A DNA stretch of 64,000 bases from assembly GCA_019828595.1 (NCBI GenBank), contig JAHQRK010000024.1:620001-684000 (forward strand), given 5' to 3'. Below are positions 1-64,000 of this stretch, in pieces. Within the stretch, counting starts at the first letter, position 1. Every line of letters begins with the position of its first letter. Position numbers and translations under genes: made by a program. Source of the stretch: Aphanomyces cochlioides. Taxonomy: Eukaryota > Oomycota > Saprolegniomycetes > Saprolegniales > Verrucalvaceae. The notes below the pieces were generated by a model, which worked only from the letters and a program-made list of their open reading frames with translations, had not been told where the DNA came from and searched no databases.

Positions 1-776
1 ATCCCGCTTTCAACCGTCTGCTCGTCGTTGAGGCCGACAGCAGCTACAACGTATCCCAGACAATGCTTGACGTGATGGAACTCAGGCGTCAAGATGATTG
101 TCGATTGTTCGATTGCATGGAAACGATCCAGCATCGAGCGGACTTCTCGGACAACATCTTCATAGACAAACGTGGCTTCGACTCGGTCGTCGTGGATTTG
201 AATCGCACGAAAGTAAGTTTCTCGGAGATGGTTCTCGGGATCGGCAAACGTCCAAATTCTGCGTGGAATATTAACAAGACCGTATCCTAGGAGTGCAATG
301 ATCCAAAGTAGACCATACGTGTTTGCGAGCGTCATTGCAACGCCAACAATACCATTGATTGAAAAATGATCGACCACGACGAGGTAAATCAACAGCACGA
401 CGCCGCATGTAAGCAACATTGCATAATGGCGCAGAAGGTATCGTAGCGACATTCGAAGCTTTTGCTCTGGCGTGAACGCACCACTCTGGCTGTATTCAAT
501 GAGCACAGGCAGGACCATCCAACTGAGGATAAACGTGAGCCAATAGACCATCTTCCAGCCCACGACGAGAGACGAATGCACATTGGCATCGCCGCCTTGA
601 AGTGCAGTCGAGATGTCGAGTGGTAGCAGGACAAGGCCAAGGAAACCAGCGTACCAACTGAGAAAGACAAAACCATAGACAACATAGCCAACATGGGCGT
701 CCTTGTAGTAATGAAGCAAGGCTCCCGTGAAGCCAACTAGGAGAAAACTCTCGACGCCGAATCCCGTCGAAGCCAT
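1..776 (-). CDS. LMBR1-like membrane protein, left duplicate copy (partial)
   Basis: This is the first 258 codons of a multi-pass membrane protein, cut by the window edge. Position x matches position 8985-x on the other strand, so it is an inverted copy of the full gene at 8209-9882. Every stretch compared by eye is identical, including the start region and the membrane segments. The start (complement of 774-776) is the same ATG as in the complete copy. It includes the LMBR1-family hallmark of a Trp-rich segment followed by LLPLDIS. The tRNA-Glu gene lies about 90 bp upstream on the same strand, as in the other copy. Whether this copy is complete beyond the window cannot be seen. Confidence 0.85.
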   Translation of the reverse strand, partial: MASTGFGVESFLLVGFTGALLHYYKDAHVGYVVYGFVFLSWYAGFLGLVLLPLDISTALQGGDANVHSSLVVGWKMVYWLTFILSWMVLPVLIEYSQSGAFTPEQKLRMSLRYLLRHYAMLLTCGVVLLIYLVVVDHFSINGIVGVAMTLANTYGLLWIIALLGYGLVNIPRRIWTFADPENHLRETYFRAIQIHDDRVEATFVYEDVVREVRSMLDRFHAIEQSTIILTPEFHHVKHCLGYVVAAVGLNDEQTVESG

Positions 777-862
777 GATCGTGGCAGGTTCAAACTCAAG
801 TCTTCCAAAGATCCGACCACGGAAGAAAACAAATGCAAAAATGGAATTTTTAATGAAAAATT

Positions 863-934
863 CTCCCTAACCGGGATTCGAACCCGGGTCACCTCGGTGA
901 GAGCGAGATATCCTAACCCCTAGACTATTAGGGA
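863..934 (-). tRNA. tRNA-Glu (CTC), left copy
   Basis: This 72-nt gene is the inverted copy of the tRNA at 8051-8122. The acceptor stem TCCCTAA/TTAGGGA, the T-loop GGTTCGAATCC and the anticodon loop CTCTCAC (anticodon CTC) are all present. A T-run follows the 3' end on the minus strand. No CCA is encoded, as usual for eukaryotes. Confidence 0.93.
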
Positions 935-1018
935 ACCGACGACCTCGAGAGAGTTTCAAGGACTGCACTACGCGTCCTCCTCCGTCAACCACTGTACGCC
1001 AGCCTCCTGGCCAAACAC

Positions 1019-1033
1019 CCGCGGAGTCTGGAA
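1019..1033. repeat. LINE target-site duplication, 5' copy
   Basis: The 15-mer CCGCGGAGTCTGGAA is repeated at 4546-4560 and flanks the LINE at 1034-4545. It occurs once, inverted, in the unoccupied right arm (7952-7966), which identifies it as a target-site duplication. Confidence 0.9.
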
Positions 1034-4000
1034 TTTTGTTCGTCCACCTTGGCGGGTCTTCGTCATTGGAAGGCGACGCACATGCCACACGTTCCACAGG
1101 CTGACCACGTGGCTTGTCGTATCATCACAAAGCGTCAAACATTGCGCCATGGCTCTGGATCATGGAAAGCTCCAACTTGGCTACTTCGTCTACCACGAGC
1201 GGCCGAGATTGTTCATGGATGTCTGGATCGATTTTTGGACAAGTCTCCAACATTCCACAATATCTCCAAGGCCTACGACATGCTGGTCAATGATATCCGC
1301 TCCCAACTCAAAGAATTCCATTCTCAACGATTGGAGAAACAACGTCTGCCGTTGAAGAAGTTAGCTGTGGAGATCGCTTCGCTTTTGCAAGTCCCCAACA
1401 TGCGTCAAGATGCAGTGCTGGTGGATCGAGTGCGAGACCTTCAAAAGCAAATTCACGAGCTGCAAGATCGAGACAAGCAGTTTCGTCAAGACCAGGCGTT
1501 CCAACTTCACTTGTACAAAGCAGAGCGCTCGTCCAAGTTCCACTTCATGTCTCCTGTCCCTACCCCCTTGAAGAAGACAGTCTTCAAAGAGTTGGTGGAT
1601 GTCAATGGAAATGTTGTCTCCAATCAACAAGGCATGTCTGACGTCCTGGTCGACTACTACAAGGACTTGTTTGCAGCTCCCGAGGTGCAGCGATCTGGAG
1701 ACGAAGTGTCGTCATTTCTGACCCCATTGACTCGACACAAGCAACTGCCAGAGCAAGCCCAGAAAGAGCTGTCGGCTCCCTTGCGCGCCAACGAGTTCTA
1801 TCATGCTATTCGACACAGCAGTTCGAACTCAGCGCCAGGTCCCAACGCTCTGCCATTCGAAGTCCTCAAACTTGCACCTCACAAGTGGTCGTTGGTATTG
1901 GAGCTGCTATTCACACACCAGCTCCATTCTCACCCTCGCTTGACTCCCATGCAACTTGTCAGTACGCTGGTGTTGCTGCACAAGAAAGGCCCCAAGTCAA
2001 AAGCCAAGAACTATCGGCCCATTAGCCTACTCAACACGGATGTGAAAATCCTGACGAGTATTCTGGCTTATCGACTTCAGCGCCACATTCGACACATCAT
2101 CCACCCGGACCAGCAAGGCTTTATCCGTCGAAGCAATATTCAAACCAATATTGCACGACTGGATGACATGCTGCACCACATCAAACTACACAGTCCGTCC
2201 TCGATGGTGGCACTGCTTGACTTTGAGAAAGCTTTTGATCGCGTGGACCACGCGTACTTGCTCCGCGTCCTCCGTCACTATGGCTTTCCCGAAACCTTTG
2301 TTGACATGGTTCGCGTACTGTACTCGGGCCGCAAGTCTCGCATCTTGGTGAACGGCTTCTTGTCCAAGCCAGTTCACATCTCACGCGGTGTGTTGCAAGG
2401 TGATCCACTGTCGCCACTTCTGTTTGTGATCGCTTTAGAACCGATGTGCCAACTCCTACGGCAACACTCCAACTATGGCATCAAGTGTGGGGATCGCTAC
2501 CACACTGGGAGTTACTTTGCCGACGACTCGCAACTCTATGCGGCAAATGAGACGTGCCTCCACCGGCAGCTTGCATTGGTTCAAACCTTTTGCGACAAGT
2601 CTGGTTTCCGACTCAACGTAGACAAGACCCAAATTCTGACCTACAGCCAGTTGAATGGGAACCTTGCCTCACTACAAGTTACTTCCGACAGTCCCGTGAA
2701 GGCTCTTGGTATCTTGGTTGCGCCCAATCTTTCTCCATTGGCACGTTTCAATTACGTGTTTGAGAAGTTTGTGGCTCGCTTGTCTTTGTGGCTCTACAAG
2801 GCTCGAACCATGGCCGGAAAAGTCACTATCCTGCACAGCATATGTCTGCCTGTGTTATGGTACCAACTGGCTTTTGTCCCTGCCGACAAAGACCTGGCCA
2901 AAAAGATCGACAAGGCCATGCTTCAATTTATGCATGGTGAAGAAATCAACCCATCCTCCTCTGTCCATGGCCTCCGTTTGATCAAAAAGGAGATTCTATT
3001 CATGCCGAAGAAGTCCGGTGGCTTAGGCCTGCACCATGCACTTGCTTTATGGCAACAACACAACCGCTCTGTCATGATCAGATGCATTCAAGCCATCACC
3101 ACCCCACCCCGCAAGTCTGCCATGTCCGCCTGGATTACGCCGGGCTATACTCTCCTCGAGAAGGCTTTTCATCCATGGGGTTCCCCCCGAGATCTCCTCT
3201 TGGCAAATGGCTCTTCTGCATTCATCAGACAACTGTACAAGAATCCCAATATCACTCCAATGTGGAAAGCCTTATTGAGTAGCTGGTTTGAATCTCGCTG
3301 GACTCCGTACGGCTGTCCAAATCACATCTCATCTTTGGATGTTCCCCTTTGGCACAACTCGTATCTGCCTGGACTCGAAGACCTATACGATCAGTGCTCT
3401 ACATCGACGCAAGACCAAGCCAATGTATTGGCGTCGCTTCACATCACGAAGTTGTCGCATTTGTTGACTCCGTGTCAGCGAGTTTGGCCAGCTTCGATCT
3501 TGTTCGACAAAATCAACCGTGCCTGCCGCCAAGCCAATTTTGTCCCTCCAACGAAACAATGGATCTCAATCTTGGTGACCAAGTTATCACGATTGTTTGA
3601 GATTGTTTCTGAAGAGGATGCTCCCGTGTTCCACTTGCCGACGCCAAGCTCTGAATGGATGGAATGGCACTGGATGATACACCCTGACTCGAGTCCGATC
3701 TTGTTGGCGCTTGCGACTTCGAAATCGGCTAAGATCAGAGCTTCTCCAGCTGTCAGCTCGTCCATCCTTCCTACCAAGCATCTCAACCTGCCATCGAACT
3801 TTTACGAAGACCCCAAGCGCCTTACCCAACTTGCCGCCTTCCTCCAACCCGACCACATTCTCCCTTGATATGGAGAGTTCATTTTCAAGACCCTTCTCCG
3901 CGCCAACGCCATGCAATATCTGTTTCAGTACCAAGACCCCAAGCCGACGTGTGTCTTCTGTCGTGTCAATGAGACGTACGAGCATTTCCTGTTCTCTTGT

Positions 4001-4545
4001 GGATATGGTCAATCTGTTTGGTATTTCTTCAAGGCGATCCAGCGACTGCTCGAGTGTTCCTTTCCGTCAACGTGTCTGGAAATGTTCTACGAGACGCCCA
4101 AGCCGTCCGATGGATACTACATCCGTGGCTATCTGAAGATCTGGCCGATTGTCCGAGCCTGCGTGTATTATCAAATATGGCTCCAACGTGCCGATCGCAC
4201 CTTTCGACCCGACCTCACAGCGAAGAGTCCGATGGAAGTTGCCATTCATGCTGCCTCTTTGATCAAGCTACATCTACAACACCTCCTGGTTGATCTCCCT
4301 CTCAAGAAGGGATACACCAAGGTATTCAATGTGCTCAAGCATCTATCTTCGGACCACTGGTTACGTCAACACATCATTCCTAACAGCGTCGTTTCATGAG
4401 AGAGCTGACGGCTCACTCACTTCATCTCCTGTCCAATGACCACTTTGCCATATCCTGTTTTCCAAGTTCTATTTATACAGTACGAGGCAAATTAGTAAGT
4501 CATTAGGGCCTTTGCTCAAAAATAAGGTTAATACAACTCATTTAA
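1034..4545 (+). mobile_element. 5'-truncated L1-like LINE (LINE-1 of this window)
   Basis: A 3.5-kb non-LTR retrotransposon lies between 15-bp direct repeats. Its 5' end starts inside the end of the endonuclease domain, so most of the endonuclease and any ORF1 are missing, which is usual for incomplete target-primed reverse transcription. It contains a reverse transcriptase and a C-terminal zinc-binding region, then about 145 bp of 3' untranslated sequence without a clean poly-A tail. It sits about 100 bp upstream of the tRNA-Glu gene and points away from it. Confidence 0.9.
1049..4399 (+). pseudogene. LINE ORF2 remnant: reverse transcriptase plus zf-RVT, one in-frame stop
   Basis: The frame is open from 1049 to 3865, has a single TGA at 3866-3868 and then continues in the same frame to 4399. 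The N-terminus resembles the linker after an L1-type endonuclease (GSGSWKAPTWLLRLP). The reverse transcriptase follows, with KNYRPISLL, LLDFEKAFDRV, RGVLQGDPLSPLLF and the catalytic FADD box in GSYFADDSQLY. After the stop comes a CCHC zinc-binding motif (CVFC..H....C), the zf-RVT domain of plant and oomycete LINEs. The missing 5' endonuclease and the stop make autonomous mobility unlikely. The reading-frame quality suggests a fairly young insertion. Confidence 0.9.
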
Positions 4546-4560
4546 CCGCGGAGTCTGGAA
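4546..4560. repeat. LINE target-site duplication, 3' copy
   Basis: The second copy of the 15-mer at 1019-1033. It sits directly after the LINE 3' end, and from here the left inverted-repeat arm resumes. Confidence 0.9.
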
Positions 4561-4745
4561 CTCGAGTCCACCTTCGACGTCCACTAAGGGGTTAGGGCTA
4601 TAAGCCCACCAACACTCCTACATCCCTCGTTGGATGTGTCCATCGCTGACGCATTGCAACAAGGACTGGGTTGGGCCTCGCGGCAAGATTAGATAGCTTG
4701 TTAATCAAGTTAATGGAACCCTTTGACAGCTAGACAATTAGGGAA
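4561..4745. repeat. left arm of large inverted duplication, inner part
   Basis: This is the reverse complement of about 7767-7951 (x pairs with 12512-x). Identity by eye holds up to the GCTAGAC at 4731-4737. Two mismatches then precede a shared TTAGGGAA, after which homology ends. The inner end resembles the 5' end of the tRNA-Glu gene (TCCCTAATAGTCTAGG) in reverse. Confidence 0.85.
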
Positions 4746-4795
4746 AGTCCTCTATTTGCAACAAAGTGCGCAAGACCAACACTCTGCAAGGATGA

Positions 4796-5668
4796 CAACC
4801 AAACCTGCCGCCAACGATACTGCTCTCCAAGCCGGCCCAGCAATACTTCCAACACGCAACGACAGAGAAGCTGGCCGAAACAAAACACGACCTGAGTCTC
4901 CTCACACGCAACGGCAATGCTGACAGAATCCAGCAATTTCTGGGCACAATGCCGACGGCCTTCAACATCCAACTTCGTCGCCTTGCGACTGACACACCCG
5001 AGCTCCTTCCCCACCTTGTCAACCTCCGCCTCCTCTCGAGGTGGATGAGATGTACTTGGGGAAGCGCAACCCCATTCTACAAACTCTACAGCAACATCTT
5101 CGGGCACAGATACTCGCACGAGGTGTTCGCTTCGGACTTCAACAACTTGGTAACCTCATCGAAACTGGAGGACTACACCCTCACCATCGACGATGACGAA
5201 GCCATCCTCGCGATGACCGAATTAATCCTGGCGACAACGGCACCAATGTACTACGCCAGCGATATGGCCATGGCCATGCTCACAACATCCCCCGTGCTCA
5301 CAGTACCGACTCACACTGGTTTCCGGTCCTTGGACTCGACAACCCTCTCTCATGTCTTGTTGGATTCCTCCATCCACCGTCACGTTCTCCAAGAGTTCGA
5401 GTTGCTCCTCAACTCCGCAGCTGCTTCAGAGCTCCAACGCTCAGCTGCTTCTCAGGGTGCTAGTACTGACGTCGACATGAATGACAACCCAACCCATGAC
5501 ACACTCACGTCATGGCTCCGCGACGTCACTACCCTCTGCCGCATTCACGCGTCGTCTACAAGCCGAGATATCGTGTCAACTCACATCACCTTGTCCCTCG
5601 AACGCCTTGAACTCACACAGGCTGACCCCACTGCAATACCGTCAGCACAGACACAATCCCAGGGCTAA
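4796..5668 (+). pseudogene. LINE ORF1-like reading frame
   Basis: A frame of about 290 codons is open from 4796, after a TGA at 4793, to 5668; the first internal Met is at 4949. It lies directly upstream of the endonuclease-like sequence in the usual ORF1 position of an L1-type LINE. The C-terminal part is polar and Ser/Thr-rich. No zinc knuckle or RNA-binding motif is visible, so the ORF1 assignment rests on position only. It could be truncated at its 5' end. Confidence 0.5.
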
Positions 5669-5699
5669 ACCTGTCGATTCGACTCTCTTCGGCGCGGCC

Positions 5700-7764
5700 G
5701 TCAACACATCACAACCTGCAACCTGAACGGACTCAAAACAGCTGACGACACTCCAGCAGTGACGCTCGGCAAAGCACTACCACAATGCGTATTCTTCCAA
5801 GAAACCAAGCTTGAGAATAAAGACCACCTCCGTACCCTGCGACACCACATCACCAACAACGTGGGGTACAGGAAGTATCACATATTCACGAACGACCACC
5901 GCTCATCCATGAACGGTCCATGCCCACACCGCAGTAAGGGTGTAGCTACATTTTTCCACGAGTCCATGCCTGGATTCTCCCAACTCAAACCCCTGTACGC
6001 TCATAGTGTACCAGACCGCTACCTCGTTGTCTCTACTCAATGGAACGGCAGCCCAGTGTATTTCCACAATCACCAGTCGAAGACGCACATCGTGCTGATT
6101 TCTTCACCAACCTCCCCTACCAGTTCGAAGACAACAGCATCCACATAGTTGGTGGCGATTTCAACTTTCCCATGGACGCCTCCCTTGATGCGTCTACTTC
6201 CCACAATGGCAACAATGCTTGAAAGGCTGAATGCTGTGCGTGGCTCGGTGCACTCCGCGTAGTCGACGCATGGCGTCATAAATACCCCACAGCCAAAGCC
6301 ATGTCGGGACCCGGCGGTCGTAACAGACTCGACTATATCTACATCGACGAGACTCTAGTCGCACTGTTCCACTCGTCCTCCTCGTTCGCCGCGAATAAGT
6401 ATCATGGCGACCATCTAACACACACGACCACTCTCTCCGCGTCACAAGCGTCGGCCGTCAAACCTCAACGTAAACTCTGGCGGTTGCCACGCGAACTCCT
6501 GTCAAATCCCAAAGTGACACTTGCAATCAAAACTGAAGCACAGACCCTGCTCGACGAGCTGAACCAGAACCCAACTTGTAATGCCGGTGCCAAATGGTCT
6601 GGTTGGCTCAAGCGCATGCGCTCACTCCTAAAACAATGTCACTACAACCGTCAAAAATACCGATCCGAAGCTCTAGCTAGTTTCAAACAAAAAGCAGCTC
6701 TCGCTACGCTCAAAGCGCAGAGAGGAGACATCCCTCTGGCTGAGGCTGAGACCGTCCAGGAAGCAAATACAGCGGCTAAAACTGAATGGCGACAGGAATG
6801 CATGGATTCTGGCTTCGACCACCATGCCAATACGAACGAGACGACAACGTTACACATCCTCCGACGCCCACCCACAACCAAAACTCCAATAACCAGCGCA
6901 TCCTACGACGGTCAGACCACTCAGAACCCAACCGAGGTCGCTGCTATCTTTACTCGACACTGGAGGTCGATCATGACAACGCCAAGTGGCGAATTAGCCC
7001 CATCCTGTCCTCCAGCAACGAGTTATTGATCATCTCCAACTTAGCCTCTCGTCTGACGAGAGAGACCAGCTCGACCGCCCAATCGAGGTGCATGAGCTCG
7101 TCTCCGCATTAAAATGCATGAACCCCAAAAAGTCGCCTGGACCCGATGGATGGCCTGCTGCGTTCTTCCAAGTGGTCCCAGAGACATTCGCCGCAATATT
7201 AGTCCGTGTCTTCAACGAGCAGCGTACATAGTACGGACGTCTCCTAGGTCACCAACGCCGTAGCGTGGTCACGCTGATGTACAAAAACGGAGAGCGCTCG
7301 GAGCCAGGCAACTACAGACCCATCACGCTCATGTCTGTTGAAGTGAAAATACTGTCCAAAGTGCTAGCCTACCGGCTATCCTCGGTCGCCACGTCAATCA
7401 TACACCAATCATAAGCTGGTTTTATCCCTGGCCGCAGCATGAGAGACCACATCCACCTCCTTGATGCGCTCCAACACAAAGCAACTCGTGATAACGAGGA
7501 ATGGTATGCTACCTTCCTCGACTTCACCAAAGCCTACGACCGTGTCAACCAGAAGTTCCTCTTCGCAACCACGGAGAAGATGAACATCGGACCACACTTC
7601 CTTGAATGGGTGCGGCTCCTGTACAAACAACCAGAATCACAATTACTCATCAACGGGTCTCTCGGCGACGAGTTCCTCAAAGTCGGGAGGTAGGAGTGTA
7701 AACGTTCCGATCGGTTCTCCTGGTGTGCAAGTGAGGGGTGAATCTCCTGCATTTCGGATCCATG
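5700..7764 (+). pseudogene. LINE ORF2 remnant: endonuclease and partial reverse transcriptase
   Basis: The pieces lie in several frames. The APE-type endonuclease shows ITTCNLNGL near its start, FFQETKLE, GGDFNFP and a final GDHLTHTTTL-type box (about 5700-6430). The reverse transcriptase shows KKSPGPDGWPAAFF, NYRPITLMSVEVKILSK, QAGFIPGRS and FLDFTKAYDRV (7110-7690). Frame breaks fall near 6148, 6222, 7029 and 7230. Sequence resembling the box before the catalytic site follows 7690 with a stop, and then the element ends. It cannot be functional. Confidence 0.8.
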
Positions 7765-8050
7765 GGTTCCCTAAAAGTCTAGCTGTCAAAGGGTTCCATT
7801 AACTTGATTAACAAGCTATCTAATCTTGCCGCGAGGCCCAACCCAGTCCTTGTTGCAATGCGTCAGCGATGGACACATCCAACGAGGGATGTAGGAGTGT
7901 TGGTGGGCTTATAGCCCTAACCCCTTAGTGGACGTCGAAGGTGGACTCGAGTTCCAGACTCCGCGGGTGTTTGGCCAGGAGGCTGGCGTACAGTGGTTGA
8001 CGGAGGAGGACGCGTAGTGCAGTCCTTGAAACTCTCTCGAGGTCGTCGGT

Positions 8051-8122
8051 TCCCTAATAGTCTAGGGGTTAGGATATCTCGCTCTCACCGAGGTGACCCG
8101 GGTTCGAATCCCGGTTAGGGAG
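8051..8122 (+). tRNA. tRNA-Glu (CTC), right copy
   Basis: A 72-nt cloverleaf with acceptor stem TCCCTAA/TTAGGGA and discriminator G. Box A spans about 8058-8073 and box B is GGTTCGAATCC (8101-8111). The anticodon loop CTCTCAC gives anticodon CTC. The layout closely follows eukaryotic tRNA-Glu. There is no intron. Confidence 0.95.
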
Positions 8123-8124
8123 AA

Positions 8125-8129
8125 TTTTT
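8125..8129 (+). terminator. RNA polymerase III T-run terminator
   Basis: A run of five T residues lies three bases after the tRNA-Glu gene and is the expected polymerase III stop. The same run is present in inverted form next to the left copy. Confidence 0.7.
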
Positions 8130-8208
8130 CATTAAAAATTCCATTTTTGCATTTGTTTTCTTCCGTGGTCGGATCTTTGGAAGACTTGAGTTTGAACCTG
8201 CCACGATC

Positions 8209-9882
8209 ATGGCTTCGACGGGATTCGGCGTCGAGAGTTTTCTCCTAGTTGGCTTCACGGGAGCCTTGCTTCATTACTACAAGGACGCCCATGTTGGCTA
8301 TGTTGTCTATGGTTTTGTCTTTCTCAGTTGGTACGCTGGTTTCCTTGGCCTTGTCCTGCTACCACTCGACATCTCGACTGCACTTCAAGGCGGCGATGCC
8401 AATGTGCATTCGTCTCTCGTCGTGGGCTGGAAGATGGTCTATTGGCTCACGTTTATCCTCAGTTGGATGGTCCTGCCTGTGCTCATTGAATACAGCCAGA
8501 GTGGTGCGTTCACGCCAGAGCAAAAGCTTCGAATGTCGCTACGATACCTTCTGCGCCATTATGCAATGTTGCTTACATGCGGCGTCGTGCTGTTGATTTA
8601 CCTCGTCGTGGTCGATCATTTTTCAATCAATGGTATTGTTGGCGTTGCAATGACGCTCGCAAACACGTATGGTCTACTTTGGATCATTGCACTCCTAGGA
8701 TACGGTCTTGTTAATATTCCACGCAGAATTTGGACGTTTGCCGATCCCGAGAACCATCTCCGAGAAACTTACTTTCGTGCGATTCAAATCCACGACGACC
8801 GAGTCGAAGCCACGTTTGTCTATGAAGATGTTGTCCGAGAAGTCCGCTCGATGCTGGATCGTTTCCATGCAATCGAACAATCGACAATCATCTTGACGCC
8901 TGAGTTCCATCACGTCAAGCATTGTCTGGGATACGTTGTAGCTGCTGTCGGCCTCAACGACGAGCAGACGGTTGAAAGCGGGATGAAGAATGGTCCTGGA
9001 ATGCCGCTTCGTCCTTCTAAACGGCAATTGTCAGCTACATTTGCTAAAGATGAGTCGCTCCCGACTGAAGGAGAAGTGGTCGCGCTGCATGGTCGTGCCA
9101 AACGAGTCAGAGCTGACTTACGTCGCTGTGAGCAAGCCTGGCAGGAGATCTGTTGGACCTCCGAGCAACTTTCGACGTGTGCCCAGTCAAGAACTTGGCG
9201 ACGTCGTGCTTTGCCCTACTCTGCTGGTCTTGGAGCCGCAATCTGCGTCGTGGGATCTGCAGTCATCATGTGGAGTGAGGTTTGCATGGGTGGACCGACA
9301 GATTTATCACCAGTTGGCCAAGTTATCCTCCATGCATCGCCTGGGTTCGGCATCCAGCTCCTCTTGCTGCTTGTACTTGTTTACATGGGGACTTGTGTAT
9401 ACCAGAGCCTCTTCTCCATTCGGGGATTCGGCCGCGTGGCTCTTCATGGAGCTCAAAACAGCACCGAATTAAGTTTGCTCACAGCCGCAGTCCAACAATG
9501 TCGGCTACAGTTTGCACTGGGCTACAATTTTTTCCTCATGCTGAATTGCCGCTCAGTGACTGATCGCACAGCTTTCCACGCTCTTTTCACAGACATGCGA
9601 CTTATTCACTTTTTTGGCTCGGATTTCAGTCTCTATGCTCCGATTTGCATGGTTGTCTTTGCTGCCTTGACGTTCTGGCAAGGCTACGCTAGACTTGTCA
9701 AATCGCTTGGTCTCGAGCAATACGAAGAGCTCATCCCTGGTCATCTCGAGCATGAAGCCAAGATCCATCAAGGTGAAGCTCTCGTCAAGAAAGGTATTGA
9801 GAAATACGCAAAGCTGCGTGCAAGGCATGTCAAGAAGGCCAGCGAAACCGGTGGAGGTTTGACTCAAGCACTGCTCGAATGA
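8209..9882 (+). CDS. LMBR1-like (LMBD2-type) multi-pass membrane protein
   Basis: A single-exon gene of 557 residues. The N-terminal third has about five hydrophobic segments, including WYAGFLGLVLLPLDIS, the signature region of LMBR1/LIMR proteins. A long polar loop with coiled-coil character (about 175-325) follows, then about four more membrane segments (335-360, 380-405, 435-455, 475-495) and a charged C-terminal tail. The NFFLMLN element in the last third also fits the LMBR1 domain. Family members are receptor-like proteins of the plasma membrane or endolysosome; LMBRD2 has been linked to G-protein-coupled receptor signalling. Ligand and partner are not deducible. The first 776 bases upstream of and inside this gene are duplicated in inverted form at 1-776. 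Confidence 0.85.
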   Translation: MASTGFGVESFLLVGFTGALLHYYKDAHVGYVVYGFVFLSWYAGFLGLVLLPLDISTALQGGDANVHSSLVVGWKMVYWLTFILSWMVLPVLIEYSQSGAFTPEQKLRMSLRYLLRHYAMLLTCGVVLLIYLVVVDHFSINGIVGVAMTLANTYGLLWIIALLGYGLVNIPRRIWTFADPENHLRETYFRAIQIHDDRVEATFVYEDVVREVRSMLDRFHAIEQSTIILTPEFHHVKHCLGYVVAAVGLNDEQTVESGMKNGPGMPLRPSKRQLSATFAKDESLPTEGEVVALHGRAKRVRADLRRCEQAWQEICWTSEQLSTCAQSRTWRRRALPYSAGLGAAICVVGSAVIMWSEVCMGGPTDLSPVGQVILHASPGFGIQLLLLLVLVYMGTCVYQSLFSIRGFGRVALHGAQNSTELSLLTAAVQQCRLQFALGYNFFLMLNCRSVTDRTAFHALFTDMRLIHFFGSDFSLYAPICMVVFAALTFWQGYARLVKSLGLEQYEELIPGHLEHEAKIHQGEALVKKGIEKYAKLRARHVKKASETGGGLTQALLE

Positions 9883-9993
9883 TTTCAACGTGGTTTGCTA
9901 AATTTTAGGGGTAACAGAGTTAAAGAAGGGAAAGTTTACATCGTCTAATGATAGATTGAGGAGTTTCACCTTGTCAGTGCGCTGATTGATACG

Positions 9994-11415
9994 ATGGTTT
10001 TCACGTCAGACGACGACTCTGACGATGACGAAACATGGATGCTACGTCGATCGACTCCCAAACTCCGCCTGGAGTCCTCCACCTCGTAGACATTTTTACT
10101 AAGCTCGTGCTGAAACAGTTTCTAGGAACGACGAGGATTGGCGATTTGGTGGCAGGAAGAAGCTTGTCAAAGCAAAGACAACCTCTCTGGAGAGCCCCAC
10201 TGAGCTCCAGAAGACTAGGAAAATCCTAGAGAATGCGATTGAACGCGAAACCAGACTACGCCAAGAATTATCGCTAAGTCGGACCGACGCTGCGGCTAGA
10301 GAAAGCAAACTACAAGCTCGTATCAACTTGTTGGAGGCAGATTTGACGGTGTGCATAGTATTTTGTCGTCTTGTGAGGGCTCCTATAGGTGACGAATGAC
10401 CAAGTAGAAGCAACCAAAGCAGCTCAAAGGAAACTCAAGCTCAAATATGAAATGCAACGTGACGTTGTGATCGATTTGGAATCGCAGGTGCAGCAACTTG
10501 TAAGTTTTGACCACTTGTGACTGTCAATTGAGAACTAAAATGTCTAGACGCGAACAATTGCAGCATTGGAGGTCGAAAAGAACGGCTTGCAAGCGCAACT
10601 AGTCAAGGAAACGAGGCTTCGCCATGATACTGTAATCCATGGCGACCAACTGAATGTGATTGTGAAAGAACTTCGTCACGACTTGGCTGCTATCAAGAGT
10701 GATACCAGTTTGAGTGATAGTATGGCGCAGATGCAGCTGGACAACGACCGACTCGTTCGACTTTTGGCTGATACTCAAGAATTCAACCAGTTCAAAGTAC
10801 GAAATTGTCCACTTTGCTCTTCCCATCTCCTGAAACGTAGATGTACACCTCGCTCGAACAGACATCTTACTGCAGTCCTGAGAGTATTCGTGCTGGAAAA
10901 GATCTTTTGGCGTGGGGACGTTTAGTTGCATCGTTGAAAGACCGATATCCAACCCACGCGGACGACTCGAACGCTATAGTCAACATTGCTACTGAAGAAA
11001 AGAACTGGGTGCCAACTCAAGTGCTCATGTTTGCCAATGCATTTCGAACTGAGCATTGTCCGTCGTGCCCCCCTCAAGTATATAGTACATCTCGCTGCCA
11101 ATAGAAAAGATTGACATACCGAATTTTGCAGGTCATTTCCTCCAGCAAATAAATTCCCAGTGGCTAAAACGATGCGTGGCCAAAGTAAAGAACGTTCATG
11201 AGCGCCATCGCAACCTTGAGAACGAATTGCGGCGGCAGGTTAAACAAGCAAAGCCATATGGTAGATCAACTTGTTTCATTTCGGGAATATGAATTCGTGA
11301 CGTAGATGCCGTTGTCCACGAACGGGAAATCGAGCGACTGCGGCAAGAAATCGCCCAACTGAGGAAAATACGAGGCAAGCCACGATTAGACAAAGCGTTT
11401 GGCGCGAGTATTTGA
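9994..11415 (+). CDS. coiled-coil protein, 7 exons
   Basis: The exon model 9994-10085, 10126-10348, 10389-10499, 10548-10796, 10841-11077, 11146-11260, 11306-11415 gives 378 residues with no stops. All six introns are GT..AG and 40-68 bp. The N-terminus is acidic (FTSDDDSDDDE). Most of the rest is heptad-like and rich in Glu, Arg, Leu and Gln (about 55-240 and 320-370), so an elongated coiled coil is expected. A short Cys-containing segment (HCPSCPP) interrupts it near residue 315. No catalytic domain is visible and I do not recognise the family. A centrosomal, flagellar or cytoskeletal role would be a guess. The stop is 11 bp from the end of the convergent SMG9-like gene. Confidence 0.75.
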
Positions 11416-11426
11416 TGACGTTGTGG

Positions 11427-12990
11427 TTACTTCGCAATTTTCTGGAGCAATCGAGAATAATCGGCCATAACTTGCGCTTTGCGAATGCTCTCAAAGACCC
11501 GATTGGAATTCGTGAGCCATTCCTTAAATGTCGAGATGTGATTCTTCTTTTGAAAGATGGTCGGGGCCTTGGGAAATCGGGCAATGTGGTTCTGCAATGG
11601 ACGAGCTGCGTCTAGAGACAGGTTTTGGAGATCAAGCCACGTAAATTTGCGTACCTTGATAATCCTGAGAGGGCGTGGCATCGTCCGAGCGACGTTCAGG
11701 CAAGAGAAAGAGTGTATAATCATTGAAATAACTGCGCAGGGCGTCATGGTTACGCTTTTCAACGACTGGTAGCAAGGATGACTACAAACGGACAATGAAC
11801 TAATCGGCTAATACGAGTGGGGCGTACTTGTTTGTTGGCCACAAAGATTAACTGCGCTGTATGTTCAGGGCTGTCCATGGAAATACTTGGGAGACGACAT
11901 TTGAGTAGTTCTGCTGTCTGGAAAAGTTGCCACAACGCTACAGAGGCGTTGGAAAATCGTCACGGGTTTCAATTTATACCTCGGTCGTTGACGTCTTCGT
12001 AAGCCACAATCACACAATGGCAGACAGAAAGAAGGAAGACCAACTGATGCAGTGACTGGATTTCAATTTGCTGGCTAATCATCAAGGTCTGTGTCAATTC
12101 TTGGGAGTTAAAAGATTCATACTCGAGAGCAAGTGAGCCAAACTTGGGCGACTCATTTTTCAAAGTCAGATCTACCAGCATCTAGAACAGCATTCAAGGG
12201 GTTGAAAGACTTTGAGAGCTTACTGAAGTGCTTAGAAGCGGCTGGCAATCAAGAAAAACAACATGATCTGGGGTAATGCACATGTCAATCCCATTCGTCT
12301 GGTGCTTGGCATTTAAAATGCACTCTACGAAAACACAGCGTGAACTATTCCATCTTGAGATCACGATACCAGTAGATTGTACTGGAAACCAAGTTCCAGA
12401 CGAATCAGAACGCCGAGACGAGCATAGCATGGAGAGAATCGACGATTTACCAACGCCTTCCATGCCAACGCATCCAACGACTCGATATTGTGTCATGTCG
12501 CTCCATGGAGACGCAGTGGGTAAGTCGGCACAAAACTATGACAACATTCAAACAAGGGATGAAAAATCAACATTCAAACCTGCCACTGCGAGTTTACAAG
12601 CTTCCATCCTCGTAATGACGTTGCCGAAGGTTGATCTGCTGTCGAATGAGAGCTGGACGGGATGATTCCATGGTTTGGAGAACTTTTGCCTCTTGCCGCT
12701 GCCACTTGTAGCGCATTGCGTGGAATCGCATTGAATATTGAGTTTGGTGGAGATGACGGATGTGACGATGGTTCGTAGAGCTTCTGATGAGCAGCAGGAT
12801 TCATTTGCTGACGAGGTTGGTCTGGCGACAAGATAGTCATGTTCACATGGCTTGGCCGGAGAATCGTCGGTGGATTCACAGTGGGTCTAGCGGTCGCAGG
12901 TGCATTGCTAGGTCGTGCATTTGGGTTCTTTTGCTTCCCACCACGGCTGGAGCTATTGCCTCGGCGTGGCTTCTGCGGCACACTGTCCAT
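11427..12990 (-). CDS. SMG9: SMG9-like nonsense-mediated-decay factor, 6 exons
   Basis: The minus-strand exons 12990-12580, 12535-12224, 12181-11980, 11937-11828, 11781-11655 and 11611-11427 give 448 residues. After a basic, Pro/Ser-rich and probably disordered N-terminus comes a G-domain with P-loop GMEGVGKSS (about 161-169). HQTNGID and VVFLDCQPLLS follow, then the SLHQLVFLLSVCHCVIV strand-helix, LFQTAELLK, and a C-terminus ending ADYSRLLQK. All are in the order seen in animal SMG9. SMG9 binds SMG8 and SMG1 kinase and restrains UPF1 phosphorylation. Exon 2 may hide a 45-bp in-frame intron (12389-12345); removing it brings the region before HQTNGID closer to family length (433 residues). Confidence 0.88.
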
Positions 12991-14137
12991 GATGGAAATT
13001 CTCCAATTCGATCGACAATATTATTTCTGACAGGTTCACTAATATCGCATTCCTTACGAAGTCAAGCAGGTCCACTTTCAATGTATCACGAGCCTCGCTC
13101 TTGTATAAAAGCAGTGTTTCCCTATACCTCCGTAATTTTCATGTGATCTTTCTCCCCTTTTGTACATGAAGCTGTGTTCTCCTTTTGAATAGCTGACTTG
13201 TTTAATAGTCACGACGAGCTGGCAACGAAAGAAGACCGCAACTTGATCTCACTTGTCTAATCTAACGTCTTTGCTATCCACAGGACATTCCTAAGGTGAG
13301 CTGAAGTCGTGACTCCATTACAAGACTTGAGATTGCCATGTCGAACGAGTCAATGATCGACTCGAATGGTTTCATTTGGCAACTCCGCCATCATACTTAC
13401 AAATCGTATGACAAGCTCATGTTTGGATTGAATTCTCCATCATCTGGTGATGAAATATTCATCTCGATAAGGAAGCGCATGCACGCCGTTTCAATTGAAT
13501 TACATTTGTCATCACTTTTGCAGTTCATTCACACAGACCTATAAATTTATACAGGTCAAATATACATTTTGCAGATATATTTTTCGGAACTATATGGAGT
13601 TTTCTCGGTCATGACTGCGGTCATAGTTCATTTTTGGTCGTTTTATGACCAGGATAAAATATTGTAGACCGCTTACGCTTTAGGCGCAGTCTCAATAACT
13701 TCAAATATGAATAACTGCATGAACAACTTAATCATCAATTTCTGGAAAAACTTAAACCATGGGGGCTTTCACATGATTTTACTCATATTCTATCGAACTG
13801 CACAAAATTCCTTCAAGATTCTTGGCATATTGACCTTCACAATACCATCAAGCTTCTCTATTTGCGAGTTGTGAGGTGAGTATGCTTCAGAGAAGTGACG
13901 AAAATTTATATGGATAATTTAAAGTAGTATTAATAAATAATCATCCAATGATAATTGTTATCAAAAATTAATTGGTTGATCGGGGAGAATAAACTGTAAA
14001 AATACATCCAGCAAGAAATCGAGCCAAATGAATACCATCAGAACAATTCCAAGCGCACTACTTATATCTAATTCGATTCAAGTATTTGGATTCCTGCTTT
14101 TCGGAATGCACCATAGTGTTGTCGGCAAAAAGCGGAA
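12991..14137. other. AT-rich intergenic region
   Basis: There is no convincing gene. The first 150 bp upstream of the SMG9-like start probably hold its promoter. A 68-codon frame at 13338-13544 has no recognisable feature. At 13606-13626 there is a repeated GGTCAT motif that recurs inverted at 18601-18623. Confidence 0.6.
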
Positions 14138-14139
14138 TA

Positions 14140-15596
14140 CAGGATAACCTGTCAAGTGAAACACTACTCCGTGGACTCTTTTGTTCAACATACGAGGTGT
14201 TTCGAAACCTGAGGGATGGAATATATAACATTTAAGAGGTTTCTTGATTTTCAAGCCATCCAGAACACCATTTGGAAGACTGCGACGATGGAATGCTACA
14301 GCCAGCCGAATGCCTTGGAGCTCTTTTGAGAGATCTATACCAGTATGGCGAGCCCACATTTCTACTTTGTCAATGGCTTCCACGACGTCTCGAGTTGGCG
14401 GTGGGGCTTCTACCACACCATCTTCCTCATCCTCACTTTCGACTTCAGGTTCTGGTTCAAATATCGAAGATTCCCATGAGCTTGTGCTGGTGTCGAACGC
14501 TGAAACATTTTCTTCGACGCACACACTGTCGTTCGCCACACCAAGAGAGTTCATCATCGAAGAGACGTCGTTTTCAATATCGGTCCCAATGGAGGTCTCA
14601 ATGCGTTCAATATTCGATTGAAAATCCCACACAAAATCAGTATCACCTTCTCGCCGTAGTGCTCGAAAGCCACACAGCGTCTAACGGCTGAGTTTCGCAA
14701 GTAGTATTTGAAGGCAGAAATGCAACCTTTACATGAGTCAGCTTTGACTCAGGGACAACGTGGCATGGCGCATTATCGATGACGAGTAAAATCCGCCGAC
14801 CTTCATCACTCATTCGCTTGTTGAGCCACATACAATAACTTGAAAAGATCGAGCCATTCATCCATGCCTTCGAGTTGGCAAACCATAATACTCCGAGGGG
14901 CAGCAATTTATTGAAACACCTTGGCATGAACGATTTGTTTATCACGAGCAACGGTAGCTTCTCACCAATGCATGATGCTGTCAGCAGGATTGATACTCGT
15001 TCTTTTGCCTTTTCACCTCCCTTACATTCCTCGCCACGCGCAATTTGACTCTTCGTTGGAATGCCACGCCAGAACAGACCAGTCTCATCGCAATTAAATA
15101 CGTCGCGTGGGCTGTAGTCTTTTACAAGCATGGCAATTACATTTTGCCAGTCTTTGACTGCAGTCATATCCACTACAGCTGACTCACCAGAGAGTGTTCT
15201 AAATTGAATGTTGTGTCTTGCTCGAAAGTTTTGGAGCCAGCCATTGGAGGCAGTGAAGTTCGAAAGATTCATGGTCTTCGCACACCGTCGGGCCGCCTCT
15301 TGAATCATGGGACCAGTAACACTTATGATTTTCGTCGATCTTGCTTTACAAAACCACATATAGACGCGTCGGTCGAGCTCGAGAGCGTCTCCAACCAAGC
15401 GGCAAGGTCTCTTTGAGTTTGGATCGCCGTTTTCGGCGATTTGAGCGGCAATTTGGTCCCTGCTTTTCTTGATACGCGTGATCATAGCCTTGGAGCAATT
15501 GTACTTGGTGCATATCGACTTGTAGGGGGTGCCTTTCTCAACAAGGGCCATGATTTCCGATCTCTCTGACAGACTCAATTCAACCATGTACGTCAC
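14140..15596 (-). pseudogene. pogo/Tigger transposase, frameshifted
   Basis: The first 317 codons (15596-14643) carry an N-terminal psq/CENP-B-type helix-turn-helix (LSERSEIMALVEKGTPYKSI), a second helix-turn-helix region and a DDE_1 catalytic core with FNCDETGLFW and LLVIDNAPCH. The third acidic residue is in ETQPLDA, 31 residues after the second, within the usual pogo range. A +1 shift just after QPLDA moves the C-terminus to another frame, which continues with an acidic linker and VEMWARHTGIDL. That frame reads out through the terminal repeat to 14078, so the original stop is uncertain. The single shift suggests recent inactivation. Confidence 0.85.
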
Positions 15597-15775
15597 AAAT
15601 ACCGCGAATTTGATAAAAAAAGCTTGATTTAAGTATTAAAAGACTGTTTCAGAAGCAAGGTTGTTTTGTTCCACTTAGCAGGTTGGAACGTATGGAAATG
15701 AATCGGTGGATGAAAATGCGTTCAACTTGTGAGGTGTTTCAGTATAGGAGGTGTTTCACTTGACAGGTTATACTG
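14140..15775 (-). mobile_element. pogo/Tigger-like DNA transposon
   Basis: A 1636-bp element flanked by TA on both sides (14138-14139 and 15776-15777). The 25-bp terminal inverted repeats CAG[G/T]ATAACCTGTCAAGTG.. differ at one base. The CAG start and TA target are typical of pogo/Tigger elements. GAGGTGTTTC recurs just inside both ends as a sub-terminal repeat. It encodes a frameshifted transposase on the minus strand. Confidence 0.88.
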
Positions 15776-15784
15776 TACTTCGTA

Positions 15785-17664
15785 CTACTCTGGTCCGAAA
15801 AGTTTGAACACGCAAAAATATCTTGATTTTTGTATGGTAATATTGTCGAGTTTCACTTATTCAATGTATGGAACTGTCAAAATGCATAAATATGCCACGA
15901 AATCAAAATCAAAAATACCTTTATTATTTTTAAAAGTGTACTTATTCAACAGAATTCATTTGACCTTCCATGTAGGCCTCTTCGCCAAGTCGAAAGTCTA
16001 ACTGAATCAAGGCATTTTCAAAGGAAGCTTGGTCACATTCGACATTGTACTCTAGAAGATTTTCAATACAAGCATCCTTTCGCATATGAGGAAGCTTGTA
16101 ATCGTTGCCGCCTCCGAGAGACATCGATATTTCCATCACCTTTTGTAGTGTAAGAAAGTTCTTTGACAAAGAGCTACTTGGAAGCTCACGAAATGCATCC
16201 TCCACAGCCAGAATGACCTCCTCGATAGTTCGAGTAGTCTTCTGATACTGTAGGCTTTGAATAGAATTAAAGAATCCGAGATCCAAAACGTTGAAATCAG
16301 GGCTGTTGGCAGGCTGGTTGACGACAGAGACGCCATTCACACCGTTGGCAGCAAGAAATTCCGTCTCAAGCTCTTGTGGGGGTTTGCGTTGTCTTGCTGA
16401 ATTGTGACACCTTTCACTTGTCCAGCGCGGGGAAATTTCTCCTTGATCGCTGGAACTACCTTTTGCAGAATCGCCGATTGATACGTCAATGAATCGACGT
16501 TCTTCGGCACAACGACAGTCGATCCTTTTGGGCGGTTCTTGCTGGATCTTTGCGCAGAAACAAGCTCCACAAACGGCCAAACACCAATCTTTCCGTCAAA
16601 TTCGGTTTTGCGGTGGAAATCGTAGCGAGGGCGGGACACAGCGGCAAGAAACATCACTTTTGTGATGAAGCCCTTGGACTTCACTGAACGTGCGGCGAGT
16701 TCTTCGTCTTCATACACGTAGAATTTCCTTCGAACCTTCGTCAAGTAAAACCACTTCTCATCAACATGAACATAGCTGTGCATGTTGTCAAAGAGTTGGT
16801 TCTGACTCGACGAAGGTTCGAGGAAACTCAGTTCAAAGCGCAATCGTGCCATCTTGTTGTCTTCTGTCAGGAGCGGCTTCACGTAACTTGACCGTGCCTT
16901 GAGCCTCTCGTACTCTTTCATATGCCGTATAATAGTGATCTTGGGAACGTTTGAAATAGCCGAGAGTGAACGGAGGGTTTGGCGCTGATGTTGATCTACA
17001 GCCTTGATGGACTTTTCGATATCTTCAGCACTTCGTTTCTTCTTGCGTCCAGAATTACCTAGGATAAGTATACTTTAGAATTTTATACTCATGTAAATTG
17101 ATGATAATATTATTTATGGGAGGTTTACCTTTGATTTTGGAGGAGATGTCGGCGGTCGGGCTTCCTGCCTCGATTGATGTTCGTGCGCGGCTCCAGATGC
17201 GCGCCACAGTTGTGCGATTGCATTCAAACAGTCTAGCCGTATGCTGGCATGCGCGTGCTGGAAGCTGTCCGCCATCTGAGAGCTCCAGAAGGTGTTCATA
17301 GACTGCTCGCCGCTTCTCTGGATCGAGGTTCTTTCGACGTCTCCTTGATGTCAGAGATGCTCCAGGAGCACGAGAAGTCGTTGAGAGGTCATCAGGCATG
17401 AGTACAACGGAATGCGCTTGTGCAGACGGAGTATTATTGAGTTATGAAGTGGTGGCGGGAGATTTTTCATTTTGTTTGCCCCGTTTTCGTCCGTCGAGAA
17501 GCTCTAGCTCAGCAACCATTACGAATTCGAAAGTTCTAAAAACAACCAATGAAAATAGAGATCTTGTGCTACTCATTCCACCAATCAGATTGTCCAAACT
17601 CCTCTTGTTAGAAAAATCCCGCCAATCCAAACTTTTTCGGTGCAACCATTTCGGACCAGATTAG
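15785..17664 (-). mobile_element. mariner-like element (plant type), copy 1
   Basis: A 1880-bp element flanked by TA (15783-15784 and 17665-17666). The ends CTACTCTGGTCCGAAA and CTAATCTGGTCCGAAA are inverted repeats of each other. Size, ends and gene layout match the copy at 44360-46236. It begins 9 bp after the pogo-like element. Confidence 0.88.
15942..17399 (-). pseudogene. mariner transposase copy 1, frameshifted
   Basis: Exon 1 runs from 17399 and contains a helix-turn-helix DNA-binding region (ACQHTARLFECNRTTVARIW). A short intron starts in codon SSKIKG, at the same position and phase as in copy 2. The next part has the catalytic boxes VHVDEKWFYLTK and VTIQQDNANPH. A one-base frameshift near 16380 moves the rest into another frame, which holds QPANSPDFNVLDLGFF and runs to the stop at 15942. 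Copy 2 retains an uninterrupted version of the same protein. Confidence 0.88.
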
Positions 17665-18698
17665 TATATTGCAGTGAAATGAAGAGGAAAACACAAAACT
17701 GTGTAAATTAATGAATTACAAACGAAAATCAATGAAAATGGACGAAATTTTTTGTTTGCAATTTGGTCCAGTTAGCTGACAATTTCAAATTAGTCCTATC
17801 GACTTTGAATAAAAATTGTGCTCCTCATTTATATATTATATGTGCTGAGAAGAAGAAAATGAACATCACAATCGACTATTTCAAATGTGTCGAACTAATT
17901 TGTCAAAATATCTCAATATTTTTATAAAAGAATATTATAAAAATCACGCTTCTCACTCACACAACATATGCTACAAAGAAATTACGAATTAAAATTAGTC
18001 GTATTTTTATATATACAAATATCAAGTCAAATCGGGACAGACAAGAAATTTCAAAATAATTTGTGGTTTTTCAAATTAAGCGACTATTTCATATTAATTC
18101 TCTAAAAAATTCAAAATATTTCGACAGTTTTATTGTCGTAATTTCGTTCATTTTAATAAACGGAAGCAATCTTTGTAATTAAAATATGTGTAATAGAGAA
18201 AGATAAAATAAATACGATTGGCATTTCTATCTATTTTGTCATAAGATATGCCGCATATGAACGAGATTACAAGAGACATACTGAATCCCATCCAAAATCT
18301 TCACCCTAACGCAGTGGAGACTGCGAATTCTGTTTTTTCATTTTTCTTTCACAATAGGACACCGAAAATCTTGTTTTCAAGCTTAAATCAGGCATCACAA
18401 GACATGTAAACTTTGTAATGACCGCTCTAGCAGTCGAGATGGCTCTCATCATGGAGCATGATAGTCTTGACCTTGGCAGGAGTGATGAACGAGTGTTTGT
18501 ATTAGCTTAAAATTAGTATGATGAACAGAGTTAAATATATCTCGAATATTTATTCAAAAACAGCCAATTTGGAAACAATATCTCTGATATTTATTTTATT
18601 GGTCATGACCAGGGTCATGACCGCAAAATTTATATTTCGCATGTGAATTTTGCTGGGGTCAAAAAAACTTACTTTTCAATCTGCGTCAAAGCAGAAAG
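17665..18698. other. AT-rich intergenic region
   Basis: No coding potential is visible. The sequence is very AT-rich. A GGTCATGACC palindrome doublet lies at 18601-18623, about 100 bp before the BTB gene start. Confidence 0.6.
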
Positions 18699-19676
18699 AT
18701 GACGTCGATGGTGGACAGAGTCAATCAAGTGCTCGATGCAGCACTTGACAGCGTTCAAGCCATGCCAAATCACAGTCAAAAAGTGACCGAAGCGGCAAGA
18801 GCCATGACGGAGCAAGTGGCTGAATTGAAAGCGACCATGAAGGAATGGAACGAGATGGAGCACCGCATCCAACAAAACATTGCAAGCATGCGACAGGTTG
18901 TCACGCTGGACGTTGGCGGCATGATCTTCAAGACGTCCAAGGGCAATTTGCTCCGAGATGAAGGCAGCTACTTTCACGCCCTCTTGGGTTCTGGCCTTTG
19001 GAAACCTGATTGTGGAAGCGATGCCTACTTTTTGGATCTCCCCGCAGCGCATCACTTTCATCGCATCATGGACTACTTGAGAACGGGCGCATTGTCATGC
19101 AGCGGCTTGAGCGAGTCCGATGTGGCACAATTGCAGTCAAATTTGGAATATCTCAACTTGGAACGAGCGTTGGCATACCTCCCGAGTGTTTGGACGTGGG
19201 AGTTGAGCGGAAATACAAATGGTCTCACTCTATCTCCATGCAAGAGGTCTGTTACGGCCGTCAAGAGAGATGTGCGTGCGTGTTCATCTATCCTGGGAAA
19301 TATGCCTCGCAAAGTTTTCCGTATTTGCCTCGAAATTGGCTCTTCAAGTATTGATATTGGTTTGGCATCTCGAGGTTCGTTCAATTCAAATGCTACCCGC
19401 CATAATGAAAGCTTCATGATCGACATGAGGAGTGGTGCGCTATTTTCGAGGGGCAGAAAGCTCGACAATGCCAGGTCGAGTATGTTCATGGCAGGCGATT
19501 ATGTGACGGTTCGACAAGCTGACGATAGAATTTACTTCGAGAAGAACGACGAAGAAATTGGTGTAATTACAGCAGTTGACAGCACGCTCGAGTTGTTTCC
19601 AGCGGCAACATTATACGCACCAGGCAGCAAACTAACCATCGTAAGCTTATCCAACAATGCATCTCCCAGTTCTTAA
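18699..19676 (+). CDS. BTB/POZ (KCTD-type) protein with SPRY-like C-terminus
   Basis: A single exon of 325 residues. A helical N-terminus (about 1-65) precedes a T1-type BTB domain (about 68-160) with VTLDVGGMIFKTSKGNLLR, GSYFHALLGSG and IMDYLRTGAL, the same layout as potassium-channel tetramerisation and KCTD proteins. The C-terminal half (about 165-320) resembles a SPRY/B30.2-like fold, with a GDYVTVRQADDRIYFEKN segment. Such proteins often act as adaptors for Cullin-3 ubiquitin ligases; that role is inferred. Paralogous sequence occurs at 33875-38925 (split by a retroelement), 39088 and 40116, so this is a locally amplified family. A second in-frame ATG three codons downstream could also be the start. 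Confidence 0.85.
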   Translation: MTSMVDRVNQVLDAALDSVQAMPNHSQKVTEAARAMTEQVAELKATMKEWNEMEHRIQQNIASMRQVVTLDVGGMIFKTSKGNLLRDEGSYFHALLGSGLWKPDCGSDAYFLDLPAAHHFHRIMDYLRTGALSCSGLSESDVAQLQSNLEYLNLERALAYLPSVWTWELSGNTNGLTLSPCKRSVTAVKRDVRACSSILGNMPRKVFRICLEIGSSSIDIGLASRGSFNSNATRHNESFMIDMRSGALFSRGRKLDNARSSMFMAGDYVTVRQADDRIYFEKNDEEIGVITAVDSTLELFPAATLYAPGSKLTIVSLSNNASPSS

Positions 19677-19849
19677 CTTGAGCCCACATACTTCTTGGTT
19701 ATTCCTTGCCGCTGCAAGTTTGAGCTATAAGCCGCAAGATGGCCATCTCTACCGATTCCCACAGCAATTTACACAAGAGTCAGCGTAAAGTGGGCCGCAC
19801 TGAGCGAATATACAATCGAAGTCGACGCAATTAAATTTGACGTTTCCAA

Positions 19850-20740
19850 ACTCAATTATTGGATGTAACGAGCTTGTGTTGACAGCAAGATATGCTGTAG
19901 TTCCAGTCGTTCCCCAAATCCAGCAAGCTGCATCGGGAGTGGCAATCAGCAGATCCGTTTAGGCTCTCCTTTGCAGCAGGAGCGACATGTTTTGCTGAAA
20001 TTTTTGGCCTTGCCGACATATTCAGGCAATGTAGTTGACGGGTACGTCCCCACAAGTTTCGTTTGAATATTTTTTGGGGAAGAAACACGCCAAGGGTTCC
20101 CACGGCACTCCTTTGATTACACGGTCATCGCACTCTTGGTCATCTTTCCCAAGGTGCAATGAAACGTAGGTTTTCCACATCAAATCCAGTTGATCTGTGG
20201 GACGTGCCCACGGTGACACCATGAGAATTGAACTGATATCCATGGGCTAACGTATGGTCTACGACATATTGTTGAATTGTCAGCTAACAAATCGCGGTGG
20301 AGCTGCGTATTTTTGAAGACTCCAGCACCATATTCAAGAAGAAATTTGCTCAGTTTTGCAATGTTGTGGGCTGAAGTTGGTATGGAACCCGCTGAGATAA
20401 CATAGCCATCCAATGGGGCCAAATATGCTTTAGGATTGTGAAGTAGACTGAAGGGTCCAGTCTTGAATTTTCCTCAGAAAAATTGGAGAAAGGCCAATGC
20501 GCTCGTCATGAGGACATCCGCTGGTCAACCTTGCATCTCGTTCATACTAATGGGGTCCAAGATTGAGTGCTTGATAAAATCAAACCACGTTTTGTTGATC
20601 GCTTTGCTCGATAATTTGGCCCAACTTTTCAAAATTCAAGTTCGAGTGAGTATAGCCCAGACACAGAGGACGATTCGATGTGGTGAAATAAGCCCAACGC
20701 TTGATCAACCCTTTCTCGGAGTCCCGAACATCGTACAGAG
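19850..20740 (-). pseudogene. serine beta-lactamase-like gene relic
   Basis: Pieces in several frames match the neighbouring beta-lactamase-like gene at 21342-23023. Examples are PLDGYVISAGSIPTSAHN (compare PLNGYFAAGSIVSSAHD), KFLLEYGAGVFKNTQL and, nearer 19900, the C-terminal region. Many frameshifts and stops are present and no 5' exon is visible. It lies just behind the BTB gene, which suggests an old tandem duplicate of copy 1. Confidence 0.7.
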
Positions 20741-21341
20741 TTAATCGACTCATCTGAACTGTTTTTCGATCGTCATTGTGTCGAAAGAAACGAACACCAA
20801 GGCGGTTGCCGCACGATGTGATAGCATCAGAGGTAGCTTCCTTCTATGGAGTGTATGCTGTCAGTCAAAATCTGTTCTCCCGACACCAGCAACCTTTTGA
20901 CAAACTACAGCAAACCCTGACACAAGAGTAGATGCTGATTCAAACGACCGTGTGACTCATCCCCAGCAATCATGGTTCTTTCAGGATCCAAGGCTTGGCG
21001 TTGATCCTGGGAACCGAATCGAGAAAGACACTCAATTTAGGTCAGACATAGACACAAGTTCGATATTGAGTACCTGCTAGTCTCACTCGCTTGTACTTTT
21101 CGCATCCAACACTCAATGCGAGTTTGCACTTGTCGGAAAGTCAAGTCTTATTATTTGTCCCCGAGCACATGCGTATTCTCTCTGGCTTGGACGAGAAAAA
21201 TGAAGCTGAAACATTGCAGCAAGCGAGAAGCATCACAGTTGTTGAATACATGACTCAGACAAGGTCTTTACTCTCTTGTTCAATATGAATTTCACATTAC
21301 CAAGGTAGCCTATGCTCGAGAGAAACCATTGCGTGGCAAAC

Positions 21342-23023
21342 TTAATCGTCGCGTGTAAACTTGAGACCGCCATACTCAATCGTCGGACGGGTCGAATTGA
21401 CATCAATCGAAATATAAACCGTGAATCCAGAAGCACCCCATTTCAAGTACGTTGGATCTGGAGTGGCAATCAATGGACCTGTGTAGGCTCCCCACTGAAG
21501 CGTGAGTGAATTGTTTTGTAGGAATACCTTCGGTATGCCAAAATAGCCAGGCGACTTGGTCGCCTCATAAGACCCCACGAGCTTGGTTTGAGTGTCTTTG
21601 ATGACGACTCCTGGCGTTTCCCATGGCTTGCCTTTGAACAAATGCGCATCGCATTCTTGATCGTCCTTGCCAGGATATAGCGAGACGTGCGCCTTCCACA
21701 TCGCATCGAGTTGATTCACGGGAATATCAAGGAATATTCCCATCACATACGATCGAATTGACTCCAGAATATCCGAGTTGGGAGTTGGTTCGGTGTCGAT
21801 GGGTCTGACATTCCTTCCAAGTGTCACTCCAAGGTTTTTGACTGGGGATGAATCCATTGCCGAGCTCAAAGCCATTCGTCTTTCCGTTCATGAAGAAAGC
21901 ATTGCCGAACAAAATTTGGCCGGCAAAGTCAATACCATAGCCAGACCCAAGGGAGCTGCCTTCAGGGTTGAACTGCACGCCAAAAACTGCCGCAGCGACT
22001 GGGGATAGTGGAAATATGGTGTGCCCCGTCACCATGTCACGAACGAGCTGTGTATTCTTGAATACTCCCGCACCATAGTTCAGAAGAAACTTTCTAATGA
22101 TCGCCATGTCATGGGCTGAGGATACAATCGAGCCCGCTGCGAAATAGCCATTCAATGGTGTCAAAGCCACTTCTGAATCGTTAAGTAGGCTAAAGGGCCG
22201 ACTGATTGTCTTGGCACAAGCAAGATGACCGTATGCCAAGGTGCTCTTTTGGGGAACATCGGCAGGTTTGCCAAACGTCTCGTTCATGCCAATGGGGTCC
22301 AAAATTGAGTGTTTGATGTAGTTGAACCACGATTCGTTGGTCGCTTGCTCGATAACTTGGCCCAAGATTTCAAAATTCAAGTTTAAATACGCGTATCCAG
22401 GCCGAAGAGCACGATCGGAAGTATTAAAGTCGTCCAAATGTTTGACCAAATCGCGCTCTGAGTTCCAAACCCCGACGCTCCATGCAGTGTCCCCGTCGTG
22501 GTCACCAAAAACCGAATTCATCGACAGCAAATCCGCGAGAGATGTGTATTTCTCGGCATACTTGTCTTGCAATTGAAACCATGGAAGTTCTTGCTTGACG
22601 GGATCATTCCATTCCATGCGACCTTCGTCAATCTACACCACCAAGCCTCTCAATATACTTGTCAGTTTTCTAGACAAGTCTTACCAATTTCGCAATGCCG
22701 AGCGCAACAAATGTCTTGGTGAACGATCCGACTTGGAAGATTGTATGCTCCGTGACGTGAGTGTTATTACGGCCAAATTGAGTCGTCCCGAGGCCTTGGG
22801 CGATCACAGTTTGATTCTTGTACACGACTGAAAACATGACACCAGGAATTCGATACTCCTTCATTTGTTTCTCGACAAATGCAATCGCTTTGGCTTTCTT
22901 CTTGGTGAGGCCAAGTCCATCAGTCTTTTCAATGGCTTCAGGAACAGTCAGGTTGGTTTCTGCGCCAGCTGATGCAGCAGCAATGGAGAAGCAGACACAG
23001 GCAACCAAGTAGAATACTCGCAT
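21342..23023 (-). pseudogene. secreted serine beta-lactamase-like protein, copy 1, one frameshift
   Basis: Exon 1 is 23023-22685, the intron 22684-22633 (52 bp) and exon 2 22632-21342. The product starts with a signal peptide (MRVFYLVACVCFSIAAASA) and has the class C beta-lactamase/penicillin-binding fold. The active-site motif is SFTK in FQVGSFTKTFVALGIAKL, and the second motif is a YxN-type YLN in YAYLNLNFEILG. PF00144 members outside bacteria act as peptidases or esterases rather than in drug resistance; LACTB is one. A one-base shift near 21845, within the CCCCAGTCAAAAACC context, separates the catalytic part from about 165 C-terminal codons whose sequence is otherwise intact. This is either a young pseudogene or a sequence error. 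Confidence 0.8.
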
Positions 23024-23129
23024 GGGGTAAAACTGAAAATAAACGTTGGAGTTCATTCGAGTGAATCCAAATTCCAATGTGTTGATGCGTACAACAGTGA
23101 TTATGCGGCTCGATCTGCAAACCACGCGT

Positions 23130-24357
23130 CATAGTCTGAAGATATTGATGACATCCACTGGTACTTCAAGAGTCTTTTACAGTACAGCACAGACGATAAA
23201 TGAGAAAAATAGCACTTTGAAGGAAAACGTGTGATATGACTTGTAAACCCTCAAAGGATAACTCATGGATCGTCGTTCAAGTATTGAATCGTCAGGTTCG
23301 CGAACTTTGGACCTTCACTTGTGAAAAATGCTTGGTTTCAGATCTGAAGGCATCCCGGACTCTTGGGAAGGGGAGGTGTTAAATATGCAGCCCACTAATT
23401 CATGTCTACACCTTGCACTTGGGAACCCCAGTAAATTGACATTGGAAATACATTAGTGCTACTTGCTAGTGGGATCTTCCGGGGCCAGAAATCAGCTTGC
23501 CAGAGATTTCACGAGTGTCCCCTTGGCGGAATAGACTATGACGGCACAATTGAGATATGAAATTCAATGTGGAAAATAAGGCAATTGTGTCAAGCCGCCA
23601 ACCCAGTCCTAGTTAATCAAATTGCATTACTGTAGTTCGAGTTGCCCCTGCAAGTTTAAAAGAGGTAAGCTTAGGGCGTGTTCGCCGGAAACGTAAACTT
23701 CTCTCAGGCTTCCTGGGCAAAGTTAAAAGATTTCCAATGATTTGTGTTAGACGAGGATCTATGGGAAATTCAGGCAGAATTACACTTTAGAACTACGAAT
23801 CGTCTCTGAACCACGGCAAAGCCAGACAGGGGAATAGACGTAATGGTGTACTTGTAGTTAGTAAAAAATAAATGAAACCCAGGCAGGAACATTTTTACTG
23901 CCCCGAGTCATACAGCGCCAATAGAAATATCCAGGCGGCCGGGCTTGTGACACCAATCGTAAAGCACCGTACATTAGAGCCTTCTTTTCGCTAACTAACA
24001 CGCACGCAAAGCCCCGAGAGAAGCCAGGTCTAGTGCTAGGGGTAGTGGCGACAAATTGAAACCGAACCAGTCGCCAACTTTTCGATAATGACTTGATGAG
24101 AATATATCGTTTGTCTATTACAGTGGAGTAATAACAACCTTGTGAGAGGAAAGAGAGAGGTCAAGTCATCGGATCAAGTATTTCGATCAATTGTGCTAGA
24201 GGAATGAAGTGCTAAAGCATGGCAACAACATGTTCGTTCGTTTGGCTTGGCACGGTGGAGCATTGAATTAGATAGTTTGACAGCATTTTGTGGAATGGAC
24301 ATTTCACGAATGTGAATGAGGTCATAATTTTTCCATTTTTGTTTGTGTCCTTTCGGC
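23130..24357. other. intergenic region
   Basis: No gene, tRNA or transposon end was recognised. The proximal part probably includes the promoter of the beta-lactamase-like gene, and the distal part that of the TPR/EF-hand gene. Confidence 0.5.
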
Positions 24358-25517
24358 ATGAACGCCGACTCAGAGCGAGCTTCTCTCGAGGATGCTGGCA
24401 AAGTGCTGCAGACTACCATTGACAAGTACCAGGTTGTACAATTTAGGAAGGATGCATCTAATCTTGAGATAGGTCATGGTGAAGTTGGCCAAGCTGTACG
24501 TACACTACAGAGAAGTCAATGTGATTGAGATGCGCCTCCAGGAAGCAGGTAGCAATTGAAAATATCGTTGAACTCAGCGAGTAATAGCGTGCTTTGTCTC
24601 CTTGGCATGCATTAAACGGCTCCTTGGAGAAGGGACACCGACGCGTAATCTGCCTCTCATAACGAATTGACTTTGCTCTTTGTCACAGAACCTCCTGGAA
24701 AGCAACAAGCTTACTTTGCTGAAGTTGAACACCACTTGAATTATGCAAAAGCCGCCTACTCAGTGCTCAAGTCTCAAGCTTTTGCCTCTGACATGATCTA
24801 GGACTTGACATCTCATCATCCTGTCGAATGCAAACGAGGTCTTGCCAATATCCTCAAGGAACTTGGAGCACTTCGATTCTTCCAGGAGGTACGAGCTGTC
24901 GATGACGCCATCCTCTCGATATCTTAGAAATATGACGATGCGGAGTCACTGTGGTCTGAAGCTTGCTCTAATTACGAGCAAGTTGGAGATGGTCCTGCTG
25001 TTGCGGACATGGTATCAACAGCCCCTCCTTAAGTATTTTGCATGGACAATTGTAGCGCAAGCGAATGGATAAAGTGCAGCTTGTCCATGACATTGCAGCG
25101 TACAAGAAGACGTTGCTTGAGCGAACGGTAAATACTTGTCTTGTTTTCGCTGCTTCACACAGTCGCAGGGCGACAACCACGAAAGGGACGCCTTGTGGAA
25201 AGCCTTTCTGAAATTTGACCGAGACAACTCGGGTATGCCGTTGTTTGATATTGAGAGTGCATTTGACCATTGCAGGTGAAATGGATGCGTCGGAATTCGC
25301 TGCACTCTCGCTTGAATTGGGCACAGCTTTGACCCCTGAGGAAATCAAAGAAGCTTTTACTCAGGTACAGCGAGACTTTTGACTCCCAAGTGTGACCCTC
25401 GACGGAACTTAGTTGGATTCGTCTGCAGACAACAAGATTTCGTTTGGTGAATTTTGGTCGTGGTGGTGCACTGACGAAATCCAAGCATTTGCCAATAAGC
25501 CACGCAAAGCTCGATAA
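24358..25517 (+). CDS. TPR-like protein with C-terminal EF-hand pair, 9 exons
   Basis: The exons 24358-24432, 24473-24548, 24689-24762, 24802-24888, 24928-25011, 25056-25127, 25169-25232, 25276-25364 and 25413-25517 give 241 residues with consistent phases. The introns are 39-48 bp except one of 140 bp. The N-terminal half has helix pairs of TPR type, for example LGALRFFQEKYDDAESLWSE. The C-terminal 75 residues form an EF-hand pair with loops DRDNSGEMDASEF and DSSADNKISFGEF. The first loop is a good calcium site and the second is acceptable. A calcium-responsive adaptor is likely; the partner is unknown. The stop lies 19 bp from the end of the convergent KEN-domain gene. Confidence 0.75.
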
Positions 25518-25536
25518 AGTTTCAGTCGTTTTGTTG

Positions 25537-28038
25537 CTACAGAATTCGACCAAAGGCATGCCACAGAGATAATACCAACTCTGGGAATCGTTCACACACA
25601 AATCTCCCCACAGCCAGTTGCTTGCTGGCTGTCGAACTCACATTTTCATCACCGCAAAGTATACGCCAGACACTTGGAGGTTGTTCAGATACGTGCTGCC
25701 TCAAATTTCGAATCCACCGGACAAGGTCAATGACGCTACGCTTGTCATAGTTTCTTCGGCGTTGCTGGAGCATATTTAATTCAGACGGGAGTCGGGCTTG
25801 CCAATCTGTGAACAAAACTCTCACGCGCATCCAGTCCAAGGCAAAGCTGTTGTTGGCCAACGATTCAATATAAATCATCTTGGAGTCCACTGTCCAGAAG
25901 AATGGATGGTCGAGAATTGTGTTGAGAGTAGGACGCATCTTGGGATCGACATGAGTCATAGAATCCACGAGATCTAAAGCCTCAATCGATAGACTGGGGA
26001 TAAGATATTCAAGTCCACCTCCAGTTAAAGCATATGCGACGCATTGGCCAAGTGCATAAACATCCTCGGCCATCACGTCTTGAACTCCATTTCCATTATC
26101 GTCGGTACCTTGCTTTACATAAACACAGAGTAACTTTGTCCGTTGGTGTACATCCAAATAAAAAGAAGCTGGCGAGAGAGCTCCATGAGTTCGTTGATGG
26201 TGGTGTAGGTACTGCACCGCTGAAATCGCTTCTTGAATGCAAGTTGGCGCAGAAGGTCCATGTTGGACGACAGAATGTGCCCAAGATGTCCATGGTCGCT
26301 GAAATGCATGACGCCATGTCTGAGTACACTCTTCATGGACAAGAAATATTGAATTCGACGCACTCGTATCTTCCCAGTCGACAATATTCACGAGATGGCG
26401 ACCACCACGAAGCTCTGAGGTCCAACCCATTCTCAATAATTGCTGGGAGTACTGCCGATCCAAGTTGCCTTGAACTTTGCTAAGTTTGCGGATAAGCACA
26501 GCTCCCCAGTCTGCGTGCGTGCCGAAATAAATGTTGGGCTCTAATTCCAATTCCATGACGAGTTTCCCGTGTTGCTCCACAAAGTTTTTCTTTGTCTTGA
26601 CATGAGAAACGACATTGTACGAGTCTTTTAGAGATGATAAAATTGGCTCAGTTCTTGGAGATTGTTTCTTCTCTTGGATCGTCACACTGGGTATTGATTT
26701 TGTGGTTATTTCTGCCGCCAAGGCATCGTGCACTGCTTCACATGCTTGAACTATATCCAACCGGCTAGCGTTCTTTGCAGCAAGGAAAGCTCTGGGCTGA
26801 TGTTTCGATGGTAGACGCTTGTAAATCCATAAAAAGAGAGCGACAGATACGTGGCGTGCAGTAAATACCAAATCAAGCCTTGGAAGTGCATCTGGGATTT
26901 TCGTCACGACGAGTTCAAGCCCTTCAAGCCAATTGGTACCAACGACTAGCTGAAGTACCGAGCAGCCTTCTCGGTCAAGGCAATAAATATCAGCTTGATG
27001 GTCGAGCAACACGCGACACATTGAAGCATCTCGGAGAGCACAAGCTGTGTGGAGCAGCGAATCACCCGTTTCCAGGTCAATCGCTTGGACTAATGATGAC
27101 GGCGACACCGACAATAGCCATTCAGCCAAAGTTACATGACGCCCTTGCACAGCAAGCGATAAACATTTTGGACTCAAGGCCAGGCTTGTGTTTTCAACGA
27201 GCCATTGTACAACAGAGAGATGACCATAAGCACAAGCGACGTCTAGCGCATGCCACTTTTGAGCATTAAGCGCTGTTACGTCCAAGAGCGGCGCAAAATA
27301 TTGTACCAAATCCAAATGTCCTTCCATGGCAGCTACATGAAGACATGTATCTCGGTGGTTGTTGGTCGCTGAAATCGATAATTGACAGTCCATGGCGAGA
27401 AAACGAACCATGGCCAGTTGCCCTGCCTCGGTCGCAACATGTAAAGCTGTTGAGAGACACTCGTCTGTGATATGCCACTGAAATGACGCCCAGCCGATAT
27501 TGTCAACAAAGTTTGTCAGGCGGCCAACGTCACCAGCTCGAACAAATGCAAAATACGTTGATACAACCGCTTCCTGGGGCCAAGATGGACCTATATCAGC
27601 ATCCCCATCGTCGTCTAAGCAGTCAGTGCAAATCCCTACACCATGTTCCTCGAGCCATGCAACGACTGCCAAGTGGCCTTGAAATGCAGCAAGATGGAGA
27701 GCATTGTCGCCTTGAGCGTTGACAGTGTGTAAATCAAAGCCTGCGACCGCATGCAACGCTTGCACCAATGCCAAATGTCCACTCGAAGCAGCTAGTAAGA
27801 GGGCCGTATTGCCATCTGCATCAACTACGCCGTGAAGCTGACCATAAACTTGACGCACTTCTGGTTGGCATCCTGATAGCCAAGCAGACATGTGCTCTTT
27901 CAGGTAGTTTTCTTCGAGAATCTGTAGATTTCCTGACGCAGCTTGGGCAAGGAACCACGCACGTTCTTTCTTCTGAGCATCGGCGTCATTTGAACTGCTT
28001 GATGGACTGGGTCGATGACGTCGCTTTTGTCGGCCCAT
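25537..28038 (-). CDS. ankyrin-pseudokinase-KEN protein, RNase L-like architecture
   Basis: A single exon of 833 residues. About 72-400 hold ankyrin repeats (GNTALLLAASSGHLALVQAL, DTCLHVAAMEGHLDLVQYF). About 505-715 form a kinase-like domain: a VAIK-type lysine is possible in GAVLIRKL, but the catalytic loop reads HGALSPASF, without the HRD aspartate, and no DFG is visible. The domain ends MRPTLNTILDHPFFW, as in IRE1 and RNase L. About 716-833 match the KEN ribonuclease domain: DW..L, Y764, SVIDLVRWIRNLRQH and FVCERFPELV. Arg777 and His782 keep the R-N-x3-H spacing of the IRE1/RNase L active site. There is no signal peptide, luminal domain or membrane segment, so it is not IRE1. A regulated RNA-cleaving sensor is inferred; ligand and substrate are unknown. 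Confidence 0.85.
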   Translation of the reverse strand: MGRQKRRHRPSPSSSSNDADAQKKERAWFLAQAASGNLQILEENYLKEHMSAWLSGCQPEVRQVYGQLHGVVDADGNTALLLAASSGHLALVQALHAVAGFDLHTVNAQGDNALHLAAFQGHLAVVAWLEEHGVGICTDCLDDDGDADIGPSWPQEAVVSTYFAFVRAGDVGRLTNFVDNIGWASFQWHITDECLSTALHVATEAGQLAMVRFLAMDCQLSISATNNHRDTCLHVAAMEGHLDLVQYFAPLLDVTALNAQKWHALDVACAYGHLSVVQWLVENTSLALSPKCLSLAVQGRHVTLAEWLLSVSPSSLVQAIDLETGDSLLHTACALRDASMCRVLLDHQADIYCLDREGCSVLQLVVGTNWLEGLELVVTKIPDALPRLDLVFTARHVSVALFLWIYKRLPSKHQPRAFLAAKNASRLDIVQACEAVHDALAAEITTKSIPSVTIQEKKQSPRTEPILSSLKDSYNVVSHVKTKKNFVEQHGKLVMELELEPNIYFGTHADWGAVLIRKLSKVQGNLDRQYSQQLLRMGWTSELRGGRHLVNIVDWEDTSASNSIFLVHEECTQTWRHAFQRPWTSWAHSVVQHGPSAPTCIQEAISAVQYLHHHQRTHGALSPASFYLDVHQRTKLLCVYVKQGTDDNGNGVQDVMAEDVYALGQCVAYALTGGGLEYLIPSLSIEALDLVDSMTHVDPKMRPTLNTILDHPFFWTVDSKMIYIESLANNSFALDWMRVRVLFTDWQARLPSELNMLQQRRRNYDKRSVIDLVRWIRNLRQHVSEQPPSVWRILCGDENVSSTASKQLAVGRFVCERFPELVLSLWHAFGRIL

Positions 28039-28186
28039 GTCTTATTGATAACCCCTACACTCCGGTTCAATCTAAACCCCAAAATTATTTTAAACCCTAC
28101 ACCCCATCAAGTTTGAACCCTGACATCTCATCCCCTTCAACCCCAGTGACTTGAACTTATCTATACGCAAGAAGACACGTGAAGTC
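28039..28186. promoter_or_regulatory. shared divergent promoter region
   Basis: Only 148 bp separate the start of the KEN-domain gene (minus strand) from that of the ABHD18-like gene (plus strand), so both promoters must lie here or overlap the genes. The segment contains several CCCCT/ACCCC-rich repeats (ACACCCC, AACCCC). No TATA box was assigned. Confidence 0.5.
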
Positions 28187-29589
28187 ATGCTACATCCATG
28201 GAGCCTGCTGAGCGCGCTACGACGTCCAGCAAGGCTTCTAGATCACGTGACGTCGGCCCACCACAAATACCTAGACTATGCCTGTGCTTCGCTGACTCAC
28301 AACCCGCTATTCTTTCCCCAGGGCTTCTTTGGAGAAGGTTGGGGCGATGTCCACATTCCATCGATTTTGGAGAAGCGCATAACAGACCACCATGAAAAGT
28401 ACGCAGTGCGACTCATCGACTCAATGGACCTTGAAGTCATGAAGTCCTCGCCACTCAAGCTCCAGAAAAAGCCAACTGTGACCATCTCTGGTCGGTTCAA
28501 ATCAACATTACGCGACGGCGATGTCTTGCTTCCTCCTGAGAGTCAACAAGCGTATTTTGAACTCGTCGTACCCGATTCTATGCTTAATCGGTCATTCATG
28601 TCGATTGATGGCCGTGGCAAATCCTTGGTTGTGATTCTTCCCGGTACGGGAGAACATGGATGCACTCATCGTCGACGTACAATTGCCGAGCCGCTTGCTC
28701 GCTCTGGGGTCGCTTCTCTAGTCTTGGAAGGCGCATTCTATGGCAAACGTAAGCCAAAAACGCAAAAGGGATCCAAGCTCAGACGGTATGCTTCCACTCC
28801 ATGAATTCAAAATAGCTAATGACTTGATCGACGCTAGCGTAAGTGATTTGCCTATTCTAGGCATTGCGACGATCGAAGAAACAAAGTCATTGCTGACTTG
28901 GTTCAAAGAACATTATGGTTTTGACCACGTCGTTGTCGCGGGTGCAGATCCCTCTTGCTGAAATTTCTGAAGCTTGTCCACCCTAGGTAGTAGTATGGGA
29001 GGTCTCCATGCCGCTATGACAGCTGCCCTTTGTCCATTCGACGTCGGCGTCGCGTCGTGGATTGCACCACCGTCTGCAATTCCAGCATTCACACAAGGCT
29101 TGCTCTCTCGGTCGTGCAACTGGCAATCCTTGCATGAGCGAGAAGACTTGGCTGTGATTGACCACTTGCTGTCGAATCAAGTCGACTACTACACGACAAA
29201 TGTAAGCTTGAATTTGTTCCTTTTGTAATCATCACATGGAATAGGCGGAGGATGAGATTGCAGCGCAAGTGAAAAAGCGACTCGCGGCGTTCTTATCCAT
29301 CACGAACATTGAAAACTTTCCAACCCCTCGGCGGCCTGACGCTGTCGTGTTTTCCCAAGCGACTGAAGATCAATACATTGGCGACAATGCAATGCAATGG
29401 GAGGTAAGCCGATTCAAAGTGTTCAAGCAGATGTCGTACCATTCATAGAATTTGCGCCGACGGTGGCCTGGAGCTCAATTTCGTCGCGTCAAAGCAGGAC
29501 ATGTTAGCGGCATCTTGTTTGAAACACAAGCGTTCGTTCAGACGATTCAGGACGTTGTACAAGTCCTCCAAAGTTCACGGGGCTTGTAA
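28187..29589 (+). CDS. ABHD18-like alpha/beta hydrolase, 5 exons
   Basis: The exons 28187-28785, 28838-28941, 28987-29201, 29245-29403 and 29449-29589 give 405 residues; the introns are 43-52 bp. The fold matches the ABHD18/DUF2048 family: VILPGTGEHG (oxyanion region), LVLEGAFYGKRKPK, and a nucleophile elbow GSSMGG that is created across the second splice junction. SWIAPPSA follows, then a late GHVSG that supplies the likely catalytic His. The Asp may be in the ATEDQYIG region. Human ABHD18 has been proposed to act on mitochondrial phospholipids; the substrate here is unknown. The in-frame TTG and other codons upstream of 28187 are not needed, because the first ATG gives a good N-terminus. 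Confidence 0.87.
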
Positions 29590-29951
29590 TGCCAACATGA
29601 AGAAGAGTATTCATGTAAGTACTGTAAGCATTGCGATAAAGAGCTTTTCCCATCGTACACAAAGACTTCAGTCGCAAATTGGTAACTGGTTGAACTCTCA
29701 GTTTGGTCATCTTTCGTGTGGCTACCGACTGTACGTCGACTACGTGGGTTATCTCTAGCTGCTCCTTCGGGAATGTGAATGTATCATGGGAAACTGCAGG
29801 ATCCAACTAAACTGATAGGAAGAGGTGTAGTTTAAAAGCTCAGCAATTTTTAGTTAGGGTGAAAAGTTCGAATTGTATTGAATATCGTGATGCGACCAAT
29901 CTTGGAAGATGGCAGTCATGTATCGATGCATCTCAACACGCACTACAAAAG

Positions 29952-30469
29952 TCACAAGTTGAGAACGAGTGAGGAGTTGCACACTCTACTCGAGCGATTT
30001 TGGAGATCGCGACGGTCCATTTCAGCGAGTAGAATCTGGCAATCGAAACGAGTCGCGTGAATAAGCGTTTGCATGACAAATTGGCGTCGAATCGAATGAG
30101 ACGACTGGAGAACGCCGGCTACAATTGATGTCGAGACTTCACGCAGTGTGTGCATGCTGAACACACGATTCAAGTTGACAATCCACTGGAGCATGGCCAT
30201 TTGGACATGGCGGCGAGCCAAGATGAGCTTGACGATCAACGGCTACAGCATACACGTGGTTGTCAAACGTGCACGACGCTCCACACTCGTACTGCGAATT
30301 GAAGCAGGCATTTGGCCGTGTCACTCGCTTCCCCCGCTGTTGGCTTCATCAATGCAGTACGCTGATCGAGCAAGCGAACCTGGTTCTTGACATACCACAC
30401 GGTCACAACCTGGTTCTTTTGGTGGAGACGCTCAAGTTTGCGCAGTTCGTCATAGATGGCTCGTTCCAT
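29952..30469 (-). CDS. hypothetical multi-exon protein (tentative)
   Basis: Open minus-strand segments can be spliced with short GT..AG introns. The first begins at 30469 (MERAIYDELRKLERLHQKNQ). The second includes TALMKPTAGEASDTAKCL, and the third (about 30226-29965) is helical and Arg-rich (RRHVQMAMLQWIVNLNRVF). The amino-acid composition and codon use look coding, but I recognise no family and cannot place the 3' end. It may continue toward 29500, overlapping the end of the ABHD18-like gene on the other strand, or be a decayed gene. Confidence 0.35.
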
Positions 30470-30487
30470 GCTTTGCTTCTCAAGTGA

Positions 30488-30850
30488 AGAAAACCTCCAT
30501 AAGATCGCAAGGATATTTAATTAATTAGAGAAAATTCGCATAGTAACCCAAAGATAATAATTTACATCGTTCATTAAATATTTGGAATAAAATACAATGG
30601 ATTTATATAGCCTTTGATATATTTTAATTCCGAGACGCTCACTGGGGGTGCAGGGGTTCTCTCCAAGTATAATTTAATTATTATGAAAATATAAATTCAA
30701 AAAAGAAGATAATTATTTAAAATTGTAATTAAAATATATGTAAAATAATACGTTGTGTTTGTATGGAAGTTGAACCTATTTTTATTTTTATCATTTCCTC
30801 TTTTTGATGATTGGTTTGCATCTGCCCATTAATCAAAGGAGCCGTGAACC
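30488..30850. other. AT-rich intergenic region
   Basis: The sequence is strongly AT-rich with no coding potential. The last part presumably contains the promoter of the following gene. Confidence 0.6.
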
Positions 30851-31357
30851 ATGTCGATGGCCGGCTTGAGTGCTTTCTTGACAGCAACCGGGTCGCTTCC
30901 GCCTGCAGGATTGTCCACTAGCGTGATTGAAGAGCGCAAGACTATCCTGTCTGCGTTTTCGACGCTTGATTTGCAACTCCAGAAAGGTCCCAATGGTGAC
31001 ATGGTTGTCAAATCGTCTGCTCGTGATCTCATGGATCAGCGAAAGCAAGAAAAGGCTCAAGAACAATTGTATGGCCAACAAGCCGAGCAAGCCAAACAAC
31101 AAAAGGCCAAAAAGCAACTCGTTGTTGAAACTGCATTGACGCAAGCTATGGCATCGTTTGCTGACGAAACCGATGATATGTACCTCCCAAAGACGCCAGC
31201 TCCAACCAAAAAGGGTCGCAATGTCTCCCGACGTGCACGCATGCGCAATGAAAGCAACAAGGAAAAGATGGAAAACTACTCGAGCAAAGTCAAGAACAAA
31301 TCTACCATGCAATCCAAACGACGTGAGCGAAAAGAGAAGTACAAGCATGTCTATTAG
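30851..31357 (+). CDS. small basic Lys/Gln-rich protein
   Basis: A single exon of 168 residues. The central part (about 60-105) is a Gln/Lys/Ala-rich coiled coil. The C-terminus is very basic (KKGRNVSRRARMRNESNKEK and onward) and ends KEKYKHVY, which suggests a nucleolar or RNA-associated protein such as a ribosome-assembly factor. I cannot assign a family. The ATG at 30851 is the first in frame and lies 68 bp after an AT-rich tract. Another in-frame ATG lies two codons further on. Confidence 0.65.
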   Translation: MSMAGLSAFLTATGSLPPAGLSTSVIEERKTILSAFSTLDLQLQKGPNGDMVVKSSARDLMDQRKQEKAQEQLYGQQAEQAKQQKAKKQLVVETALTQAMASFADETDDMYLPKTPAPTKKGRNVSRRARMRNESNKEKMENYSSKVKNKSTMQSKRRERKEKYKHVY

Positions 31358-31921
31358 ACCGGTCGCCATTATTCTATTATATCATCAACGAACTACAATG
31401 CTGCTTATTCGTCGTCATTACTTATGAAAGTCCGTTTTCGGCATGGCTACGATGAAGGAATGAAAATCACAACATGTCTAATCACTATCCCAGATTTCGA
31501 CCTGTGAACATTCTGACACTCCTTGAATCTATTTCAGCTAATGACTAGTGCCTGAAATCTTGTGGAGATTTCTGTCTGTCGACGTTTCAACAGCTCAAGG
31601 AACTTGAAGACAAGACAATTGATCAGGACATTCGCCAGTCAGGACGTTTTGAAAGTATGCTCCTAAACTTACACAAATGGCATTGCTGCTTGCAGTGCAG
31701 ACAAACTGATACGCATTGGTGAAGAATTTCGATCAAGCTTCAGTCAAAGAATGAGCGGTGAAGCCTCTGTTGAGGTTCCACAATCGTCATGCTGTGCCAT
31801 TTATTTTACAACTTTCTGTCTCCAGTCATCAATCTAAATAACCCCAAAACCCCTTGTAAACCCTCCAACCCCAGATTGAGATATAAAATGTTACAGGTAT
31901 TCACTTTTCCAGGAGAAAAGC
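31358..31921. other. intergenic region with possible small exons
   Basis: There is no confident gene. A short plus-strand stretch around 31550-31660 could code (a Cys-rich CLKSCGDFCL, then a helical Glu/Gln-rich segment). It is followed by a splice-like acceptor near 31695, so a small unannotated gene is possible. Confidence 0.35.
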
Positions 31922-33603
31922 ATGGCATCATCTCCAATTTGTCTTTTCCCCTGTGGCGGCATGTTTGGGTCTTGGAGGTACTCGCCAAGTCGTTCGACCG
32001 CTGGTTTCTCATGTATACACTGGCAATTAGAGCTATTCATTCACGCCTAAAGCCGCACTTTTCATCGCAGAGGTAAGCTATGCAACAACTGCAGCATTAG
32101 ATAAGACGATGGCATCGTAGCGCACTTGTGGGGTTGTTCGTTGTTGGCACAGCCCAAACTGCCAGCAGTAGCAATGAGGAATTGAAGGATTCGGTCGCTG
32201 ACAAGAAGAAGAAAGAAAAGAAGAAAACGCATTGGCATACCAAGCAAAAACACGAAGAATCGGACCAACAGTCGGTTTTGCTCAAGGAGAGTTTGAAGAA
32301 GTATAAAGAAGATCTCGCAGCGTTCGACAGCGTTGGTGCTCGCTTTGATACGTTTGCCAGTGCAATGACCAAGGAAAAAGATGCCAATGGTGTGCGTCGA
32401 AAGGCTATGACGTTCACAGGTACCCTTGACACGCTGAAGAACCAAGTTGATCCTGCAATTTAGATTTTCTGCATTCCCTTGTCCTGCCTCGCTTTCGCAT
32501 CTCCCACCCTGTATGGCCATTAAATCATTGCTAGGCTCTTTTATTCTTCGTTGTAGTCACGCTCTCTACAATACAAATGTGACTTTGTTGGCGATGCGGA
32601 TGGCCTTATTTCGTACGAGGAATGTCATCTTTTGTACCATTTGCTCGAAATCCCTGTGGAACACTTCGATGTCGCCTTTTTGATGTTCGACCTTGACGGA
32701 AATGGTATGATTTGCACCAATATTAGACGAGTCATTGATGCATAGGCACGGTGGACAAGGCCGAATTCTTAGAAGTCCTATCCAGTGTGCTGAATAACAT
32801 CAAGGACAAACGGTTGCCTGAAGATTCAACCAATGAAGTCCAAGGTACAAACAATGCTCTTATCTTCATTCGTAACATCTTCGACAGTTGAAGCATCTTA
32901 TCATTTGCTCTTGCATTTTTTTGGCAAGCATGGGAACAAGAAAATCACGTCCAAAGAATTTGTGGCTGTTATCCAATCGCTAAAGGAATCGCTTCTTCGA
33001 GCTGAATTTGACATGTATGTGCACAAAGAGAACAAAAAGGAAGACTATATCACCGTGCACGACTTTGCCGTGACTCTGATTTCATGCTTTGATCCCAAGC
33101 ATTTGCCTGCAATGTTGGATCGACTCCAACTTCTTCGAGCAAGCGATGTAACATTACATATTGATCCAAAGATAAAATCATTACACCTGTAGGAGCGAGT
33201 GACGTGGCGTGAATATCTCGAATTCCACAGCGTGATTCAAAACCATTTGGAAGGCATCAAGCTCGCGTTTGAATTGCAGCCCAACGATGAAATTACCGAA
33301 GGTAAAATGAATTCCGTTGACAATGAGCTTATATTTGCCTCAGATGATTTTATCAAAGCAGCGTATATCGTCAGTGGGGTCCGCTTGCCAGCTCATATTG
33401 TCTCGATGGCGTTTCGCATCTTCGACATTGATGGCAGTGGCACCTTGGACGAAAATGAATTGCTTCGGGTATGCCGTACACATCGAACCTCCCACGTACA
33501 GTTTGTGTGTTAGGTGCTATCTGCTCGCAATCAGACACATCGCCACTCAGTCAAGATGTGGCCACCTGCAAAATTTTGGGCTTGTGTCATGAACGCTGAG
33601 TAG
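31922..33603 (+). CDS. MICU-type mitochondrial calcium-uptake EF-hand protein, 10 exons
   Basis: The exons are 31922-31977, 32031-32072, 32121-32419, 32464-32510, 32557-32704, 32746-32844, 32888-33147, 33193-33301, 33344-33468 and 33514-33603, giving 424 residues. The introns are 41-53 bp and the phases all agree. The N-terminus is basic and Ser/Arg-rich with a hydrophobic stretch (ALVGLFVVG), consistent with mitochondrial import; Met14 is an alternative start. EF-hand loops occur in DADGLISYEE, DLDGNGTVDKAEF and near the C-terminus DIDGSGTLDENEL. The order and the C-terminal KMWPPAKFWACVMNAE match MICU1-3, which gate the mitochondrial calcium uniporter. Which MICU it corresponds to cannot be decided. 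Part of exon 8 recurs as a fragment near 39960. Confidence 0.87.
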
Positions 33604-34430
33604 ACACACTGCTTTGTTCCGAGTATAGCACCAATATAAATTTCATATGGGGGCTATCTTCTGGACTGATTTCACCTTAAACTTGTGGCTGCATCACATT
33701 TTCAAATTCATTTTTGGCATTTACATAATGGATTGATATGCCACCTTAATCAGAGAGAAAGTCTTCACATAATGCGTGTTTCATAGTGTTCAGTCATCCA
33801 TTCCCACAAGTCAGAGTTGCTCTTCGAACAACAATGGACCAGTCCACGGCTGGGTATGTTATCTTGATTTTGCATTAATTTAAGATCGTCAACTTGTCAC
33901 CAGGCTTACTCAATGCTGCAAATGGAAACAATTCCTTCGTCGATGTGTCAACTTTAATGCAACCGATTTTTCGGTCGTTCTTCTCAAAGACAATCTCATG
34001 ATCCAAACAAAGCATTCCCAATACATCACCCGTACGAAATCGATCACTCGAAGAAAGACTGCTTTGCATAGACTCGAGCTGGAACAAATGACCACTACCC
34101 ATGTGAATGCCGTAGCCAAGTTCATATGGACACGTAGATTTTGGATCGAAGCCTTTCTTGGGGGCCAGGCCAACATACATCAAATAGCCACCCGCATCAA
34201 GTCGCATTTTCACTGACTTCACGGCAGCATTTGCGAGAATTGAACGCTTACCGACAGAAGTCCATTTCACTTCGACTGACCGGTCATCCCAAGACAAGAC
34301 TGTGGCAAAGCGAGCCAGCACTCGCGAGACCAATCCAGCGCATGTGAGTTGGCGCCAACTGCACATCCTGATTTGTTGAACAGCGGCCAATTGCGGCTGC
34401 CAACGGGCTCATCTTTGCGATCGCCGGCGG

Positions 34431-35055
34431 TGGACTTTCAACCAAGCAGCAGACGATTCGAGTGGAAAAAGCTGATCGCAACTAGCCAGCGCAACGCCTG
34501 CCAATGGAGAAGAGCCGACCAGACGGAAGGCAGTGCAGGACAGCCTGTAGTGGTGTGTCATGGCGACTTATGACCAATTGCGAGAATGGCCAAAGTCAGG
34601 AGACCAATCGAGGAGCAAGGACAGAGCAATTACGAAGCTTGCGTGCGAGGTTAGGAGTAGCAAAGAGAAGAGTAGTTAGTCTTTCAGAGCTCTTTTTGGC
34701 TGGCGTTCAATGAACTTTAAGTTTGTGGCGTCCCGTCGAGAGAGTTTAAGCGCCAAGAAGTTTGCAGGAGTTCCGTGGGTCTGTCGAAAACCCGCACCGC
34801 CAATCGCCCTCACCAACGCCAGTCAACACTAGGCGTAGCTCGTGGGCAACCGAGCAACCAACCCCCTTCCGGTCCTCCCCACCGTCCTCTCCCCCAGCAG
34901 CGGTCAACTACTGCGGACTTTCAACCCACAGTCGTGCCTCTCCAATTCCTTCGATCGCGTCTGGCTCATCTAAAAGCCCCAGGCGACCTCTAACCTTCCA
35001 CCCCCCCTTTTCTTGCGGCGAGAAGCTCGGACTTCACTGATCCGACCATCCCACA
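34431..35055 (+). repeat. 5' long terminal repeat (shared part)
   Basis: It is a direct repeat of 37826-38450 at a constant offset of 3395 bp, starting TGGACTTTC and ending ..CCCACA. I count three substitutions in about 620 bp (34492, 34596, 34945), which suggests recent insertion. If the 130 bp before it belongs to the repeat, the full length is 755 bp and starts TGTGG at 34301. Confidence 0.9.
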
Positions 35056-35057
35056 AG

Positions 35058-35075
35058 TGGTGCCACGAACCGGGA
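35058..35075 (+). promoter_or_regulatory. putative tRNA primer-binding site
   Basis: TGGTGCCACGAACCGGGA starts with TGG and lies two bases after the 5' repeat. It is complementary to the kind of 3' end that a mature tRNA with CCA would have. The tRNA species was not identified; it is not the tRNA-Glu of this window. Confidence 0.7.
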
Positions 35076-35127
35076 GGCTGAGCACACGATCGAAGAAAAT
35101 GTTAGACCTGTTAACCCTGCCACCCTG

Positions 35128-36531
35128 TTGTCGGACGCGTCAGCCGACAACCAGACGTCCACTTCGGTGGACATGCAATTGGACCCGTCAGAGCAAGCGA
35201 AGCAAGCAATGGCGGCATCCAGGAGTCGTTACGGGCAGACTCCAACTGCCTTCGGGCAATATCAATCAGTAGCGGTGCCGACCCATGCCACTACGACCAA
35301 CCTAGACGCGCGATCGCGCTCTAGCAAAAACAATCCTGCGGAATTCCAAGGCTACGGCAGCGACGTTGGTGGCAACGAGGAAGGCGCGGATGCCGATGGA
35401 TCGCCGATGTGTCCCACCGATGATCAGTCAAGGTTGATTTCGATGTTGGTCAAACAAAACCAAGATCTGATGCTACAGCTACATGGCAATCGATGTCCCG
35501 CGCGAATGCATGAAGACGACGACGACCTTGGCGAGTGGAACATTGATGCCGCTCCCGGACTGTCTTCAAACAATGACCCTCGCTTGCACGTTCTTGCGCT
35601 CGAGCCGCTACAGCGGTTCGGTGGATCAGCCGATGGCACTGACGCGGCGGCGAGTTTCCTTCGGCGCTTTGAGGAGAACGCGGCAGCCAGTGGATGGACA
35701 GACGACGAAGCCAAGCGCAAGTTCCGCCTCATAGTCGGTCGAGCGGTCCAAGATTGGTACAACCAGCTACGCGCCGACGAGCGATCCACTTGGAAGGCCG
35801 TGCGTGCGAGCTTTGTCCGCGAGTACATCCTCAACCCGGTGCCAAAGCAGGAGGCCTACTATGCGATGCGTCAGAAAGAGAATGAGACCATCCGCGAGTA
35901 CCTCTTCCGCCTCAACGCGGCTGCCACGAAGATCGGCCTCTCCAATCGGAAGCACTTCGTCGACCACTTACGGTGCTTTTGTAATTCGTTGGCCGACCCG
36001 AGCCAAGCCAAGTGGATCTCCTACGCGCGCCTCTCCTCAATGAACGACTTGATGGAATACTTGAATGATCAGCGCCACACTGAAGCTTTGTTCGAGCACC
36101 GCAACCAGCATCAACCAGTCCAACAGGCCGGTAATCAGCGGCAAGAGCGCACCAGGGTTTCGGGTATCAACCACTTAAACGCCGTGTCATCGATGGACAT
36201 GGCCAAGCTAGCAGCGTCGGCGACTGACTCCGTGCGAACCGAGATCTTCGCTTTGGGACTGAACAACCACGAAGCGTGCCGTGAAGTTTGCCGTGACTGT
36301 GGAAAGACGCACCTCAAGTTGGATGGCTTGTGCTGGTCGACGGTCTTTTGCAGCCTATGCCAGCGCATGGGGCATCCGGAGATCAATTGCTTCAAGGCTT
36401 GTCAACTCTGCGCGACGCCGCACCACAAGGCTGATCCGTGCCCGACTCGTCAACAAGCTGCTGAGCTGAAGGAGTTCCTGCAAAGGCTAGACATCCCCGA
36501 CATGCCTAGCCTGGATTGTTTAAATTTGTAG
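35128..36531 (+). CDS. gag-like polyprotein with two zinc knuckles
   Basis: The frame is open for 467 codons. The first in-frame ATG is near 35173, so the true start or use of an upstream non-ATG start is unclear. The N-terminal third is polar and disordered. The middle (about 155-290) matches the retrotransposon gag capsid-like domain: FLRRFEENAAASGWTDDEAK, FRLIVGRAVQDWYNQLRADE, and a later KQEAYYAMRQKENETIREYL. Near the C-terminus are two CCHC knuckles, CSLCQRMGHPEINC and CQLCATPHHKADPC, preceded by CRDCGKTH. No protease motif follows and the frame ends at 36531. It would package RNA into particles; all enzymes must come from elsewhere. Confidence 0.85.
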   Translation: MSDASADNQTSTSVDMQLDPSEQAKQAMAASRSRYGQTPTAFGQYQSVAVPTHATTTNLDARSRSSKNNPAEFQGYGSDVGGNEEGADADGSPMCPTDDQSRLISMLVKQNQDLMLQLHGNRCPARMHEDDDDLGEWNIDAAPGLSSNNDPRLHVLALEPLQRFGGSADGTDAAASFLRRFEENAAASGWTDDEAKRKFRLIVGRAVQDWYNQLRADERSTWKAVRASFVREYILNPVPKQEAYYAMRQKENETIREYLFRLNAAATKIGLSNRKHFVDHLRCFCNSLADPSQAKWISYARLSSMNDLMEYLNDQRHTEALFEHRNQHQPVQQAGNQRQERTRVSGINHLNAVSSMDMAKLAASATDSVRTEIFALGLNNHEACREVCRDCGKTHLKLDGLCWSTVFCSLCQRMGHPEINCFKACQLCATPHHKADPCPTRQQAAELKEFLQRLDIPDMPSLDCLNL

Positions 36532-37825
36532 TCCGTGGGGATTGCGATACCCCAGCCGCGACGGACGTCGGACATCGCACACTGACTCGAAAAAATCAGA
36601 AAAATCGAAAAATGACGAAAAAACCAAAAACATTGAAAAACCAAGAAAAAATCCATAAAAATGACCCCACCAGAACCTTACTGACGGAGTTCGAAGAGCT
36701 TATTGAAGTGGTTCGTGGATGGAAGAAGCAGCAGCAAGAGCAAGCGGCTACACCAAGCGTTGAAGAAGCAACCAAGAATGAAGACAGAATCAACAATCAA
36801 CGCGACGCCAAGGCTGCCAGCCATGTTGGCATCCTGATAGTTCCCTGATTAACCAAGCATACATCCAACCATTCCCGATCGAGGCCACGACAATTCCTGC
36901 AATGACCTCTCACGAAGAGCTCTATCCGCTTACTAAGGAAGAAACATAAGACGAAGATGAAGGATAGAGCTGCGCTCTGTGGAACGTGAGCCTTTGGGAT
37001 TGCCTTAGCATGGTTGGCTCAATGATATGGTGTGGCATTGAACCGGGCGATCGGATTATGGGCTGTGGAATGGAAATTGATTGATTTTTGATGGGAACGT
37101 ATGCATTTTGCATGATACACGAAGAAAATTGGACCAAGTGGCGATTGAGCACGGAACATTATTGAACAAGAATTGAAGACTCAAACGCCCACTTGATAGC
37201 TGCAAACATGAGTGCAAGCGTGTTTGATGAATTCAAGCCAGTTGACAAGCGGGGATGGTGCACAGGATCCGCGAGCGAGCTGACTTATAAAATCGCACAA
37301 GACGTACTCTGCATTATCGGTCAACACGAACTATGTGCGCAACAATCAAATGAGCCGATCAATCGCCCAGAGTGGAGACGTTGGGGCCTTGATCGCGTTA
37401 TTCAACTGCTAGCCGGTACAATCAACGCATCACGCGTCCACTCGGGGTGGTTTCCTTGACTGTTGAGAGCAATGGATGACGATAGCAGGCGATGGCAGCG
37501 ACAAAAGAGAAGTGCAACGAAGCGAAGAGGTCGCGTCAAGAGAATGACCTGTCATCGAATGCTGTCTCCGTATCCAAATCATTGACATGGGGTGGTTGCA
37601 AGAGCTCCAGCCAGTAAGCATCTTGCTCGTCAGAAACAAAAGAGATGCCAGAGCATGGAGCGCGTCTTAAAACACCAGACGAAAACGGAGCTCATTTCAA
37701 GTTGTCGTTGACGATCTCGTCTTTAAGGAGAGCAATTCTGGTCAAGCTCGCGAAGCGACAGCGAGTCTGGCTCGTCCTTTGGCAGCCGTTCCTGCCCGTG
37801 GCGTCGCGAGCTGCCAGAGGTGGTT
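36532..37825. other. non-coding internal part of the LTR element
   Basis: 1.3 kb without any recognisable pol domain. Short frames such as 37193-37459 show no known motif. A purine-rich CCAGAGGTGGTT directly before 37826 could be a polypurine tract. Confidence 0.6.
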
Positions 37826-38450
37826 TGGACTTTCAACCAAGCAGCAGACGATTCGAGTGGAAAAAGCTGATCGCAACTAGCCAGCGTAACGCCTGCCAAT
37901 GGAGAAGAGCCGACCAGACGGAAGGCAGTGCAGGACAGCCTGTAGTGGTGTGTCATGGCGACTTATGACCAATTGCGAGAATGGCCAAAGCCAGGAGACC
38001 AATCGAGGAGCAAGGACAGAGCAATTACGAAGCTTGCGTGCGAGGTTAGGAGTAGCAAAGAGAAGAGTAGTTAGTCTTTCAGAGCTCTTTTTGGCTGGCG
38101 TTCAATGAACTTTAAGTTTGTGGCGTCCCGTCGAGAGAGTTTAAGCGCCAAGAAGTTTGCAGGAGTTCCGTGGGTCTGTCGAAAACCCGCACCGCCAATC
38201 GCCCTCACCAACGCCAGTCAACACTAGGCGTAGCTCGTGGGCAACCGAGCAACCAACCCCCTTCCGGTCCTCCCCACCGTCCTCTCCCCCAGCAGCGGTC
38301 AACTACTGCGGACTTTCAACCCACAGTCGTGCCTCTCCATTTCCTTCGATCGCGTCTGGCTCATCTAAAAGCCCCAGGCGACCTCTAACCTTCCACCCCC
38401 CCTTTTCTTGCGGCGAGAAGCTCGGACTTCACTGATCCGACCATCCCTCA
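37826..38450 (+). repeat. 3' long terminal repeat
   Basis: The direct repeat of 34431-35055 with three visible differences. It ends ..CCCTCA next to the target duplication. It lacks the 130 bp that precede the 5' repeat. Confidence 0.9.
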
Positions 38451-39087
38451 AGACATAAGTTTCTCCGCAGAAATTGGCATCCCACGTGCAACATGACTCT
38501 GAAAGCTTCAAGTATTCCAAAATCGATTCAGTCTGTCGGAACTCCCATCCATTCAAACCTGCAAACGACATCTCTCCACTTCGAAGGTATGCCATCACTC
38601 GTTGAAATGGCACACCACCATTCAAGTCCATATAGTACGCACCGTCGCAGCTATCGGGATTCCAGCGACCTGACCCCAACAGAGCGTGAAAATAACTGCC
38701 TTCAAATCTCAACAGTGTTTCTTTTGTTGCCTTGTAAATTGTACCACCGACATCCAGTGTGATTACATTCGGGAATTTTGAGATATTGTCGTCGATGCGA
38801 TTCTCCAGCTCAGTCCATGCTGCTATCACTGTTTTCAATTCAACCACTAGCTCTTTCAAAGCCTCTGCTTTCTCGTCATTGCTTTGAAGGTCTTGAATGC
38901 TGCCAAGGACAATTGATTTTGTCATTCAGGCTCGCCATAATTTGATCGCTTGCAGAATGCGTTGAGATTTTCACAGGAAGAAATGCCCGTTGCTACTTTC
39001 CGTGTCAACGGTAAGAACTTTATGGAGAAATTGTGTCATAACTGAATAAAGATATCCCGCAATGTCCAAGTTTCAATCAATTCATCA

Positions 39088-39300
39088 TGGCTGACCCGAA
39101 AGCTCGAATCAATCGTGTTCTTGACGCCCTTCACGCTCTCCAGAGACAAATTGTTGATGTGAATGCTGCAGCCAAGACTATGAAATAGCAAATCGATGTG
39201 TTGAAGAAGACGGTGGCAGGATGGAGTGAGTTAAAACATCGCATTGCAGAAAACGGATGCCAAGATGACCATTATAGATTAGCCGCCCAACTGGTACATC
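39088..39300 (+). pseudogene. BTB-gene N-terminal relic
   Basis: The reading MADPKARINRVLDALHALQ followed, after an in-frame stop, by a Lys/Trp helical part (VAGWSELKHRIAENG) resembles residues 1-60 of the BTB gene at 18699. The BTB domain itself is absent. The mariner-derived MITE begins about 30 bp downstream. Confidence 0.6.
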
Positions 39301-39332
39301 TTTCCAAACGACAGCCCATGGCGTAAAGCATA

Positions 39333-39929
39333 CTACTCTGGTCCGCATTATGAGCAACATTTGGATTACACAGTATTTGACACATTTGTTTTTTGTATAC
39401 TTCATTTGTGACACTGGGCACTATTTAGTGCCAACGTAGTTGATGAGAGCAAGATTGTCGTCAATAGCTGGTTGTTGGAGCTGTTAAGAGGTCTATTTAG
39501 CTTCACATAGACGGTATACAACCCGTAGATCTGACAGGGTTCCTGTCTGATGATTAAATAGAGCTTGAGAAACTCAAACCGTACCATTTAAGAGCGTTTG
39601 TGCTGTGAAGAACGTATTGTGTTTCCGAGCGGCAATTCTAGCTTGACCACAATGTAGTACAAAGTGTGTTTTACTTAATTACTCTCTCTCATAAGTCTAA
39701 GCTTCGTCTATTTGATGGCGCACATCATAATCTACTGGTCGTCAAATTTTTGGAATTTTTACACTTCTGTCATTTCACAACCAGAACTCCGTTTGAAGAT
39801 CAAAAAGTGTCCAATCAAAGCTCTTTTTCTGATCTGTTTTATAAACCAATCAGCATCGATTTTACTGTAGAAACAGCCTTAATCCACCAATTATACCCCA
39901 AATGTTGCTGATATTATGGACCAGAGTAG
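39333..39929. mobile_element. mariner-derived MITE
   Basis: A 597-bp non-coding segment flanked by TA (39331-39332 and 39930-39931). Its ends CTACTCTGGTCC.. are inverted repeats and are almost the same as the ends of the two full mariner elements of this window. It has no transposase sequence and is presumably mobilised by the full-length family. Confidence 0.82.
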
Positions 39930-39954
39930 TATTTTTCAACAGAAAAATTCGATT

Positions 39955-40030
39955 CCCCAGTAATTCAAAGCCATTTCGAATGCATTAAGCCCGCCTTCGA
40001 CTTGCAACCCAACGATGAAGCCGCCCAAGG
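39955..40030 (+). pseudogene. MICU exon fragment
   Basis: The translated sequence VIQSHFECIKPAFDLQPNDE closely matches exon 8 of the MICU gene (VIQNHLEGIKLAFELQPNDE). It is followed by a GGTAAA donor-like sequence as in the source. The fragment is therefore genomic, not a processed copy. Flanking exons are missing. Confidence 0.75.
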
Positions 40031-40115
40031 TAAAGCAGCCCATGATAGCATCGAAGTAGCTGCTTTCAAAAACTCAAAAGAATCTCATTCGAGGCATTTG
40101 TGCCGCCAACACAGA

Positions 40116-40319
40116 TTAGTGCATGTGCAATATTTTTTCGATTCGATTTTCCAGATCCTTCCAATACGCCACAGTTTTCTTCCATTCATCAACTTGCTCG
40201 TTCATGCCTTGAGTTGCAGCTTGCCCTTTATGGCTTTGATGTTCAAGAGCTTGAATGCAGTAAAGCTTGATCGAACCAGTTTGGCCTGCCATGATCAACA
40301 CCTTGCAAATCGTCATCAA
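40116..40319 (-). pseudogene. second BTB-gene N-terminal relic
   Basis: The segment ending DEWKKTVAYWKDLENRIEKI matches the helical N-terminus of the BTB family (compare LKTVIAAWTELENRIDDNI in the split copy). No BTB domain follows. Confidence 0.6.
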
Positions 40320-40379
40320 ATTATGACATTTTCAAGGTCGACTGGGTTGTAAAGGATTATTTGAACACACAATAGCCGT

Positions 40380-42020
40380 TTATTCAACACGAACAAAGGT
40401 CAAGTCATTGTAGGCTAGTTGAGGCTGGCGTGTATTGAGCTTTGAAAGAATAAATGCAATCGTTCCGTCGTTATAATTCACATCCCAAATCAACAACATC
40501 GATGGATCTTCAGTTGCAAATAATGACTTTGAATATACCCCATACTGCAAAATGACATTGCTGTCTTGTTGAAAGATTGTCGCATTGCCATAATATCCAG
40601 GGGACACAATCGGTGTGTAATTGCCCACAAGTTTTGTTTGAATGCTTTGAGGAATATTAAGACCAGGCGTTTTCCGCGGCTTTCCTTGGAAAATGTACGT
40701 CGTTTCATGCTTCAGTCGTGCGAATTGTGACACATACGCATTCCACATGGCTTCCAATTCATCTTGAGGGATATCGAGGAAGATGCCCATGATATACGAT
40801 CGGATCGCCTCGCCAAGGTTGATGCTTGGTGTTCGAATCGATTCTTTTGGATACACATTGGTTCCCACAACCACTCCTAGGCCTTCGCTGGGGATAAATC
40901 CATTCGCAAGAATAAAACTGGGTGTACCACGCCCTTCATATAGAAATCATAGCCAAAGAGCAGCTTGCCGACTAAATCGAAGCCATAACCATTCCCCATC
41001 GCGTCTCCATCAGGATTGAATGATAGACCATACATTGCAGCAAGTCTTGGATTCAATGGAATCACAGTGTGGCCAGTCGTCATGTCTTGCACGAGTTTTG
41101 TGCTTTTCAAAATGCCAGATCCTTGACGAAGAAAGAAATGACTGAGCTTTGCCATGTCTTGAGCCGTGGATACAATCGAGCCTGCCGCCAAATATCCATT
41201 CCAAGGGACTAATATTCCCACAGGAAAAATGGCCAGAGGAGAGTGACCTTCGTGGCGAGGCATCACCCGTTCGACCAAAAGTTTCATTCATGCCAAGAGG
41301 ATCCAAAATCGAGACTTTCACGAAGTCAAACCAGGTCATGTTGGTCACATGCTCGATGACTTGCCCCAGGATTTCAAAATTCAAATTTGAGTAAGCGTAG
41401 CCAGCTCGTAATGACCGGTCTGAAGTGTTGTAGTAGGCTAAGTGCTCCACTATTTGGCGCTCGGTAGGCCAAACGCCAACTAGCATAGGCAAATCGCCAG
41501 CATGGTTGCCAAAAACTGAATTCATAGACAATAGATCGGCCAATGTTGTGTACTTTTCAGCATTTTTATCTTGTAATTGAAACCATGGAAGATGCTGCTT
41601 GACTGGATCTTTCCACTGCATTCGACCTTCGTCAATCTACTCCAAAGGCCAAGTCAAGGGTGACTAATTCCACAAAGGTCTTACCAACTTCGCAATGCCA
41701 AGCGCTGTGAATGTCTTGGTGAACGATCCAATTTGGAAGAAAGTATGCGCCGTCACCGGGGTATCATCCCGACCAAACTGAGTCGTTCCCACGCCTTGAG
41801 CTATCACGGTCTCGTTCTTGTACACGACAGAAAGCATCACGCCTGGCAGTGGATATTCCTCGAGTATTCTTTCGAGAAAAGCCAACGTCATGGCCTTCTT
41901 CTCGCTGAGAGTGCGGCTAGGATGAAGATTATTGCTTTCGACAGCGGCGTTGTTGGACAAATTGACGCCCCATAGAGCCACGACGGCAAAGATAAACCCG
42001 ACCAAGTACAACGACTTCAT
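40380..42020 (-). pseudogene. secreted serine beta-lactamase-like protein, copy 2, broken
   Basis: Exon 1 is 42020-41685, the intron 41684-41637 and exon 2 41636-40380, the same structure as copy 1 at 21342-23023. It has a signal-like N-terminus (MKSLYLVGFIFAVVALWG), the SFTK active-site motif in FQIGSFTKTFTALGIAKL, and YAYSNLNFEILG. A frameshift with loss of about 14 codons near 41220 removes the segment before GYLAAGSIVSTAQD. A second shift near 40925 precedes the C-terminal region, which is otherwise intact to the stop at 40380. It is probably a pseudogene. Confidence 0.8.
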
Positions 42021-42062
42021 GGCGCGCTCGATTGAAAGTGACATCAAAAGTGCAGAGTGCAC

Positions 42063-42989
42063 AGAGGAACGTTGGCTCGACAGTGTTTGTCCAAGGTCAT
42101 ACTAGTATTGCAGTACAAAAGTTGGTCTGAGTTCACTCGAGTGGAGTCGGATTACTGTGCTGCAGATGCACACAACGGAGCGATTTTCACGCGTCGAGGT
42201 TTGAGGATATTGATCGCCTTTGTTTACAATGCCTGATCGCTGGAGTCACGTGACTCCTGTCGACGGCCCGAGAATCTGAAGAAACATGATTACTGTCTCG
42301 TACTACTCCAGAGGACAATGAGTTCCGTGACTTCTCAACACTCTGGGGTTACACAGTGTGTCGACTGTGATAAAAGTATAGATCCGTCAGGTTTGTGAAT
42401 GGCGACGACAATCTTGAAGCTCAGAATCCGTTGACTTTGTCAACATGTCAAGAATGAAATGCATGTTTACTGTCTTGTACTTCTCCAATGGAGAATGACC
42501 GATATGACTGCTCAACACTCGGAGAACAGTGGAAAGATTGTGATACAAGACACTTGGGACCTTTTATTTGGAGAACTCTTGGCTGTCTTTGTCTCTTCAT
42601 GAAAAACTTACTTGAATTCACATGCATGAAATGTCCATTGAACTCTCCAACCCTCTGATGCAATGCCCCCACCCTGTGTGCACACTTACATGGACTTAGA
42701 AGGGGATGCTGCCACGATTCCATTTTCACGTTTGTTCGCATTGCGTTCAACCTTGCAAGCCCGAATGTTCTGCATGCATAAGTTACGCTTGTGTGCTTTC
42801 TTGAAAAGGCCCCACGTATACCAAGGCAATCTGTTAGTCGAAGCGGTCAGAGCTATCTGCCCTTGTAGTGGTTCCGCGGCGGATTTTTAGTCATGCAGAA
42901 GCCCAAGCTGACGCCATTGTAGAAACCGCCGGCTCAGCTGAGAGATTTTCACGCTACGACCACTTTTCGTATTGACGACGAAGATTGAA
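42063..42989. other. intergenic region with a degenerate 100-bp repeat
   Basis: No gene is visible. Two related stretches (about 42270-42370 and 42460-42550) share ..ACTGTCTTGTAC.., TCTCCA..GGA.AATGA and CTCAACACTC elements, which suggests an old tandem duplication. Confidence 0.45.
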
Positions 42990-43880
42990 ATGGCAATCTT
43001 TCTGCTCATCTGCTTTTGTGTTTTTGCTGTGGCGGTGTCAGCATCGCAGATCAGCGTTCTTGGTGTCCCTGGAACATTTCTTGTACCTGATGGAGGTCTT
43101 GTATGCAGCGGATATGACCTCTCTAAAATTGGCGTATGCCCAGGACCTCAGACCAATTTACCCCTCGGATCCTGCTGCGCTCTTCTTCCAAACATTGGCG
43201 CGCTCGGCTGCCAAGTCTTGCCCTCTTCTGCTTGTCTTGGAAAGCCCACAGTCCAAGCTACGCCTTCCACCCTGCCAACAACGACTGTGTCGTCTCGTAC
43301 AACTCCAATTGCTACCCAAACGGCTGTGACTACAACAAAGCCACTTGCCACTGGGCAAACATCTCTGCCTCAGACTCAGCCGTCAGTACCCCCGCGAGAT
43401 TTTTCAACGCCAAGCTCAACGCTGGCACCATCGACGACTGCTATCTTTCGCGCCGTCAGCGGTGCGCAATCCGCCTCAGACGACCAGAGTTGGCTGTCTC
43501 AACACTTGATCTGGATCATCGTAGTGTCTATCCTCGTGGCCATTTGTCTTGGACTTGGGGCTTTGCTTCATCGGAGCTTAAGACGCATCAAATCTGTCGT
43601 TAAAATTCCAGTCCTCGAGGAAATCATGAGTCCATTGCACGTCGGTATTCCGATTCCAACACGGAGCCAATATGCAGCGAGCATCACGCCAACGAATTAC
43701 AACAATGTACACGACGGCCGCTTCAATCGTTCGTTGTCACTTTCTGGATCCAACCAGGGCGGCGATGGCAGCAATGACTTGCATAGTTTCAAAAGTGAAA
43801 TCGACGCGAGAAATTCGCTCGAGATGTCGTGGATGTCGCGCATGGGCACAACGAAGCTCAGTAGAATCAGTAGCTCGTAA
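42990..43880 (+). CDS. type I membrane protein with Thr/Ser/Pro-rich stalk
   Basis: 296 residues from the ATG at 42990; the frame opens slightly earlier without another ATG. It has a signal peptide (MAIFLLICFCVFAVAVSAS) and a short Cys-containing ectodomain (about 20-90, with LPLGSCCALLP). A mucin-like Thr/Ser/Pro stretch (about 90-175, TLPTTTVSSRTT and similar) is likely O-glycosylated. A transmembrane helix follows (IWIIVVSILVAICLGLGALL, about 185-205), then a Ser-rich cytoplasmic tail. No known enzyme domain is present. A cell-surface or wall-anchored role is inferred. The Cys-rich head resembles small secreted oomycete proteins only in a general way. Confidence 0.75.
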   Translation: MAIFLLICFCVFAVAVSASQISVLGVPGTFLVPDGGLVCSGYDLSKIGVCPGPQTNLPLGSCCALLPNIGALGCQVLPSSACLGKPTVQATPSTLPTTTVSSRTTPIATQTAVTTTKPLATGQTSLPQTQPSVPPRDFSTPSSTLAPSTTAIFRAVSGAQSASDDQSWLSQHLIWIIVVSILVAICLGLGALLHRSLRRIKSVVKIPVLEEIMSPLHVGIPIPTRSQYAASITPTNYNNVHDGRFNRSLSLSGSNQGGDGSNDLHSFKSEIDARNSLEMSWMSRMGTTKLSRISSS

Positions 43881-44357
43881 ACTCTACCGATAATGCATGC
43901 AATCTTTGAAACCTTGTTTTATGAAAGCTTGGACAACTTGCTGAGCATCTTCACACACTGACAGGCACACCTGCTACCCGTTGTACCCACGAAATTGACA
44001 CCAGTCTCTATATTGACCACGCGTTTCAATTCTCGTGAAATTGAATGCAATCAAACCTCTGGGGTGAGTACGGAGTGACCGTATCATGCATGATAGAATA
44101 GGCACTTCCAGTCGCTTGGTTGATTCAACTGACATGTCCCCCCAACCCCCCCGCCCTCCCCTTGTCGCTCAAAATCATCTGCTGTCAGCGATCGACAGAT
44201 TGATGAGATAGTTTGACAGTTCATCAACTCAAAGGTGTGTCTGCATGCTGAAGGGAGTCACGGAGGTATGAGAAAGTGTGTTGGACGTCGCTCAAACTTG
44301 TGCTTTAAACCCCTACACCCCATTGTCGCACGGACTGCTGGCAAATATTTAAACATA
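43881..44357. other. intergenic region
   Basis: No coding potential or RNA gene was recognised. It contains a C-rich patch around 44140-44160. Confidence 0.5.
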
Positions 44358-44359
44358 TA

Positions 44360-46236
44360 CTCCTCTGTTCCGCAAAAATCGTACCATTCACTATTTTGGA
44401 CTGGACTTTATAAATCATACCAAATTTTGACTTGAATAAAGTATACAAAATAAGAGAGGCATGACTTAATTTTTGTATGGAACTGTAAAATCTAATATAT
44501 TCTCTTCCATTACTCATATAGCTACTTCGTCAAGGCAATTCATGAGATCTTCCAAGTTTGACTCGTCTTCAAGGCGGCGATTCAACTTTGACAAAGCCAA
44601 AACAAGCGAGTCTTCTTCACAGCTCAAATTGAAAGTTGACAAGTCTTCGATTGTCCCATTTTTGTTCATATGCGGGAGCTTGTAAGCGTTGGAGCCTTCG
44701 ATATCAATACTGATTGGAAACACTTTTTGTAGAATGACGAAAGTTTTCCCCAATGTGTCGCTTGGCAATGCGCCGAACGAATAAACAACAGCATCAATCA
44801 AGTCATCAATGTTTGATGGTGTCGACTGATACTGAAGACTCTGAATAGCATTAAAAAATCCAAAGTCTAACACATTGAAGTCAGGGCTATTCGGGGGCTG
44901 ATTTCGCATTTGAATATTCCAACCGTCGCTGCAATCCATTTTGCATATCGCTTTGTTCACCTTTGATGAATGTGGGCCAGCATTGTCTTGCTGGATAAAA
45001 ACTGTGCGTGTTCGCGCAGACGGAGGCATCTTCTCTTTGATCGCTGGAATAACCTTTGACGTCAGCATATCCAAGTATGCGTCTGCAGTCACACTCAATG
45101 GACGAGTGACAAGAGCACCCTTGGGTCGTTTGAAACTTGATCGCAAAGCGGGCTCGCGGGAAACGAATGGCCAAACACCAAGCTTGCCGTCAAAGTACTT
45201 GTGACTGTGGAAGTCGTATCGCGGTCGGGCTACCGCAGCCAGAAACATGACCTTCGTGATGAAGCGCTTGCTTTGAACATGTCGTGTGGGCAGTTGCTCG
45301 TCGTCATAGACATAGTACTTACCGTTAACTTTTGTCAAGTAGAACCACTTTTCATCAACGTGCACAATGTCATACATGCTGTCGAAAACGTGGTTCCGCT
45401 TGACAAAGGATAACGCAAACTCCAGTCTTGTCTTCTTGTTGTCTTCGGTGAGGTATGGCTTGAGACTGTTGCTTCTTTTCTTCAGCCGTCCTTGTGATTT
45501 CATGTGTCGCATCAATGTTGTTCTTGACACCTTGGCTGCGTGTGCAAGAGTTCTGAGAGACTGGCGCTTGTTCAGTTCGACTGACTTGATGGCTTCCTCG
45601 ATCAACTCATGTGTCCTTTTTGTTTTGCGACCACAATTTCCTATTCCAAGTACACCCGTGAAAATTTATATGGCTAGAAATTGATTCCTCTATAAATGCA
45701 TACCTTTCATGCGGCTTGCGGTGTCGGGAACTTTGGACCCATCGGCGATTGATTTGCATGCTTGCTGCCACACCCGTCGTACAGCAGCCCTGTTGCAGTT
45801 GAATGTAGACGCAGCTTCATTGATTGAGCCATGTCTGAGCTTCCCGCATTTTGAATTGGCCAGCAAAAAGTCAAAAACGGCTCGCCTCTCGTCGGAGGTG
45901 AGATTGAGCGTTCGCACAGATCGATTGGGTGCAGCATGATGGTGGTCGACTGGCCTGTAGATGGCGGAAGGCATTGCTTTCGCGTTGGGCGTGTTCTCTT
46001 ATCGGTAGGATTAAAAATAAAGTCGTGGCGAAGAAAACATTGATTCGATATAGGTTAGAACCTATTTTGATGCCACATTTCGCGGCCATTATTTATCGCT
46101 AGAACGAGCTCAAACCAGCGAATCAAAGAGCATTATTCGCGCTTTCTGGTGAGCCAATAGGATTCCGAATACGAGAAATACTGCAAAAATGCCGCCAATC
46201 CAAAGAATTTGGTACGATAATTTTGGACCAGATGAG
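44360..46236 (-). mobile_element. mariner-like element (plant type), copy 2, apparently intact
   Basis: A 1877-bp element flanked by TA (44358-44359 and 46237-46238). The ends CTCCTCTGTTCC.. and CTCATCTGGTCC.. are inverted repeats with a shared ATCGTACCA further in. The transposase gene is open, so this copy may still be autonomous. Confidence 0.88.
44514..45974 (-). CDS. mariner transposase (DD39D), intact, one intron
   Basis: Exon 1 is 45974-45704, the intron 45703-45641 (63 bp) and exon 2 45640-44514, giving 465 residues. The N-terminal half has helix-turn-helix motifs (AASTFNCNRAAVRRVW and LRTLAHAAKVSRTTLMRHM). The catalytic core has VHVDEKWFYLTK, FIQQDNAGPH and QPPNSPDFNVLDFGFF. Exactly 39 residues separate the second and third Asp, the spacing known from plant mariner-like transposases. 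RPKGALV and KVMFLAAVARPRYDFH are also family hallmarks. All three catalytic residues and the frame are intact. The other mariner copy shares the intron position but has a frameshift. Confidence 0.92.
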
Positions 46237-46499
46237 TAAGCAGGATACGACAAGTATACGACAAGACAAATTATTTGATTGGATGTTCGTCAAATGGTGT
46301 AATGATCTATTGGTAGAAAATATATTCTGCCTTTCGATTGGGCGATCGAGTTGTCGGACGTCAACATAGCACCAAACAATGAGCATATATAGACAATAAT
46401 TGGCTAATATACAGCTAAAGCCACATTTCAAGTGACTTTCTGCTTTTGCGGGTATGGAGAGCGCGAGACCATCCAAGAAGTCCATCCAAGACGCTTTCT

Positions 46500-47888
46500 A
46501 TGGAGCGTCGACGAGACGGACATATGACACGTACCAGCGACAGTTTCTTCTTTATATACAACAAAACCATGGTGACACGAACCCCCGCTCAGCGACGACA
46601 GAATTATGCACAGACTTTCTGCTATGAAAAGGGTCGAAAAGCCCGTACAATTGACTTGGCAAAAACAGCTCTAGTGGCGTATTTCTCCTCGCATGGCGTT
46701 TCACCCAATCCGGCCCAGGACGTCATAGCTCGTCGATATGTCGTTGGCCTCCAAAAGTACAACAAGCAAAATTGTATTGACGAGGAGAAAAAGGCATACC
46801 CTTTGTCTATTCACGAGCTGTCTACACTATTAAACTGCATGTCTGATCACAACCCTTTCCTTGGATCAATGCTGCGCTTCTTGTTCTCGGCATGTTTTAT
46901 GGGATGTTTCCGGATCAGTGAATTGTTGGCGTTGCGCTGGAATGATGTCTCTCTTGTCCAAGACGACACGGGTCGCTTTCTCTCTGTGAGGTTGAAATGG
47001 CACAAGAAGGCAAATATTGAAGGCGAATGCCAATTGTATCACTTGATTGACGAAGTGGAATTCCCGTGCTTGCGAGTGTGTACCTTTTTTGATGAGTATG
47101 TCTCGATGGTGCGTGCAGCCTGTGTGAACATCAACAAAGATGCGTTTGTGTTTCCACAAACCTCAATACCAAGTCATAATGGTGCACCAATTGTTAACTG
47201 GTTTAAATGTCTTGAACAGACTCCACTGAGAAAGATATTGAATGGGATGGTTGAGACTTGTCCAAATTTGCCAACTGGAATTACCCTTCATAGCATGCGG
47301 AGGGGTGGCTGCTTCTATCGAGTGTTTGAATCTCCTCGTCGGCGATTTAATTTCCGAGAGCTTATGGCCTGGTGTCGATGGGAGGATACACAGACGTGCT
47401 CGGAGTATTTGATTACCAGGAATCTACTGCGTTCAGCTAAGTTTAGCCAACCTCAGTCAATTCAAATGGACAATCCCATCGCACAACACAACTTAGTCGA
47501 CGAAATTGGTCGTGCGGTTGCGACAAATATCCAAAAGAATAACTTAGTCTTGCAGCCCAAGTCAGGCGCAAACAATGTGCTGCGCCAAGCGAGTCTGAAG
47601 GAATTTATTGTCGAAAAGAGAATCCCAACTGCCCATTCGGGCAGAGAAGCTTGGCAACAATGGCACTTTGTTGACCCAAAGAGTGGCCAACACTGTGCGC
47701 TCAAAGATTTTACTCGAGAAATGATACGAGCCGATCGAAAACGATATTCAGAACGCCAGACGTTAGCCTTGGCGTTTATACGATACGACACTTACGAGCA
47801 ATTTGAAGTCGACTACTTTGGATTCACTCAAACTTGTGCTAAGCTATTGAAAGAGGTTCGGCGACGTAAGCGTATGAATGCTCCTTGA
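46500..47888 (+). CDS. Crypton-type tyrosine recombinase
   Basis: 463 residues from the first ATG at 46500; a later ATG near 46569 could also serve. The core has the tyrosine-recombinase set: an Arg in FRISELLALRWNDV, a likely Lys in the following beta region, HSMRRGG as the H-x-x-R box and a Tyr in CSEYLITRN. The C-terminal 100 residues (WQQWHFVDPK, then a conserved Arg-rich helix) resemble the GCR1_C DNA-binding domain that Crypton transposases carry. Cryptons move by a circular intermediate and leave no long terminal repeats, so the element borders cannot be seen here. The frame is intact and all catalytic residues are present. Confidence 0.82.
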   Translation: MERRRDGHMTRTSDSFFFIYNKTMVTRTPAQRRQNYAQTFCYEKGRKARTIDLAKTALVAYFSSHGVSPNPAQDVIARRYVVGLQKYNKQNCIDEEKKAYPLSIHELSTLLNCMSDHNPFLGSMLRFLFSACFMGCFRISELLALRWNDVSLVQDDTGRFLSVRLKWHKKANIEGECQLYHLIDEVEFPCLRVCTFFDEYVSMVRAACVNINKDAFVFPQTSIPSHNGAPIVNWFKCLEQTPLRKILNGMVETCPNLPTGITLHSMRRGGCFYRVFESPRRRFNFRELMAWCRWEDTQTCSEYLITRNLLRSAKFSQPQSIQMDNPIAQHNLVDEIGRAVATNIQKNNLVLQPKSGANNVLRQASLKEFIVEKRIPTAHSGREAWQQWHFVDPKSGQHCALKDFTREMIRADRKRYSERQTLALAFIRYDTYEQFEVDYFGFTQTCAKLLKEVRRRKRMNAP

Positions 47889-47995
47889 TTGTAGTTTGTG
47901 CAATACATGTCATCTTACATTCTGTCGCGAGTCGCGGCAGCACTACGAGTGGTTGATCTCCTTGGCACGGGAGAAGGACAAACAATTCTCGTAGG

Positions 47996-48680
47996 GACGG
48001 CGACGAACGAGGCCGAACAGAGCTCGGACACAGAGCTTGGACATACGGCGACAAAACTAGGCTAAGCAGAGCTTGGGTAGACGGCGCCAAACGAGGACAA
48101 ACAGAGCTTGGAGAGACAGCGACGAAAACGCCAAATAGAGCTTGGACAAACATCGACAAAACAAGGCCAAAGAGAACTTGGATAGACAGCGGCGAACAAG
48201 GCCAAACAGAGCTTGGCCTGGAGGCGACAAATTAAACTCAACAGAGCTTGGGCATACAGCAACAAAACTAGGTCAAATATAGCTTGGACATACTAGTACA
48301 GCAAAAATACTAGGCCAAACATAGCTTGGACAGACCGCGCCAAACGAGGATAAACAGAGCTTGGACAGACGGCGCCAGACGAGGACAAAGAGAGCTTGGA
48401 GAGAGAATGACGAACAAAGACAAACAGAGTTGGGACAGGAGGCGACAATTAGGCCAGACAGAGCTTGGACAGACGGCGACAAACAAGGCCACACAGAACT
48501 TGGACAGACGGCGAGGACAAAGGACAAGTAGAGCTTGGACAGACGGCGACAAACATGACCACACAGAGCTTGGACAGACGGAGAGGACAAAGGACAAACA
48601 GAGCTTGGTCAAGCGCCGAGAACGAAGGACAAGAAGAGCTTGAACAGACGACAAGGACGAAGGAAAAGCAGAGGCGACAA
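47996..48680. repeat. minisatellite of about 36-42-bp units
   Basis: About 18 imperfect units share CAGAGCTTGGACAGACGGCG and a variable ACAAACAAGGCCA tail. Several neighbouring units have lengths divisible by three, so long open frames run through the array on both strands; these have no other sign of coding. GC content is above that of the flanks. Confidence 0.85.
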
Positions 48681-49342
48681 TTTCTTGATTTTGTCCAATC
48701 AAGAAGTTGTCGGTTGGATTTGTCGGATATTTAAAATTATCCTTACATAATATATGGACACGACAGCAAACCGACAAATTTCGGACCTGTGATTGGACAA
48801 GCGACAATTTCAATTTTTTCTATTGGACAAAACTACTTCTTTCAAAAACCATTGGTCGTTCTTGTTGTCACGGCAGCAACATATCTTAACATTTAACATA
48901 TCTTCAATTTAATTGGCCAATATTATATAGTAGTCTCGTTCCCTACATAATATATAGGATTTTGTATAAATTATTGCGCTTTTGATACAAAATTGTGAGG
49001 AACGGTTTGAATCGACCGAGGTTTCGAATCGATTCCGAATCGAACGGGCTTCTCTGATTGGCTAGAATTAAAAATTAAAAATAGTCAGCCAATCAGAATC
49101 GATTAGCCACCTGACTCACGCAAAACACACACTGACACTCACCACCACTTCAGTATGGTGAAATCGATTTGACAATGTGAAAATGAATTCGCTTTTTGGT
49201 CAAAACCACAAATTTGGTTGAAAATGACAATACATACCTCGAATTTAAGTTTCAGGGCGGCTTGAAGTTGGGTCGATGAGCTCCCATGGCGCGCCGGGCG
49301 GGTCGCTCAGTCAACTGACTGGCCACGGCACAATCGAATACG
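48681..49342. other. intergenic region upstream of MetAP1
   Basis: AT-rich, with no gene recognised. GATTCCGAATCG- and CAATCAGAATCGATT-like words around 49020-49110 form imperfect palindromes. Confidence 0.5.
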
Positions 49343-50467
49343 ATGAGCAACGAGAGCTTCTTCTGTGCGAAGGAAGGATGCAACCAACCTGGGAAAATGG
49401 TCTGTCCTTCCTGCAAGAAGCTCGGCATTCCACCATCCATTAGCAGTTTCTGCACTCAAGACTGCTTCAAGACGTATTGGCTCCATCACAAGAGTCTTCA
49501 CAAGATGTTCACCACGACGGCAAAGGTTGATAAGTTCCAAGGCTTCAACTTCACAAGTGCATTGCGACCTGGAATTGTCTCCGCCAAGAAAACCGTGCCA
49601 GGTCATATTCCTCGCCCTGAGTATTGGTTCAGTGGTGTGCCTATCGCGGAACAACAAGCGAATGCTGTCGGCAAGATTCCAGTGTACACGGCCGAAGAGA
49701 TTGCGGGGATTCGCAAGGCATGCAAGTTGGGCCGAGAAATTTTGGACCTTGCCGGTCGTGCCATTCGAGTCGGCATGACGACGGATGAGCTCGATTGCAT
49801 TGTTCACGAGGCGTGCATCGAGCGTGGATGCTACCCATCGCCTTTGAATTACTACAACTTTCCAAAGTCGATCTGCACATCATTGAACGACGTCATTTGC
49901 CACGGCATTCCCGATAGTCGACTACTTCGAGACGGTGACATCTTGAACGTGGATGTCTCAATCTTCAAAGATGGCTTCCATGCCGACCTGAACAAAACAT
50001 TCTTGGTGGGCGATGTTGACGAAGAAGGCGAGCGTTTGGTCAAGACGTCATTTGACTGTCTCGCAGCAGCAATAGCAATTGTCAAGCCGGGCACGATGTA
50101 TCGTGATGTTGGCAAAGCCATTTCGGCGGTTGCGGTGGCACAAGGGTTTTCAGTCGTCAAGTCGTATGTTGGTCATGGCACTGGTTCTCTCTTTCATACT
50201 TTGCCAAATGTGCCCCACTACACCCCAAACAAAGCGGTGGGAATCATGAAACCTGGTCACATCTTCACTATTGAGCCCATGATCAACGTTGGAACTTGGC
50301 GTGATGTCCGCTGGCCTGACGAATGGACTGTTGTGACTGCCGATGGCTTGCGCTCTGCCCAATTCGAGCACATGATTCTTGTCACAGACACGGGTTACGA
50401 AATTCTCACTGCGCGAGAGAACGAGCCAGTGATGACTTGGGACATCGACAAACTTCAGCGAGAGTAA
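49343..50467 (+). CDS. METAP1: methionine aminopeptidase type 1
   Basis: A single exon of 374 residues, the usual length for eukaryotic MetAP1. The N-terminal zinc-finger region has CNQPGKMVCPSCKKLG and CTQDCFKTYWLHH, which in yeast and human binds the ribosome. The M24 catalytic domain follows, with VCHGIPD (catalytic His), ILNVDVSIFKDGFHADLNKT (two metal-binding Asp), SYVGHGTGSLFH (metal His), FTIEPMINVG (Glu) and AQFEHMILVT (Glu). It removes the initiator Met from nascent proteins in the cytosol. The ATG at 49343 gives the complete zinc finger and no alternative start is needed. Confidence 0.95.
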   Translation: MSNESFFCAKEGCNQPGKMVCPSCKKLGIPPSISSFCTQDCFKTYWLHHKSLHKMFTTTAKVDKFQGFNFTSALRPGIVSAKKTVPGHIPRPEYWFSGVPIAEQQANAVGKIPVYTAEEIAGIRKACKLGREILDLAGRAIRVGMTTDELDCIVHEACIERGCYPSPLNYYNFPKSICTSLNDVICHGIPDSRLLRDGDILNVDVSIFKDGFHADLNKTFLVGDVDEEGERLVKTSFDCLAAAIAIVKPGTMYRDVGKAISAVAVAQGFSVVKSYVGHGTGSLFHTLPNVPHYTPNKAVGIMKPGHIFTIEPMINVGTWRDVRWPDEWTVVTADGLRSAQFEHMILVTDTGYEILTARENEPVMTWDIDKLQRE

Positions 50468-50559
50468 TGAGCCAAGCCTTTGCATAAGTCGGTTTTTGAA
50501 ATGGATCATCGATTTCTTCGTGATGTGTCAAGTTGTCAATGGCACTATTTGTCGGTACC

Positions 50560-51204
50560 GTGTGCTAATCTTTTCCACAACTTGTGTCAACGTAGCAATG
50601 CAAAGGTTGCTCGCAATCTAGGAGTGATATCAAACTCTTCAACCGACCCTGCACTTTGAAGGGAACGTAACATCGAGCAATCTTTTTGCCCGAAGGATTC
50701 CTTTGCAACACCGCTTTCTTGAGCGTAGCAAGAAATGGCTTGCTTGCATGATAGACTACACAAGATGTCCTTTCTTCTTCCCATTCAACTGATGCATTTG
50801 GACATTATGACATCCTCCGTACAAATTCAGCAACACCAATGCTTGTCAAGTCATAAAGCATTCTTCTTGAAGCTTCTTGACTGGTCTTTATCGCATTCAT
50901 CGTCCTGATGTCCTTTCTTTCCACGCTGGCAACGTGCATCGCCCGCAGCATCGGAGGTTGATGGCAAATTGCACAGTGGCGCCTTTTGTTCAGATTTTCA
51001 TTGGTCAAATTAATTGACTAAATTTGTCGACAAACAAAAAAATATTCTGAAATTCATTTTTGCCAAGAAATTCCAATAATCCTTGACGTGAGGAAACCCC
51101 AGGGCTTTGTAGAGACGCAGATCCTTTAGAAAATTGGCCTGTTGATTGTTATTGCTGTAAAGACTTTTTGTTGCCTGCATAATTGATATCCACGATTGAG
51201 ACAA
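50560..51204 (-). CDS. hypothetical small multi-exon gene (tentative)
   Basis: Minus-strand segments could be exons: 51204-51015 (MSQSWISIMQATKSLYSNN), about 51008-50830 (RHCAICHQPPMLRAMHV, a CxxC-H motif) and about 50793-50560 (SCVVYHASKPFLATLKKAVL, ending at a TAG). Plausible short introns lie between them. No family was recognised and the joins are uncertain. If real, the gene is divergent to the TBP gene and converges on MetAP1. Confidence 0.3.
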
Positions 51205-51321
51205 AGCTTTAGAACCTTGGGATTTTATTTCTGCACTGAAATTGTATTTATATCATTTATCCTTCACCAATAATTTCCGGTGTATTTTAAATTGTATTTA
51301 AAAATATTTTGATTATCCGTC

Positions 51322-52299
51322 ATGTCCACAGCGCCGCGGGACCAGCAGCTTCAGGTCGTCCAAGCGGAGCAAGCGCTGCAAGTGGACGATGAATGGTCAG
51401 CAGAAAGGCTAGTTCTCCACGTCAAGTACGTATATTTGTGTATTTTCGAGCTCTCTGAGCTGATATGACGCCGTAGAAACATTGTGGGCACGATCGATGT
51501 TCAAACTCCACTTGACCTCAAGACAATTGCGCTCCATGCAAGAAATGCAGAGTACAATCCAAGGGTACGGCGACACATATGGCTTTATTCGATGTTGATA
51601 TGACCGTCAGAAATTCTCAGCAGTCATTATGCGCCTTCGTGACCCAAAAACAACCGCGCTCATGTTTTCATCCGGCAAGGTATGCCCAAGGATTCGTTGG
51701 TCGCACAAACTCATCAGAGATGGCTGTGGCTATGTAGGTTGTTATCACAGGAGCTTCCACTGAAGCGAATTGTCGATTAGCAGCTCGAAAATATTGTAAA
51801 GTCCTACAGGTACCGCTCTCGAACCTGTCATTATCAAAGAAGTAAACACGAGTAGAAGCTCAACTTTCCCGCAAAGTTCCACCTATTCAAAGTCTGCAAC
51901 ATGATGGGAACGAGCGATTTAAGATTTCCGATCCGTCTTGAAGGGTTGCTCAATGATCATTCTCGTTTTTGCACAGTACGTGCAACGAACATTGTTTGTT
52001 GACGGATTGCATCCATGTAGTATGAACCCGAGCTCTTTGCAGGGCTGATATTCAAGCTCGTCGATCCCAAGCTCACATTCCTTATCTTTGTATCGGGGAA
52101 ACTCGTTATTTGCGGGGCCAAGGTACGCTTTTGGAGTCCTGAGACTTTCTGAACCAGTTTCCGGCAGGATACGAACGACATGCACGCAGCACTGGAGAAG
52201 ATGTACCCACTACTACTGGAGTACAAAAAGAGAGCACCAGCACCGACACTAGCCCCTGTGGACTTTCAAGAAGATGCGGACGTCGATCAGCACCACTAG
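51322..52299 (+). CDS. TBP: TATA-box-binding protein (TBP or TBP-like), 7 exons
   Basis: The exons 51322-51425, 51477-51564, 51611-51679, 51738-51809, 51856-51975, 52021-52122 and 52168-52299 give 228 residues; all introns are 45-58 bp. After a short N-terminus come the two TBP direct repeats. Repeat 1 is [50 protein letters not shown]. Repeat 2 includes [27 protein letters not shown] and [12 protein letters not shown]. Canonical TBP has NIV.T and NIVGS where this protein has NIVGT and NMMGT. Several DNA-face positions also differ from those of yeast or human, so it may be a TBP-related factor or just a fast-evolving TBP. It would nucleate promoter complexes for the nuclear RNA polymerases. 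Confidence 0.88.
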
Positions 52300-52532
52300 A
52301 TCCTCTTTCTCTCTCCTTCAGTCGTTGTGATGATAGCTAATAGAACCCCACTCTCGAAAGAATGCTCCCCATCTCCATTTGGTGCGCCCTCCTCTCCATA
52401 CGACGCTTGAAGGCTTCTTGCTTGATGCTGATCCATTTCGGACGGTTTCGAGATCGTGTGTCCTTCACTTGTCGTTTCTCTGCGAAACGGTTCTAGGTGC
52501 TGAGTTGCACGACGCTCGTAAGTCGCAACAGA

Positions 52533-55500
52533 ATGGCGTGTCGTGCTCCAAATGTCTCTTTCTTGCCTCCACTAGCACCGCCGCCGTTGGAGATGCTCCA
52601 GGATGAGCCCGTTGTGTCGAAGCACGACACAAAGGCACCACGATCTCCTTCCCACCGACGAAGTTATAGGTTGTACAGCCTTCCAGCTCTCAATCTCCCA
52701 CAAGATTCCTCGAAGGAAGACAGTCAGCGCGTAAGAACCTTTCGTTCCTCCAGGATAATCTCATGATCCATGTAGAGTCCAACCCCGTCGAAAGAACGCA
52801 CGCCAGGAAAAGAGGAGATTTCTTTGCGCCGTATGCCGAAATTGCACGCTAGCCGTGCATTCCGCGGCGTTGTCGAGGTATAGGCAGCTTCTAGTTGCGC
52901 CAAATGACTTGCATCATGCAGGATGAAGGCCATGCCAGTGATCCAGGGCCGTGTGACTCTGAAGATGACGACGACGATAATAGACGAACTCTGGACAGAA
53001 CCAAGCACGTGTCGTCATATTCTCTGTACCTCCCCGACTCATGCAGTGGCCTGAAAGACCAGTTTCTCCGCATCAAAGAACGCTTTACCAAGCCATCACT
53101 GTCTCCGTCGCGGGATGCTACGACAGCCGCCAAGGAAGCCAATGCAAAGCAACGACAAGGCGGCCATCGTAGTCTTGACGCCTCTCGCGATGCTCCTACT
53201 AGTCTTCTACTCGATCGCCAGGAAGAAATCGCCATGAAGCCGATGGAACTCATGCACGAGCTCGAAAAACTCAATGCGTCGGCTCAAGTACGATCAAAGC
53301 CTTGCTGTAAATGTGCTCATCGGAATTTTCGTCGTCTAGAAATTATTCGCCGACGATCCATGGTCTCACGGTGCTCAACGCTGGGTTCTGGAAGAAATGC
53401 ATCTTCGTGGATACATGACCTGCTGGACTATTGAACGCGGCGGCGAACTCGTCGTTATAATTGCGCAGACAATCAAGAGCCTCAACGCTTCGATACACCC
53501 TGACGTTGCGCTCCAGTGGATTGGACGGCAATTGTACGGCGTGACGATTCAACTGCCGTTGAGTCGACCGCGAGAACTCTCGATGGAGCATGTAAGCATT
53601 TCCATTCGCCTCCATAGAGCTGTGGCCCACAAATGCGTGGTTTCTAGATCACAGTGGCGTCTGGAATTGATGTCGCGCTGGCAAAAATGCTCAGCCTTGC
53701 TACGTCATCGTCAGAACCAGCTCCGTCCGAGTCGTACGTCATAAAATCCACTCAAATTAAACAATTCTGCTGTAATATAGACCGCCATCGCCACCAATGC
53801 CACCGTCAAAGCCAGCCCAAACGCCATCAATGCAGACGACGGACAAAATGAAGTCTGCATCACGCAATGCATTGTCGTCCGGGACACAGGACAAAAATAC
53901 TGATCCATTTGCGAGTATTCACGGTCGAAGTCATGCGCGGAGTCGATCAAGTGACGCCAAAAGTATTTTAACCACTGGCCCCACTCTACTCTCGCGGAGC
54001 CTGTCGTCAGATTTACGCGGCGATGGCACTTCGCCCGAGAAACCACATCGCGCGTCATTGACGGACAAGCAAACTCCAGTCTTGCGGACGTCAGTGTCGG
54101 CTGTAACAAGTTCAACGCTGCCGTCGTCGACGAAAACGTACCATGCACTTGCAACGCCAGCGGCAGCACCTCTCTTCGAAGATGATCCATTTCAACGATG
54201 TGTACGTGAAAATGTCACGAAAACGACAAAGTTGACGGCATGGATAGACACCAGACAAGATTGGATGGCTTCGAAAACGCAGCAGTGGATTGAATTCCTG
54301 GCAATTGCGATGGTTTGAGCTCAAAGGCAATCGTCTCTACTATTTCAAGAGCGAAAAGGTAAGGCCCTGCCATCATTTCAAGAGCTTACACGACATAGGA
54401 TGGCATTCCAAAGGGTGCGATCCTCTTGGATAAAGTCCACTGCGTGCCTGGTGACCACCACACGACGAACGAACTCGCGCATTCGTTTACAATCGCGCCG
54501 TCGTCGGGCGATTCCATCTGCATGCTTAAGTTCAGCAACCGCATGACGTATCATACGTACAGGTAGATCAATCTTAACGGCAAATTTTGTTCGACGGTGC
54601 ATTTTGGGACATTGTAGTCGACGAAGCTGTACGTTGCGCGTCTCCGACGACGACACGGATGACGATGAACTCCACGGGTGGATCAATGCGATTTGTCGCG
54701 CGTCGTTTCATTGCTACTTGGCGCTTCCTCCATCGCCACCAGGCAAGAAAACCAAGCAGCTCCAGCATCATCCCATGGAAACCAAGAAATCCGACAATGA
54801 AATGTACAAGTACAGCAGCTTCCAGTACCTCCGCGAGACAGATCCTCTTCTTTGGGAGATCAATCCGCTTGACCAGACGGCGATCCGCAAGAAAGCAAGC
54901 GTCGCGACGTGCCGAGCCGACTACACGCTCCTCTTTTCAAAGTTTGCCGCCGTGCTCAAGCATATTACGCTGCCAAGGTATGTCGTCCCGAAGCGTTGAC
55001 TGTTCTGATCGACGTCCGTTCCTGTAGATCTCGACCGATCAGCATTGAGCAGACGCTGCGTGACATCATTCCAGAGCTCTTCTTGATCAACAACATTTTA
55101 TACGGCGGCGGCGAAACCGAGTCGATTGATCACATCTTTGAAGTGCTGGAAGGTTACGTGCGCCGCTTTTCCCCCACGCATGACGAGTGCGTCCACATTG
55201 TGAGCTCGATTCTCCAAGCATGTGCGCGAACGATTGCTGGTGGCGACTCGTACTTCGTCGTCCGGACGCTCTTGGGCTCGCCGTCCATGGTGATTCGACC
55301 GGCAGACAACCACGGCGTGCCCATTGTGATTGACATCAGCAGCGCCAACCCTGCACTGTTTACCATCACGTTGCAGAGCGTCTTTTGCTTCCATACGATC
55401 GATGACGTCGATGCGATGCGAGAAGACGAGCGGCTTGAACCAGTCTGTCGAGTCCAGACACTCCATGTGCAGGAAATTGACTTTGAGTCGACGAAATCCA

Positions 55501-55622
55501 CACGTCATCTCAAGATCCGCCACCTCCTGCCAGAGGAAGACGACTCCGCCATTGATCGAGAATCGCACAGCAGTCGAAGCACAGACCACGACTATGGCGC
55601 GCTCTTGGATGGATTGGCATGA
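52533..55622 (+). CDS. PH-domain protein, 10 exons
   Basis: The exons 52533-52730, 52776-52877, 52922-53287, 53340-53591, 53648-53733, 53781-54201, 54248-54358, 54399-54562, 54618-54977 and 55028-55622 give 884 residues; the introns are 40-56 bp. The first 210 residues are basic and disordered. A folded segment of unknown type follows (about 225-330, LFADDPWSHGAQRWVLEEM). Next is a Pro/Ser-rich linker and then a clear pleckstrin homology domain (about 477-567): IGWLRKRSSGLNSWQLRWFE, GNRLYYFKSEK and a C-terminal helix DDELHGWINAICRASFHCY. The C-terminal 300 residues are soluble and of unknown family. A membrane-associated signalling adaptor is likely. The first ATG in frame with a good coding start is 52533. 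Confidence 0.78.
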
Positions 55623-56061
55623 CAAAGTCCGTGTTTGTACCTTTATAGCCCTTCTTGCATGATCCAAGTCAAAGAAACAGAGCAAGCAGATAATAGCTAC
55701 CCACTAATCGAGCAAACGTGCTTCTTTCTTTCCTGTGGACAGGTTGATGCGAATCCACAATCCCTACAAGGACGAGTTGGTCACGCTCGCTTCAGGAATT
55801 GAGAATTACCGCTGGGAGCTCCACGTCGTCTTGGATTTCCTGCCATTCATGCGTTGGCTCAAAGAGCTTAAGAGTTCTTCCACGAAGCGACCGCTCGCGT
55901 CCATCGACAAGGCCAAGACATGCTGCAATAACGACGACAAGTCCGAGCAACGCCGCGCGCATGCTGAAACGTTCGTCAAGTTGTCAGATACTCATGACCC
56001 CTTCAACCCCTCCTTCATCATAAACCCCTGATGCTTGAGGTTACCCCCTACACTCCTCAAC
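55623..56061. other. intergenic region with one short frame
   Basis: A frame at 55744-56031 (about 95 codons, LMRIHNPYKDELVTLAS..) has coding-like composition in its first 70 codons and might be an orphan exon. No partner exon or domain was identified. Confidence 0.35.
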
Positions 56062-56331
56062 TACCGTAAAATAGACGGTAAAGTAAACAGTAAAATAGAC
56101 GGTAAAATAGACGGTAAAGTAAACAGTAAAATAGACGGTAAAGTAAACCGTAAATAGACGGTAAAGTAAACAGTAAAATAGACGGTAAAGTAAACCGTAA
56201 ATAGACGGTAAAGTAAACAGTAAAATAGACGGTAAAGTAAACCGTAAATAGACGGTAAAGTAAACAGTAAATAGACGGTAAAGTAAACGGTAAAATAGAC
56301 TGTACATTAGACGGTAAAGTAGACGGTAATG
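56062..56331. repeat. 11-12-bp tandem repeat array
   Basis: About 22 short units of the kind ACGGTAAAATAG, ACGGTAAAGTAA, ACAGTAAAATAG and ACCGTAAATAG alternate in a higher-order pattern of about 35 bp. On the minus strand it reads as a Tyr/Phe/Val repeat (TVYFTVYF), which is unlikely to be a gene. It ends about 70 bp before the cyclic-nucleotide-binding gene. Confidence 0.9.
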
Positions 56332-56403
56332 TGTTAAGTCGATGCATTTTTGAGCTGACTTGGCGGTTACAAATGAAACGTTTCGAAAGGCATTGATGAC
56401 ACG

Positions 56404-59207
56404 ATGCGAAGGCGACCCAAGAAAGCCCCCGCGCAGGAGAAACCTCGTGAAAACAAGCGCGGGAGTCTCGTCATCACGCTCAAGCAGCAGTCGAAGCATC
56501 AAATAGGAGACGCAGCAAAAGGATGGAACGGCTTGGCGATTCTCCACGCCGAGCACGAGTCCTCGCTTGACGAACGCAGGACGCTCTTGATTGACAACGT
56601 GCCCATTCTATGTATTGCTGATCTACTTGTCAGCTGCTGATGCTTCTTGTGCTTTAGCAATGGCCATTGCCAATGGCGTGGCCAAAGGCGATCTCATGGC
56701 CGCGCTCCAGCCGCTCGTGTTTCAACCCAACGAGTTCGTCCTCAAGCAAGGCGAACCCGGCACGCGGCTCTACTTTGTCGAATCGGGAAGCGTGGACATT
56801 TCCAAAACTACGGGAACATCCTCTAAATCCCCCGACGTGCTATCGACCCGCGATGAGTTTCAATACTTTGGTACAGAGATAACTGTTGCCACTGACTTTT
56901 CTGACGTTTGTGCTCAAAAATCGTAGGCGAAGGTCCATTTGTTATGACGGGCAGCGATACATTGCGCACGGCGAATGTCGTCGCGGTTGGCGCCGTCCGT
57001 TGCTTTTGCATGGACTTAAATGCGTGCCATGGGCTGCTAATATCCGTGCAAGCCCTGCTCCGGTATCGTTTCGTCCTGCGGGAGCAAGGCGTGCTGGACA
57101 ATTTGAACGTCTTCTCGGCTTTGAATCCCAAGCAACGGAGTCGCATGCTCGACTTGACGACTCTGCGAAACTATGCCGCGGGCGATTACATTTGCAAGCA
57201 GGGCGACATTGACGACCAGTATTTCGTCCTAGTCGAGGTACTGCCAGCTCTTAGCCGCCGTGGAACTTGATGATGGCGGCAACTAGGGCGAAGCTAAAGT
57301 GTGCATCCAAAAAGATGGCACAGAGCTGGAGCTCGTGCGCAAAGTTCCCTACGAAGGTTTTGGCGAGATGGGGCTCTTTGGCAAAGCTCGCACTGCAGGT
57401 AAAGCGCCAACTTCGCGGCGATTCCAATGCACTTTGACTAGATGTCGTTGCCGTTCGTCCTTGTAAATGCATCCTCGTGAACCGAGACAACTTTGTGAAA
57501 GCTCAAAATGTCGTCTTGGACGGGGATGCGGAAGAAATGCTCGCGACGAATTTATCCAACGAGTGGCAACTCATGCGCAAGATTGAACAACTCCATGAGA
57601 ATCCCAACGTCGTTGCGCATATTGGGCGGCTCATTCGGCGCTTCAAGCGTAGTCAAGCGGCCAAAATCATGGGCAAGACGCTCTACACGGATCTCTTCCG
57701 CCGCGTCTTTCACAACCCCAAGCTCGCTTTAGAGTTCCCGTCCATCTCCAACAAGATCGACTGGTTCGATGCGACGACGGCGACAAAAGCCATCCGATCC
57801 GAGGCGAAGCGCTTGCTGTCGAATCGCGCCATCACGCATTCCAGCGAAGAGCTGGCATTCCTCGGTCGGTTCATCGACACGAGTTCGCTCTTGGACAAGT
57901 TTCGCATCTCGGACAACTCGAATTCGCCCGACGACAAGTACGCCATGGCGCAGCAACTGGCCAAGATCTTGGCCTTCGTGAGCATCCGGGAAGGCCACGC
58001 CATCTTCCGCCAAAACACCGTCGAGGGGAAAGCGTACGTTGTGCTCTCGGGCATTGTCCACGTCGTGCTTGAAGACTTGTCTGGGAATGCCAAGGCCAAC
58101 ACGCCACCGAATGTGATTGCCATGCTCACGGCGGGCGATTCCTTTGGCGAATTGAGTCTCGTGACCAACATGGCGCGATCCGCGTCGGCCGTCGCGGCGA
58201 CCGACGTCGAGCTGATCTTGATTGAGCGTCGCGACTTTAGCAAGTTTGTTGCGTCCCGACCGGGCTTTAAAATCCGCCACTACATCATCGAACGCACCGA
58301 TTTCATCGAGCAGTTGCCAGCGTTCCGCAAGTACGACCACAAAGGCTGCATCCGCATTGCATACGACATGAATCAAGTCTCGCTCAGTGCGCGGCAAGTC
58401 GTCCTCCAAGCGGGGGATCGAGCGCCGTCGCTCTTTATCATTCGAGAAGGCCACGTCGCTGTCTTTAAAGCCAAGGAGGATTCCATCCACGCTGGCGTCC
58501 AAGTCGCTCTCTTGGGACCGAAGGAATGCTTTGGCTTGTCGACGCTGCAACTCCTCCACGAAGTGTCAACGTACATGACAACGACGGCCGTCGTGTTGTT
58601 GGAACTACCAGCGAATAAACTCCGGCGACTCGAAGCTGCCATTCAAGACAAGCTCAAGACCGCCATGACCGAGCGCGGCGAGTGGGAAGCCCAGCGAGCA
58701 CATGAAATGGCAACGAAAGGCACTGCGCTGTGGGTCAAGACGACTGCGCCTTGGTGCCCTGTGGGAGACGAGAAGACGAGTCTGAACCACCACGTGGACG
58801 ATCGTCAACGCTATCGCCTCGGTCTACCGCCGAGTAGCGACGACGACGACGGCGATGCTTCAAATCAATGCGAAGTGGTCGAGACAAGGCCGCAAGAACC
58901 ACCACGACTGAGGCTGCCGACGCTGGAGCTGCCGAAACCATCGCTGGCCAGCTTGGTTGGGTCGTTTATGACGAAAACCATGCAGAGCTTCCACATGGCG
59001 ACGACGATCGTCGCGCCAGCGCCGATTAAAGGCCCGCAGTTGGCGCCGACGGTACACGATGTCAAGACTCCAACGACTCGGAATGAAGTTGCACCTGACG
59101 ATGCCGCCGCCGTGGACGAGGAGAACGACGATGAGGAAGACGACGAGGCAGCGATGGCTCGAATATGGCAGCTCGATCGCACTATTCGAGACAATTTGTA
59201 TTTATAA
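56404..59207 (+). CDS. protein with four cyclic-nucleotide-binding domains, 5 exons
   Basis: The exons 56404-56611, 56658-56870, 56927-57237, 57287-57398 and 57442-59207 give 869 residues. Four CNB domains are visible: about 83-175 (cassette EGPFV..LRTANV), about 190-290 (FGEMGLFGKARTADVVAV), about 440-555 (FGELSLVTNMARSASAVA) and about 575-690 (degenerate, ECFGLSTLQLL). The first three keep the Glu and Arg that hold the cyclic-nucleotide phosphate and ribose; the fourth does not. No kinase, channel or GEF domain follows. The C-terminus is an acidic, disordered tail. It resembles protist PKG/PKA regulatory regions without the catalytic part, so it may be a regulatory subunit or a cyclic-nucleotide sensor of cytoskeletal or flagellar type. 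Confidence 0.83.
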
Positions 59208-59244
59208 ACTGACGAAGCATTCTTGTCACTGATGTCAAATGTCC

Positions 59245-59552
59245 ATTTCACACATTTCAAATGTCGCCTCGCTGGATTGCAGCACTTGGACTTCTATCAC
59301 AAGTTTCAAATGTCGTGATAGACAAATTTCACACATTTGAAATGTCTTTCACACTTTTCAACTGTCCTATGTCAAGGAAATCAACCCAATGCAATTGATA
59401 AATTTCACACCATTCAAGTGTCTCACAGAAAGATCTCAGTGCCAGGATGAAATTTCACATGTTTCAAATGTCAACCTTTTGAGTTTACATTGACTTAGAA
59501 TTCATATTTGTTGGAGTACCAAGACAGGAAGTTTCACACGTTTGAAATGTCG
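59245..59552. repeat. cluster of TTTCACAcATTTgAAATGTC motifs
   Basis: At least seven related 20-mers occur in 310 bp: 59245, 59298 (partial), 59325, 59347, 59401, 59451 and 59531. Each has TTTCACA, a variable centre and a TTCAAATGTC or TTGAAATGTC end. The 3' half is partly palindromic (ACATTTGAAATGT). They lie between the stop of the CNB gene and the stop of the convergent F-box gene. Confidence 0.8.
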
Positions 59553-59588
59553 TTTCCGTTCAGCCTCAAGCCAGGCATACGACACAGA

Positions 59589-61241
59589 TCAGGCTGATTG
59601 AACATGTCTTCCATAGGCAAAAGAAACAATGCTGAGCTGTCTTTCGTACGACGTGTCGAGTGAATCCAACGCAGTGAGGAACGCCTTGTCAATGCGCTTG
59701 AGGCGACTTAAATTCGGTGGAAATGCTTGAACGAGCAATTCAATATTGTTGTGGAAGACTGTGCGCGGCAAAATGAGATCCGTGAGCATGTCCAGCGATT
59801 CCAATGTGCGAAGTATAGTCGTCGTGGGGAGTGGCGTAGCTTGCGATAAATCCAACACTTGCAAAGTGTGTTTCTACAAGCAACAGTCAAAATTCTGCTA
59901 CGGTGGAAGATGAGAACGTACTTGTTCCTGTGCTAAAAGTTCCATCCACACCGTATCTGCATCTGGGGGGGCGCGTAGCGATGTATATCGGTACGATCGC
60001 AACGCTACGCGGTCGACATCACCAGCTAACCAAGCGGTGGCAGCAAGACTGGTCGATGGAACTTGGACATTCTTTCTCGATTGAGTTGCTCTGGGGTGTC
60101 GAGGGTGATCTGTGTACCAGCCAACAATTTTAGACAAATAAGCCATCGACGAGTCGATGTCTAGATGCAAATGGACTGGCCACACCGTCGTGGTCGAGTC
60201 GTCAAAGTAGGCGTGCTCCAAAATCGTCGACAGTGGCAGTCCCGCGACAACGACATAGATACCAAATTCGACCATGCTTTTGAACGCTACAGGGACGTCA
60301 GATTTGCATGTTGAGAGTTCAAGCATACCCACGGACATGTGCTCCCGGTCGTTCAAGCATCGACGGATCAAGCTTTCATGCATGAGCTCTCGGCCCGCAC
60401 ATAAATCCATCGCACCGTAAAGGAACGCCATCCCGATGGCGGAGCCATTGGTCCGCCGCCTGTACAACAGCTCATCTTCATTACGTCGGCGAAAGAAATC
60501 GCGGTCATGCGGCATGTTGACAATTTGGAGCAGTGGAGGGCGGTCAGTTGAGGTTCGATGCACGTGGATTGAATCGAACGAGATCGATTCAAAATTCACA
60601 CCAATCGATTCTGCCGCGATGCAAGCCATGAGGAATTGGCGGCACATAGCTTGGAGCAGTGGAGGATGGAGTGGAGTAGATTGAGTTGAGAGCCATTGAG
60701 ATAGCGGCTGGAGACCATGCGTCAAAGCTGGACTTCCCAAGTGAACGCTCTTACACACATCGATCCATGAACTCTTGAGAACGCCGCACGAACGAAACAA
60801 CATGTACACTTGAATCGCTGGAATACGCAGCTCATCCTCCAAGCCGAGAAGTTGACGGAGTGGATATTCTTCAACCGGCGAAGTCAAGAATTTTTTCCAC
60901 AAATTGTCTTGCCGGGACATTACATTCCATCGACGGCAGACTAACGACGCCGAGAGCAAGTCGTCAGGGGGCAAAAACTCCATGACAATATATTCAGCGT
61001 CAAGAAGTGATGCAATTCCGCCGGTGAAACAGACTTCACGGTCAATTGCGGCGCGATTGAGCACCAATTGATTCGGAAATTCATTTCGATAACTTGGCTC
61101 GAGTTTTGCTTTGAGAGCGCGGACATTGTCCCGGTGGAGTTGTACGGATGCAGGAACAAGATGTGGGTCCTGAAACGTCCTCGTATGCCGTCGAAGAAGC
61201 GCATGGCTGCCAAATTCCACGTCCACCGGTGGCCGCTCCAT
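59589..61241 (-). CDS. F-box protein, 2 exons
   Basis: Exon 1 is 61241-59922, the intron 59921-59874 (48 bp) and exon 2 59873-59589, giving 534 residues. An F-box occupies about residues 85-125 (MEFLPPDDLLSASLVCRRWN, then NLWKKF), which would bind Skp1 in an SCF ubiquitin ligase. The middle part is helical (SMI/knr4-like or leucine-rich folds cannot be told apart by eye). The C-terminal exon has LESLDMLTDLILPRTVF and similar leucine-rich segments. The substrate is unknown. The gene converges on the CNB gene with the repeat cluster between them. Confidence 0.78.
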
Positions 61242-62042
61242 CGTTGCCGCGTTGAAGATCCTTGAAAATGATCTTTCAATCGGCTATTTTTACAACAGAA
61301 AAATAAAAATAGCATCCTTGATGAAAACTCTGATCGAGAGTAAAGACAAATCAAAATGATTTTTATAGCTGATAATTACATTACATATTAATTCCATTTT
61401 GAATCATTGGTGACTAGTAAGATGCAGATAAGATAAACTTTGACAATTAATAAACTTTACAAAATAGCGTACAAAATTCACTTTTCTCCTAATATTCACT
61501 GTATCATTAAAAATATTGTGAGAATGAATATTAAGTTTTCGCACTATCTATAAATTTTAGCAGGGATATTACCAGTAAAAATGATATATTTGGTCTTCTC
61601 GGTCCTGTCAACATGGATTTGATATGCACGATACGACACCAACGAAGGGTCTCAAAGTTCGAGTTAGATAATCAACTCCTCTCTTGCGATGGTAGACTTG
61701 TTTGGCCACACCGTGGTGCAGCTTGCGGCCTATTTAGTTTATTATTATCTATGGCATCCATCAAGAGCGCTGTCTTTGTCATTTTTCCTCACGCAGACTT
61801 TTGATGTCACCCTTCATCCCTTCCCCTGAAACCAGACCCTGGGAAAATCATATTTACTACCTATTCCTTGACTGCGAGGAATAAATATATTCATGGCATC
61901 AGTGCGGTCACAAGATAAAGTTATTTTTACAGCGCATCCTGTCAGATAAGTTACTTTCTTTGCACGCAGCACGAAAGAAGTCGAAAAAAAGCCCGATCAA
62001 GTTCATACACAATGGTAGTCGCGTTAGATGTTTGTGCTAAAT
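61242..62042. other. AT-rich intergenic region
   Basis: No gene is visible. A 63-codon frame at 61613-61804 has no recognisable feature. The first part upstream of 61241 probably holds the F-box gene promoter. Confidence 0.5.
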
Positions 62043-62270
62043 CTAACTTTGAAAATTTGCCTGCTTGATGGCTTCATCCACGTCGGTGAGGCCCCAAATT
62101 TCCCTATTTGCATGGAGGAACATTTGAGACTCGAAGTTCTGAGGCAATATGCCGCGGCGGCGATCACTGAGCGCAAACTTAGACAACGAAAAGAGTCGCT
62201 CGCACATGTTTGAAGAAGGCTGTATGAAGTGGCAATCCATGAACGCATCGGCAGTATCTTAAAACTGATA
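62043..62270 (-). pseudogene. hAT transposase C-terminal relic
   Basis: The sequence PSSNMCERLFSLSKFALSDR followed by RRGILPQNFESQMFLHANRE corresponds to the hAT C-terminal dimerisation region (S.CERLFS..K....RR..L.P...E..MFL..N...W). Only this last part is present. The rest of the transposase and the terminal repeats were not found. Confidence 0.75.
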
Positions 62271-62932
62271 TACTGTTATAATAAATAAATTGTTTGTTTA
62301 TAAAGTATTAAAAGTATATATATTTTTTTGTCACGGTTCATAAATAAGTTATTTTCTGTCAAAAATAGATTGCTATTTAAATAGAATCAATTTTTCCCAG
62401 GGTCTGCCTGAAACTATGAAACATCTCAAACTCCCAATATTCGCATCGATACTTCTGTCGCTTCTAGCTCAATAAGATAACCAGGCGATTCTATAGCAGT
62501 TGTAATTGCCCATAGCCAAGACATGCAGCAAGTTTTCCACCACCGACAAAGAGGTGGTTCAGGTGACAATATATTACGCATTAAATATTTTTGACCAATA
62601 AGAATGCTTTATTTAGAATAATTCGATAAATTCATCATTTGATTGGTGTAAAGTTATCGCTTGTCGCTTGATCGTTGTCCTTTCCTCTTCTCGCGCGCTT
62701 TCTCCAACGACTCACGCCTCGCAGCTATACGAAGCCCATCACCTCTTCTTGCATGTGCCGTGGTAATATGGACGAGATGCTGGGCGAAGACGCGCCTGAA
62801 TAAATGAACTTCAGACGTCTTATGCTGGCCGAGCAATGATTGGGGTCAGAGCCAAGTTTATCCGGATGAATTTTGGAGGGGGCGAAGATCTCCTGTTGAA
62901 AATTGTCGACGACGACGACGTGAACAGAGACG
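62271..62932. other. intergenic region
   Basis: AT-rich up to about 62640, then more balanced. The final 250 bp presumably contain the importin gene promoter and 5' leader. No other feature is visible. Confidence 0.5.
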
Positions 62933-64000
62933 ATGGACATGCCAACCCTTCACAGCATCTTGCTGCATACGTTCAGCACGGACGCAGAGGCAAGAAAAGC
63001 CGCAGAAGAAGCGATCGGCAGCCTGCACACGGTGCGCGGATCGATCGTTCTCCTTGTCCAGCTTCTCTCGAGTGATGACGTCCAACGAGAGATTCGACAA
63101 GCTGGTGCCATTTCGCTCAAGAACATTGTTCAGAAACATTGGGGACCCATGGATGGGCATGACGAGCAACATGAAGTGCCCGTGTCGGCGTTTCCAGACC
63201 CAGACAAGGAAGAATACCGCGCGTTCATATTGGAGGGCCTGTTTGCCTCACACGATAATTCGATTCAAGCGCTCTTGGTTGAATGCGTGAGTCTCATTGC
63301 GCGTCAAGACTTCCCGGTAGAGTCCTCATATTTTGATGGAGTATTGACTGTGTATATAGGAGAAATGGCCTCATTTAGTCGAGCAAATTTGCACAACGAT
63401 TCAATCTGGACAACCTCATCGCATCATTAATGTAAGTCTCGTCTAGCCCTCTCGTGAGAAAATTCATGCCTTCCAGGCTTTGCTGGCGCTTCGAAAGCTT
63501 GTGAAAATCTACGAGTACAAGCCTTCACACGTACATCTCCGATATTTTAGCTTTTTCTTACTCGTTTGTAGCAACGCGAGACGTTGAACACGATCGTCGC
63601 CATGACATTTCCATTGCTTCGAACCATGCTCCAGCAACTTGTCACGTACGTTTGACGTTCTTCGTTCTTCATCTCAATGACTCATCCTGGGTAGAAATCC
63701 ATCTCTGGAAGCTGGACACATGGTCCATTTGATTACCAAAGTCTTTTGGTCGTGCATGCAATGCTCTTTGCCGCCATTTTTAACTCTTGAGGAAATTGGT
63801 GCATGGCTGGAACTGTACAAGCTCTTGCTGACCAAGCCTGTCGTCGACACGCCCGCTGTGGAACGTCATGACGTCATGGACGAAGACGAGATTGACGACT
63901 TGGCGATGCGAAATCCATGGTGGAAAGCCAAGAAATGGACGCTTCAGATTATTTGCCGCTTTTACAATGTCTACGCCAACCCCAAGCATGGCACGTCGAC
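62933..64000 (+). CDS. importin-7/8-like nuclear transport receptor (5' part)
   Basis: The exons 62933-63316, 63360-63431, 63477-63530, 63572-63645 and 63695 to beyond 64000 read as one frame; the introns are 41-49 bp. The N-terminus has the importin-beta N-terminal HEAT layout (AEARKAAEEAIGSL, VRQAG-like IRQAGAISLKNIVQKHW). The later NPWWKAKKWTLQIICRFYNV matches the PWWK.KKW.L.I..R segment typical of importin 7/8 and yeast Sxm1/Nmd5. It would carry ribosomal proteins, histone H1 or similar cargo into the nucleus with Ran. Met3 is an alternative start. The gene runs off the window end. Confidence 0.86.

What the first reader, a model, noticed from the sequence alone, without database searches (positions are those of the whole stretch)
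25537..28038. RNase L-like ankyrin-pseudokinase-KEN protein in a probable oomycete
Seen: ankyrin repeats, a kinase-like domain without the HRD Asp or DFG, and a C-terminal KEN domain with the R-N-x3-H active-site pattern (Arg777, Asn778, His782) and no membrane segment. Known: this domain order defines RNase L, which vertebrates use with 2'-5' oligoadenylate against viral RNA; IRE1 has KEN but a luminal sensor and membrane segment. Inference: the lineage may have an independent or ancient RNA-decay sensor, possibly for antiviral or stress defence, with a ligand that could be read by the ankyrin repeats.
Basis: partly seen in the sequence, partly recalled or inferred. Interest (0 to 1): 0.88.

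Follow-up and report, generated by a model that had tools for sequence, protein, structure and literature searches.

The report
Ankyrin-pseudokinase-KEN ribonuclease in Aphanomyces-like oomycete
A water-mould gene encodes a soluble protein built like the vertebrate antiviral enzyme RNase L (ankyrin repeats, a dead kinase and an RNA-cutting domain), and it looks like the genome's only enzyme of that RNA-cutting family, although what switches it on is unknown and it is probably not the vertebrate signal.

Summary
A single-frame 833-aa gene on the MINUS strand (28038..25537) has ankyrin repeats (Pfam E 7e-30), a degenerate kinase (below cut-off) and a C-terminal KEN ribonuclease domain (PF06479, E 3.7e-10, above cut-off). 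KEN residues R777, N778, H782 are intact; the kinase HRD and DFG aspartates are gone; there is no membrane segment. An Aphanomyces euteiches protein has the same plan at 95% identity, so it is no assembly artefact. Three protein searches found otherwise only RNase L-type or KEN-bearing proteins, those named being mammalian, and only when RNase L letters were in the query. In its own 76-Mb genome it is the only KEN above cut-off, also with a mouse IRE1 KEN query; Las1 was found as control. KEN similarity does not separate IRE1 from RNase L. The kinase is not specifically RNase L-like. Best reading: a cytosolic, ankyrin-gated, metal-independent endoribonuclease, assembled independently of vertebrate RNase L or remodelled from a lost IRE1. 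RNase L orthology and 2-5A sensing are unsupported; ligand, substrate and antiviral role are untested.

The parts
25537..28038 (-). Whole gene, single open frame, 833 aa (stop codon included in the coordinates)
   Evidence: 95% identical 833-aa protein in A. euteiches
26719..27828 (-). Ankyrin repeat region, about residues 71-440 (Ank_2, Ank_4 and others; best stretches listed include 75-117, 110-134, 199-283, 325-352)
   Evidence: Pfam E 6.9e-30; PDB ankyrins E 1.8e-26
25894..26568 (-). Pseudokinase-like region, residues 491-715: HGA for HRD, no DFG Asp, beta-3 lysine uncertain (R517 or K518), IRE1-type end RP-x7-HPFFW (702-715)
   Evidence: Pkinase E 1.8e-5 below cut-off; PDB kinases E 3.9e-5; alignment
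25540..25893 (-). KEN ribonuclease domain, residues 716-833; R777, N778, H782 pattern R-N-x3-H, W746, D771; a 12-residue insertion relative to RNase L at about 800-811
   Evidence: PF06479 E 1.2e-11; PDB IRE1/RNase L; alignment; model pLDDT 71-88 in 11 of 13 ten-residue blocks
28039..28186 (.). Short stretch (148 bases) between this gene and the first in-frame ATG (28187, + strand) of the divergent ABHD18-like gene; leaves no room for an upstream sensor/membrane exon
   Evidence: sequence, ABHD18 Pfam E 1.2e-22, in-frame stops upstream

Best explanation
The gene makes a soluble, cytosolic, switchable endoribonuclease that works like RNase L and IRE1 at the business end. The ankyrin array binds an unknown ligand or partner, the catalytically dead kinase module acts as a dimerisation scaffold, and two KEN domains come together to cut RNA without a metal ion (expected 2',3'-cyclic phosphate ends). 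Shown here: the domains, the intact KEN catalytic residues, loss of kinase catalytic residues, no membrane segment, the same protein in two Aphanomyces-type species, and no second KEN found above cut-off in its own genome. Inferred: that it cleaves RNA, that dimerisation switches it, that ankyrin binding is the trigger, and that it stands in for the RNA-decay function of IRE1, a typical copy of which was not found. Origin: most likely an independent domain shuffle in this lineage (an IRE1-type kinase-KEN module joined to one of the genome's many ankyrin arrays), not an inherited vertebrate-type 2-5A sensor.
Against: No activity, expression or ligand data. The middle of the kinase region is so diverged that its fold is predicted with low confidence (pLDDT 28-44 over model residues 101-210), so dimerisation by this module is inference. 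The C-terminal tail of RNase L that follows KEN is missing, and KEN carries a 12-residue insertion. The linker/domain identity contrast is only suggestive, since no nucleotide comparison was possible. No KEN tree was built, so independent assembly against shared ancestry with RNase L is open. A second PF06479 match below cut-off (20.0 bits, E 0.033) exists at C6:1077599 and was dismissed by eye.
Confidence: 0.6

Rival explanations
1. It is a membrane-free remnant of IRE1: the kinase-KEN half of an oomycete IRE1 that lost its luminal sensor and kinase activity and gained ankyrin repeats, and it still serves ER-stress RNA decay through a partner bound by the ankyrins.
For: The match of residues 700-833 in the PDB is slightly better to IRE1 than to RNase L (30.1 against 27.9 bits); the RP-x7-HPFFW kinase end is that of mouse IRE1, while the RNase L rows printed keep only HPFFW; structural rows are led by IRE1; no other KEN above cut-off in the genome; the P. 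infestans kinome passage lists no IRE group and the text never uses the word IRE1 (PMC3019232, passages seen).
Against: No ER-targeting or membrane feature was seen; RNase L evolves fast (recalled), so closer similarity to IRE1 is expected under either origin; the stretch 745-833 alone is slightly nearer RNase L, though neither match is significant (E 0.079 and 0.67).
Confidence: 0.25
2. It is a true RNase L orthologue (or an animal gene acquired by transfer) activated by 2-5A.
For: Same domain order; the shared core IRNL; the ankyrin part aligns weakly with RNase L (BLAST E 1e-5 for a two-sequence comparison).
Against: The kinase region scores only 11.1 bits against the RNase L kinase profile where the best shuffle reaches 6.7, and its best PDB matches are AMPK (E 3.9e-5) with IRE1 at 0.011. 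In the best BLAST register the contacts K89, E131, R155 fall on A224, V267, L288. No OAS1_C match (no control rang). Ankyrin similarity is shared by any ankyrin protein.
Confidence: 0.05
3. The KEN is not an active nuclease here; the protein is a scaffold or RNA-binding protein.
For: Missing C-terminal tail, a 12-residue insertion in KEN and a strongly degenerate kinase.
Against: Catalytic R, N, H and the supporting W and D are all present, in both species.
Confidence: 0.15

Closest known systems
Vertebrate RNase L (2-5A-dependent ribonuclease)
   Same: Ankyrin repeats, then kinase-like domain, then KEN; no membrane segment; KEN residues W, D, R, N, H
   Different: Kinase part more degenerate and not specifically RNase L-like; charged 2-5A contacts not kept in the register examined; lacks the C-terminal tail and has a KEN insertion; no OAS1_C match in the genome (no control rang)
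IRE1 (kinase/endoribonuclease of the unfolded protein response)
   Same: KEN with R-N-x3-H and the RP-x7-HPFFW kinase end, best structural matches
   Different: No luminal domain or membrane segment, ankyrin repeats instead, no active kinase motifs
A. euteiches hypothetical protein Ae201684P_005245 (P0002; UniRef name KEN domain-containing protein)
   Same: 833 aa, 95% identical, Pfam ankyrin and KEN domains listed
   Different: 42 substitutions of 833, none at R777, N778, H782, W746 or D771

Membership tests
KEN (Ribonuc_2-5A, PF06479) | Profile match above the curated cut-off | tested here: met
   40.5 bits whole protein, 45.2 bits KEN alone, cut-off 23.3
KEN (Ribonuc_2-5A, PF06479) | R-N-x3-H active site | tested here: met
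   R777, N778, H782, aligned to RNase L R667, N668, H672; importance of R, the polar residue after it and H from PMC3710099 passages
KEN (Ribonuc_2-5A, PF06479) | Fold of KEN | tested here: met
   KEN pLDDT 71-88 in 11 of 13 blocks, IRE1/RNase L as top structural matches; caution: 28 of the 30 alignment rows came from the RNase L-type search, the model's mean pLDDT is only 55 and the whole-chain rmsd is large (8-12 A in the top 40 VIA rows)
RNase L | Ankyrin + kinase-like + KEN order without membrane segment | tested here: met
RNase L | 2-5A contact residues in the ankyrin repeats (W60, K89, F126, E131, R155, R309, H311; list from PMC5927464 passages) | tested here: inconclusive
   Best BLAST register: W60 to S196 (one residue outside the alignment), K89 to A224, F126 to W262, E131 to V267, R155 to L288; R309 and H311 not covered; other registers possible. 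The same paper found that in mouse RNase L R309A had no effect and E131A, H311A, R155A only partial ones, and the baboon protein has N at 311
RNase L | Kinase domain of RNase L type | tested here: inconclusive
   11.1 bits against the RNase L profile, best shuffle 6.7; best PDB matches are other kinases
RNase L | Partner OAS in the same genome | tested here: inconclusive
   OAS1_C and Mab-21: no match in the one genome, but no control rang; SMODS one sub-cut-off match (18.9 bits), by eye a Trf4-like polymerase
RNase L | Groups with RNase L in a KEN tree | not tested
   Too few IRE1 lineages were in hand for a meaningful tree
RNase L | RNA cleavage on 2-5A binding | not testable with these tools
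   needs protein biochemistry
IRE1 | Luminal sensor and membrane segment | tested here: not met
   no window above 1.6 on the Kyte-Doolittle scale; neighbour gene's ATG 148 bases upstream; in-frame stops upstream
IRE1 | Active protein kinase motifs | tested here: not met
   HGA for HRD, no DFG Asp

The most novel reading that the evidence does not exclude
An oomycete lineage that lost IRE1 has independently built an RNase L-type enzyme: a soluble ankyrin sensor, an ATP-blind pseudokinase and a KEN nuclease, with an as yet unknown non-2-5A ligand, as its only KEN-based RNA-decay switch for stress or virus defence.
Probability: 0.4. Interest if true: 0.8.

Novelty: new variant of a known kind. 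Interest (0 to 1): 0.6.

Why it matters
RNase L is taught as a vertebrate interferon effector related to IRE1 (recalled). A protein with the same plan in an oomycete, where no typical IRE1 could be found, would show that ankyrin-gated KEN nucleases can arise or persist outside animals. It would also give a simple one-gene system to ask what a KEN switch senses when neither 2-5A nor the ER lumen is the input. The pseudokinase appears to have drifted further than RNase L's, which makes it a natural test of whether nucleotide binding is needed for KEN activation.

Tried and rejected
Chance or artefact: rejected (833 open codons, Pfam E-values, same protein in a second species). A second PF06479 match at C6:1077599 (20.0 bits, E 0.033, below cut-off): its frame carries nothing KEN-like by eye, taken as chance. 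Of the 10 other matches to the kinase-KEN query, three were read (C3:1776447, C89:1254244, C34:1876848) and are by eye ordinary kinase ends without KEN; seven were not read, four of them ending at or before query residue 250 and none past 266. SMODS match at C25: by eye a Trf4-like poly(A) polymerase, not OAS.

Relatives elsewhere: two viral-contig scans (one with the alignment led by the mouse IRE1 fragment, one with the whole protein) and one prokaryote-contig scan (the same alignment) gave no confirmed relative. The first two protein searches used the window's own words and found only P0002 (1 of 1,866 candidates at E <= 0.001, 1 of 43 at E <= 10). Whether A. astaci, A. invadans or Saprolegnia proteins are in that database was not checked, so absence there is not shown.

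Structure: the full-length model from two sequences is poor (mean pLDDT 40), so its matches (mostly other ankyrin proteins, RNase L first at rank 15) are not used. Four short fragments of the 32 hits (P0026, P0029, P0033, P0034) were left out of the alignment for the second model, and six proteins under 690 aa were left out of the profiles. A KEN tree was not attempted: only RNase L-type proteins, one mouse IRE1 fragment and the two Aphanomyces proteins were in hand. One search translated the wrong strand. An earlier count gave the ankyrin range as 44-378; recounted from the table it is 61-337.

Papers: no paper in the held library joins 'KEN domain' with 'oomycete'. Searches on KEN/ankyrin/RNase L/evolution/pseudokinase (1 paper), RNase L/OAS/invertebrate (21 papers, 20 listed), RNase L/ankyrin/protist/IRE1/2-5A (14 papers), HEPN/KEN (3 papers) and a six-term search (190 papers, 20 listed) showed no title about an ankyrin-KEN protein outside animals. 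This is not proof that none is in print.

Full report
WHAT WAS CHECKED. The reported interval holds one long open frame, but on the minus strand: ATG at 28038, stop ending at 25537, 833 aa. At window base composition 833 open codons would occur with a chance of about 2e-19. The source genome is held as 76.2 Mb in 94 contigs and the window is part of its contig 17.

DOMAINS. Pfam finds ankyrin repeats (Ank_2 E 6.9e-30, four related models), the KEN family Ribonuc_2-5A (E 3.7e-10, 40.5 bits, cut-off 23.3, residues 734-829) and a sub-cut-off protein kinase match (E 1.8e-5). KEN on its own scores E 1.2e-11. In the PDB, residues 700-833 match IRE1 (E 4.8e-6) and RNase L (E 2.4e-5), and those two families fill all 18 rows. 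With the first 45 residues of that query removed, RNase L leads (E 0.079) and IRE1 follows (0.67), neither significant, so sequence similarity does not decide between them. A KEN profile of 26 RNase L-type proteins gives 38.9 bits for the KEN, against at most 6.7 for 4,000 shuffles. Those 26 (19 named RNase L, 1 hypothetical mammalian protein, 6 unnamed) came from a search whose alignment included a human RNase L fragment; the shuffles control for composition, not for that choice.

ACTIVE SITE AND KINASE. Aligned to RNase L, the KEN keeps W746, D771, R777, N778 and H782 (RNase L W632, D661, R667, N668, H672). That R, the polar residue after it and H matter for KEN catalysis was read in passages of PMC3710099. 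The kinase-like part ends in RP-x7-HPFFW as mouse IRE1 does; the RNase L rows printed keep HPFFW. But HRD reads HGA (HGT in A. euteiches), and Y640/V641 stand at the Asp and Phe of the DFG-like motif. The five RNase L rows printed keep HQD or HED and DFD, so the present kinase is more degenerate, and ATP-Mg binding is doubtful (inference). Searched alone, the kinase region is nearest to AMPK (E 3.9e-5), with IRE1 at 0.011 through the kinase end only, and scores 11.1 bits with the RNase L kinase profile against 6.7 for the best shuffle. There is no hydrophobic segment of membrane type, and the first in-frame ATG of a divergent ABHD18-like gene lies 148 bases upstream, so a missed luminal and membrane exon is unlikely.

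DISTRIBUTION. In 5.8 billion proteins the window's own kinase-KEN and KEN words found only the A. euteiches protein. A profile search with added IRE1 and RNase L fragments returned 32 proteins at E <= 1: 19 named RNase L, 1 hypothetical mammalian protein and 12 unnamed of unknown source, each with a KEN domain listed; its length range excluded P0002 itself and longer IRE1 proteins. Viral and prokaryote contigs gave no confirmed relative. Within the genome, the KEN family model finds only this gene above cut-off (one further match of 20.0 bits dismissed by eye). A mouse IRE1 KEN fragment finds only this gene (E 2.3e-5). The gene's own kinase-KEN part finds it plus 10 weak matches (E 0.004 or worse), of which the three read are kinase ends. 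The control HEPN nuclease Las1 is found at E 1e-40. A typical IRE1 is therefore probably absent, although a KEN cut by several introns could escape a six-frame search. The P. infestans kinome paper, in the passages seen, lists no IRE group and its text has no occurrence of IRE1 (PMC3019232). Of the 112 matches to the whole protein, 111 lie within residues 61-337, i.e. in other ankyrin proteins (only 54 of 240 candidates were scored).

CONSERVATION. The two Aphanomyces proteins differ at 42 of 833 residues: identity 84% in the linker 441-490, 93% in residues 1-70, 96-99% in the two ankyrin segments counted, 95% in the kinase region, 94% in KEN. The catalytic residues are unchanged, although L779 beside them differs. 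This looks like constraint on the domains, but no nucleotide test was possible.

LIGAND. For 2-5A specifically the evidence is poor: no OAS1_C or Mab-21 match (in neither did a control ring), and in the best BLAST register K89, E131 and R155 of RNase L fall on A224, V267 and L288, with F126 on W262 (the contact list is from PMC5927464 passages). Ankyrin registers are ambiguous, and the same paper reports that several of these residues matter less in mouse RNase L, so this is a hint, not proof. The genome has four Argonaute-type Piwi matches, so RNA interference may be available for defence.

HOW IT MOST LIKELY WORKS. Inference from the known mechanism of IRE1 and RNase L (recalled, and PMC3710099 passages): ankyrin binding releases or aligns the chains, the dead kinase pairs back to back, two KENs complete the nuclease and cut RNA without metal. 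Here only the parts are shown. The placement as an independent assembly or remodelled IRE1 is favoured over RNase L orthology but not proved. The 2013 HEPN survey states in its Table 1 that KEN is fused to kinases 'along with ankyrin repeats, CCCH in some' and has no occurrence of oomycete or stramenopile in its main text (PMC3710099, passages seen), so the architecture is known; a report of it in oomycetes was not found in the searches made.

VERDICT. Real, well conserved, unusual for its host, mechanism plausible but untested: a new variant of a known kind.

Noticed in passing
window 28151-28804 (+): Divergent neighbour, ABHD18-like alpha/beta hydrolase (Pfam E 1.2e-22), whose first in-frame ATG (28187) lies 148 bases from the KEN gene's ATG.
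   Followed up: partly
window 21727-22617 (-) and 41010-41621 (-): Two separate beta-lactamase-family (PF00144) serine hydrolase-like open frames.
   Followed up: no
window 1049-3868 (+), 14643-15596 (-), 35128-36531 (+), 44514-45605 (-): Reverse transcriptase, Tc5-type DDE transposase, retrotransposon gag and a Tc3-type transposase match just below cut-off: several mobile elements in the neighbourhood.
   Followed up: no
window 863-934 (-) and 8051-8122 (+): Two tRNA genes on opposite strands with identical scores (59.7 bits), possibly an inverted duplicate.
   Followed up: no
G000 contigs C1, C23, C45: Four Piwi/Argonaute matches, E 4.5e-91 or better, in the same genome.
   Followed up: no
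G000:C6:328589-329230 (-) and 334045-334686 (+): Two ankyrin frames with near-equal scores to the query in opposite orientation about 5 kb apart.
   Followed up: no
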